Shown piece after piece: positions 1 to 40,504 of a stretch of 40,504 bases of DNA; position 1 is the stretch's first letter; each line of letters opens with the position of its first letter. The DNA comes from Fulvivirga sp. (lineage in GTDB: Bacteria; Bacteroidota; Bacteroidia; Cytophagales; Cyclobacteriaceae): assembly GCA_028280565.1 (NCBI GenBank), contig JANQLQ010000093.1, positions 1 to 40,504 of the forward strand. Reading direction: 5' to 3'. A program made the position numbers and the translations under genes. The notes beneath the pieces were generated by a model, which saw only the letters and a list, made by a program, of their open reading frames with translations, made no database searches and had not been told where the DNA came from.

Positions 1-96
1 AAACGAGAACGCCCGGATTACAAATCCTATGGCCTCGATAAGTACGCATTACGCTACGCTAAATGCGCACTAGGTGAAAATCTTGATCAAAGATGA
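1..96 (+). CDS. C-terminal end of an unidentified protein (partial)
   Basis: An open frame enters from the left edge of the window and stops at TGA 94-96. It encodes 31 residues ending ...YAKCALGENLDQR, a basic and aromatic-rich tail. The frame is followed at once by a strong intrinsic terminator (96-125), which is the best sign that it is the real 3' end of a gene and not chance. I do not recognise the family from this tail alone. Confidence 0.55.
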   Translation, partial: KRERPDYKSYGLDKYALRYAKCALGENLDQR

Positions 97-125
97 AAGG
101 CTGCCCATAAGAGGCAGCCTTTTGT
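96..125 (+). terminator. Rho-independent terminator
   Basis: A ten-base-pair stem (AAAGGCTGCC with GGCAGCCTTT) closes a 7-nt loop and runs into a short T tract. It lies directly after the stop codon of the partial gene at the left edge, so it most likely ends that transcript. It also lies downstream of the minus-strand lipoprotein gene and could serve both directions. Confidence 0.8.
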
Positions 126-180
126 ATTGATCAGCCAAGTAGTAAGAAACGGCAGGGCAACTGCCACTAAATGAACTTTC

Positions 181-795
181 TCAAAGTTCTCCCTCTTCTA
201 TAAGCCCCCAAGCGATAAGTACAATACCTACCAATATTCCAACCCCACCTATAGCTCCACTCACCAAGAGGGCCACCAAAAGGCCCGCTAAGGCTATGAT
301 AATCCCGGCGTAGATCTTTTTATTTTCGATAGCCGACTTTTTTTTAGCCTTTTTTATCTCTTTTATATCCCGCCTCACCTCTTTGATCAGCTCTTTTTTC
401 TCCTTAGGGGCAAGATCCTTTAATTTATCGCTTTCCAAAAAAGACTTTTTCGATTCATACTTTCCTAGAATTTCTTTGACCTTTTCGTCTGTAACGTCTC
501 CAGTTTGCATTTGGAGGTCACGAACCGAAGCCGTAAGATTTTGCCCTGGTTTCAATGTCTTGATCTCTTTTTCTTGTGATACAACCTCATCGGCAGGAGG
601 CACCTCTATACCTTCATGTAGGTCTACCATCTCCACAGGATTTACGGCAGATGCTGTTGTGGTTATCTTACTTTTAGCATCATCTTCATAAAACCGTTGG
701 GATGGGCCAAAACTGGCCGTATATTTGGGGGTACAACTCATCATGGCATTTACTCCAACCAGTATAGTCATAAAAATCACGTGATTCTTTTTCAT
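181..795 (-). CDS. Putative lipoprotein with a C-terminal membrane hairpin
   Basis: A 204-residue protein of unknown function. Residues 1-21 form a lipoprotein signal peptide with a lipobox-like NAMMSC (Cys21 as probable lipidation site). The middle is acidic and then strongly charged: residues about 105-155 are Lys/Glu-rich and probably helical or coiled coil. Residues about 160-200 are a glycine-rich hydrophobic stretch that could form one or two membrane helices, so the protein may be anchored at both ends. Similar charged lipoproteins with a terminal hydrophobic hairpin are common in Bacteroidetes, but I know no function. The start is the ATG at 795, right before the signal peptide. It is transcribed away from the methyltransferase gene at 875. 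Confidence 0.7.
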   Translation of the reverse strand: MKKNHVIFMTILVGVNAMMSCTPKYTASFGPSQRFYEDDAKSKITTTASAVNPVEMVDLHEGIEVPPADEVVSQEKEIKTLKPGQNLTASVRDLQMQTGDVTDEKVKEILGKYESKKSFLESDKLKDLAPKEKKELIKEVRRDIKEIKKAKKKSAIENKKIYAGIIIALAGLLVALLVSGAIGGVGILVGIVLIAWGLIEEGEL

Positions 796-874
796 ACGCT
801 GAACTTTAATAAGTTTAAGTTAGACGACGAATATAAAATAGTTTGCTGATTAATGTACATCGATAACCGTAAAT

Positions 875-2020
875 ATGCCTAAGATCATAATATCATGTGC
901 TCCTCGTACTTCGTCTTACGTCTTAGAAGAACTCAAGGCCTTAGGCTATTTGGGAAAGGCCGTTAACAAACTAGGGGTAGAGGTGGAAGGCACCATGGCA
1001 GATGCCATGAAATTCAATCTTTATCTTAGATCTGCCTCCAAAGTGTTATTGGAAATAAAATCATTCCCCGCTGCTGACCCGACGCAGTTGTACACCGCCC
1101 TTTCGGCCATCGCCTGGGAGCGCATCGTCCCGGCTAATGGGTATCTGCGTATCGAAAGTTTTGTAAAAAACGATACGATCCTCGATACGCGTTTTGCCAA
1201 TCTCAAAACAAAAGATGCGATAGTGGACCGGGTAATGAAGACAAAAGGCAAACGGCCAAATTCTGGTCCCAATGTAGACCGGACCGTACTTTTTTTACAT
1301 TGGACAGGTCAACAGGCAGGGATATATATCAACACTTCCGGGGATTCGATCAGCAAACATGGCTACCGCAAAATCCCTTTTAAAGCTCCTATGATGGAAT
1401 CCCTTGCTGCCTCTACTCTTTTAGCCTCCCGCTGGGACAAAAGGTCCCATTTCATCAATCCTATGTGTGGTAGCGGTACCTTAGCCATAGAAGCTGCGCT
1501 GCTAGCCTGTAACATACCTCCCGGGATACACCGTCATAATTATGGATTCATGCATACAAGGTCATACGATCCATTACTATGGAAAAAGCTTCTCAATGAA
1601 GCGAAAAAGGAGATTGTCAATGAGTTAGATTTCAAGATCATCGCTACAGACAGGGATACCAGGGCCATAGAAGCCGCCAAAAAAAATGCTGACACAGCGG
1701 GCGTAGCACATCTCATAGACTTTGAAGTTTGTGACTTTAAGGATACATTTATCCCAAGTAATGGCCCAGGGGTGGTCTTTTTTAACCCCGAATACGGTGA
1801 ACGCCTTGGCGATGAAAAAAGATTAGAAGGCGTTTACAAAGCAATAGGCGATTTTTTTAAACAGCAATGCCAGGGGTACCTGGGATATATCTTTACAGGC
1901 AACTTAACACTGGCAAAGCACGTGGGACTAAAGACAAAAAAAAGAATAGAGTTCTTCAATGCAAAAATTGACGCCCGGCTTTTGGAATACGAAATTTATA
2001 GTGGGAGTAAAAGGAACTAA
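875..2020 (+). CDS. THUMP-domain RNA N2-guanine methyltransferase (RlmL/Trm14-like)
   Basis: A 381-residue class I SAM-dependent RNA methyltransferase, expected to make m2G on 23S rRNA like the N-terminal half of E. coli RlmL. A THUMP region (about 50-155) precedes the Rossmann catalytic domain. The SAM-binding motif reads NPMCGSGTLAIEAA (about 195-208). The catalytic motif IV reads NPEYGERLG (304-312), where most relatives have NPPYG; the Pro-to-Glu change may be lineage-wide in Bacteroidetes, which I cannot confirm here. The length fits the single-domain (non-RlmK-fused) form. The stop codon abuts the ATG of the next gene with no gap, so the two are probably co-transcribed, though their functions are not obviously linked. 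Confidence 0.9.
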   Translation: MPKIIISCAPRTSSYVLEELKALGYLGKAVNKLGVEVEGTMADAMKFNLYLRSASKVLLEIKSFPAADPTQLYTALSAIAWERIVPANGYLRIESFVKNDTILDTRFANLKTKDAIVDRVMKTKGKRPNSGPNVDRTVLFLHWTGQQAGIYINTSGDSISKHGYRKIPFKAPMMESLAASTLLASRWDKRSHFINPMCGSGTLAIEAALLACNIPPGIHRHNYGFMHTRSYDPLLWKKLLNEAKKEIVNELDFKIIATDRDTRAIEAAKKNADTAGVAHLIDFEVCDFKDTFIPSNGPGVVFFNPEYGERLGDEKRLEGVYKAIGDFFKQQCQGYLGYIFTGNLTLAKHVGLKTKKRIEFFNAKIDARLLEYEIYSGSKRN

Positions 2021-4318
2021 ATGCGATCAAGGGTCAAAGAGGTAGAATTGTGGTTGGAAGCAGTATATTATTCATTCCCGGTCCAGCTTTTACTCAATCA
2101 TATCAAAAGGAACCACATTCTCTTGTTATGCTGGCTGATCCTTTTCGCGATCATCAGCAGTAATTTTGGCAACTATTTAGGCATCCCCTACCTTTTTTTA
2201 GACCCCGTTTACCTTAACGAGGTCAATTTCAAGGCATTTTTTATTGTAGGCATCACCTTGGCCGGGTTTAGCATCGCCTTTCACATTACCACCTATATTA
2301 TGGATGGGCATAGGTTCACCTTTATTGGCACCTTAAAAAGACCCTTCACCACCTTCAGCGTTAACAACAGCACTATTCCTTTTGCCTTCGCGATTTGTTA
2401 CGTGATCATGGTCATCCGGTATGAAAAGTCCAATGAAAACATTGCGGATGATCAGCTGCTTTACAATATTCTTGGATTTATCAGCGGCTATATGCTGATG
2501 ACAGCCCTTCTATTCACCTACTTCTGGCTTACCAACAAGAATATTTTCAGGTATGTCGTGCACAAAGTAGACGAAAAGCTCAAGCAGAATATAAAAGCCA
2601 CCCGTGCCAGCGCTATGAAAAAATGGGACATCGCCCGGAAAAAACAGATCCGGGTAGACCGCTACTTGAACTTAAGGTTTGAAGCCAAACTGGTAGAAGA
2701 CCACAAAGGGCTTTATCACCGGGAAACCATTTTGCAAGTATTTGATCAAAACCATTTTAACCTGGTGATCATCGAATTATTGATCTTTGCCGTGTTGCTG
2801 GTTTTAGGAATATTTAAAGATGTAGAGATCCTGCAAATACCAGCCGCTGCCAGTGTCACTCTTTTTCTGACCATATTCGTGATGCTAGCCGGCGCATTCT
2901 CCTATTGGTTTGGCAATTGGTCCATTACCGCTATGATCATCCTGGTACTGGCTCTCAATGTGCTCATGAAAAAGAATGTGTTCAACAAGACCTACCAAGC
3001 CTTCGGGCTCAACTACCAATCGTCGCCGGCACATTACAACTTAGAAAATATCACCACACTATCTGCCCATGATTTCCGGCAAAAAGACAAACAGCAAACC
3101 CTGCAGGTCCTTCAGAATTGGCGCGCCAAATTTGATAGTACTCGTAAACCCAAAATGGTCCTGGTATGCGTAAGTGGTGGAGGGCAGCGCGCCGCACTAT
3201 GGTCGCTTAACGTATTACAAACCGCCGATAAAATGACCAAAGGGCGGCTGATGGAAAACACCATGCTGATCACAGGAGCATCGGGGGGATTAATTGGCGC
3301 AAGCTATTTTAGAGAGCTCGTATACCAAAAAAAGCAAGGAAAAAAGGTAGATCCTTATGCCCGGAAACACCTTAGCAATATTGCGAGCGACAATTTGAAC
3401 GCGATCATATTCAGCCTGTTGATGAACGACTTTTTCGTAGGCTTTAAAAAATTTGAGTATGAAGGCATAGAATATGATAAAGATCGCGGATATTCCTTTG
3501 AGCATCAGCTCAATAAAAATACCGAAATGATGCTGGACAAGCCGCTGGCCAGCTACCGCTATGGTGAAAAAGAAAGCCTTATCCCGATGATCATCATGGC
3601 CCCCACGATCATTAACGACGGCCGTAAACTTTACATCTCCCCACAAAATGTATCGTACTTAACCAACGTGACCGATACATTATACTACGAAAATAAGCTC
3701 AATGGCATCGATTTCTTGCGTTTCTTCAAAAACCAAGGAAGTGAGCAACTACGCTTCCTAAGTGGACTGCGTATGAGTGCCACCTTCCCCTACATCACCC
3801 CCAATATCACCTTACCCAGCAGGCCTTCCATGGAAATTATGGACGCCGGGATCACGGATAATTTCGGGATATCCGACGCTATCCGCTTTTTGTATGTCTT
3901 TAGGGAATGGGTCAGCCAGAATACCTCGGGGGTCGTTATCGTATCCATCAGGGACTCCGAAAAGGACGGCCCGATCCAACCTAAAGAAAACCTCTCCTTA
4001 TTTGATCGTTTTACACTCCCTATTAGCAGCATTTACCAGAATTTCGAGGCCCTGCAAGACATCACCAACGACAATAAGATCGAATATGCCCGTAAATGGT
4101 TCGATGGAACGATAGAGCGTATTGACCTCCAATATATCCCGGAAGACTATGCCAAAGAAAACCTTTCAAGATCAGACAGCCTACGAATGGAAAATGTGCA
4201 GAGAGCTTCACTGAGTTGGCGGCTGACCGGGCGTGAGAAAAAAAGCGTGATCACCAATATCGACACCCACGCGAATCAAAAGGCACTTCTTAAGCTCCGG
4301 TCGTTACTGGAAGAGTAA
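2021..4318 (+). CDS. Membrane-anchored patatin-like phospholipase
   Basis: A 765-residue protein with an N-terminal membrane part and a C-terminal patatin-like lipid acyl hydrolase domain. Six or seven hydrophobic segments lie in residues about 28-310, in two groups split by a charged cytoplasmic stretch (about 180-240). The lipase domain begins near 378: the oxyanion loop is SGGGQRA (about 384-390), the nucleophile elbow is GASGG (Ser near 419), and the dyad aspartate lies in DAGITDN (Asp608). In this family the Ser-Asp dyad cleaves phospholipid acyl chains. The substrate is unknown. It starts immediately after the stop codon of the methyltransferase gene, implying translational coupling. 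The patatin call is firm; the biological role is open. Confidence 0.85.
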   Translation: MRSRVKEVELWLEAVYYSFPVQLLLNHIKRNHILLLCWLILFAIISSNFGNYLGIPYLFLDPVYLNEVNFKAFFIVGITLAGFSIAFHITTYIMDGHRFTFIGTLKRPFTTFSVNNSTIPFAFAICYVIMVIRYEKSNENIADDQLLYNILGFISGYMLMTALLFTYFWLTNKNIFRYVVHKVDEKLKQNIKATRASAMKKWDIARKKQIRVDRYLNLRFEAKLVEDHKGLYHRETILQVFDQNHFNLVIIELLIFAVLLVLGIFKDVEILQIPAAASVTLFLTIFVMLAGAFSYWFGNWSITAMIILVLALNVLMKKNVFNKTYQAFGLNYQSSPAHYNLENITTLSAHDFRQKDKQQTLQVLQNWRAKFDSTRKPKMVLVCVSGGGQRAALWSLNVLQTADKMTKGRLMENTMLITGASGGLIGASYFRELVYQKKQGKKVDPYARKHLSNIASDNLNAIIFSLLMNDFFVGFKKFEYEGIEYDKDRGYSFEHQLNKNTEMMLDKPLASYRYGEKESLIPMIIMAPTIINDGRKLYISPQNVSYLTNVTDTLYYENKLNGIDFLRFFKNQGSEQLRFLSGLRMSATFPYITPNITLPSRPSMEIMDAGITDNFGISDAIRFLYVFREWVSQNTSGVVIVSIRDSEKDGPIQPKENLSLFDRFTLPISSIYQNFEALQDITNDNKIEYARKWFDGTIERIDLQYIPEDYAKENLSRSDSLRMENVQRASLSWRLTGREKKSVITNIDTHANQKALLKLRSLLEE

Positions 4319-4432
4319 TATAGATTGATATTTCCCTTTTTCGTCAATCGAAGCGTTTGTCAAATTTGCCTGGACATTCACCAGTAATACAAGGTTGAGT
4401 CCTTTGATTTCCCTTTTGAGCCTAACTAATGG

Positions 4433-4466
4433 TTGTTAGTAAAATCACGAATTTATCGTAATTTTG
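4433..4466 (+). promoter_or_regulatory. Candidate Bacteroidetes promoter for icmF
   Basis: TTG at 4433-4435 and TAATTTTG at 4459-4466 match the -33 and -7 elements of the Bacteroidetes consensus, with a 23-nt gap at the long end of the usual range. The -7 element is 28 nt before the icmF start. The 176-bp gap after the lipase gene holds no other gene. Confidence 0.5.
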
Positions 4467-4494
4467 AAGCTTTCCAAGTGAACGAATCCAAACT

Positions 4495-7400
4495 ATGAAG
4501 GAAGCTGCGCCCTATAAACCGAAAAACAAAGTTAGAATTGTTACCGCTGCCAGTCTTTTTGATGGCCATGATGCCGCGATCAACATCATGAGACGTATCA
4601 TTCAAGCCACAGGCTGCGAGGTCATCCACTTAGGGCATGACCGCAGCGTAGAGGAGGTAGTGAACACGGCCATACAAGAAGACGCCCAAGCCATCGCCAT
4701 GACCTCGTACCAGGGCGGCCATAATGAATACTTCAAATACATGTACGACCTGCTGAACGAAAAAGGGGCCGGGCATATCAAGATCTTCGGTGGTGGCGGA
4801 GGGGTGATCTTGCCCGCCGAGATCCAAGAACTTCACGACTACGGCATTACAAAGATCTACTCTCCTGACGACGGCAGGGCCATGGGTTTACAAGGTATGA
4901 TCAATGACTTGGTGGAACGAAGTGATTTCGCCACCGGCAAAAGCCTGAACGGTGAAATTGACCACTTAAAAGAAAAAGATGCCAAGTCCATAGCACGGAT
5001 CATATCCGCGGCAGAAAACTTCCCCGGAAATGCCCAAAAAGAGTTGGAAACCGTACAAGCGGCCGCGGATAAGGCAGATATTCCCGTACTAGGGATCACC
5101 GGTACCGGGGGAGCGGGAAAGTCATCCTTAGTAGACGAATTAGTACGACGCTTTTTGATCGATTTCCAAGATAAAACCGTTGCCATTGTTTCTGTTGACC
5201 CTTCGAAAAGGAAGACGGGTGGTGCTCTTTTAGGCGATAGGATCAGGATGAATGCTATCAAAAATGAACGTGTTTACATGCGTTCCCTGGCCACCCGGCA
5301 GTCTAACCTGGCCCTTTCAAAACACGTGGATGAAGCTATTAAAGTATTGAAAGCCGCAGAGTATGACCTCGTTATCCTAGAAACCTCGGGAATAGGCCAG
5401 TCCGATACGGAAATAGCCGATCATTCTGATGTGAGCCTTTACGTAATGACCCCAGAATACGGGGCGGCTACCCAGCTTGAAAAAATTGATATGCTGGACT
5501 TTGCCGACGTGATCGCAATCAACAAATTCGATAAAAGAGGGGCGTTGGACGCACTGCGGGATGTTAAGAAACAGTACAAACGAAATCACAACCTATGGGA
5601 GGCCCATGACGATGATCTGCCGGTCTTTGGTACCATAGCCTCTCAATTCAATGATCCGGGTATGAATAGCCTGTATGTCTCTCTTATGAAGAAGATCGCA
5701 GGCAAAACAAATGCTCCTTTGCAGTCCACCTTTGAGGTCACCCACGAGATGTCGGAAAAGATCCATGTGATCCCCCCCAACAGGACACGCTATCTCAGCG
5801 AGATCTCGGAGACCATTAAGGACTATGATCGATGGGTTACTCAACAAAAAGAGGTAGCCGAAAAGCTCTATGGACTTCAAAAGTCCATTGAAACCCTGCA
5901 AAATAGCACCTTGGAAGATAAAGACCGGCTCATAAAAGGCCTGCAGGAAACCTACGAACAGCTGGCCTTGGATATCGATCCTAAAAACCTAAAGATCATT
6001 GAAAAATGGCCGGCTAAGCAGAAAAAATACAAAGACGCGGTTTATTCCTTCAAAGTCAGGGACAAGGAGATCTCCATACAAACTCACACCGAGTCCCTTT
6101 CACACACCCAAGTACCCAAAGTAGCTCTTCCAAAGTACCGGGCATGGGGTGACATATTACATTGGAGCCTACAGGAAAACGTACCCGGCGAATTCCCATA
6201 TACCGCAGGCATCTACCCTTTCAAACGCGAGGGAGAGGACCCCACCCGAATGTTTGCGGGAGAAGGCGGGCCGGAACGTACGAACCGGCGTTTTCATTAT
6301 GTAAGCCTCGCTATGCCTGCCAAAAGACTCTCCACGGCCTTTGATTCCGTCACACTCTACGGAAATGACCCGGACTACCGTCCCGACATCTACGGTAAGA
6401 TCGGGAATTCCGGCGTATCCATTTGCTGTCTTGATGATGCAAAAAAACTTTACTCCGGCTTTGACCTGGCCGACCCTATGACCTCGGTATCCATGACCAT
6501 TAACGGTCCGGCCCCGATGTTATTAGGATTTTTCATGAACGCCGCTATCGATCAGCAATGCGAGGTATACATTCGTGAACAAAACCTTGAAAAAGAGGTA
6601 GATCAAAAAATAGAGGCGATCTACAAAGAAAAAGGAGCAGAACGCCCAAAATACCAGGGCGAGCTTCCCGAAGGTAATAATGGTCTTGGCCTGTTGCTTC
6701 TCGGGGTAACTGGCGACCAGGTACTGCCCCAAGACGTCTACGATACGATCAAAGCGAAAACACTCACCGCGGTAAGAGGTACAGTACAGGCCGACATTTT
6801 AAAAGAAGACCAGGCTCAAAATACCTGCATTTTCTCCACTGAATTTGCCCTAAGGCTTATGGGCGATGTCCAAGAGTACTTTATCCAAAACAATGTCCGC
6901 AACTTTTACTCCGTATCTATATCCGGGTACCATATTGCCGAGGCCGGGGCTAATCCTATTACCCAACTTGCCTTTACGCTGTCTAATGGCTTCACCTACG
7001 TAGAATATTACCTGGCGCGGGGTATGGATATCAATAAGTTCGCTCCCAACCTGTCGTTCTTCTTCTCCAATGGGATTGATCCCGAATATGCAGTCATAGG
7101 CCGTGTAGCCCGGAGAATATGGGCCAAAGCTCTTAGAGAAAAGTATGGGGCCGATGCCCGTTCCCAGATGTTGAAGTACCACATTCAAACTTCGGGACGT
7201 TCGTTGCATGCGCAAGAAATAGACTTCAATGATATCAGGACCACCCTGCAAGCGCTTTACGCCATATATGACAACTGTAATTCATTGCATACCAACGCCT
7301 ACGATGAAGCCATTACCACCCCCACAGAGGAATCGGTGCGAAGAGCCATGGCCATACAGCTCATTATTAATAAAGAGCTAGGTCTGGCCAAAAATGAAAA

Positions 7401-7875
7401 CCCATTGCAAGGCTCTTTCATCATCGAAGAGCTCACAGACCTAGTCGAAGAAGCGGTGTTGTTAGAGTTCGATCGTATCACAGAGCGAGGTGGAGTATTG
7501 GGAGCGATGGAAACGATGTACCAGAGAAGCAAGATCCAAGAGGAAAGTCTCTATTACGAAACCCTGAAACATACCGGGAAGTATCCCATCGTTGGGGTGA
7601 ATACCTTTTTGAGCTCCAAGGGCTCTCCTACCATCATCCCACAAGAAGTGATCCGGGCTACGGTAGAAGAGAAAGAATACCAGATCACAATGCTCAACGA
7701 TCTACACAGCAGCTATGAAAAAGAGGGTCCTTCCCAGCTAAAAAAAGTACAACAAGCCGCCATTCAAAACAAGAACATTTTCGAAGCACTGATGGAAGCG
7801 TGCAAGGTATGCTCACTCGGCCAAATTACCCATGCTTTATTCGAGGTAGGCGGCCAGTACAGGAGAAATATGTAG
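4495..7875 (+). CDS. icmF: Fused isobutyryl-CoA mutase (IcmF)
   Basis: A 1126-residue adenosylcobalamin enzyme that interconverts isobutyryl-CoA and n-butyryl-CoA, linking valine and fatty-acid carbon flow. Domains in order: an N-terminal B12-binding domain with DGHDAAI (His25 is the expected cobalt ligand) and a glycine-rich FGGGGG loop; a MeaI-type G-protein chaperone with P-loop GTGGAGKS (about 203-210) and an NKFDKRG base-recognition motif; a linker; and a C-terminal acyl-CoA mutase barrel with [10 protein letters not shown] (about 600) and SGYHIAEAG. This order, with the GTPase between the cofactor and substrate domains, is the hallmark of IcmF and separates it from methylmalonyl-CoA mutase. 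The length is typical. It appears to be transcribed alone. Acylation preference, for example for pivalyl- or isovaleryl-CoA, cannot be judged from sequence alone. Confidence 0.95.
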
Positions 7876-8441
7876 CCGGAGGCAGAATGCAGGGGCAGGC
7901 AAGTAAAACCTAAGGTTGGCCTTGAAACCCTTGGGAAGGCCCATTTGGCCACTATCGTTTGGCGCAGGTGCTCTGAACCTGCAAACACTAAGAAAGACAT
8001 CATCGAAAATTCAAGTAACCTGGACTCGATCAAAAAATCGAACGTCATTCCGCGCCGGTGGCTGTGTGAGGGCTAATGGCGAGAGCCGGAATCTACGGTG
8101 TCGTAGAACGGAAGCTAATCCCCAGTTTAAAGACTGTGAAAGTATGCTAAACCTCATGTTAAGCCTAGGCTACTATGATTTTAAATCGACTGGGGGAAGT
8201 AGCTTATGAAGGGGAGACATCTAGGAACAGCGCGGACCCATTTGAGGCCTGTGGGTAAGCGGCCTCCAGGAGCTGGACAGCGCGTTATGCGGGTAAACAA
8301 GCACAGCCTATCAGGAGAAGAGTTCAAGTCTTCATAAGACTTGAAAGCGGAAGAGCTGATTGTCCATATCCACTTTTGATATGAGAAGAGATACGACCAT
8401 CCATCGCGCACGCCGCCCGGTAAAAGTTTTTATCACTAAAA
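7876..8441 (+). other. Structured non-coding block, possible group II intron 5' relic
   Basis: No credible protein is encoded here on either strand. The part from GTGTGAG (8064) to about 8430 is dense in complementary segments. The 15-nt segment 8112-8126 (AAGCTAATCCCCAGT) pairs with 8189-8205, with both ends matching. GAGGCC and GGCCTC enclose an 11-nt loop near 8244-8266. TCTACG and CGTAGA pair around a 4-nt loop (8092-8107). TCAAGTCTT and AAGACTTGA close a 3-nt loop near 8324-8344. A GTGYG start followed by nested stems recalls domain I of bacterial group II introns, but I see no reverse transcriptase gene and no clear domain V. It may be a truncated intron or another structured RNA. Confidence 0.35.
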
Positions 8442-8468
8442 TTTAAACGCAAAATATTTGCGTTTAAA
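8442..8468. promoter_or_regulatory. Perfect 12+3+12 palindrome upstream of the dead receptor gene
   Basis: Arms TTTAAACGCAAA and TTTGCGTTTAAA flank the 3-nt centre ATA. The layout (12-bp arms, 3-bp centre, AT-rich flanks around a CGCAAA core) matches the palindrome at 14283-14309, whose core is TGCAAC. Its right arm supplies a TTTG (8457-8460) that could be a -33 element. It could instead act as a terminator hairpin, but the pairing with a second palindrome 36 bp downstream favours an operator. Confidence 0.5.
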
Positions 8469-8483
8469 ACCTTAATGTTAACT

Positions 8484-8498
8484 TGCAACATTGTTGCG
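8484..8498. promoter_or_regulatory. Zur-like operator core (TGCAAC-ATT-GTTGCG)
   Basis: The inverted repeat TGCAAC-N3-GTTGCG differs at one base from the cores near 14290 and 14327 and is read in the same orientation relative to a downstream gene. It lies 11 bp before the ATG of a TonB-dependent receptor remnant (8510). I infer that it was a site for the Fur-family repressor encoded at 13303-13743. Confidence 0.55.
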
Positions 8499-8509
8499 TT
8501 TACTATATC

Positions 8510-8823
8510 ATGAATGGTAGATATGCATTTCCCACCTCCTTAGTGTTATACAGCAGCTTGAGCAACGGGCAGCAAGCCTCTTTAGGGGGCAGTGTATATA
8601 CAGAAAATGGTGAGGAAGTGCCAGGAACTTTCATCCAGTTTAGTAGTGGTGAAGCCAAAGTGACAGACCCGTCCGGTGGCTTTGTTTTCAAAGCCCTAAA
8701 ACGCGGTAATTATTCGATAATCGCCTCTTTTATGGACCTCCGGTTAGACACTGCGCAATCAACGTCACACTTAAAGAGTACGTAACGCAGTTGAACAAAG
8801 GAACGGTCACCGGACAGTCATAA
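8510..8823 (+). pseudogene. TonB-dependent receptor remnant (N-terminal domain only)
   Basis: The ATG at 8510 opens a frame with a signal-peptide-like start and then a carboxypeptidase-regulatory-like fold typical of SusC/TonB-receptor N-termini (GGSVYTENGEEVPGTFIQF... then DPSGGFVFKALKRGNYSI). The frame ends early at 8784, but another frame continues the expected pattern (INVTLKEYVTQLNKGTVTG, about 8758-8817), the sequence that normally leads to the plug domain. It then stops at 8823. A single frameshift near 8740-8758 explains this. The plug and the whole beta-barrel are missing. The gene must have encoded an outer-membrane importer, and the operator-like palindromes upstream suggest it was metal-regulated. 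Confidence 0.7.
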
Positions 8824-9015
8824 GCTACATCACAGAACTGGTAACGGTGGAACTGACCGCCAGTGGAATACTACACTATGCCCTAGACAGGACCAATGCT
8901 TAACCTCGTGCTAAGAAAATGGAACCAAGGTTAAAACCAGCACAGAGACAAAGGAAAACTTAGTATAAGGTTGAATTTAACAGGTTGTACAATTTGAAAA
9001 CTAAAAACCCACAAT
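8824..9015. other. Gene-free gap, probably receptor debris
   Basis: The stretch has stop codons in all forward frames and no clear promoter. It follows the receptor remnant and precedes the zinc-peptidase-like gene, so it is probably what a deletion of the rest of the receptor gene left behind. I could not recognise plug or barrel motifs in it. Confidence 0.35.
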
Positions 9016-10161
9016 ATGATACCCCTTTATTTTCATAGTCCTGGTCTCAAATTTCATACCTTCTTACAAAGGTTTACGACTTACATCTTTAACCCGGGAC
9101 TTGACAGGGTATTAACATTTCTTCTCTGCTGCTTGATCCTACCAGCACTTTATGGACAAAGTCCTTTTAGTTTTAACGGAGAACGGGTGGCTGCGGGCAC
9201 CAAAAAGCATTTTACAATTCGTGTTTCGGATGATCAAGCGAACCAAACTGTTATTCCTGTCACTGTTTTTCACGGGAAAAGAAACGGTCCTGTTTTAGGC
9301 ATCACGGCGGGTGTACACGGGTATGAATATGCCCCTATCCTAGCCGGGCAAAAGCTGATCCGGCGAATTGATCCTACCATACTTACAGGCACAGTGATCC
9401 TTGTCCAGGTCGCCAACGTGGGCAGCTTTTCGGGCAGGTCCCCTTACCTAAATCCACTTGATGGTAAAAACCTAAATCGCTCATTCCCAGGCCACCCGGA
9501 CGGATCGATCACCGAGCGTATGGCCAATGTTATATCGAGCAATATCATTCCCCGCTGTAACTACTTTGTAGATATGCACGGCGGGGACGCGCCCGAAGAC
9601 CTGGCGCCCTACGCAGCCTACTACCAGCACGACCAAAAACAAGAAATTTCTGAAAAAGGAAGGAAAATGGCCATAAACCTTGGCTTTGACCACGTGATCG
9701 TCTTTAAGACCACCTCCAAAGACTACATGAAAGTGGGATCGCCCAGCCTTTATTGTTCTGCCGAAGCTTTTAAGCAGGGTATACCTGCCGCAGATATTGA
9801 ATGTGGAAGACTGGGAATGGTTGAGCACATTTTCGTAAATAAAATTGTAGCCGGTATCGAAAACCTGCTTTACCATCTCGAAATGATCAAAGGAGTGCCT
9901 AGCCCTGCTGAAAAGATAGCTTTCATCGATGAGCGATCCTATATAACCAGTTCCCATGACGGGATCTTCTATCCGCTAAAGTCCAGTGGTGCCTATGTGC
10001 TGAAGGGAATGAAATTAGGATATATCACAGATTTCTTCAATGCCCCCCTGGAAGAAATTTATGCCCATGAAAGTGGGATTATTTTATACATCCTTGGAAC
10101 GCCCCCAGTGAATAAGGGGGAAACGCTGGCCACCATCGGCATCATTAAAGAAGAAGAATGA
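9016..10161 (+). CDS. M14-fold zinc hydrolase (succinylglutamate desuccinylase/aspartoacylase family), exported
   Basis: A 381-residue enzyme of the AstE/AspA branch of the M14 zinc carboxypeptidase fold. The zinc-ligand motif HxxE is seen in GVHGYEY (His101, Glu104), the third ligand is in DMHGG (His188), and the substrate-binding NLNRSFPG follows the usual DLNRxFPG pattern (about 152-159). Residues about 31-47 are a hydrophobic export signal, preceded by about 30 extra residues, so the true start may be downstream of 9016; I found no better start codon with certainty. Known relatives cleave acyl-amino acids, but the family also has many uncharacterised exported members. Its stop codon overlaps the next start (ATGA), suggesting an operon with the permease fragment and the DUF5916 gene, in the remains of a metal-uptake locus. 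Confidence 0.85.
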   Translation: MIPLYFHSPGLKFHTFLQRFTTYIFNPGLDRVLTFLLCCLILPALYGQSPFSFNGERVAAGTKKHFTIRVSDDQANQTVIPVTVFHGKRNGPVLGITAGVHGYEYAPILAGQKLIRRIDPTILTGTVILVQVANVGSFSGRSPYLNPLDGKNLNRSFPGHPDGSITERMANVISSNIIPRCNYFVDMHGGDAPEDLAPYAAYYQHDQKQEISEKGRKMAINLGFDHVIVFKTTSKDYMKVGSPSLYCSAEAFKQGIPAADIECGRLGMVEHIFVNKIVAGIENLLYHLEMIKGVPSPAEKIAFIDERSYITSSHDGIFYPLKSSGAYVLKGMKLGYITDFFNAPLEEIYAHESGIILYILGTPPVNKGETLATIGIIKEEE

Positions 10162-10700
10162 CCACGGATCATAAAGAACATACGAGTATTATTCTTGACT
10201 TGCTGACTTTAAAACGAGACCCTGCAAAGTTTAAAACCTGTTTATCCCCTTACCTTACTGTAACTATGCTACAAGCCACGGACCTTACTAAAAACTATGC
10301 AGCCTTCACTTCGCTCAAAGACATCGGCAACCGACACCAGGTAGACCAATACAATGCGCAGGTTGCTAAGAGGAATCAACGGACATCCTGCCCTCAATGG
10401 CTGGGCCCGCCAGTGATCATGCAGGATGCGCTTGCCCATATCGCCGAAACAGGTTTGGACACTTTCCTGTACTTCCAGCATGTTCTTTCAAGCTTTCACA
10501 GAAAAATCACCGGCTTTTACTTTACCCGGCTTTTTTGGGATAAGCCTATCCTGCTGGAGGATTATTCAAAACTTCCCACATTTCAAATGATACCGGTCGA
10601 GGACCGTTGGAACTCCTTTTGGCCCGGATTAGGAAAGATCGCCATAGCGGCAGCTATAGTGGTTACATTAGGATTTGTTCAAATGGAAAAAGATCTCTAA
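10158..10700 (+). pseudogene. C-terminal half of a DUF3526 ABC-2 type permease
   Basis: A 180-residue frame that matches the periplasmic and C-terminal part of DUF3526-containing ABC permeases as I know them: a D-x-YNAQVAKRNQ stretch, then GPPVIMQDALAHIAETGLDT, then FHRKITGFYFTRLFWDKPI, ending in one membrane helix (about 155-175). Complete members have about 400 or more residues with an N-terminal set of membrane helices, all absent here. The ATG overlaps the stop of the upstream gene by 4 nt, so it may still be translated, but a transporter subunit without its helices is unlikely to work. I infer a truncated gene. No companion ATPase gene of this type is present nearby. Confidence 0.6.
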
Positions 10701-10702
10701 CT

Positions 10703-12913
10703 ATGGTAAGATCAATACTACTCTTATTTCTTAGTTCCAGGGCGATCGTCTCGTTGGGCCAGGCCAGGGACGACCAAAATTTCTCCCCACCGGAAGATCC
10801 ACCCGTGGTAACAGCACAAAAGGTGAAGGGGATCATAAAACTCGACGGAAAGCTTTCCGAGGAAGACTGGCAGCGTGCCTCGGTGACCTCTGACTTCTTC
10901 CGGATGGAACCGCGGCAGGGAGGCACATACTTGTATGATACACGCGTTAAAATACTTTATGACGAAAAAAACCTCTATGTAGGTGCTTTTTGCAAAGATT
11001 CTTTAGGGCGCAAGGGCGTACGGGTACAAGACCTGCGCAGGGATTTTAGTTGGGGTGAAAATGATATATTTTTAGTTCAGCTCGATCCACAAAACTTAAA
11101 GCAATACTGTGTTTCTTTTCAAACCACTCCGTATGGCAACCAGCGTGATTTACAGAACTTCAATGACGAGAACACGGACAACGACTGGAACGCCCTCTGG
11201 TCAGTGCGTACCCATCGTACAGATTCGGGGTACTTTGCCGAATTCGCTATTCCTTTCAAATCGATCCGGTATGAGCAGGCGCAAGGGCCCGAGCCTGTGA
11301 CCTGGGGGATCACTTTCAGCCGCTTGGCCCGGCGCGATTATGAGCAGACCGTTTTCCCAGCCATTCCACAATCCTTTTCCCCGTACAGGATGACCTACGC
11401 AGCACGGCTCAAAGGGCTGGAACTGCCAGAACCAAGCGCGAACGTAAGAGTAGAACCGTACTTTTTATACCAATATGATGACATCGAAGAAGAAGGTGTC
11501 AATTCATCAGAGGGTGATGCGAAGCTTGGGGGTGATATTAAATGGGCTATAAACCCACGTTCTGTGCTGGACTTTACATTTAACACCGATTTTGCGCAGG
11601 CCGATGTAGACCGAGCCGTTAACAACCTGGAGCGATTCAACATTTTCTTCCCGGAGAGAAGGCAATTTTTCCTAGAAAACTCGGGCATCTGGGCAGGCGC
11701 TGGCAACCGATCCGTGACCCCATTCTTCAGCCGAACCATAGGGCTGCAAGGCAGTTTTGACGCTGAGCCTGCCCGTATCAACGCCGGCGCACGCTACACG
11801 ATGAGAAATGAAAACAGGGCGATAGCCGGGCTGTACATTCACCAGGCTGAAACCCCAAATTCTCCGGGCGCAAGCTTTGCCGTGGCGCGGTACCTCCAGA
11901 ATTATGGGAAAGAGAATAACATGGGTATTATGGTCACCCACCGGCTGGATGAAAGCTCAGGTGAGTTGGGCATCCGGGAAAGCCACAATACAACCGTCAC
12001 CCTGGACGGATTGGTCCGCCCCAAGGATGAGCTTACAATAACCTACATGCTATCAGGCTCTCGTGACAATTCCAACGATACCCTGGGGCTAGCGGGAAGC
12101 CTCTTCGCGGGCTATACCACGAATAAGTTTTATGCCGGTTGGCTCACCAATTTTGTTTCGGAAGATTACAACCCCGATATGGGCTTCGTATTTCAACGGA
12201 ACGTGATCTGGCACAATCCCGGGGGCTATTTTATCTGGCGTCCTAAAAATATACCCTGGATCAGGCGATTCGATCCCGGCGCATTTTTTAACTATTACCA
12301 TGACGCCAGCGATCCCGGGAATTTCCAGCAAGCTAACATTTACCTCTTCCCTATCTACCTGATCCTGACCAACGGTGGCTTTTTGCAATACGCCGTTTTT
12401 CCAACGTGGCAAAACATCAATTTTAATTTTACCCCATTGGGGATCCCGATAGCACAAGATGACTACTTCTATACCCGGCACCAAATTGACTTTTATACGG
12501 ACCGGTCGGCTAAGTTTTCGGTTTCTGGCAGTGTTAACTGGGGAGAATTCTACAATGGGCAGAGAACCACTGTAGAAGGTGGACTCAGGTTTGCTCCTAT
12601 CCCCCACGCCGCCCTCACCGTTGACTATGAATTCAATGATCTAAGCCGCCTCGGAGAAGCCAACGAGGCGTTGGAAACGCACCTTACCACCGTAGGTTCA
12701 CGTTTTGCGCTGAATCCAAGGGTACAGCTTTCCGTCTTCTACCAGTACAACAGCTTCGACGAGCAGGGCCGGTGGAATGTAAGGGGCAGTTGGGAGTATC
12801 GCCCGCTTTCTTTTATCTACCTGGTGTTTAACGATACACGGATCGATGACCTTGAAAATCCCTTCCAGGAACAGCAATTCATAGGAAAACTGACTTTTTT
12901 GAAACAGTTCTAA
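10703..12913 (+). CDS. CBM9-like / DUF5916 outer-membrane protein
   Basis: A 736-residue exported protein. A signal peptide (about 1-20) is followed by a carbohydrate-binding-module-9-like domain (about 40-230; KGIIKLDGKLSEEDWQRA, then RVKILYDEKNLYVGAF). The remainder is the DUF5916 region, rich in alternating aromatic residues and ending in F like an outer-membrane beta-barrel. A typical landmark is the FPERRQFFLENSGIW stretch near residue 320. Function is unknown; genes of this family often sit near TonB receptors or proteases in Bacteroidetes. The chosen ATG at 10703 sits 2 nt after the upstream stop and directly before the signal peptide. It appears intact, unlike its two upstream transport neighbours. 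Confidence 0.8.
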   Translation: MVRSILLLFLSSRAIVSLGQARDDQNFSPPEDPPVVTAQKVKGIIKLDGKLSEEDWQRASVTSDFFRMEPRQGGTYLYDTRVKILYDEKNLYVGAFCKDSLGRKGVRVQDLRRDFSWGENDIFLVQLDPQNLKQYCVSFQTTPYGNQRDLQNFNDENTDNDWNALWSVRTHRTDSGYFAEFAIPFKSIRYEQAQGPEPVTWGITFSRLARRDYEQTVFPAIPQSFSPYRMTYAARLKGLELPEPSANVRVEPYFLYQYDDIEEEGVNSSEGDAKLGGDIKWAINPRSVLDFTFNTDFAQADVDRAVNNLERFNIFFPERRQFFLENSGIWAGAGNRSVTPFFSRTIGLQGSFDAEPARINAGARYTMRNENRAIAGLYIHQAETPNSPGASFAVARYLQNYGKENNMGIMVTHRLDESSGELGIRESHNTTVTLDGLVRPKDELTITYMLSGSRDNSNDTLGLAGSLFAGYTTNKFYAGWLTNFVSEDYNPDMGFVFQRNVIWHNPGGYFIWRPKNIPWIRRFDPGAFFNYYHDASDPGNFQQANIYLFPIYLILTNGGFLQYAVFPTWQNINFNFTPLGIPIAQDDYFYTRHQIDFYTDRSAKFSVSGSVNWGEFYNGQRTTVEGGLRFAPIPHAALTVDYEFNDLSRLGEANEALETHLTTVGSRFALNPRVQLSVFYQYNSFDEQGRWNVRGSWEYRPLSFIYLVFNDTRIDDLENPFQEQQFIGKLTFLKQF

Positions 12914-12990
12914 AATGCCCGGTCGGCCCGATTTGCTCAAGGACGACTCCTGGCAGTTAATATACAAGCTTTCCCTAGCAGGTATTGGGG

Positions 12991-13146
12991 ATGATGGTAC
13001 TCTCCATCAGCTCCATGGTGGATGCCGTGTACCTGCGCAACCTTGTAATTACCTGGGCCTTTGCAGGGATTTTCCTCCTTTTCGCAATAACGCTGTTCGT
13101 GAGCGGCATAACAGGCTTATTGCCACCGGCTCTTCTTCTGTACTAA
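12991..13146 (+). pseudogene. Short membrane-protein fragment
   Basis: A 51-residue frame with an amphipathic start (SISSMVDAVYLRNLVITWAF) and a hydrophobic core ending in LLPPALLLY. It looks like one or two helices of an integral membrane protein, perhaps an ABC-type permease, and may be debris of the same decayed locus that left the DUF3526 fragment. No clear ribosome binding site is visible and I cannot name the family. The rest of 12914-13302 holds nothing I can support. Confidence 0.3.
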
Positions 13147-13302
13147 GCCGGGCACTTTTTTACAAGGCAAGCGGTGTTATCACCAGGATCGGAGTGTGCG
13201 GTATTACACGCCTTGTTGACTATTTAGAAATATATGCCTTTGTAGCAGTTTGGGGCGTGTTTTTGTTTTTGAAATAGCGGTAATGATTTCCCCATGACTC
13301 GT

Positions 13303-13743
13303 TCATGCCACAGGGTCGAGACTCTTGCAGTCTTTACAAATTCCGCTGAGCGTGTAATTCACCCTGTTCACCAAAAACTCATCCGACAGTTTTACCTCTG
13401 GTATCTTCACATCATCCAGGCAATACGTCTGGTTGCATTCCTCGCAAATGAAATGAGCATGCTGGTGTGTATGCGCCTCACCGGGGCAATTCTTTCCACA
13501 AAGGGCATACTTGACGCCTTGGCCATCCTCGGAAGCACGATGTAATATCCCACTTTCTTCAAAAGAACTTAACGCCCGGTATACCGTTACGCGGTCTCGC
13601 TTAGACGTCATCTTAGCTACAATATCACTGGCGGAAAGCGCAAAATCATGGTCCATAAAAAGCCCTAGCATTTCCATACGTATAGGAGTTTTCTTTAAAC
13701 CATGGGCACTCAAAAGATCACCGATCAGTCTTTTGTCTTCCAT
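13303..13743 (-). CDS. Fur-family transcriptional repressor, probably Zur
   Basis: A 146-residue metalloregulator with the Fur fold. The N-terminal winged helix has the recognition-helix motif RVTVYRALSSFEESGILH (about 51-68). The dimerisation domain carries two CxxC pairs, Cys100/Cys103 and Cys136/Cys139, which form the structural zinc site of the family, and a histidine cluster HTHQHAH (91-97) for the sensing site. It is divergent from the MerC/CobW operon and shares with it a region containing paired palindromes. COG0523 GTPases, MerC and a Zrg-like ABC transporter in the neighbourhood argue for zinc sensing (Zur) over iron (Fur). I found no copy of the palindrome right before this gene itself; a shorter dyad, AGTGT-AATA-ACACT, lies about 30 nt upstream of its start. 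Confidence 0.85.
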   Translation of the reverse strand: MEDKRLIGDLLSAHGLKKTPIRMEMLGLFMDHDFALSASDIVAKMTSKRDRVTVYRALSSFEESGILHRASEDGQGVKYALCGKNCPGEAHTHQHAHFICEECNQTYCLDDVKIPEVKLSDEFLVNRVNYTLSGICKDCKSLDPVA

Positions 13744-13878
13744 ACTTCAGAATAATAGTTTTGCGGTGTTCTAGTGTAATAACACTGGCAAATTAGGTAA
13801 GTTTGGTCATTCAAAAGGTTTATCTGCTACGGATCTTTTTTACGTGGATCTTAGCATCCAAGCCCTTTATAGCTAGTT

Positions 13879-14018
13879 CGCGTTTGCAACGCAGACCGAT
13901 TGAGTAATACAGGGCACTTACGCAAGCATTTGTAATACGGGTATCAAACGTACACCGTGATCAAGACAGTAAACTCTCCTTTAAAAAACCTGCGCGAAAA
14001 TGTTACTTATCAAACTGG
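13879..14018. repeat. Dispersed repeat family 1, copy A
   Basis: About 140 bp that align along their whole length with 38569-38707. Shared segments include CGCGTTTGCAACG, ATTGAG, AGCATTTGTAAT-CGGGTATC and CACACCGTGATCAAG-like runs, ending in CTTATCAAA. Two short hairpin modules, GTTTGCAAC-type and CATTTGTAAT-type, resemble REP-like units. It lies in the repressor/MerC intergenic region but upstream of the operators. Confidence 0.75.
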
Positions 14019-14282
14019 TGGTATCAAGCATACCCCGCTGGGGAATGGCTGCGTAACCCTTGTATTGACCTAGCCGACCTACATGCAACACAAATTTTCA
14101 ACACTTTGAAAATCCGTACTTTATAAAGTATCGATCTTCGTTCCCCATACCTCCATTATTGGAGAAATAAGTAAAAAAATGACTGATGTCATTCCTACTC
14201 GAAGCATTTTCGAAAATGTTACCATTCGTAAAGATGTATTATATTATTTTTCTACTAAATGAAGTGCTTATAAAACGCATTC

Positions 14283-14309
14283 ATTAAATGCAACTATGTT
14301 GCATTTAAT
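14283..14309. promoter_or_regulatory. Zur-like operator 1: perfect 12+3+12 palindrome
   Basis: Arms ATTAAATGCAAC and GTTGCATTTAAT are exact complements around TAT. The right half contains the TTG at 14299-14301 that serves as the -33 promoter element, so a bound dimer would block polymerase. The core TGCAAC-N3-GTTGCA recurs three more times in the window, each time before a transport or metal-homeostasis gene. Confidence 0.75.
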
Positions 14310-14328
14310 ATTTATAGTCCTATATTTG
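14299..14328 (+). promoter_or_regulatory. Promoter of the MerC/COG0523 operon
   Basis: TTG (14299-14301), a 19-nt gap and TATATTTG (14321-14328) fit the Bacteroidetes -33/-7 consensus. The -7 element ends inside the second palindrome and the -33 element lies inside the first. The predicted transcript begins close to 14335, about 20 nt before the ATG at 14358. Confidence 0.7.
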
Positions 14329-14341
14329 CAACCCTGTTGCA
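14327..14341. promoter_or_regulatory. Zur-like operator 2 (TGCAAC-CCT-GTTGCA)
   Basis: A perfect 6+3+6 palindrome whose left end overlaps the last two bases of the -7 element. Its centre is 38 bp from that of operator 1, close to the 36 bp between the two palindromes at 8442-8498. It also rules out the TTG at 14337 as the start codon of the MerC gene, since that triplet is part of the operator. Confidence 0.7.
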
Positions 14342-14357
14342 TCTAAACTACCAGCAC

Positions 14358-14771
14358 ATGAAAAATCAAACTCTAGGGTTGCCGCTAGACTTTATTGGTT
14401 TTAGCGCCTCTTTATTATGCGCCTTGCATTGTGCGGCGCTCCCCTTTTTCCTCAGCCTTATTCCATTATCCGGGTTGAAATACTTGGATAATGTATGGAT
14501 AGAGTATATATTTATTTTAGCCAGCTTTTCTATCGCTGGCTATTCATTGATCCGGGGGTACTTCAGGCACCATCACAAGTTAGCCCTTCTCCTGGTAACG
14601 GCAGGATTTGCGCTAGTGGGTACCGGTCATTTTCTTGGGCATGGATGGAATGAGGTTGTTCTTACCTCCAGTGGCGCGGTAATCGTAGCCGTCGCCCACC
14701 TATTGAACTGGAACTATACACGGCAAATGAACCAGGAATGTCCAAGTTGTGAGCAAAACAATAAAGCATAA
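14358..14771 (+). CDS. MerC-domain membrane protein
   Basis: A 137-residue integral membrane protein with four predicted helices. A cysteine pair lies in the first helix (LLCALHCAALPF, Cys21 and Cys25), as in the MerC mercury transporters, and there is a histidine-bearing loop (RHHHK, then GHFLGHGW) and a C-terminal CPSC metal-binding motif. MerC proteins of mercury operons carry Hg(II), but in Bacteroidetes such genes commonly stand next to Fur-family and COG0523 genes without mer genes, and none is seen here. I infer a zinc or other divalent metal role. The gene is first in the operator-controlled run; the COG0523 gene follows after 6 nt. The ATG at 14358 was chosen because the longer TTG start falls inside an operator. 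Confidence 0.8.
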   Translation: MKNQTLGLPLDFIGFSASLLCALHCAALPFFLSLIPLSGLKYLDNVWIEYIFILASFSIAGYSLIRGYFRHHHKLALLLVTAGFALVGTGHFLGHGWNEVVLTSSGAVIVAVAHLLNWNYTRQMNQECPSCEQNNKA

Positions 14772-14777
14772 AGAACC

Positions 14778-15992
14778 ATGTTCAGAACAAAAAAGTTACC
14801 GGTGACTGTGCTAAGCGGCTTCTTGGGCGCTGGCAAAACCACGCTGCTCAATCATGTGCTCAATAACCGGGAAGGATTGAAAGTAGCCGTGATCGTCAAT
14901 GATATGAGCGAGGTGAACATCGATGAAAAACTCGTTGCTAACGGGACTAAGCTTTCTCGTACGGATGAAAAACTGGTGGAAATGAGTAACGGCTGCATCT
15001 GTTGTACACTTCGTGAAGACCTGATGATCGAAGTGGAAAAACTGGCCAAAATGAAAAAGTTCGATTACCTGCTGATCGAAAGCACAGGGATCTCGGAGCC
15101 TATCCCGGTGGCCCAAACTTTTTCTTTTGTCACGGGAGATGAATTGTATGACCTTACCAAAATAAGTCGGCTCGATACGATGGTCACCGTGGTAGATGCC
15201 TTCAATTTTTTTAACGACTTTGGCAGCGCTGATACGATTTTGAGTCGCGGCATGACGGATGACCAAGCGGACCAGCGCTCCATTGTTAACCTGCTGACTG
15301 ACCAAGTAGAATTTGCCAATGTGATCATCCTGAACAAATCAGACCTGGTGACGCAAGACCAATTAGGCTTACTGGAAAAAACACTGTACAAATTAAACCC
15401 GACGGCCAAGATCATTCGCACCACGCACAGTAAGGTTGATCCAAGAGAAATTTTAAACACAGGCTTGTTTGACTATGAAATTGCCGAGCAATCAGCAGGA
15501 TGGCAGAAAGAGTTGGAACTGGCACAAAAAGGCATCGGGCATAACCCGGAGACAGAAGAGTATGGGATCAGCTCATTTGTTTACCGCCAAGCAAAGCCCT
15601 TCCACCCGCAGCGTTTCCTGCAATACGTTAGCCGTCATTTCCCTCCTGCGGTCGTGCGCAGCAAAGGGATCTTTTGGCTGGCTTCCCGGCCGGACCATGC
15701 CATATTGTGGAGCCAGGCCGGGGGATCGATGAAAGCGGAGATCTACGGCCGGTGGTGGGCCAGTGTATCCATGAAAAAACGTGCCCTAAGCCCTGACTAC
15801 CTGGAAAACCAAGAACAGATCCAGGCAAAATGGCATAATCAATGGGGCGACCGTATGAACGAACTCGTATTCATAGGAATGGACATGGAAAAGGAGAAGA
15901 TCACCGCAGAACTGGATAAGTGTCTCGTCAATGACCTTGACGTCATCGGCATGCAATCAGGCAACCGGTTTATCGACGAATGGCCGATATGA
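14778..15992 (+). CDS. COG0523 GTP-dependent metallochaperone (ZigA/CobW type)
   Basis: A 404-residue G3E-family GTPase. The P-loop is GFLGAGKT (14-21), the metal-binding CxCC is CICC (73-76) in the switch region, ESTGISEP marks the G3-like loop, and NKSD gives guanine recognition (about 190). The C-terminal CobW_C domain is of the longer ZigA/YeiR form with a tryptophan-rich end. COG0523 proteins in Zur regulons are thought to hand zinc to essential enzymes during starvation. It is the second gene of the operator-controlled run, 6 nt after MerC, and its stop overlaps the next start as ATGA. Which client enzyme it serves cannot be told from sequence. Confidence 0.9.
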
Positions 15993-16657
15993 ACATACAC
16001 AGTTATTTGCCACAATGGGTGGGGCGTAAGATCCGGCCGCGGCAAGTGATCAGCCACAATTGGGAAGATCGCCCCAAGATCTTACAACACGATGTGAACC
16101 TTTTCTGCTGGACGAGGTCATTGGCAGCGCCTGTTACACGCTACTTAGAGGAACAGGTGCAAGCATCTCTCCAACCAATCAGCTGCCCGGTAGAAAAGAA
16201 TAACTCTTCTCAACAGCTGTCAGCGGCACGGGCCGTGTGGGAGGATACCCGGTCACCGGAAGGCGATCTTTTCTGGAAGGATGTGCATAACGTTACCCGT
16301 GACTTCCTGCAATTTTCAAAGGATGGTACTGGCACATTACATCTAAAAGTGGTGACCGACGACGCCTGCTCCAAGTTCCATGTAGACGGTTACCGGCTAC
16401 GGTTGTTCACTTCTTACCTGGGGCCTGGTACAGAATGGCTGCCTGAAGATGCCGTCAACCGGCATGCTTTGGGTACTACTAATGAGCAAATTGTAAAAAA
16501 ACCAACCCGCTTCCAAAGCTTGTGTACCGGTCATGTAGGCATTTTGAAAGGGGAAATCCCCAATCAAAATCAAGCGGTACGGGGAATAGTTCATCGGTCG
16601 CCACCTATAAAAGATACAGGGCAAAGAAGGTTGATCCTCAGGGTGGATATTGAATAG
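15989..16657 (+). CDS. DUF1826 protein, possible 2-oxoglutarate/Fe(II) oxygenase fold
   Basis: A 222-residue protein of the DUF1826 family, a frequent neighbour of COG0523 genes in zinc-controlled loci (from memory). No function is established that I know of. I notice an arrangement like the jelly-roll oxygenases: HxD in [12 protein letters not shown] (His131, Asp133), then [10 protein letters not shown], then a distal histidine in GIVHRSPP (His202), then Arg213 exactly 11 residues on. That spacing, H-x10-R, is typical of Fe(II)/2-oxoglutarate enzymes. It is an inference without structure comparison. The start at 15989 overlaps the upstream stop by 4 nt; an ATG at 15980 in frame is possible. 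The protein has no signal peptide and is probably cytoplasmic. Confidence 0.8.
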
Positions 16658-16824
16658 CCAGCTTTCCAACATAAAGCGTGTTCAAATGAGGCAGAAAAGA
16701 AGACAAATTATTAAGGATCAGCAGTTGTTAATACCTTTTACTTTGGTCATAGGCCTGTGCCGAGACTTACCATGGAGAAACTTGCAGAATCTAGCATTGC
16801 TAACGGACCTTTAACTACCCCGTA

Positions 16825-17805
16825 ATGAACTCTCTTGACCGCACACCTGTCCATATTATCACTGGCTTCCTAGGTGCTGGTAAAACCACTTTCCTGAATC
16901 ATTTCATCAAAGAGCATTTGCCTGGGCGGATCATGGTCATTGAGAATGAATGCGGGGATACTAATATCGATGGTGGCCTGGTCATTAACGGGGTGGAAGA
17001 AGTGATCGAACTTAGCGCCGGATGTCTCTGCTGTTCGCTGGCGGATGGTTTACTGGATGTACTGGAAGAGGCTGCCAAAAGACGGGATCAATATGATCGA
17101 CTGGTCATAGAAACTACCGGTATTGCTGATCCCAGCTCCATTCTGCAGGTTTTTTTGGAAGATCCGAGAGTAGAGCAGGTTTTCGAACTGGCGCAGGTCA
17201 TTTGCCTGGCCGATGCACGCCTGCTAGAAGAGTGGCTGGAAGAAGCCGAAGAGGCCCTGCGACAGCTAGCGCTGGCGGACGTCATCCTCGTCAATAAAAC
17301 AGATACCGTATCTCCTGTCTACATCCCAAAGATCAAATCACTGGTCGAAAACATTAATCCCCATGCGTCAGTCTTTACCGGGGCACAAGGGATTTTCCCG
17401 GTGGCAGAGATCATGAAGACAAGTACGACCAGGCCTCGCTCGATTGAAAATGCCTATAGCCATGATCATCACGATCATGAGCATGGAACCAACAGCCATA
17501 GGATCACCACGTTTACCCTCACTTTTCAGCACCCGCTGGACCTGGATCACCTCTCACTGGACCTTAACAGGATCGTCAAACTCTATCGACACCAGGTATA
17601 TCGTGTCAAAGGCATAATTGAGATACCTCGTTATCCTAACCGGGTAGTGCTTCAGTCTGCTCGAAGTGCATTCATCGCCACAGACGGTGCACCATGGCAA
17701 GAAGGAGAGATAAGGGAAGGAAAGTTGGTTTTCATTGGCAGGGAACTCAAACGCAAGGTGTTTGAAAAGATGTTTAACCGGCATATCGTAGAAATGAATG
17801 AATAG
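16825..17805 (+). CDS. Second COG0523 GTPase with a His-rich loop
   Basis: A 326-residue G3E-family GTPase, a different subgroup from the one at 14778. P-loop GFLGAGKT is at 14-21, the metal-binding CLCC at 67-70, and NKTD at about 157-160. A histidine-rich loop (HDHHDHEHG plus a further His, 213-225) separates the GTPase from the C-terminal CobW_C domain; such loops bind zinc or nickel in YjiA and HypB relatives. The 167-bp gap after DUF1826 contains no operator-like palindrome and no clear promoter, so the gene is probably read from the MerC promoter. Having two COG0523 types in one run suggests separate clients or a storage role for the His loop. Confidence 0.9.
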   Translation: MNSLDRTPVHIITGFLGAGKTTFLNHFIKEHLPGRIMVIENECGDTNIDGGLVINGVEEVIELSAGCLCCSLADGLLDVLEEAAKRRDQYDRLVIETTGIADPSSILQVFLEDPRVEQVFELAQVICLADARLLEEWLEEAEEALRQLALADVILVNKTDTVSPVYIPKIKSLVENINPHASVFTGAQGIFPVAEIMKTSTTRPRSIENAYSHDHHDHEHGTNSHRITTFTLTFQHPLDLDHLSLDLNRIVKLYRHQVYRVKGIIEIPRYPNRVVLQSARSAFIATDGAPWQEGEIREGKLVFIGRELKRKVFEKMFNRHIVEMNE

Positions 17806-17835
17806 AATTACAGTATTCCACGACAGTTTGAAAAG

Positions 17836-17869
17836 AACAGGCATCCTATTAAAACAGGCATCCTATTAA
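17836..17869. repeat. Tandem duplication of 17 bp
   Basis: AACAGGCATCCTATTAA occurs twice back to back in the 87-bp gap between the second COG0523 gene and the phosphoesterase gene. It looks like a slippage duplication and adds 17 bp to the leader; I see no regulatory motif in it. Confidence 0.85.
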
Positions 17870-17892
17870 AAAGAGCCAGGCAAAGCTCCATT

Positions 17893-19773
17893 ATGAATAA
17901 AATCCCAATGATTCCCCTACTCTGCCTCTTTATGATCACCGGGGCCCGGTCCCAACTTAAGCAAGTACCCGGAAGCTACAGCAACATAGCTTATGATGTC
18001 GAAGGTCGCCTGTACTTCGAAAAAGAGAACAAACGGTATTTTGCTGATACCACGGGCCCACGATATACCCTTCCCCGGCTCCTGGGAAGTCCCGAGGGGA
18101 CTTCCAATGGGATCTTATTCGACTTTGGTGACCTGCAAGGCTCGATCACCTATGGCATGATCCCTTACGGAAAAGCTCCACATCCTCTTCCCGTATTCCG
18201 GTTTACCGAGGTATTGGAACAGGGGAAAGCCGAGATCAATATCAAAGAAGATTTTAAATACCCTTATGATTTTGTGGGCTGGTCTGAGACCGGGCAATTT
18301 ACTATCGGGTATCGGTTGATCGACGAGAACGGTTTGATCTTGTTTGACGGGGAAGTGTCTGCTACCGGTACCGGGCCTTTCCAGGTAGTTCCAACACTAT
18401 ACGAGGGGCCATTTGTAAACCATGTGCAACCCAACAGTGTAACGATCTCCTTTGAAACATCCGTGCCTGTACTGGCCTATGTGGCGGTAGGTGGGAAAAA
18501 ATATGCTGACGAGGGCGCCTCTACACATCATGAAATCACCATTGACGGGCTAGACCCAGGGACGCAATACACCTACACCATCGGCTACGGAGACCTTTCC
18601 CAGTCCTATCATTTTACCACTGCCCCGCAAAAGGGGAGCAGAAAACCTTTTGTGTTTGCCTACACCAGTGACAGCAGGCACGCGACTGGGGGTGGTGAGC
18701 GGAAGCTGTATGGGGCCAATGCCTATATCACCAAAAAAATGGCCGCACTGGCTTACAGCCAAGGGGCTGCATTCATCCAGTTTACTGGCGACATGATCAA
18801 CGGGTATTTATCCACCACAGAAGAGCAGCATGTACAGTTGACCAATTGGAAAAAAAGCATAGAGCCTTTTTGGCATTATATCCCAGTCTACGTTGGCCAG
18901 GGCAATCACGAGGCGTTGGGATACATCTTCCGGGACGAAAAAGGTAGGCCTGCGGCCTTTATTGACAAGTTCCCTTTTGCTACACAATCGGCAGAAGCTG
19001 TGATGCAACAGGCTTTTGTTCATCCCAGCAATGGCCCGGAAAGTGAAGATGGAAACAAATACGACCCTGATCCTAACCGTGTTGATTTTCCTTCTTACAA
19101 GGAGAATGTGTACTACTATATTCATGATAATGTGGCTATGATCGTGCTCAACAGCGATTACTGGTACGCGCCTACCGTACAGCGAGAACCGTCCACCAGC
19201 GGAGGGCTACACGGTTTCCTGATGGATAACCAGCTACAATGGTTGAGAAATACTATCCGGGATCTCGAGAATGATCCTGACATTGACCACGTGTTTGTGA
19301 CACAACATACCCCGGCTTTCCCCAATGGCGGACATAGCCGTGACGATATGTGGTACAGTGGGAACAACGACCCCCGGCCCTACATTGTAGGCAAACCTGT
19401 GGATAAGGGGATCATCGAAAGAAGGGATGAATACCTAGACATCCTGGTCAACCAAAGCACGAAAGTAGTAGCGATACTGACAGGGGACGAGCACAATTAC
19501 AACTGGCTCAAGCTTACCAATGAAGTACCGATCTACCCGGAAAATTACCCATTCGAAAAGCTGGACTTCAGCCGGCCGATCTATCAAATCAACAATGGGG
19601 CATCAGGTGCCCCTTATTATGCCCAGGAAAAACTGCCTTGGAGTTCTTTTACCCAATCGTTCAGTGTGGAAAATGCCGTGTGTTTAATTTATATTGATGG
19701 GAAACGCGTAACGATGAAAGTGCTTAACCCGGATACGCTCAACTTGGTCGATGAAATGGTCATGAGAGAATAA
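17893..19773 (+). CDS. Exported purple-acid-phosphatase-like metallophosphoesterase
   Basis: A 626-residue secreted protein. A signal peptide (about 1-20, ending ARS) is followed by a Bacteroidetes-type N-terminal region, a fibronectin-III-like purple acid phosphatase N-domain (about 178-245) and a calcineurin-like catalytic domain (about 250-560). Metal-binding blocks are visible in order: YTSDSR (the usual D-x-H/R block), GDMING, GQGNHE, TQHTPAF and GDEHNY. The enzyme class hydrolyses phosphomonoesters with a dinuclear centre that often contains zinc. The first block reads SDSR where DxH is more common, so the metal site may be unusual. It is the last gene of the co-directional run from MerC; convergent with the minus-strand operon, from which it is 40 bp apart. 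A link to zinc homeostasis is only contextual. Confidence 0.85.
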   Translation: MNKIPMIPLLCLFMITGARSQLKQVPGSYSNIAYDVEGRLYFEKENKRYFADTTGPRYTLPRLLGSPEGTSNGILFDFGDLQGSITYGMIPYGKAPHPLPVFRFTEVLEQGKAEINIKEDFKYPYDFVGWSETGQFTIGYRLIDENGLILFDGEVSATGTGPFQVVPTLYEGPFVNHVQPNSVTISFETSVPVLAYVAVGGKKYADEGASTHHEITIDGLDPGTQYTYTIGYGDLSQSYHFTTAPQKGSRKPFVFAYTSDSRHATGGGERKLYGANAYITKKMAALAYSQGAAFIQFTGDMINGYLSTTEEQHVQLTNWKKSIEPFWHYIPVYVGQGNHEALGYIFRDEKGRPAAFIDKFPFATQSAEAVMQQAFVHPSNGPESEDGNKYDPDPNRVDFPSYKENVYYYIHDNVAMIVLNSDYWYAPTVQREPSTSGGLHGFLMDNQLQWLRNTIRDLENDPDIDHVFVTQHTPAFPNGGHSRDDMWYSGNNDPRPYIVGKPVDKGIIERRDEYLDILVNQSTKVVAILTGDEHNYNWLKLTNEVPIYPENYPFEKLDFSRPIYQINNGASGAPYYAQEKLPWSSFTQSFSVENAVCLIYIDGKRVTMKVLNPDTLNLVDEMVMRE

Positions 19774-19813
19774 GATAAGCGCCAACGCAAGTATGGTTTG
19801 TGGATTGTCCTCA

Positions 19814-20245
19814 TCATCGGTATACCCGTGCATCCTTCAGTATATAGTTGCACTGGTAAATGTCGTCGTAATTAAGCTCCAAGGTTCCCAGTATGGTGAT
19901 CCGCTGATCCATTTTGAAATTGAGGTTGCCAGGAAGAAGCTCTAATTCAACGACGGATTCCGGGCCTCCACTACCGCAAAAAAAGCATGATGCATAAGGA
20001 TAGCGAGAAAGAACATAAATACCATCAATAGGATCGATTACGAGCATATAACCTTCTAAGTACACCTGCTTACCTTCCAGGGCCTTTACCGCGCTGCCAA
20101 AATTCGGATAATAAAAATTGGCCTGGGCCTCCTCGTTGTATTGCCCCGAAAACTGAACATCATCCAGTGTATTCCATGTGATCTCGACCTGGGACATTAC
20201 CGGCGTAGCAGTAACAAGTAAGAATAGGATCGCTAATCTAATCAT
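19814..20245 (-). CDS. Exported DUF3299-like protein
   Basis: A 143-residue protein with a signal peptide (MIRLAILFLLVTA... to about residue 19) and a single OB-like domain. Family landmarks: ITWNTLDD at the start of the mature part, GKQVYLEGYM in the middle, and SCFFCGSGGPE with a Cys pair (CxxC) that may bind metal. DUF3299 proteins accompany the ATPase and permease of Zrg-type zinc transporters, as in the Vibrio cholerae zrg locus that I recall as Zur-controlled. The ATG at 20245 was chosen over upstream starts because it begins the signal peptide. It overlaps the permease stop by 8 nt, so translation is coupled. It is the last gene in the operon. Confidence 0.75.
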   Translation of the reverse strand: MIRLAILFLLVTATPVMSQVEITWNTLDDVQFSGQYNEEAQANFYYPNFGSAVKALEGKQVYLEGYMLVIDPIDGIYVLSRYPYASCFFCGSGGPESVVELELLPGNLNFKMDQRITILGTLELNYDDIYQCNYILKDARVYR

Positions 20246-21503
20246 AGGCCAATGTTTTGGAAATGTTGATCTTAAATGCACGTACTGCCGGGAGTAGTGA
20301 GGCCAGCAACCCGATGACTAGGGAGGCAACCAGCAGTTGCCATTCTTCCCTAATGATCTCCCCACCCGAAAACGAATAGTGATATCGGGCTTCCATTAGG
20401 CCGGATATCAGCAAAAGGCCTACCCGGCTAAAGAGTATGCCTAACAGGAAACCCAGCCCTGCAAGCAGTAACCCCTCCTGCAGCACCAGCCAGACCAACT
20501 GCCAGCGGGTAGCCCCATAGGTACGCATTAGGGCCATTTCGTACTGCTGGTCTTTTAAGGCGTTGTAAAGGCTGATAAATACACTCAACCCCGATACCGC
20601 CATGATGACAAGGGCAATGGTGCTGAGGGTATCCACCCCTACCCCCAACAGGTTGAACAAACGATTGATTTCGTATGCGGGCACGGCGGCCTGCATGTTG
20701 GTGTTCTCGTTGACCATTCTGGGAAGCTGTATCATGGCCATAGGGCTCCTGAACCGGATCAACATGGCAGTGATCTCGCGTTCTTCCCCGGGGGTACCAT
20801 CATGTGCCGTAGTCTCGGAATGCTTTTCATCAGCTTCTTCATGCGCATGGTTTTCTTCCCCCGGGTGGTTTTCCGATTTTTCTTCTTCATGATGATGGAC
20901 CTCCCACACGCTTTCGGTGGCAGTAAGAATAAGCTGATCAATTACAGCATTCGCGTAACCTAATATCCCCACGACCTGGTAAGGATGTTCGTCATGGATT
21001 TCACTCCCTTCCCCCATTCCGTGAGTCCCCATAAAGGTATCACCTATCTGCAAGCCCAGGTTTTGGGCTATTGTGGCCCCGATAGTCACCTCGAAGGGCT
21101 CCTGCCAAAGCCGCCCGTTGGACACAGGGGCCTTATACAGTTCAGGGTATTGATGATCGGTGCCAACGATGCGGTAACCCTTGTAACTGTCGCCATAGGA
21201 AAGCGGGATACCAGCAGCCACCAGGCGGTTTTTCCTGAGTTGTTCCGCCTCGTGCAAAGAAATATTACCTGTAGGTGCATCAATATGGTAAACGGCTGAA
21301 AGGATGAGCTGTAGCGGGCTACCTTTTGCGCCTACCACCATATCAACACCACGAATATTGTTCTCCATCTGCTGCTGGATGTGGCGGTTGACCTGCAAAA
21401 GCAAAGCGATCATGCCTACCCCCAGCGTCAGCAATAGCAGGCTTAACAGCGTACTTAACGGACGGTCTGCTATATTCTTGTAGCCTAACTTAACAATGTT
21501 CAT
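20238..21503 (-). CDS. FtsX/MacB-type ABC permease with a His-rich loop
   Basis: A 421-residue permease of the LolC/MacB fold: one N-terminal membrane helix (about 18-38), a large periplasmic domain, and three C-terminal helices (about 290-315, 335-365, 388-410). The periplasmic domain carries an insert extremely rich in His and Glu/Asp (about 203-234, with HHHEEEK and HAHEEADEKH), fitting a zinc-binding arm. Together with an adjacent LolD-like ATPase and a DUF3299-like partner it matches the Zrg-type transporters. Whether these import zinc or do work on periplasmic zinc proteins is not settled to my knowledge. The start overlaps the ATPase stop as ATGA (21500-21503). Confidence 0.85.
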   Translation of the reverse strand: MNIVKLGYKNIADRPLSTLLSLLLLTLGVGMIALLLQVNRHIQQQMENNIRGVDMVVGAKGSPLQLILSAVYHIDAPTGNISLHEAEQLRKNRLVAAGIPLSYGDSYKGYRIVGTDHQYPELYKAPVSNGRLWQEPFEVTIGATIAQNLGLQIGDTFMGTHGMGEGSEIHDEHPYQVVGILGYANAVIDQLILTATESVWEVHHHEEEKSENHPGEENHAHEEADEKHSETTAHDGTPGEEREITAMLIRFRSPMAMIQLPRMVNENTNMQAAVPAYEINRLFNLLGVGVDTLSTIALVIMAVSGLSVFISLYNALKDQQYEMALMRTYGATRWQLVWLVLQEGLLLAGLGFLLGILFSRVGLLLISGLMEARYHYSFSGGEIIREEWQLLVASLVIGLLASLLPAVRAFKINISKTLAYD

Positions 21504-22126
21504 AGGAGAATTGAGTTTTGAAAATGTGCTTTCAACCTGTGATCATGGGTGATGACCACTAATTGTGCTCCTGTGGTAGCAGCTTGCTGCTTAAGCAGTG
21601 AGGCTACGTTCAGGCAGTTGGTATCATCCAGGCTTGAAGTGGGTTCATCCGCGAGGATAAGCTGAGGGTTGTTAAGTACAGCCATGGCAATAGTGGCACG
21701 CTGTTGTTCCCCCTGGCTGAGTAAGTGAGGCCTATCATATCGTTTATGGGTGATGTCAAGACTTTCAAGTACTTGCTGCGACCGCGCTTTATCCTGTCTT
21801 TTCCCGGCCAGGTATTGCACCAGTGCTAGGTTTTCCTGTAAGGACAAGGAGCGGATAAAATGCGGGCGTTGAAATACAAGGCCAATGTGTCTGCCCCGGA
21901 ATCGGTCCAGTTTGGCAGGAGATAACGTTTGAAGCTCGGTGCCCATTAATTCTACATGGCCAGTACCCGGTGATAACAGCCCAGCCATTAAATGAAGCAA
22001 AGTGGTTTTACCGATGCCCGATTTTCCTAAGATCAATAAGTCCGTACCGGCTTCCAGGGAAATGTCCGGAAACTGGAACGTGGCACGGTGATCATACGAG
22101 AAGGTTAATGAGCGAGTGATCAACAT
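21500..22126 (-). CDS. ABC transporter ATP-binding protein (LolD-like, Zrg-type locus)
   Basis: A 208-residue ATPase with all family motifs: Walker A GKSGIGKT (34-41), a Q-loop (VFQRPHF, about 84-90), signature LSQGEQQR (136-143, Gln replacing the second residue Gly of LSGGQ) and Walker B LILADEP (156-162), then a switch His (VITHDH). It is the energising subunit for the permease that follows. The ATG at 22126 was chosen over a TTG at 22141, which would add residues outside the conserved core. Upstream is the TGCAAC-N3-GTTGCG palindrome, so transcription of this three-gene operon is probably repressed by the Zur-like regulator. Confidence 0.9.
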   Translation of the reverse strand: MLITRSLTFSYDHRATFQFPDISLEAGTDLLILGKSGIGKTTLLHLMAGLLSPGTGHVELMGTELQTLSPAKLDRFRGRHIGLVFQRPHFIRSLSLQENLALVQYLAGKRQDKARSQQVLESLDITHKRYDRPHLLSQGEQQRATIAMAVLNNPQLILADEPTSSLDDTNCLNVASLLKQQAATTGAQLVVITHDHRLKAHFQNSILL

Positions 22127-22164
22127 GATGTACGAGGGCAAATCTATTAATGCAACGATACAAA

Positions 22165-22179
22165 TGCAACAATGTTGCG
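22165..22179. promoter_or_regulatory. Zur-like operator of the ABC operon
   Basis: TGCAAC-AAT-GTTGCG is the same inverted repeat as near 8484 and 14327, flanked by AAA and ATTT. It lies 38 bp upstream of the ATPase start. A single TGCAAC half-site occurs at 22151-22156. On the minus strand TGCATTTG could be a poor -7 element, partly overlapping the palindrome; no good -33 is obvious. Confidence 0.65.
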
Positions 22180-22224
22180 ATTTTTAGGAGTATACCTCTA
22201 TCTTTATTGTACTGTAGCAACTGC

Positions 22225-22746
22225 TTATTCTTTAAACGCTACCTTCAGCGTAGCATCCAAATACGTAGCCAAGTGCTCTGCGTCTTTTAAGGCACGTTCC
22301 CTCCGGCTATACTCAAAGGACAATACAGGCTTGGAATCATCAGCATACAAAAAGGTCTTATAAAGTGTCACACGGCCTGTGAGCGTAGGGCTAACACCAT
22401 TTGGTGTATTAGACGTTCTTTGGCTAATCTCTAACACTTTTATTGTGTTGATGCCCGGAAGATCAGCCCACTCTCCTATTTTAAACCCCAATAGGCAGAT
22501 ATATTCCTTTGCCCTATGAGCGGAAAAATCGATAAGTACACCACTGTAAGAAGATAAGATCATTATGCCAATGATCAAGGCGGCCATACCTACGAATAAT
22601 GATCGCTCATAGGAACTTTGGCTTTCAAAAACGAATGGGCTCACCAATGCGAATATTCCTGCAATAATGAATAGCAAGCCCAATAAATGCGGGCCGGAAA
22701 AAAGATTACGTTTTTTAAAGTTGTAGTTAGTCATAGTGAGCTTCAA
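22225..22746 (-). CDS. Small two-helix membrane protein of unknown function
   Basis: A 173-residue protein with two adjacent membrane helices (about 18-38 and 50-70) and a soluble C-terminal domain. The latter (VLIDFSAHRAKEYICLLGFKIGEW..., then GRVTLYKTFLYADD) recalls PH-like domains found on small bacterial membrane proteins, but the match is weak. It ends 99 bp upstream of the zinc ABC operon start and points the same way, with an operator in between, so it is probably a separate transcript. An ATG at 22734 is an alternative start. No named family is recognised. Confidence 0.6.
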   Translation of the reverse strand: MKLTMTNYNFKKRNLFSGPHLLGLLFIIAGIFALVSPFVFESQSSYERSLFVGMAALIIGIMILSSYSGVLIDFSAHRAKEYICLLGFKIGEWADLPGINTIKVLEISQRTSNTPNGVSPTLTGRVTLYKTFLYADDSKPVLSFEYSRRERALKDAEHLATYLDATLKVAFKE

Positions 22747-22768
22747 TCACTTCGATGCCCGTTCCTTT

Positions 22769-23118
22769 TTAGTAGTCGGTCATAAGTGATTCATACGGGA
22801 TCTTCAGCTTTTCATGGAGGTTACGGATCATAGTTAAGGTAAGTTTCCGCTTCCTGCTTAAGATTTCTGATACCCTGCTTTTGTAACCGATCACCTCGGC
22901 CAGGTCTTTCTTCTTCATCCCCATCTGTTCCATCCTGAACTTTATCGCTTCAATGGGGTCCGGCGGACCAATGGGATAATGTTCATTTTCGTAGTTTTCT
23001 ATCAACAATACAAGAAGTTCAGCTTCATCCCCTTCTTTTGAATTTATTGGAGCATCGAAAATCTCATCGAGCCGGCTTAGCGCCCTTCATAATCTTCCCC
23101 TGTCTTTAAAATTCTCAT
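22769..23118 (-). pseudogene. HigA-type antitoxin with a frameshift
   Basis: The C-terminal 79 residues are a clear XRE-family HigA antitoxin: DPIEAIKFRMEQMGMKKKDLAEVIG, then SRVSEILSRKRKLTLTMIRNLHEKL. The N-terminal part is present but in another frame: ATG at 23118 gives MRILKTGEDYE, and after a shift near 23083-23088 the usual RLDEIFDAP...GDEAELLVLLIENYE continues into the main frame. A two-base insertion (GG) or one-base loss explains it. The main frame could still be translated from an internal TTG, giving a DNA-binding domain alone. The remnant of the toxin gene lies 2 bp upstream. Confidence 0.75.
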
Positions 23119-23120
23119 TG

Positions 23121-23229
23121 TCAATTTTTTTCAGTGCCTATGCCATCATAGCCAGTACCAATCCTAATAAACCGGGCTAAATCCCGGCTACGTTCATAAT
23201 GTATTTTGACCATTAATCGGGAGGGAAGC
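23121..23229 (-). pseudogene. HigB-type toxin remnant
   Basis: The frame SRLMVKIHYERSRDLARFIRI (from about 23223) followed, one frame over, by GTGYDGIGTEKN and a stop at 23121 resembles the C-terminus of RelE/HigB toxins (RLIV-x-INYE...RFIGTHAEYDKI). The upstream two thirds are missing and a one-base insertion breaks the rest. Spacing to the antitoxin start (2 bp) is as expected for a higBA operon. The match is short, so the call is tentative. Confidence 0.5.
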
Positions 23230-23308
23230 TACTAAAATGATAATTACCTCGATCGTTTTCTTAACCGTATGTTTCAAAGTCTCAAGACTCAAGATTAGCT
23301 ACTCAAGA

Positions 23309-24253
23309 CTATTTCTTACTGGCATTAAAAAGCTTTTGCTTTTCCTCCTTCGTTAAACTTTCATAGCCTCTTTCCGAGATTTTATCGAGGATAGCGTCAA
23401 TTTCTTCTTGTGAAGTCATAGGAGAGGAAGTTCTACCGCTGGCCCGCGGGGCTGCGGCCCTGTCTTTTGTGCTTCTTTTGGAGGCACTGCGTTTGTAAGT
23501 GACCTTAATGTTGGGTTGTTTTATAAAAAAGCTCTTGAAAAACCGTAACGTAGAACCGATCCATGCCCCTAAGTCATTCCCCTTTTGCAGTTGCTTAATG
23601 TAAAGAAAACCGACCAAGGCCCCACCAATGTGTGCCAGTTCCCCCCCGGCATTAGAGCCGGATAGTTGTAGCAAGAACGAAAGCACATAAAACAATGCAA
23701 TGTATTTGATCTTGACCGGCCCTATGAAAAGCAAGAACATGGTATAGTTAGGGACTAGGGCAGCCGTACCAAAAACCACCGCAAACACCCCTGCCGAAGC
23801 ACCGACCAAGTTAGGACTGATCGCAGATATATCCATCCCGGGGTTTAAAAGCTGGAGAATTACGGGATAAAGCGTAAGATAGATCAGCCCACCGGCCAGG
23901 CCGCCAAGAATATAGATATTTGTGACCTTAGCACCTCCCAAGTATTCCGTGAGTATACGGCCAAACCAATACAGGAACAGCATATTGAAGAGGATATGAA
24001 AAAACCCATCATGCACGAACATGTAGGTAATGGGTGTCCAAAAACGGGATAATAACTCGTTCAAATGCATCGGGAGTCCGAAATACTCCCGTGAAACATC
24101 TAGAGTACCTCTTCCCAACGAAAAATCGGCAAAAACCCCTATTAATCCCAATACAACGAACACCACCACGTTGATAATGATCAACTGGATGTGGGCGCCA
24201 TTGGGGTTATTGAACGCATTTTTAAAATCTTCTTTTATTCCTCCTCCGTACAT
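23309..24253 (-). CDS. Rhomboid-family intramembrane serine protease (first of pair)
   Basis: A 314-residue membrane protease. The catalytic serine is in GASAGVF (Ser153) and the catalytic histidine in AHIGGALVGF (His208); the oxyanion-side motif HILFN (His86, Asn90) is also present. Six or so helices span residues about 22-220, followed by a basic cytoplasmic tail with a Ser/Arg-rich linker (about 250-285) and a short helical end (EEIDAILDKISERGYESLTKEE) typical of Bacteroidetes rhomboids. It follows the second rhomboid after 8 bp and is the last gene of the mutL operon. All active-site residues are present, so it should be active; substrates are unknown. Confidence 0.92.
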   Translation of the reverse strand: MYGGGIKEDFKNAFNNPNGAHIQLIIINVVVFVVLGLIGVFADFSLGRGTLDVSREYFGLPMHLNELLSRFWTPITYMFVHDGFFHILFNMLFLYWFGRILTEYLGGAKVTNIYILGGLAGGLIYLTLYPVILQLLNPGMDISAISPNLVGASAGVFAVVFGTAALVPNYTMFLLFIGPVKIKYIALFYVLSFLLQLSGSNAGGELAHIGGALVGFLYIKQLQKGNDLGAWIGSTLRFFKSFFIKQPNIKVTYKRSASKRSTKDRAAAPRASGRTSSPMTSQEEIDAILDKISERGYESLTKEEKQKLFNASKK

Positions 24254-24261
24254 AGTACAAA

Positions 24262-25050
24262 TTAATAAAATCTATCTCTACCTTGTTGCCAAATCTTGAT
24301 CATTATGAAAGCAAATATCATTCCTCCCAGGTGGGCGAAATGGGCAGTGGTATCTTCAGGGCTACTGTTAAACCCGGAGTAAATGGCTATACCGCCTAAG
24401 ATCAATACTAAATATTTGGCTTTGATGGGTATGGGTGGTATAAGTAACATCAGTTCCGTATTGGGGAATAACAATCCAAAGGCCATTAATATTCCATAGA
24501 TAGCGCCCGAGGCCCCTAGCATAGTGCCATAATTTAAGTTCAAATCAAGCAACTGTCGCGCATACTGCAAACTACGCTCCTTAGCCCAGCCACTATTAGG
24601 GTTATCAGCGTACTCATCTATGAAATCATAGATCTCTGGGTTTAAGCCATTATCATTATCTACGATCAATAAATTAAAAGCTTCGGGGTCAGGATTTTCC
24701 AAGTAAGCTTCTACTTGGCTCCTCACTTTATTTACCTGGAAATACTCGATACCATTATACAATAGCCCTGCGCCAATACCTGTGACCAAGTAAAAAGTTA
24801 AAAACCGCTTAGGTCCCCAAAATTGTTCCAACAGCGGGCCTAAGAAGATCAAGCCGAACATGTTGAATAAGATATGAGTAAAACCGCCATGGGCGAACAT
24901 GTAAGTAAAAAACTGGTAAGGCGCAAAATTCACCGAGCCGAATTTCCATAATGATAATCCCAGGCTAATACCGGGCATTACCTGTTGAAGAATAAAAACA
25001 GCTATGTTTATGACCAGTAAGTTTCTTACTACCGGGGTAAGTCTAAGCAT
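24262..25050 (-). CDS. Rhomboid-family intramembrane serine protease (second of pair)
   Basis: A 262-residue rhomboid with Ser181 in GASGAIYG, His240 in AHLGG and the HILFN motif (His59-Asn63). Compared with its neighbour it has an extra hydrophilic stretch of about 65 residues (about 105-170, acidic, DNDNGLNPEIYDFIDEYADN) between helices before the catalytic serine. It lacks the long C-terminal tail. Its start is 2 bp after the mutL stop and the next rhomboid begins 8 bp after its own stop, so the three genes are one transcript. The insert may be a substrate-selection or exosite element; this is inference. Confidence 0.92.
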   Translation of the reverse strand: MLRLTPVVRNLLVINIAVFILQQVMPGISLGLSLWKFGSVNFAPYQFFTYMFAHGGFTHILFNMFGLIFLGPLLEQFWGPKRFLTFYLVTGIGAGLLYNGIEYFQVNKVRSQVEAYLENPDPEAFNLLIVDNDNGLNPEIYDFIDEYADNPNSGWAKERSLQYARQLLDLNLNYGTMLGASGAIYGILMAFGLLFPNTELMLLIPPIPIKAKYLVLILGGIAIYSGFNSSPEDTTAHFAHLGGMIFAFIMIKIWQQGRDRFY

Positions 25051-25052
25051 AA

Positions 25053-26870
25053 TTAGTTAAAATAGTTTTCTATCTTTTTTAAATCCAAAATATAAAAAGT
25101 CGATCGGCCGTTGGGAGCGTAATTAGGGATCTCACAGGCAAATAGCTGGTCTACCAGGGATTGCATCTCTTCTTGTGATAACCGTACCCCTTCCTTGAGC
25201 CCTGTTCGCTTTGCGAGTGACCGTGCCAAGTTTTCTCTCCTAGGGATGGATAATTCCGCCTTATTTTTCTTAAACTGCTCTATCAATCCCTCGAAAATAC
25301 CTCCTTCATTCAAATGAGAAATGTCCATTGGCGTTCCTTTCACCAAAACATCACGCTTACCGAAGGGCTCTATAACAAATCCCAACGCCTTTATCTCCTC
25401 CTCCATTTCCATAACGAGCGAATAGTCTCCCGGGTTTAGCGAAACCGTTTGGGGGAACAGGGACTGCTGCGAAGCCCCGGACCGCTGCTCTAAGTTGGCC
25501 AGGTATTTTTCAAAAAGAATACGCTCGTGGGCCGCCTCCTGGTCTATGAACATCATCCCCGATTTGACCTGGGATACGATATACTTGAGGTGAAGCTGAA
25601 AAATAGCCTGCCCCGGCTCTCCCTCCAGCGGCTCCCCGGACGTTTTGTTCAGGCTGCTGCCAAAGGTCAAAACAAGGTTATTATCCTCTTCATGCTGAAG
25701 GTCCTGCATAGAAACTTTCCCTTCGTTCTCATCGAAAAGTTTCTCCCAATTCTCTATGTTGGCTTGCTCTCTACCTGTAGTTCTGAATTGGGTATAATTC
25801 TTGTCTTTTAAAGTTTCGCGGCTAGCCGTTAGCTTTTGCCCTAGGTTAACATCCGCTGAAAAATCGAGCGCCGGGGTAAAGTTATGTGAAGACAACGACT
25901 GTTTCACTGCCGATCTTACAATCGAGTATACGGTACGCTCATCGTCAAATTTGATCTCTGTTTTAGTGGGATGTACGTTTACATCGATATGACGCGGATC
26001 AATGTCAATGAACAAAACATAAAAGGGGAAATAGCCCTCTTGGATAAGTCCTTCAAAGGCATTGACCACGGCATGATTGAGATAATTATTTTTTATGAAC
26101 CTATTGTTGACAAAGAAAAACTGCTCACCCCGTGTTTTTTTTGCATACCCGGGCTTACCGACATACCCGTGGATGGTAATAAGGTCCGTGTTCTCAGCGC
26201 AGCTGGCGAGCTGTTCCTTATAATTTTTACCAAATAAGCTCACAATCCTTTGACTCAGCTTCCCCGGGGATACACTGTAAGTCTCAAGATCGTTTTGATA
26301 GAGGGCAAAACCCACCCCGGGATGTGCCAATGCCACTCGCTGGAATTCATCTACGATATGTTTCATTTCCACGCCGTTAGACTTGAGGAAATTTCTCCTG
26401 GCCGGCACATTGTAGAAAAGGTTTTTTACGCAAATGCTCGTTCCTTCTTCACACGCCGCGGGCTCTTGCGCCTTAACATCGGACGCCTCCACCACGATCC
26501 TTGAGCCCAGCTCTTTCCCAGCTTGTTTCGTTTTGATCTCCACCTGTGCCACGGCAGCAATGGAAGCTAAGGCTTCCCCCCTGAAACCCATCGTCCGGAT
26601 CGCAAACAAGTCTTCTGATTTCGAGATCTTTGAAGTAGCATGCCTTTCTAGGCTCATGCGCGCATCGGTCTCAGACATGCCCTGTCCCGTATCGATGACC
26701 TGGATAAGCTCCTTCCCGGCATCTTTAACTATCACAGTGATCTTATCCGCACCCGCGTCTATTGCATTTTCCAGCAGCTCCTTGATCACCGAAGCTGGCC
26801 TTTGTACCACTTCCCCAGCAGCGATCTGGTTAGCAAGAGAATCAGGAAGTAGACGGATGATGTCTGGCAT
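25053..26870 (-). CDS. mutL: DNA mismatch repair protein MutL
   Basis: A 605-residue MutL. The N-terminal GHKL ATPase has the standard blocks ELLENAIDAGA, DTGQGM, RHATSKI and GFRGEALASI. MutL couples mismatch recognition by MutS to strand removal. The C-terminal dimerisation domain contains DQEAAHERILFE (about 440-455), which matches the endonuclease motif DQHA-x2-E-x4-E except that His is Glu, and near the end APNGRS stands where nuclease-type MutL has CPHGRP. Zinc ligands of the nuclease site thus seem lost. It is the second gene of a minus-strand operon (small membrane protein, mutL, two rhomboids). Confidence 0.95.
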   Translation of the reverse strand: MPDIIRLLPDSLANQIAAGEVVQRPASVIKELLENAIDAGADKITVIVKDAGKELIQVIDTGQGMSETDARMSLERHATSKISKSEDLFAIRTMGFRGEALASIAAVAQVEIKTKQAGKELGSRIVVEASDVKAQEPAACEEGTSICVKNLFYNVPARRNFLKSNGVEMKHIVDEFQRVALAHPGVGFALYQNDLETYSVSPGKLSQRIVSLFGKNYKEQLASCAENTDLITIHGYVGKPGYAKKTRGEQFFFVNNRFIKNNYLNHAVVNAFEGLIQEGYFPFYVLFIDIDPRHIDVNVHPTKTEIKFDDERTVYSIVRSAVKQSLSSHNFTPALDFSADVNLGQKLTASRETLKDKNYTQFRTTGREQANIENWEKLFDENEGKVSMQDLQHEEDNNLVLTFGSSLNKTSGEPLEGEPGQAIFQLHLKYIVSQVKSGMMFIDQEAAHERILFEKYLANLEQRSGASQQSLFPQTVSLNPGDYSLVMEMEEEIKALGFVIEPFGKRDVLVKGTPMDISHLNEGGIFEGLIEQFKKNKAELSIPRRENLARSLAKRTGLKEGVRLSQEEMQSLVDQLFACEIPNYAPNGRSTFYILDLKKIENYFN

Positions 26871-26893
26871 GCAATTGGACTGGAGTTTTGTAT

Positions 26894-27244
26894 CTATATA
26901 ATTCTTTTCATCTTCAGGTAAATCAATACCGAAGACAATAAAGCAAATATATACAATGCCATGTTGCCCACATATAAATAACCGAAAATCACGGCGACCA
27001 GCAGGACCATGATCACCAGCTGTGTAATGGTAGCCGACCCTGTAGACGCCGACTTCCGGGTCTTGAAGGATCCGGCGATCCGGGAACCGTAACCCGGTCG
27101 GTCGAGTTCGTCATTGCCTGTACCCAGCTCCCTGCGTATGGCTTCCGTACGCTTATCAATTTCCTCTTTTACCGGGTCATAGTACCGGGGCTCTATGTGA
27201 AACCTTTGGTATCGTGGCGTACGAAAAAAAGATGGTAGCTTCAT
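26894..27244 (-). CDS. Small membrane protein upstream of mutL
   Basis: A 116-residue protein from the ATG at 27244. The N-terminal half is charged and basic (PSFFRTPRYQRFHIEPRYYD, then KEEIDKRTEAIRREL). The C-terminal part has two hydrophobic segments (about 70-88 and 93-112) and a basic end, so it is a small two-helix membrane protein. I recognise the general type from Bacteroidetes genomes, where it sits next to mutL, but no function is known to me. The upstream in-frame start at 27289 was not chosen because the conserved-looking part begins at MKLPSFF. The gap to mutL is 23 bp. Confidence 0.65.
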   Translation of the reverse strand: MKLPSFFRTPRYQRFHIEPRYYDPVKEEIDKRTEAIRRELGTGNDELDRPGYGSRIAGSFKTRKSASTGSATITQLVIMVLLVAVIFGYLYVGNMALYIFALLSSVLIYLKMKRII

Positions 27245-27435
27245 AACAATGCAATTAGATAGTGTAGTCGTCTTCCGACTTGCAAGCAATACAAAACCAT
27301 AGGGTATTCTTCCTGTTATACTAAAATAATACGAATGCCGTTCCTACGGCACAACGTTGTGGCGTATTTTTTTTAATTTAGTCCTGTGCAAACTTAACGA
27401 TAATTGGTATCGTGTATAATGGTAACAACGGCTGC

Positions 27436-30333
27436 ATGATCAAAATAGTTTTTAGCGGCGCTTTACTGGTTTTTTTTACATTTACTATCAGTGCACAACC
27501 TTCTCTTAGCTCAAAAGCTGCTGATCAATGGGTGGACAGTATCTATGACGCTATGAGCTTAGATGCCCGGATAGGCCAGCTTTTTATGGTAGAGGTGTAT
27601 TCCGGGGGTAATGAGCAGCACCACCAGGTGATTGAGCAACTGGTGAAAAAGAATTACATAGGCGGCTTAGCTTTTTCCGATGGTGATCCCGTAAAACAAG
27701 CCTTACTCACGAACCGGTTCCAGGCACAGGCGCAGGTACCTTTACTTATTGGTATGGATGTGACCACCGGGATGGGCATGCAACTGGAAGGGGCGGCAAA
27801 GTTTCCCAAACCTTTAACCTTAGGCGCAATACAAAACAACGATCTCATTACCAAAATGGCCTCCGAGATCGCCCGGCAGATGAAGGTATTGGGAGTACAC
27901 ATTAATTTTTCACCCTTAGCCAACCTGTATGACCCCTTGGGAGACCCTTCGTTAAACGCGCTATCATTTGGAGACGACCCGCGCCAAGTCACAGGGAAAG
28001 TATGGGCCTACACCCAGGGATTACAGGATCATGGGGTATTGGCTGTTGCTAAATATTTCCCAGCCCGGGCTCAAAGTGGCCAGTTGATAGAGGTAGGCCC
28101 AGGTGCAGATCCCGCGCATCGCAAGGATACCCTCACCGAGCTTTCACCTTTTTATGCCTTATCCCGGGAAGGCGTAGGAGGCATCATGACACGCAGCCAG
28201 CCGCCACCGGTCGCTCATACCAGGACAAAAAAGGACGAAGAGGAAGAGCCGGTGCCCCTATCAGTGGCATTGAAAAACGAATGGGGGTTTAACGGGTTGC
28301 TCTTTACAGGTCATCCCGGTCACTCCGAAAGTACTACTGGGGTAGCCGCCGGTTCGCCGGAGAAATGGGCCTTCCTGGCGGGTTCAGACATTATTCTTTT
28401 TTCCACGCAAATACCTGCGGCCAGCAAGCAAATAAAAAAGATCGTTAAAAAGGATGATTTCGCCAGGGAACAGTTGGAAAGGAGTGTCAAAAAGATCTTA
28501 AAAACCAAGTATCAAGCCAATTTACCCGGCTGGCAACCGATCAATACGGATAATTTGACCCTTTACCTGGCTACCCCCGAAGCTTCTGCCCTAGAGTATG
28601 AACTTTACCGGGGAGCTGTTACCTTGGTAAAAGATGACAGCGGGCTGTTACCTGTGAAAACAGTAGGTGGAAAATACTTTGCTTCCCTGTGTTTTGGAGA
28701 AGGAGACACATTTCAAAATACGTTAGACAACTATGCCTATTTCAGCCATTACCAAAAATCGTACAATGACGAAAGCCTACTATTAAAACAGCTTAAAAAT
28801 CATGATATCGTATTTGTAGGTATCTTCCAGTCTCTTCTAAATGAAGAGATCGAGTTTTTGAAAACGTTAAGTGATAAAATGCCTGTGATCATCAATCACT
28901 TTGGGGATGTTCAAGAATTAGAAGGTCTTATACATGCTTCACACCTGCTCCACATCGAAGAAAATACCCCTGCCACCCAAACCCTGGTGGCAGAGGCTTG
29001 CTTTGGGGCCAATGATGTAAACGGGAGAATACCGGTGAGCCTGCCGGGTTCAGTGTCCAATGGCACAGGTTTGGACGTCAAAAATATTGAAAGATTAGCT
29101 TACGATCTACCTGAAAATGTCCAAATGGATAGCCGGGTTCTCACAGGCATCGACGAGATCATGCACGAAGCCATTTTGGATCAAGCTACCCCTGGCGCAC
29201 AGGTCTTAATAGCAAAAGACGGGAAGATCGTATTCGAAAAGGCCTATGGGTATTATACCTATGACAGCCTAAAGCCGGTAACCCAAGAAACTATTTATGA
29301 CGTGGCCTCTATCACCAAAGTAGCTGCCACCATGCAGGCATTTATGTTTTTGCATGAACGCAGCGCGGTGGACCTGGATAAAAAGATCTCCATCTACCTG
29401 CCGGAGCTAAAGGGGTCGAATAAAGAGAATATGATCTTACGGGATATCTTGACCCACCAAGCCGGGTTATGGCCTTACCTGCCGTTTTGGAAACGGACCC
29501 TGGAAGATTCAGCTTATATTCCTAATTATTACAACCCAGCCCCGGCAATAGATTTTCAATACCAAGTATCCCCGGGCCTATACAGCTCACAGACCGTTAA
29601 GGACAGCGTTTGGAATTGGGTAAAAGACTCGAAACTTGTACGGAAAAATAGGCGGCAGCCGTATCCCTACCGTTATAGCGATATGGGATATTACCTCGTA
29701 CAACGGCTGGTAGAAGGCCAACTGAACCAGCCTATGGAAGAGTTCTTGCAGCATAACTTCTACAATCCTATGGGATTAATCTCTACGGGATACCTTCCCC
29801 TTTGCAGATTTCCACTTTCTAGGATAGCTCCGACAGAAGATGATGACTATTTTAGGAATACACTCGTTTACGGGCTAGTCCATGACCAGGGAGCAGCGCT
29901 CATGGGCGGCGTGGCGGGTCATGCAGGCTTATTCAGTAATGCGCTGGACCTCGCTAAACTCATGCAAATGCATCTGCAAGGCGGAACATATGGTGGCTAC
30001 CGGTTTCTCCAGCCCGGTACCGTGGGATTATTCACTGCCCAGCAGTACGACAGCAATCGCCGGGGATTGGGATGGGACAAACCTGCCACGGCACAATGGT
30101 ATGGCCCCGCCTCTAGGTTCACTTCTGGCAAAGCTTTTGGGCACACCGGTTTTACCGGGACCGCCGCGTGGGCAGATCCAAAGTTCAACCTCGTGTATGT
30201 GTTTTTGTCGAATAGAATTCATCCGGATGCGAGTAATCGAAAACTAATACAAAATAATATCCGTACAAGAATTCAAGAAGTGATTTACAAAGCGATCTGG
30301 AGCTATACACAATATGATCAAGGTGTAGACTAA
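27436..30333 (+). CDS. NagZ-like GH3 domain fused to a class C beta-lactamase-type serine hydrolase
   Basis: A 965-residue exported fusion known in Bacteroidetes: an N-terminal beta-N-acetylglucosaminidase (GH3) domain, a middle domain (about 375-560) and a C-terminal penicillin-binding-protein/beta-lactamase-like hydrolase (about 570-955). The hydrolase has all three motifs: SITK (Ser625, Lys628), YSD (747-749) and HTG (903-905). The GH3 half is degenerate: the KHFPGHG motif reads KYFPARA (206-212), the paired DSH reads DPAH, RSFGE reads LSFGD and the FTDAM nucleophile block reads FTGHPG (290-295), with Gly in place of Asp. The enzyme is probably only a serine hydrolase acting on peptidoglycan or a related amide. 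ATG at 27436 begins the signal peptide. Ten bp separate it from bshA. Confidence 0.9.
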   Translation: MIKIVFSGALLVFFTFTISAQPSLSSKAADQWVDSIYDAMSLDARIGQLFMVEVYSGGNEQHHQVIEQLVKKNYIGGLAFSDGDPVKQALLTNRFQAQAQVPLLIGMDVTTGMGMQLEGAAKFPKPLTLGAIQNNDLITKMASEIARQMKVLGVHINFSPLANLYDPLGDPSLNALSFGDDPRQVTGKVWAYTQGLQDHGVLAVAKYFPARAQSGQLIEVGPGADPAHRKDTLTELSPFYALSREGVGGIMTRSQPPPVAHTRTKKDEEEEPVPLSVALKNEWGFNGLLFTGHPGHSESTTGVAAGSPEKWAFLAGSDIILFSTQIPAASKQIKKIVKKDDFAREQLERSVKKILKTKYQANLPGWQPINTDNLTLYLATPEASALEYELYRGAVTLVKDDSGLLPVKTVGGKYFASLCFGEGDTFQNTLDNYAYFSHYQKSYNDESLLLKQLKNHDIVFVGIFQSLLNEEIEFLKTLSDKMPVIINHFGDVQELEGLIHASHLLHIEENTPATQTLVAEACFGANDVNGRIPVSLPGSVSNGTGLDVKNIERLAYDLPENVQMDSRVLTGIDEIMHEAILDQATPGAQVLIAKDGKIVFEKAYGYYTYDSLKPVTQETIYDVASITKVAATMQAFMFLHERSAVDLDKKISIYLPELKGSNKENMILRDILTHQAGLWPYLPFWKRTLEDSAYIPNYYNPAPAIDFQYQVSPGLYSSQTVKDSVWNWVKDSKLVRKNRRQPYPYRYSDMGYYLVQRLVEGQLNQPMEEFLQHNFYNPMGLISTGYLPLCRFPLSRIAPTEDDDYFRNTLVYGLVHDQGAALMGGVAGHAGLFSNALDLAKLMQMHLQGGTYGGYRFLQPGTVGLFTAQQYDSNRRGLGWDKPATAQWYGPASRFTSGKAFGHTGFTGTAAWADPKFNLVYVFLSNRIHPDASNRKLIQNNIRTRIQEVIYKAIWSYTQYDQGVD

Positions 30334-30343
30334 AGATAAATTT

Positions 30344-31486
30344 ATGAAAATCGGAATTGTATGTTACCCCACTTTTGGAGGTAGCGGTGTAGTAGCCACG
30401 GAGCTTGGAAAAGCGCTGGCGAAGGTAGGGCATCAAATTCATTTCATCACCTATTCCCAGCCTACCCGGCTGGACTTTTTTAATGAAAACCTCTTCTACC
30501 ACGAGGTGGATATAAGGACTTATCCCCTATTTGTATACCCACCTTATGAATTGGCATTAGCCAGCAAAATGGTAGACGTGGTAAAATATGAGAAACTCGA
30601 CCTTTTGCATGTTCATTACGCCATACCTCACGCCTCGGCAGCTTACATGGCCAAACAGATCTTAAAAACGGAGAACATCAATATCCCGGTAGTGACCACG
30701 CTGCATGGCACAGACATTACCTTGGTAGGAAAAGATGCTTCTTACGCCCCGGTAGTTACGTTCAGCATCAATGCGTCCGATGGGATCACGGCGGTTTCCG
30801 AGGATTTGAAAAAGGATACTTACGAACACTTTAATATTATCAAAGAGATCGAGGTAATTCCAAATTTTATAGACTTAAGCCGTTTCAAAAAGCAAAAAAA
30901 GGAGCATTTTAAAACGGCTATCTGCCCTAACAACGAGAAGTTGCTAGTACACACGTCTAACTTTAGGAAAGTCAAAAGGGTAGACGATGTCGTCAAGATA
31001 TTTTACAACCTAAGGAAAGAGGTGCCGGCCAAATTATTACTCGTAGGCGATGGTCCGGAGCGGAATAATATAGAAGCGCTATGCCGGGAGTTAGGAGCAT
31101 GTGAAGATGTCCGATTCCTGGGCAAACTAGAAGCCGTGGAAGAGGTACTTTCCGTCGCCGATCTATTTATTATGCCTTCTGAGAAAGAAAGTTTTGGCCT
31201 GGCCGCACTGGAAGCTATGGCCTGTGAGGTGCCTGTGATCTCTACTAATGCAGGGGGACTCCCGGAACTGAACATCGATGGTCAGACCGGTTTTTTATGT
31301 GAAGTGGGGGATGTAGATGACATGACCCGTAAAGCTTTGTATGTGTTGGATAAAGATAATCTCCCGAGGTTTAAAGCAGCAGCCCTGGACCGGGCTAAAG
31401 AATTCGAGGTGAATAAAATTATGCCTCAATATGAAATGATGTACAATCGTATCCTTTTTCCCCAAGAAAAGTTCCAAGCTTCTTGA
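30344..31486 (+). CDS. bshA: N-acetyl-alpha-D-glucosaminyl L-malate synthase
   Basis: A 380-residue GT4 glycosyltransferase that joins L-malate and UDP-GlcNAc in the first step of bacillithiol synthesis, the low-molecular-weight thiol of Firmicutes and many Bacteroidetes. The N-terminus MKIGIVCYPTFGGSGVVATELG and HFITYSQPTRL are highly characteristic of BshA. The acceptor-side HVHYAIPHA and the nucleotide-side motif PSEKESFGLAALEAMACEVPVI with a conserved Glu are present. Length is normal. It starts 10 bp after the fusion hydrolase, so the two share a transcript. bshB and bshC are not in the window. The product would buffer zinc and redox stress, a possible but unproven tie to the zinc island. 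Confidence 0.92.
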   Translation: MKIGIVCYPTFGGSGVVATELGKALAKVGHQIHFITYSQPTRLDFFNENLFYHEVDIRTYPLFVYPPYELALASKMVDVVKYEKLDLLHVHYAIPHASAAYMAKQILKTENINIPVVTTLHGTDITLVGKDASYAPVVTFSINASDGITAVSEDLKKDTYEHFNIIKEIEVIPNFIDLSRFKKQKKEHFKTAICPNNEKLLVHTSNFRKVKRVDDVVKIFYNLRKEVPAKLLLVGDGPERNNIEALCRELGACEDVRFLGKLEAVEEVLSVADLFIMPSEKESFGLAALEAMACEVPVISTNAGGLPELNIDGQTGFLCEVGDVDDMTRKALYVLDKDNLPRFKAAALDRAKEFEVNKIMPQYEMMYNRILFPQEKFQAS

Positions 31487-31508
31487 ATCGATTTTTTCTC
31501 TAATTTTG
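31483..31508 (+). promoter_or_regulatory. Candidate promoter of the fatty acid hydroxylase gene
   Basis: TAATTTTG (31501-31508) is a good -7 element, 53 nt before the ATG at 31561. TTG at 31483-31485 could be the -33 element, but its 15-nt gap is short. It partly overlaps the bshA stop codon. Confidence 0.45.
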
Positions 31509-31560
31509 TTTGTCTACAAAACTCAAGGTCTATTTTTGTGGAAATAAGTTTTTGTATTTT

Positions 31561-32178
31561 ATGGAAGCAGCACCAGTAAAAAACATCCCTAACAACAAAG
31601 GAACCAAGGTTCTTTTCAATAACCGTTTGATTGAAAAGTTATCACGTACACATATTTCTGTACCTATAACCGTATTTTTATTGTACTCCATCGGCCTTCT
31701 CTACTGGAGCGTTGTGAATACCAGCCTGTATACCTGGTTAACGATCTCCCTGTTTTTCGTAGGTCTATTGGTATTTAGTTTAGTAGAATACCTGATGCAC
31801 AGGTACTTGTTTCATATGGCCACATATACTGAACTACGCCGTAAGATCCAATATTCATTTCACGGGGTACACCATGATTACCCTAAAGATAAAGACAGGC
31901 TGGCTATGCCCCCGGTAGTGAGTATAACCATTGCCACGATCCTGTTATTTTTGCTTAGGCTAGTCATGGGAGATTTCGTCTTTGCCTTTTTGCCCGGTTT
32001 TTTAACAGGGTACGCCGGGTACTTGTTTGTACATTATATTGTACATGCTTACCAACCTCCCAAGAATATTTTCAAAACTTTGTGGGTACATCATGGCATT
32101 CATCATTACAAAAACCATGAAAGAGCGTTCGGTGTGTCCTCCCCATTATGGGACTATATCTTTAGAACGATGCCCTAA
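31561..32178 (+). CDS. Fatty acid hydroxylase superfamily membrane protein (FA2H-like)
   Basis: A 205-residue di-iron membrane oxygenase. The histidine clusters are HRYLFH, HGVHHDYP, HYIVHAYQ and HHGIHHYKNHERAFG, the set seen in FA2H/Scs7 fatty-acid 2-hydroxylases and carotene hydroxylases. Four hydrophobic segments fit the fold. The end SSPLWDYIFRT is typical of the FA2H branch. In Bacteroidetes such enzymes plausibly hydroxylate acyl chains of sphingolipids or ornithine lipids, which is inference. The ATG at 31561 was chosen since an upstream start would lie in the promoter region. A hairpin follows after 8 nt. Confidence 0.88.
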   Translation: MEAAPVKNIPNNKGTKVLFNNRLIEKLSRTHISVPITVFLLYSIGLLYWSVVNTSLYTWLTISLFFVGLLVFSLVEYLMHRYLFHMATYTELRRKIQYSFHGVHHDYPKDKDRLAMPPVVSITIATILLFLLRLVMGDFVFAFLPGFLTGYAGYLFVHYIVHAYQPPKNIFKTLWVHHGIHHYKNHERAFGVSSPLWDYIFRTMP

Positions 32179-32186
32179 AAACAATT

Positions 32187-32217
32187 ATAACCGGGAGGAG
32201 TATCTTTTCCCGGTTAT
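32187..32217 (+). terminator. Hairpin after the hydroxylase gene
   Basis: A 10-bp stem (ATAACCGGGA with TCCCGGTTAT) around an 11-nt loop starts 8 nt after the stop codon. No long T tract follows on the plus strand, so it may be a weak terminator or an mRNA-stabilising stem. Confidence 0.55.
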
Positions 32218-32399
32218 ACCTTATACCTATCTTTCTTGTCTTTAAAGTCTTTAAAGGACCCTTTCGTGGTCTTAAGTCTTTCTCGCAAGAGCTACTAAGT
32301 CTTTTTTCGTACTCGGTAGCGGCTAAAAAAATACGGTTTTTATGGTCTTACATCAAGAGGCTGTAAATACTAATTTTAGCTATTTAAATCGAGAAAATT

Positions 32400-32804
32400 A
32401 TGAACACTTTATTAGACAATGAATGGATCCATGTGGAAATTGTGCCCGCTGAGCGCAAAATCATGGGAGAATGGAAAGATGCAGGCCGGAAGGTGATCAG
32501 TGAAGAGGAGTTCCAAGCCATCTTTAACCGGGTTCTAGAAGCTATCAAAGACTTCCAGGTTGAAAAATGGGCTGACGACACGACCTATATGGGCATTGTG
32601 CCGGTAGGGTGTCAAAGATGGATGATAGGCCATTTTTTCCCAAAAGCGATTGCTCATGGTTTAAAAAAGGCTTCCGTGATACACTCTAAAGATATCTTTG
32701 CTGTTTCAGCCGTAAAAAGCGTGTTAACAAAAATATCTTCCGAATTAGAAGTAGAAGCATTTGCTAGCAAAGAAAAAGCCGAAGATTGGATGGCAACGGC
32801 TTAA
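32400..32804 (+). CDS. Small STAS/SpoIIAA-like protein of unknown function
   Basis: A 134-residue cytoplasmic protein without signal peptide. It begins with a beta segment (WIHVEIVPAERKIMGEWKD), followed by a long helix (EEEFQAIFNRVLEAIKDFQVEKWADD) and more alternating strands and helices, ending in a helix KEKAEDWMAT. This recalls the SpoIIAA/STAS-like fold of small Bacteroidetes proteins, but I see no phosphorylatable serine motif I can trust. It is a single gene between gaps, with no operon partner. Function unknown. Confidence 0.65.
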   Translation: MNTLLDNEWIHVEIVPAERKIMGEWKDAGRKVISEEEFQAIFNRVLEAIKDFQVEKWADDTTYMGIVPVGCQRWMIGHFFPKAIAHGLKKASVIHSKDIFAVSAVKSVLTKISSELEVEAFASKEKAEDWMATA

Positions 32805-32858
32805 TATTTTTGATAACAAAATTCTTGTACTCATTGAGTACAACTAAAAATCTATTTC

Positions 32859-32990
32859 TTAGATGTTTTCTTCTTCCCTTTGCTCTTCGGTCTCCTCGAC
32901 GGGGGCCTTAGAGTATGTAGGGCATGTGTACTGAGCACATGAAGAAAGTACGAAAACACCAAAAAGAATGACCAGTATAGACTTTCTCAT
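32859..32990 (-). CDS. Tiny lipoprotein (43 residues)
   Basis: The ATG at 32990 encodes a short secreted peptide: a lipoprotein signal (MRKSILVILFGVF...) with lipobox VLSSC (Cys18), then AQYTCPTYSKAP and an acidic tail EETEEQREEEN. Similar small lipoproteins containing a C-P-T-Y motif occur in Bacteroidetes as far as I recall. It is too short to find by ordinary length filters. The role is unknown. The flanking 337 bp up to the VWA gene hold no other gene that I can support. Confidence 0.6.
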   Translation of the reverse strand: MRKSILVILFGVFVLSSCAQYTCPTYSKAPVEETEEQREEENI

Positions 32991-33327
32991 AGTTGACGTT
33001 TTAATGGTTAAGTGGCAAAGTAGCAAAAAAAACTGGTTAATATTATATATTTCAAATTAATTTATCATTACCCCCTTGGTCATTTATTGTCCGAGGAGGT
33101 CCATAAATCACTGGTATCCAGATCAGTATCCTTAAATTCTATTCTAAACATCGTTTTTATTTCCAATGACATGGTTTTTCCCGCCTCGGCTTCTCCTTAC
33201 AGAACCCTTATTCTTATTCTTACGTACAACCAACGGTTCGAAGGCTATAATATTTTATAAACCTATGAACAGAATGTTTAATTTAAGGGTTTATTAGGCA
33301 TAACGAATTCCTAAATTCAATTTCCCC
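32991..33327. other. Gene-free intergenic region before the VWA operon
   Basis: AT-rich with no convincing coding frame. A short hairpin, CCTTGG with CCGAGG around 11 nt, lies near 33075-33097. It probably contains divergent promoters for the tiny lipoprotein and the VWA gene, but I found no clean -33/-7 pair. Confidence 0.4.
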
Positions 33328-34425
33328 ATGTTAGGACATAGATTCACTGAATATATTCCCAAACCGGCAAAAGAGAAGTCAGATTTTGAGAATCTGCTGG
33401 ACATTTTTATGCAGTTGCTAGTCATTACTTCGGGGGATGTTGCGGAAGCGCTCAACTGGTTAAATAACGTTGATCGCCAGTACAACCTGACGGGTAATGA
33501 ATATGGTATTGGCGATTTTATAGAAGAACTGAAAGATAAAGGCTATATCACTGATAAAACCCCGGAAGGTAGTTTTGAGCTCACCGCTAAAAGCGAGCAA
33601 AAGATAAGGAGCAGTGCCCTGGAGGAGATCTTTGGAAAGCTAAAAAAATCTAAAAGGGGAGACCATAAAACGCATTTTGGCGGTTTGGGAGACGAGCCCA
33701 GTACAGACAAACGTGATTACCAATTTGGTGATACACTAGAACAGATCTCTGTTACGGATTCCCTGAGGAACGCCCAGATCAACCATGGGCTGGATAGCTT
33801 TATGATGACTGAGAATGACCTGGAGGTGATGGAAAATGAGTTCAAAACTCAAACTTCCACGGTACTCATGATCGACATTTCTCACAGTATGATCCTTTAT
33901 GGTGAAGACCGGATCACACCGGCAAAAAAAGTGGCTATGGCGCTGGCCGAGCTGATCACCAAAAAATATCCCAAAGACACGCTGGACGTTATCGTTTTTG
34001 GTAACGACGCCTGGCAAATAGAGATCAAAGACCTGCCCTATTTACAAGTGGGTCCCTACCATACGAATACCGTAGCAGGGCTAGAGTTATCATTAGACCT
34101 ACTCAGGAGAAGAAAGAATCCTAATAAGCAGATCTTTATGATCACGGACGGAAAGCCTACCTGCCTGAAACAGGGAATAAAATATTATAAAAATAGCTTT
34201 GGCCTGGATAGCAAAATATTGAATCGCACTCTGAATTTAGCGAAACAATGCCGAAAACTCAATATTCCTGTCACCACCTTTATGATCGCCTCGGATCCCT
34301 ATTTGAAAGAATTTGTACGTGAGTTTACAAAAGTAAATAACGGAAATGCGTACTATAGCAGCTTGAAAGGTCTTGGGCATATGATCTTCGAAGATTACAG
34401 GCGGAACAGGAGAAAGAAAATTTAA
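33328..34425 (+). CDS. VWA-domain protein, partner of a MoxR/chelatase-like ATPase
   Basis: A 365-residue soluble protein. The C-terminal half (about 175-365) is a von Willebrand factor A domain with a MIDAS motif DISHS (Asp183, Ser185, Ser187), the metal-dependent protein-binding site, and a later TDGKPT (about 272-277). The N-terminal half is helical and lacks known motifs; it includes a gly-asp rich break near 110-130. VWA proteins next to AAA+ ATPases of the MoxR/RavA/BchI type act as chaperone-like pairs in metal insertion or complex assembly. The ATPase follows 12 bp downstream. Confidence 0.85.
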   Translation: MLGHRFTEYIPKPAKEKSDFENLLDIFMQLLVITSGDVAEALNWLNNVDRQYNLTGNEYGIGDFIEELKDKGYITDKTPEGSFELTAKSEQKIRSSALEEIFGKLKKSKRGDHKTHFGGLGDEPSTDKRDYQFGDTLEQISVTDSLRNAQINHGLDSFMMTENDLEVMENEFKTQTSTVLMIDISHSMILYGEDRITPAKKVAMALAELITKKYPKDTLDVIVFGNDAWQIEIKDLPYLQVGPYHTNTVAGLELSLDLLRRRKNPNKQIFMITDGKPTCLKQGIKYYKNSFGLDSKILNRTLNLAKQCRKLNIPVTTFMIASDPYLKEFVREFTKVNNGNAYYSSLKGLGHMIFEDYRRNRRKKI

Positions 34426-34437
34426 TAGTAGAATTCA

Positions 34438-35937
34438 ATGGATATCCATTCGATAAAAACACTGGGTGACCTTAAGGCATCCGGTTACAAAACAAGGTCG
34501 GTCAAACAAGAGTTGAGGGAGAACCTTATTGATAACCTGGAGAAAAAAAAGAACGTATTCGAAGGGATCTGGGGGTATGAAGAAACCGTGATCCCCGACC
34601 TAGAGCGGGCCATCCTTTCCATGCATGATATCAATTTATTGGGGCTTCGTGGCCAGGCAAAAACACGGTTAGCCCGTATGATGGTGTATTTATTGGATGA
34701 ATATATCCCCGCCATTGAAGGTTCGGAGCTCAATGATGATCCGTTCCATCCTATTTCCAGGTTTGGCAGGGACCAGGTAGAGGAAAAAGGTGAAGGCACA
34801 CCCATTCATTGGATCCACCGGGATGAACGCTACACTGAAAAACTGGCTACCCCGGATGTAAGTATAGCCGACCTCATTGGAGATGTAGACCCAATAAAGG
34901 CAGCATCGTTGAAGTTACCCTACTCCGATGAGCGGGTGATCCATTTTGGATTGATCCCGAGGTCACATCGCGGGCTTTTCGTCATCAATGAACTTCCAGA
35001 TCTCCAGGCCCGGATACAAGTAGCCCTGTTTAACATTTTGCAAGAGGGGGATATCCAGATCAGGGGCTTCAAGATCAGGATGCCGCTGGACATACAGTTT
35101 GTTTTCACTGCCAATCCTGAAGATTACACGAATAGGGGGAGCATTGTTACCCCTTTAAAGGACAGGATCGATAGCCAGATCATCACCCACTATCCCAAGG
35201 ATATCCCCACGGCACGGAAGATCACGGAACAAGAGGCCCATGTAAAAGAAGAACAAAAAACGATCAAAGTCAGCGACCTAGCCAAAGACTTAGTGGAACA
35301 GATCGCCTTCGAGGCTAGGGAAAGTGAATATGTGGATGCTAAAAGTGGTGTTTCCGCACGTTTGACGATCTCGGCCTATGAAAACTTGATCAGCGGGGCA
35401 GAGCGCCGCGCGCTAATGCACAAAGAAAAAACCGTAGCCCGGATCTCGGACCTTTACAGTGTAGTACCATCCATCACGGGTAAGGTGGAACTGGTCTACG
35501 AGGGGGAGCAGGAAGGGCCCGGTATTGTAGCACATAACCTCGTAGGTAAGGCTATCCGTTCGCAATTTGTAGAATACTTTCCCGATCCTGAAAAGGTAAG
35601 GAAACAAAAAGAGCCGAATCCCTACAAATCGATCACAGATTGGTTCGGTAGTGACAAGAAGGTGGATATATTAAATGATTTCACCAACGACGAATACCAA
35701 AATGCCTTGATCGCGATACCCGGGTTAGCCGACTTGGTGCAGGCACGCCATCCTAAGGCAGATAAAGATACGCGTCTATTCCTGATGGAGTTTGCCTTGC
35801 ACGGACTGGCCGAATACAGTATGTTAAGCAAGCATACTCTTTCCAAAGGGCTTCAATTTAAAGACCTTTTGAGCAGTATGTTCACTATGCCAGGCCCTGG
35901 CGATGATGACTCTTTTGATACAGATGATCGATTTTAA
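34438..35937 (+). CDS. AAA+ ATPase, magnesium-chelatase subunit I / MoxR-like
   Basis: A 499-residue AAA+ ATPase. The Walker A reads GLRGQAKT (69-76), with Ala where Gly usually precedes the Lys. Walker B and the following sensor regions are in HRGLFVINELPDLQARIQVALFNILQEGD and FTANPEDYTNRG. An arginine-finger region is likely at LKDRIDSQI. The C-terminus is acidic. The Walker B core has VINE where VDEI is usual in BchI. This is an uncharacterised chelatase-like family found in Bacteroidetes and related phyla, paired with the preceding VWA protein, and I would not call it a true magnesium chelatase. The AlbA-domain gene starts 5 bp on. Confidence 0.85.
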   Translation: MDIHSIKTLGDLKASGYKTRSVKQELRENLIDNLEKKKNVFEGIWGYEETVIPDLERAILSMHDINLLGLRGQAKTRLARMMVYLLDEYIPAIEGSELNDDPFHPISRFGRDQVEEKGEGTPIHWIHRDERYTEKLATPDVSIADLIGDVDPIKAASLKLPYSDERVIHFGLIPRSHRGLFVINELPDLQARIQVALFNILQEGDIQIRGFKIRMPLDIQFVFTANPEDYTNRGSIVTPLKDRIDSQIITHYPKDIPTARKITEQEAHVKEEQKTIKVSDLAKDLVEQIAFEARESEYVDAKSGVSARLTISAYENLISGAERRALMHKEKTVARISDLYSVVPSITGKVELVYEGEQEGPGIVAHNLVGKAIRSQFVEYFPDPEKVRKQKEPNPYKSITDWFGSDKKVDILNDFTNDEYQNALIAIPGLADLVQARHPKADKDTRLFLMEFALHGLAEYSMLSKHTLSKGLQFKDLLSSMFTMPGPGDDDSFDTDDRF

Positions 35938-35942
35938 AAGTT

Positions 35943-36590
35943 ATGGACTTGAAGCGTGCACATCAATTGGTAGCACAGGGTGAGTCTGAAACCATAGAAT
36001 TCAAAAGAAAGGTAGCACACCCTGGCAAAATAGTAAAAGAATTGGTAGCCTTTGCCAACACTTCCGGCGGCTACCTTTTTATCGGGGTTGATGACGATGG
36101 CACTATTCCGGGGTTAAAATTCCCAGAAGATGATGTGTTCGCATTGAACGAGGCCATCCAAAAGTATTGCATTCCCATTCCAAAGTACCGCCAAGAGACG
36201 ATCCCTATATCGAGTAAAAAGTCGCTGGTAGTATATAACATACCTGCCGGGCAACGAAAGCTGCACTACGTTAAGGGAACAGAAGAAGAACGTCGTAATG
36301 CCTTCGTGCGTGTGGAAGACAAGAGCATTAAAGCCAGTAAAGAAGTGCGGGAGATCATCCGTCGGAGGTTCAAAGAAAAAAACATCCGGTTCCATTTTGG
36401 GGAGAAAGAGAGGTTGCTTATGCAGTACCTCCATGAGTATGACAGCATCACGCTATCAGAATTTAGGCAATTGGCCAAACTCGGGTATTACAAAGCCTCG
36501 AAAACAATGATTATTCTTGTCCTGGCCAATGTTTTGACCATCAAACCCAGCGACAAAGGGGATGTATATTTTCTAAAAAATAATTCATGA
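35943..36590 (+). CDS. AlbA_2/Schlafen-type ATP-binding protein with a C-terminal winged helix
   Basis: A 215-residue protein. Residues about 10-130 are an AlbA_2 (Schlafen AlbA-like) domain with the typical ESETIEFKR start and an AFANTSGGYLFIGVDDDG core. The C-terminal 60 residues look like a winged helix (KERLLMQYLHEYDSITLSEFRQLAKLGYYKAS). Proteins of this kind are nucleic-acid-associated regulators; some have nuclease-like relatives. It is translationally close to the chelatase-like gene (5 bp) and likely belongs to the same transcript. Its link to the VWA/AAA+ pair is not known. Confidence 0.8.
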   Translation: MDLKRAHQLVAQGESETIEFKRKVAHPGKIVKELVAFANTSGGYLFIGVDDDGTIPGLKFPEDDVFALNEAIQKYCIPIPKYRQETIPISSKKSLVVYNIPAGQRKLHYVKGTEEERRNAFVRVEDKSIKASKEVREIIRRRFKEKNIRFHFGEKERLLMQYLHEYDSITLSEFRQLAKLGYYKASKTMIILVLANVLTIKPSDKGDVYFLKNNS

Positions 36591-36608
36591 AAATGTAACA
36601 TATCTTCT

Positions 36609-36638
36609 TTTGGCTTTATTAGCAGTTGGTTAATTTTG
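36609..36638 (+). promoter_or_regulatory. Promoter of phoH
   Basis: TTTG (36609-36612), an 18-nt gap and TAATTTTG (36631-36638) match the Bacteroidetes consensus closely. It sits 36 nt before the ATG at 36674, so this start is preferred over an in-frame upstream ATG at 36626 that would overlap the promoter. Confidence 0.7.
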
Positions 36639-36673
36639 GCCGTATTCAAAGATATTATTTGACATTCGGGGGT

Positions 36674-38014
36674 ATGGCCAAAGCGCAGACTAAAGAGAAG
36701 AAGATCTTCGTTCTCGACACATCGGTAATCATTTACGAACATAACTCGATCATGAACTTTGCGGAGCATGATGTGGGTATCCCGATCACCGTCTTAGAAG
36801 AACTTGACCAGTTTAAAAAAGGGAATGATACGAAGAATTTCGAGGCTAGGGAATTTACACGGCTGATCGATACCCTGGCGCAAGGGCACATGCTCCAAAA
36901 CTGGAATCCCCTGAACGGTAAAACGCGTGGCAACTTTAAAGTACTGATGTACTCCAAAAGTAAAGTGGACGCCAACGAGGTTTTTGATGAGGACAAGGCC
37001 GATCACCGCATCCTGAATGCGGCTTTGCAACTGCAGGAAGAAGTAAAAGAAAAAAAGGTGATCTTGGTATCAAAAGATATCAACCTCAGGCTTAAAGCCA
37101 AGTCGCTCGGGCTGCCGGCGGAAGACTATAACACGGGAAAAGTACAAAATGTAAACTCCCTTTACACCGGCAAAGCCATCCAGGACAAAACCTCTCCTGA
37201 AAAGATCAACCTGCTTTATGAACAAGGCGCTTGTGATACAAAAGAGATCTTGGGCACCAAAAAGCCGGTAAAAAATAGCTATTATATTTTTAAAAATGGC
37301 AAAAAATCTATCCTGGCCTACCATAACCCGTTTTCTGACCAAATAGAGCATGTCGAAAAAAAATCGGTGTATGGGATCAAACCCAGGAATGCAGAACAGA
37401 CCTTTGCTATTCACGCTATCTTAAACCCTGATGTAAAGCTGGTCTCCATGCAGGGGGTGGCAGGCACCGGGAAAACACTGATCGCCTTGGCCGCGGCACT
37501 TGAGCAAAAGCGTGATTTTAAGCAGATCTATTTAGCCCGACCCATCGTCCCGTTAAGTAACAAAGATATTGGTTATTTGCCGGGAGATATCAAATCTAAG
37601 CTTAACCCGTACATGGAACCGCTCTGGGACAACCTGAAGTTTATCCAAAATCAATTCCACGAAACGGATAAGGAATACTCTAAGCTTACCGAAATGGTGA
37701 ATCAAGAAAAGCTGGTGATCACCCCGCTGGCTTATATCCGGGGAAGAAGCCTTTCCAATATTTGTTTCATCGTAGACGAAGCACAAAATCTCACACCACA
37801 CGAAGTAAAAACCATCATCACACGGGCTGGAGAAAATACGAAGATCATCTTCACCGGGGACATCTATCAAATAGACACTCCTTACCTAGATTCCCAAAGT
37901 AACGGCCTCTCCTACCTGATCGATCGTGTCAAAGATCATGACCTGTATGCCCACGTTACCTTGGAAAAAGGGGAACGCTCCGAATTAGCGAACCTGGCGA
38001 ACGAGTTGTTATAG
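36674..38014 (+). CDS. PhoH-family ATPase with an N-terminal PIN domain (PhoH2)
   Basis: A 446-residue protein combining a PIN-type ribonuclease domain (about 10-150; LDTSVII with Asp15, later acidic DEDKADHRILNAALQL) and a PhoH ATPase domain (about 230-446). Walker A is GVAGTGKT (about 261-268) and Walker B is CFIVDEAQNLTP. PhoH2 proteins are RNA-unwinding nucleases; in some bacteria they function like toxin-related RNA helicases. The gene has its own promoter and ends in a hairpin. It stands downstream of the AlbA-domain gene. Confidence 0.9.
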   Translation: MAKAQTKEKKIFVLDTSVIIYEHNSIMNFAEHDVGIPITVLEELDQFKKGNDTKNFEAREFTRLIDTLAQGHMLQNWNPLNGKTRGNFKVLMYSKSKVDANEVFDEDKADHRILNAALQLQEEVKEKKVILVSKDINLRLKAKSLGLPAEDYNTGKVQNVNSLYTGKAIQDKTSPEKINLLYEQGACDTKEILGTKKPVKNSYYIFKNGKKSILAYHNPFSDQIEHVEKKSVYGIKPRNAEQTFAIHAILNPDVKLVSMQGVAGTGKTLIALAAALEQKRDFKQIYLARPIVPLSNKDIGYLPGDIKSKLNPYMEPLWDNLKFIQNQFHETDKEYSKLTEMVNQEKLVITPLAYIRGRSLSNICFIVDEAQNLTPHEVKTIITRAGENTKIIFTGDIYQIDTPYLDSQSNGLSYLIDRVKDHDLYAHVTLEKGERSELANLANELL

Positions 38015-38016
38015 AC

Positions 38017-38039
38017 CTTGATCTTCATAGAGGATCAAG
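38017..38039 (+). terminator. Hairpin after phoH
   Basis: CTTGATC pairs with GATCAAG around a 9-nt loop, beginning 3 nt after the stop codon. No T tract follows, so termination may be weak or depend on Rho. Confidence 0.45.
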
Positions 38040-38055
38040 CGGGCGTAAGAAGACG

Positions 38056-38125
38056 ACGAAGCTGTCCCCTACGCAATATATTTCATAGACCCAGCTCCCG
38101 CTTCATGGTGTAAGGATTGCTTCAT
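38056..38125. repeat. Dispersed repeat family 2, copy A
   Basis: Starts ACGAAGCTGTCCCCT and ends GGATTGCTTCAT. The same two ends and the same spacing (70 versus 73 bp) recur at 40094-40166. The ends are partly self-complementary (GAAGC and GCTTC), so the unit may fold. It lies in the 909-bp gene-free gap after phoH. Confidence 0.55.
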
Positions 38126-38479
38126 TGTTAACCCCACAGGCCAGTCCTGCAATAGTTACCTCTAACACACTTTTGTAATATTCTACAAGTGAATAGTGGA
38201 TACCGGGTGAAATTGAACTTACTCATCGTTTCTTGGAAACTAAATCTAGCCATAAACCTACCTCATTCCACCCATTGGTCATCATTCCTTACAGCCTATG
38301 CGTAGGGCTATGCGTGACAAGCCCCATTGGGATCACTACGTGGGAATCTGCGAAGTCGTGAAACAAAAACCCAGGATACTCAAAAAAAGGTTCACGTTCA
38401 ACGACCCAGCAGGTCCCGGCGCTCACACAAGCCCGCACCCTTATCATCGGCCGAAATGACGATCCTTTTTGATTTTTAG
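38126..38479. other. Gene-free intergenic DNA after phoH
   Basis: No frame of useful length and no hairpin terminator. The part near 38285-38370 has several GC-rich direct and inverted short repeats (for example TATGCGTAGGGCTATGCGT), which may be eroded repeat units. No gene or regulatory site can be supported. Confidence 0.35.
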
Positions 38480-38499
38480 TTTCACCTGGCCAGGTGAAA
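38480..38499. promoter_or_regulatory. Perfect 20-bp palindrome without loop
   Basis: TTTCACCTGG is followed immediately by CCAGGTGAAA, its exact complement. The symmetry suggests a protein binding site or a hairpin at RNA level. It lies in gene-free DNA between phoH and repeat family 1, so no target gene is evident. Confidence 0.45.
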
Positions 38500-38529
38500 A
38501 TTGAGTGATATTATCTCATGGCCTAGGAG

Positions 38530-38546
38530 CGGGTTTTCCAAACCCG
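38530..38546. repeat. Short hairpin module next to repeat family 1
   Basis: CGGGTTT and AAACCCG enclose TCC. It resembles the GTTTGCAAC-type modules of the adjacent repeat and may be part of the same composite element (38520-38710). Confidence 0.5.
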
Positions 38547-38568
38547 TTCCTTAATCCTTAAACGGGTA

Positions 38569-38707
38569 CGCGTTTGCAACGTGTACCCATTGAGGGGTAC
38601 AGTGGGACTCACGCCAGCATTTGTAATGCGGGTATCCGACGCACACCGTGATCAAGATGGAAAACTTCCCATCGCAAAGCTCTACTAAAGTGTGCTTATC
38701 AAAAACG
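38569..38707. repeat. Dispersed repeat family 1, copy B
   Basis: This copy aligns with 13879-14018 over about 139 bp. The hairpin modules are better kept here: ACGCGTTTGCAACGTGT and AGCATTTGTAATGCG. A spacer carries GTACCCATTGAGGGGTAC, also an inverted repeat. The orientation is the same as in copy A. The unit resembles non-autonomous repeats of the REP kind, but no transposase gene is in the window. Confidence 0.75.
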
Positions 38708-38873
38708 GATAATATCAATTATAATCCCCGAAGGATATTTTCACGGGAGAAAAGTAGGATTTTAGCACTCACCTAGATGAATACTTCTAAAAACTCGTCC
38801 GCCACTCACCAGGTAATACGAGAATCTATAATTTTCAACATACTGATTTTCGAATATGACAAAAGATATCACA

Positions 38874-38901
38874 GGTAAGCCCTGTGTTATGTAGGCTTAC
38901 C
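38874..38901 (-). terminator. Terminator of sucD
   Basis: GGTAAGCC and GGCTTACC form an 8-bp stem with a 12-nt loop, 22 nt beyond the sucD stop on the minus strand. A short T-rich run (TCTTTT) follows about 8 nt later in the transcript. Confidence 0.55.
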
Positions 38902-38923
38902 AGGTATACCGATCACCAGGATA

Positions 38924-39805
38924 TCAGACTGCGGCGGCCAGTACTTTTTTCATGGTTTCCCCAATATCAGCCGGGGATTCCACTACTTCAAGCCCACATT
39001 CTTTCATGATTTCCATCTTTGCCTCGGCAGTGTCATCAGCTCCGCCGATAATTGCCCCGGCGTGCCCCATGCGTTTGCCTTTGGGCGCGGTTTGCCCAGC
39101 AATAAAACCTACGACGGGTTTGGGATTTCCTTGTGCCTGTATCCATCGGGCGGCTTCCGCTTCGTAATTACCCCCGATCTCTCCTATCATAACAATCGCC
39201 TCCGTATCCGGGTCGTTCATCAACAATTCTACCGCTTGCTTAGTAGATGTCCCGATAATAGGATCTCCGCCGATGCCTATCGCCGTGGAAATCCCTAAAC
39301 CGGCTTTTACGACCTGGTCAGCGGCTTCGTAAGTCAATGTACCGGATTTTGAAACTATGCCTACTTTACCCGCGCTAAACACAAACCCGGGCATGATCCC
39401 TACCTTAGCCTCGCCGGGCGTAATGACACCGGGGCAATTGGGACCTACCAGCACTACATCTTTATCCTTAATATATTCCTTGGCCACGATCATATCTTTG
39501 GTGGGAATTCCCTCCGTAATCGTGATGATCACCTTAATACCAGCATCCGCCGCCTCCATGATGGCATCTGCAGCGAATGGCGGGGGCACAAAAATAATGG
39601 ATACGTCTGCGTCAACAGCTTGTACAGCCTCTAAAACGGTATTAAAAACAGGTCGATCAAGATGATTTTGTCCCCCTTTTCCCGGGGTTACACCCCCCAC
39701 TACATTCGTCCCATATTCGATCATCTGTCCAGCATGGAAAGTACCCTCCGTTCCGGTGAATCCCTGCACTATTACCTTTGAATCTTTGTTGACTAAAACG
39801 CTCAT
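38924..39805 (-). CDS. sucD: Succinyl-CoA ligase (ADP/GDP-forming) subunit alpha
   Basis: A 293-residue alpha subunit of succinyl-CoA synthetase, which makes ATP or GTP from succinyl-CoA in the TCA cycle. Landmarks: the CoA-binding Rossmann part with [12 protein letters not shown] (about 14-25), [12 protein letters not shown] (about 121-132), and the phospho-histidine block GHAGAIIGG (His248). All catalytic residues are present and the length is standard. The ATG at 39805 was chosen because the perfect promoter lies just upstream; a longer in-frame start at 39874 would run through it. The beta-subunit gene sucC is not adjacent. Transcription is monocistronic, ending at the hairpin near 38874. 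Confidence 0.95.
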
Positions 39806-39828
39806 TTTTGTGTGATTAAATGTGCTCA

Positions 39829-39859
39829 CAAAAATAGTAGAATATGCCTCATTCCCAAA
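39829..39859 (-). promoter_or_regulatory. Promoter of sucD
   Basis: On the minus strand, TTTG (39859-39856), a 19-nt gap and TATTTTTG (39836-39829) match the Bacteroidetes -33/-7 consensus exactly. The leader to the ATG at 39805 is therefore about 15-20 nt. Confidence 0.75.
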
Positions 39860-40093
39860 GGTGAGGAGAAGCAAAGAGTAACAGGTTTAGACCTAAAGCA
39901 CAGGATACTGTAAGCATACAAGTAACACCTTTGTCCTTACGTGGTCCAACATAAGAGAAGGGATGCAAATGTTAAAATCAAAAATTTTACCCGCCATTGC
40001 GAGTGACAACATTTAAAAAATGCTTGGAGCTGGAATGGACAAAACGGGAAAAATGATCGTCACAGCAAGGCTGACGTGACCGGTGGGTGGGTT
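39860..40093. other. Gene-free DNA upstream of sucD, with repeat-like segments
   Basis: No convincing gene. A segment near 39985-40010 (GCCATTGCGAGTGACAACATTT) resembles the starts of CATTGCGAG-type intergenic repeats known from many bacteria. It probably belongs with family 2 copy B, which follows at 40094. Confidence 0.4.
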
Positions 40094-40166
40094 ACGAAGC
40101 TGCCCCCTCTCGTAGTATCCTGGTGCACGCCATTTTACGTTTTACGAATGGGGGGGATCGCTTCAT
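40094..40166. repeat. Dispersed repeat family 2, copy B
   Basis: Starts ACGAAGCTGCCCCCT and ends GGATCGCTTCAT, matching the copy at 38056-38125 at both ends and in spacing. The middle has diverged. A larger GC-rich unit probably spans about 39980-40190. Confidence 0.55.
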
Positions 40167-40504
40167 GCATCGCTAAGGCTAGCCCACTAGTGTTAAGTTA
40201 AGCCTTAAATGACGTACCAGGTACAGGATGAGCTATGTTCCAGGTATTGATCCGTGAGCAATAGGCAAAAAATAAGGGGTTGCCGATTGCTCTTTGCCAA
40301 CTGCCGACTTTAAAAACGGGATTAGAAAAAATAGCTAACCGTCCAATTTAACTTGACACTAGGACTACTTTGTCAGATAAGTAATTGATAATGAGGTTTT
40401 AGTTTCAAACCTATTGCCAGCGAGTTGCAAAGGATGGGTGATCCACATCCTGTTCTAAATCCATCCAACACCCATACCTAAGAACGTTATCCTTTACTTT
40501 CTAC
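40167..40504. other. Gene-free right end of the window
   Basis: No coding frame of useful length. On the minus strand a frame from the right edge (about 40503 to 40415) reads ...GCWMDLEQDVDHPSFATRWQ and stops; it might be the end of a gene beyond the window, but nothing identifies it. Confidence 0.3.

Follow-up and report, generated by a model that had tools for sequence, protein, structure and literature searches.

The operon headed by a MerC-family gene in Fulvivirga sp. (a stretch of 40,504 nucleotides was analysed, hereafter the window) is preceded by two palindromes lying between positions 14283 and 14341, which raise the question of what binds them and in response to which signal. The reading that we prefer, with a probability of about 0.86, is that they form a predicted tandem Zur operator repressing a zinc-starvation operon.

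The first palindrome, operator 1 (14283-14309), is a perfect 12+3+12 inverted repeat, ATTAAATGCAAC-TAT-GTTGCATTTAAT, built around TGCAAC-TAT-GTTGCA. It covers the -33 region and holds the -33 TTG of the plus strand (14299-14301), which lies 19 bp upstream of the -7 box. The second, operator 2 (TGCAAC-CCT-GTTGCA, 14327-14341), is fused to the end of that box (TATATTTG(C), plus strand, 14321-14328) and lies over the probable start site. Both the TTG inside the perfect palindrome and the overlap with the end of the -7 box had been described in the initial annotation, and both were confirmed. The box corresponds to the Bacteroidota consensus in the accessible text of PMC9723704 and PMC12632263. 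The core starts are 38 bp apart (14289 and 14327). Taking the -7 box TAnnTTTG at -12 to -5, as placed in the available part of PMC9723704, transcription would start at about 14333, operator 1 would occupy about -50 to -24 with the TTG at -34 to -32, and operator 2 would occupy -6 to +9. The suggestion that occupancy of both sites would shut the MerC promoter is supported by these promoter positions, for a putative Fur/Zur-type operator. In 40 dinucleotide shuffles of the window, perfect arms of at least 12 bp (loop of up to 8) arose on average 0.05 times per shuffle and at most once, and the window holds two perfect 12-arm palindromes, operator 1 and another at 8442-8468. When compared with the Zur box ATGCAACNNNGTTGCAT, operator 1 matched all 14 fixed bases and operator 2 matched 13, the first A being replaced by T.

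The genes behind the promoter, all on the plus strand, encode the MerC-family membrane protein (14358-14771, PF03203), a ZigA-like COG0523 GTPase (14778-15992, 548 bits, below the curated cut-off of 600), a DUF1826 protein (15980-16657) and, according to the family search, a second COG0523 GTPase (16825-17805). We infer binding, its zinc dependence and a repressive direction of regulation, which would work as follows. When zinc is sufficient, a zinc-loaded Fur dimer of the Zur clade would sit on each palindrome, one over the -33 element and the other over the -7 element and the start site, and RNA polymerase would be kept from starting the MerC-COG0523-DUF1826-COG0523 operon. When zinc runs out, the dimers would be released and the zinc-salvage operon would be made.

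Similar sites lie elsewhere in the window. The operator at 22165-22179 (TGCAACAATGTTGCG, 1 mismatch) is upstream of a minus-strand ABC operon, whose LolD-like ATPase (21500-22141, from the family search) and MacB/FtsX-type permease with a His-rich stretch (20238-21503) are predicted regulon members. The permease gene is followed, likewise in relatives, by a minus-strand gene for a small protein that gave no family hit (19814-20281) and which we take to be DUF3299-like. The other perfect 12+3+12 palindrome, TTTAAACGCAAA-ATA-TTTGCGTTTAAA (8442-8468), is a divergent operator-like site with 4 mismatches to the core, and its core begins 36 bp ahead of the next one, TGCAACATTGTTGCG (8484-8498, 1 mismatch), which is placed before a short receptor-like ORF (8483-8785). 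By eye, this ORF resembles a truncated TonB receptor start.

The content of the core across genomes was determined by comparison with a reversed control. The exact core TGCAACNNNGTTGCA was found at 5 sites in the 9.05-Mb genome (control, 0), and with up to 1 mismatch at 19 sites (control, 4). In 58 genomes, comprising this one and its relatives, 138 exact sites were found as compared to 6 control sites; 42 of the 58 genomes contained at least one, as did all 15 genus members searched, own genome included. In the phylum set the core matched in 106 of 392 genomes and the control in 29. In the search of the genome and its relatives that the initial annotation had proposed, the motif was not spread at random, and the sites often lie before zinc genes. 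Of the 138 sites, 77 were examined; they come from this genome and 15 of its relatives (relative G008 was left out). A predicted gene start lies -30 to +250 bp from 64 of these 77 sites, with respect to 3073 of 12400 random positions (25%), and TANNTT stands immediately 5' of TGCAAC at 15 of them, against 1.4 expected.

Among the neighbouring genes, 86 of 89 were kept for Pfam analysis (three short ORFs in L231 and L233 were dropped), and the families comprised TonB plug (17), MerC (10), ABC (9), pyridine-nucleotide oxidoreductase (6) and cobW (2). One HisI-type PRA-CH gene was also present; hisI2 is a listed Zur target in Pseudomonas protegens in the accessible part of a review (PMC6103462). 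In the own genome, MerC genes stand behind sites in the window and on contig C53, TonB receptors with adjoining lipoproteins on C168, C263 and C57, and ABC transporters on C302 and behind the window site at 22165. Other neighbours have no clear zinc link (three subtilases, a transposase, an alanine racemase, a squalene synthase and others), and four one-mismatch sites (C290, C206, C188 and C219), three of them within long ORFs, look like chance. Sites before zinc-homeostasis genes are hence an enrichment over the genome and not a property of each site. Relative G016 (loci L230-L247) has 20 exact sites, several of them before genes without a zinc link, including proteases, and its regulon is perhaps enlarged. 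The oxidoreductase recurs beside operators, at times adjoining MerC and a Zur-like gene; Pyr_redox_2 was listed in L205, L251 and L116, and look-alikes by sequence were seen in L228, L234, L124 and L272-L274. On contig C270, operator-like sites with 1-2 mismatches (L022:4891, 6574 and 6611) flank a Fur-like gene, and the ORFs behind them gave no Pfam hit.

A preferred distance between paired sites was observed. Within 15-80 bp of the 77 sites, second sites (up to 3 mismatches) gave 29 offsets, of which 20 were at 36-40 bp (any pair of two exact sites contributes twice); shuffled flanks gave 2.5 over the whole range. When a named collection was scanned for pairs of cores whose starts lie 20-50 bp from each other, at least 119 stretches were found; the matches listed correspond to 80 loci, of which 51 are Bacteroidota by record titles (L163, Kapaibacterium, was placed outside). 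Among the matches listed, 36 of 54 Bacteroidota pairs are spaced 37-39 bp, or 28 of 46 once eight loci that precede exporters (see below) are removed; TAnnTT is fused to the inner face in 26 of these 46, and outside Bacteroidota 17 of 32 pairs have a spacing of 44-50 bp. In three Desulfovibrio-type ZnuA loci the cores are 22-23 bp apart, and in another Desulfovibrionaceae locus 31 and 33 bp. In several aligned promoters the site over -33 is the weaker one (e.g., GCAA-N5-TTGCGTTTG) and the site fused to TATATTTGCAAC is strong, a pattern that the window pair 8442-8468/8484-8498 resembles. If both sites have to sit on the -33 and the -7 elements, a distance of about 38 bp would result without any protein-protein contact, so that promoter geometry is a confounder of the spacing peak.

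The register in which the core is fused to the -7 box matched in 47 of 296 class genomes (control in 2). By the rule used, 2 of 30 such loci had no ORF, and the remaining 28 downstream genes included TonB plug (4), cobW (3), MerC (3) and ABC (3) families, together with methyltransferases, an amino-acid permease and a ferredoxin-like protein that have no clear zinc link; no P-type ATPase, CDF or HlyD gene was among these 28. In 9 of the 30 loci there was another site (up to 3 mismatches) 36-40 bp away, and single-site promoters are common.

The candidate repressor is encoded next to the operon, on the minus strand (13303-13743, PF01475, 56 bits). In the alignment with E. coli Zur (EcZur), this Fur-family protein keeps most Zur zinc ligands, namely H77, C88, H96, C103, C106, C143 and C146, the last four being the two CxxC pairs of the structural zinc site. 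EcZur E111, which together with H77, C88 and H96 we take to form the regulatory site (E. coli numbering), has no aligned residue. Zur was the top NCBIfam model, at 40.2 bits as compared to a cut-off of 167, and we take this shortfall to bar the formal Zur label, not the function. The predicted model (pLDDT 87.9) has a Fur fold and matches Fur, PerR and Zur structures including 4mtd, among which a fold search cannot separate. The family tree leaves Zur membership unsettled, because EcZur sits on a long branch. The motif is commoner where a Zur-clade protein is present: in the phylum set, 58 of the 134 genomes that have a Zur-clade hit contain it, as do 48 of the 258 that have none (p 3.5e-7), the reversed control giving 3 of 134 and 26 of 258; among the 58 relatives the motif occurs in 41 of 49 with and 1 of 9 without, relatedness and genome size being ignored in both comparisons. 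About 540 bp separate the start of the window regulator gene from the nearest palindrome, which makes it doubtful that the palindromes control this gene as well. Of the 51 Bacteroidota tandem loci among the matches listed, 11 have the pair immediately ahead of a Fur-like gene. The window-type gene of relative G002 is the last of an ABC operon, whose ATPase appears as two ORFs, and such a site separates this operon from a divergent MerC-COG0523.

The genome contains three further Fur-family paralogs, of which C225 is Zur-like, C53 is Fur-like and lacks H77 and C88, and C270 groups with E. coli Fur. Because the window, C225 and C53 proteins all carry a DRVT[VI]YR recognition helix, sequence alone cannot name the binder, and the second Zur-like paralog is as plausible a candidate as the neighbouring Fur protein. 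That the widely conserved C225 paralog is the main binder, with the neighbouring protein accessory and in a partly different role, seems to us only slightly short of an even chance. The C225 and window proteins are 44% identical and have the DRVTVYR stretch and H77, C88 and H96 in common; moreover, relatives that have the less similar kind of hit alone still have the motif (e.g., G004 and G012), and the window type is a separate clade of 9 rows. However, the window-type gene travels with the regulon, being found with MerC here, with the ABC operon in G002 and with ABC/MacB genes in G016. As a separate observation, Fur-like paralogs without H77 and C88 occur near MerC and motif sites at L020:433-855 (C53) and L215:3349-3765.

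A predicted response to zinc, whichever paralog acts, has to be set against a site that answers to some other metal or regulator, be it iron, mercury or peroxide, which we regard as unlikely. The name MerC comes from mercury resistance, and about 2.6 kb separate the C53 paralog, which lacks H77 and C88, from another tandem site; yet the neighbours include ZigA-like COG0523, HisI-type, TonB and ABC genes, no mercury reductase was among the Pfam families shown for the neighbouring genes, and ZnuA genes follow the motif in three loci of Desulfovibrio type and in one from Epsilonproteobacteria. It is highly improbable that the palindromes are transcriptional hairpins (a terminator or attenuator) or chance repeats. 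A terminator scan does list 14283-14309 on both strands, but the copies share a core that is enriched over the control by the counts given above for the 58 genomes, the spacing recurs in other species, and the sites lie on the promoter rather than in a leader. A terminator or attenuator and known RNA families were rejected on account of the promoter position, the shared core and the lack of any Rfam match in 13000-16000.

The same core is also found at a second position with respect to the -7 box. Eight tandem loci, with Prevotella, Prevotellaceae, Porphyromonadaceae or Bacteroidetes in their record titles, precede a P-type ATPase or CDF exporter, and in 8 of 8 the -7 box starts 27 bp past the start of the nearer core. 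No exporter was found in the Prevotella-titled loci L096, L134 and L147, of which L147 alone was searched with Pfam. The core followed by 12-14 bp and TANNTTTGC gave three sites in 392 genomes, all with a gap of 13 bp, and none in the own genome. Two of the three precede P-type ATPases, and the third a Cys/His-rich small protein and then RND-type and CDF-like genes (named by eye). In the family of G292, with gaps of 10-16 bp allowed, 95 of 199 genomes matched (control, 0), and among the matches listed the gap was 13 bp in 112 of 114 sites and 14 bp in 2. We examined 29 of these 114 sites as new loci. The downstream genes were E1-E2 ATPases (19), CusB/HlyD (3), CDF (2) and HMA (1), giving 25 of 29 in metal-exporter families as compared to 0 of the 28 genes behind -7-fused sites (p 2.7e-12, the samples coming from different clades); a urocanase and a methyltransferase were also among the 29. 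A second site was present in 3 of the 29 loci, none at 37-38 bp, so that these are mostly single sites. The loci in this register are L085, L086, L091, L112, L127, L130, L144, L145, L266-L268 and L275-L303. A Zur-like gene lies within 3 kb of at least 37 of the 114 listed sites (about 0.2 expected). In G292 and G427 it stands directly behind the ATPase gene, with a DKSTIFR or DKSTISR helix and a C88-type cysteine (by eye), and the Zur-like protein of G186 has a DRTTLYR helix.

The fixed position at about -32, upstream of the -7 box, suits an activator. In these loci a Zur-like regulator of their own, when zinc-loaded, would switch zinc exporters on, and in several of them it would do so with a DKST/DKSN-type recognition helix, not a DRVT-type one. 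The exporter site may instead be the operator of an apo-repressor over -33. We give even odds to the idea that one core serves two opposite registers in Bacteroidota, as a repressor site (-7-fused, centres at about -37 and +2) and as an exporter activator site (centre at about -32). What may be new here is the exporter register. If it is true, zinc uptake and export would be set by the same DNA word at two positions, and the activator-versus-repressor question for Fur proteins could be tested by moving one site. The analysis also predicts a zinc regulon for a large bacterial group, down to the operator sequence, the spacing of the pairs and a list of targets, and ties the 2004 Desulfovibrio prediction to a much wider operator.

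Proteobacterial and cyanobacterial Zur boxes differ from this core. Fur boxes and Gram-positive and actinobacterial Zur boxes were rejected as matches, since the published sequences, so far as accessible, differ, and so was the proteobacterial Zur box, judged by the E. coli motif in the available part of PMC6103462. The COG0523 survey, in its accessible text, names Firmicutes, proteobacterial and cyanobacterial Zur sites (PMC2770081). No Bacteroidota Zur motif was found in the literature searched, a weak negative in that it covered few subscription papers and RegPrecise lay outside it. The initial annotation had held the core to be unlike the known Zur boxes and possibly specific to Bacteroidetes, and neither view stood: ATGCAACNNNGTTGCAT is the Zur box predicted in 2004 before znuABC-zur of Desulfovibrio vulgaris and D. 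desulfuricans (Rodionov 2004; PMC545781, accessible part), and tandem copies occur in Desulfovibrio, Betaproteobacteria and Campylobacterales/Epsilonproteobacteria records. In the literature searched, with the spellings tried, the exact consensus was printed by PMC545781 alone. In records titled Betaproteobacteria or Epsilonproteobacteria (L107, L131, L108, L126, L122, L157 and L155), tandem cores lie near MerC, COG0523, PTPS (QueD-like), ZnuA and ZIP genes.

The feature is a predicted tandem operator of the Zur type. It is of a known kind, and its motif has previously been predicted in Desulfovibrio. The consensus is identical to that of the Desulfovibrio Zur_D box, and in three Desulfovibrio-type loci tandem cores are followed by ZnuA and, in two of the three, by a Zur-like gene that comes after ZnuA inside the 8-kb stretch. 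For Zur_D, the available text of PMC545781 lists one box per operon and zinc uptake by an ABC transporter, whereas the MerC/COG0523 genes are preceded by two boxes spaced 38 bp and fused to a Bacteroidota -7 box. The arrangement with two boxes per promoter is shared, according to the parts of the sources available, with S. coelicolor znuA and B. subtilis yciC, where double Zur boxes lie over -35 and -10 (review PMC6103462), and with the C. metallidurans cobW1 operon, which is expressed in zinc starvation only (PMC10882993); those promoters are of other types, and a near-constant spacing of 36-40 bp is not described in the same text. The exporter register resembles S. coelicolor zitB (PMC5472717) and Synechococcus bmtA (PMC9337993), where, in the accessible text, Zur activates a gene for zinc export or storage from a box on the gene's promoter or upstream of it. 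In those two systems the same Zur plays both roles, whereas some exporter loci here have their own Zur-like gene, and, unlike zitB and bmtA, the exporter register has a fixed 13-bp gap to the -7 box. With respect to these known systems, the lineage is new and the promoter geometry is a recurring one.
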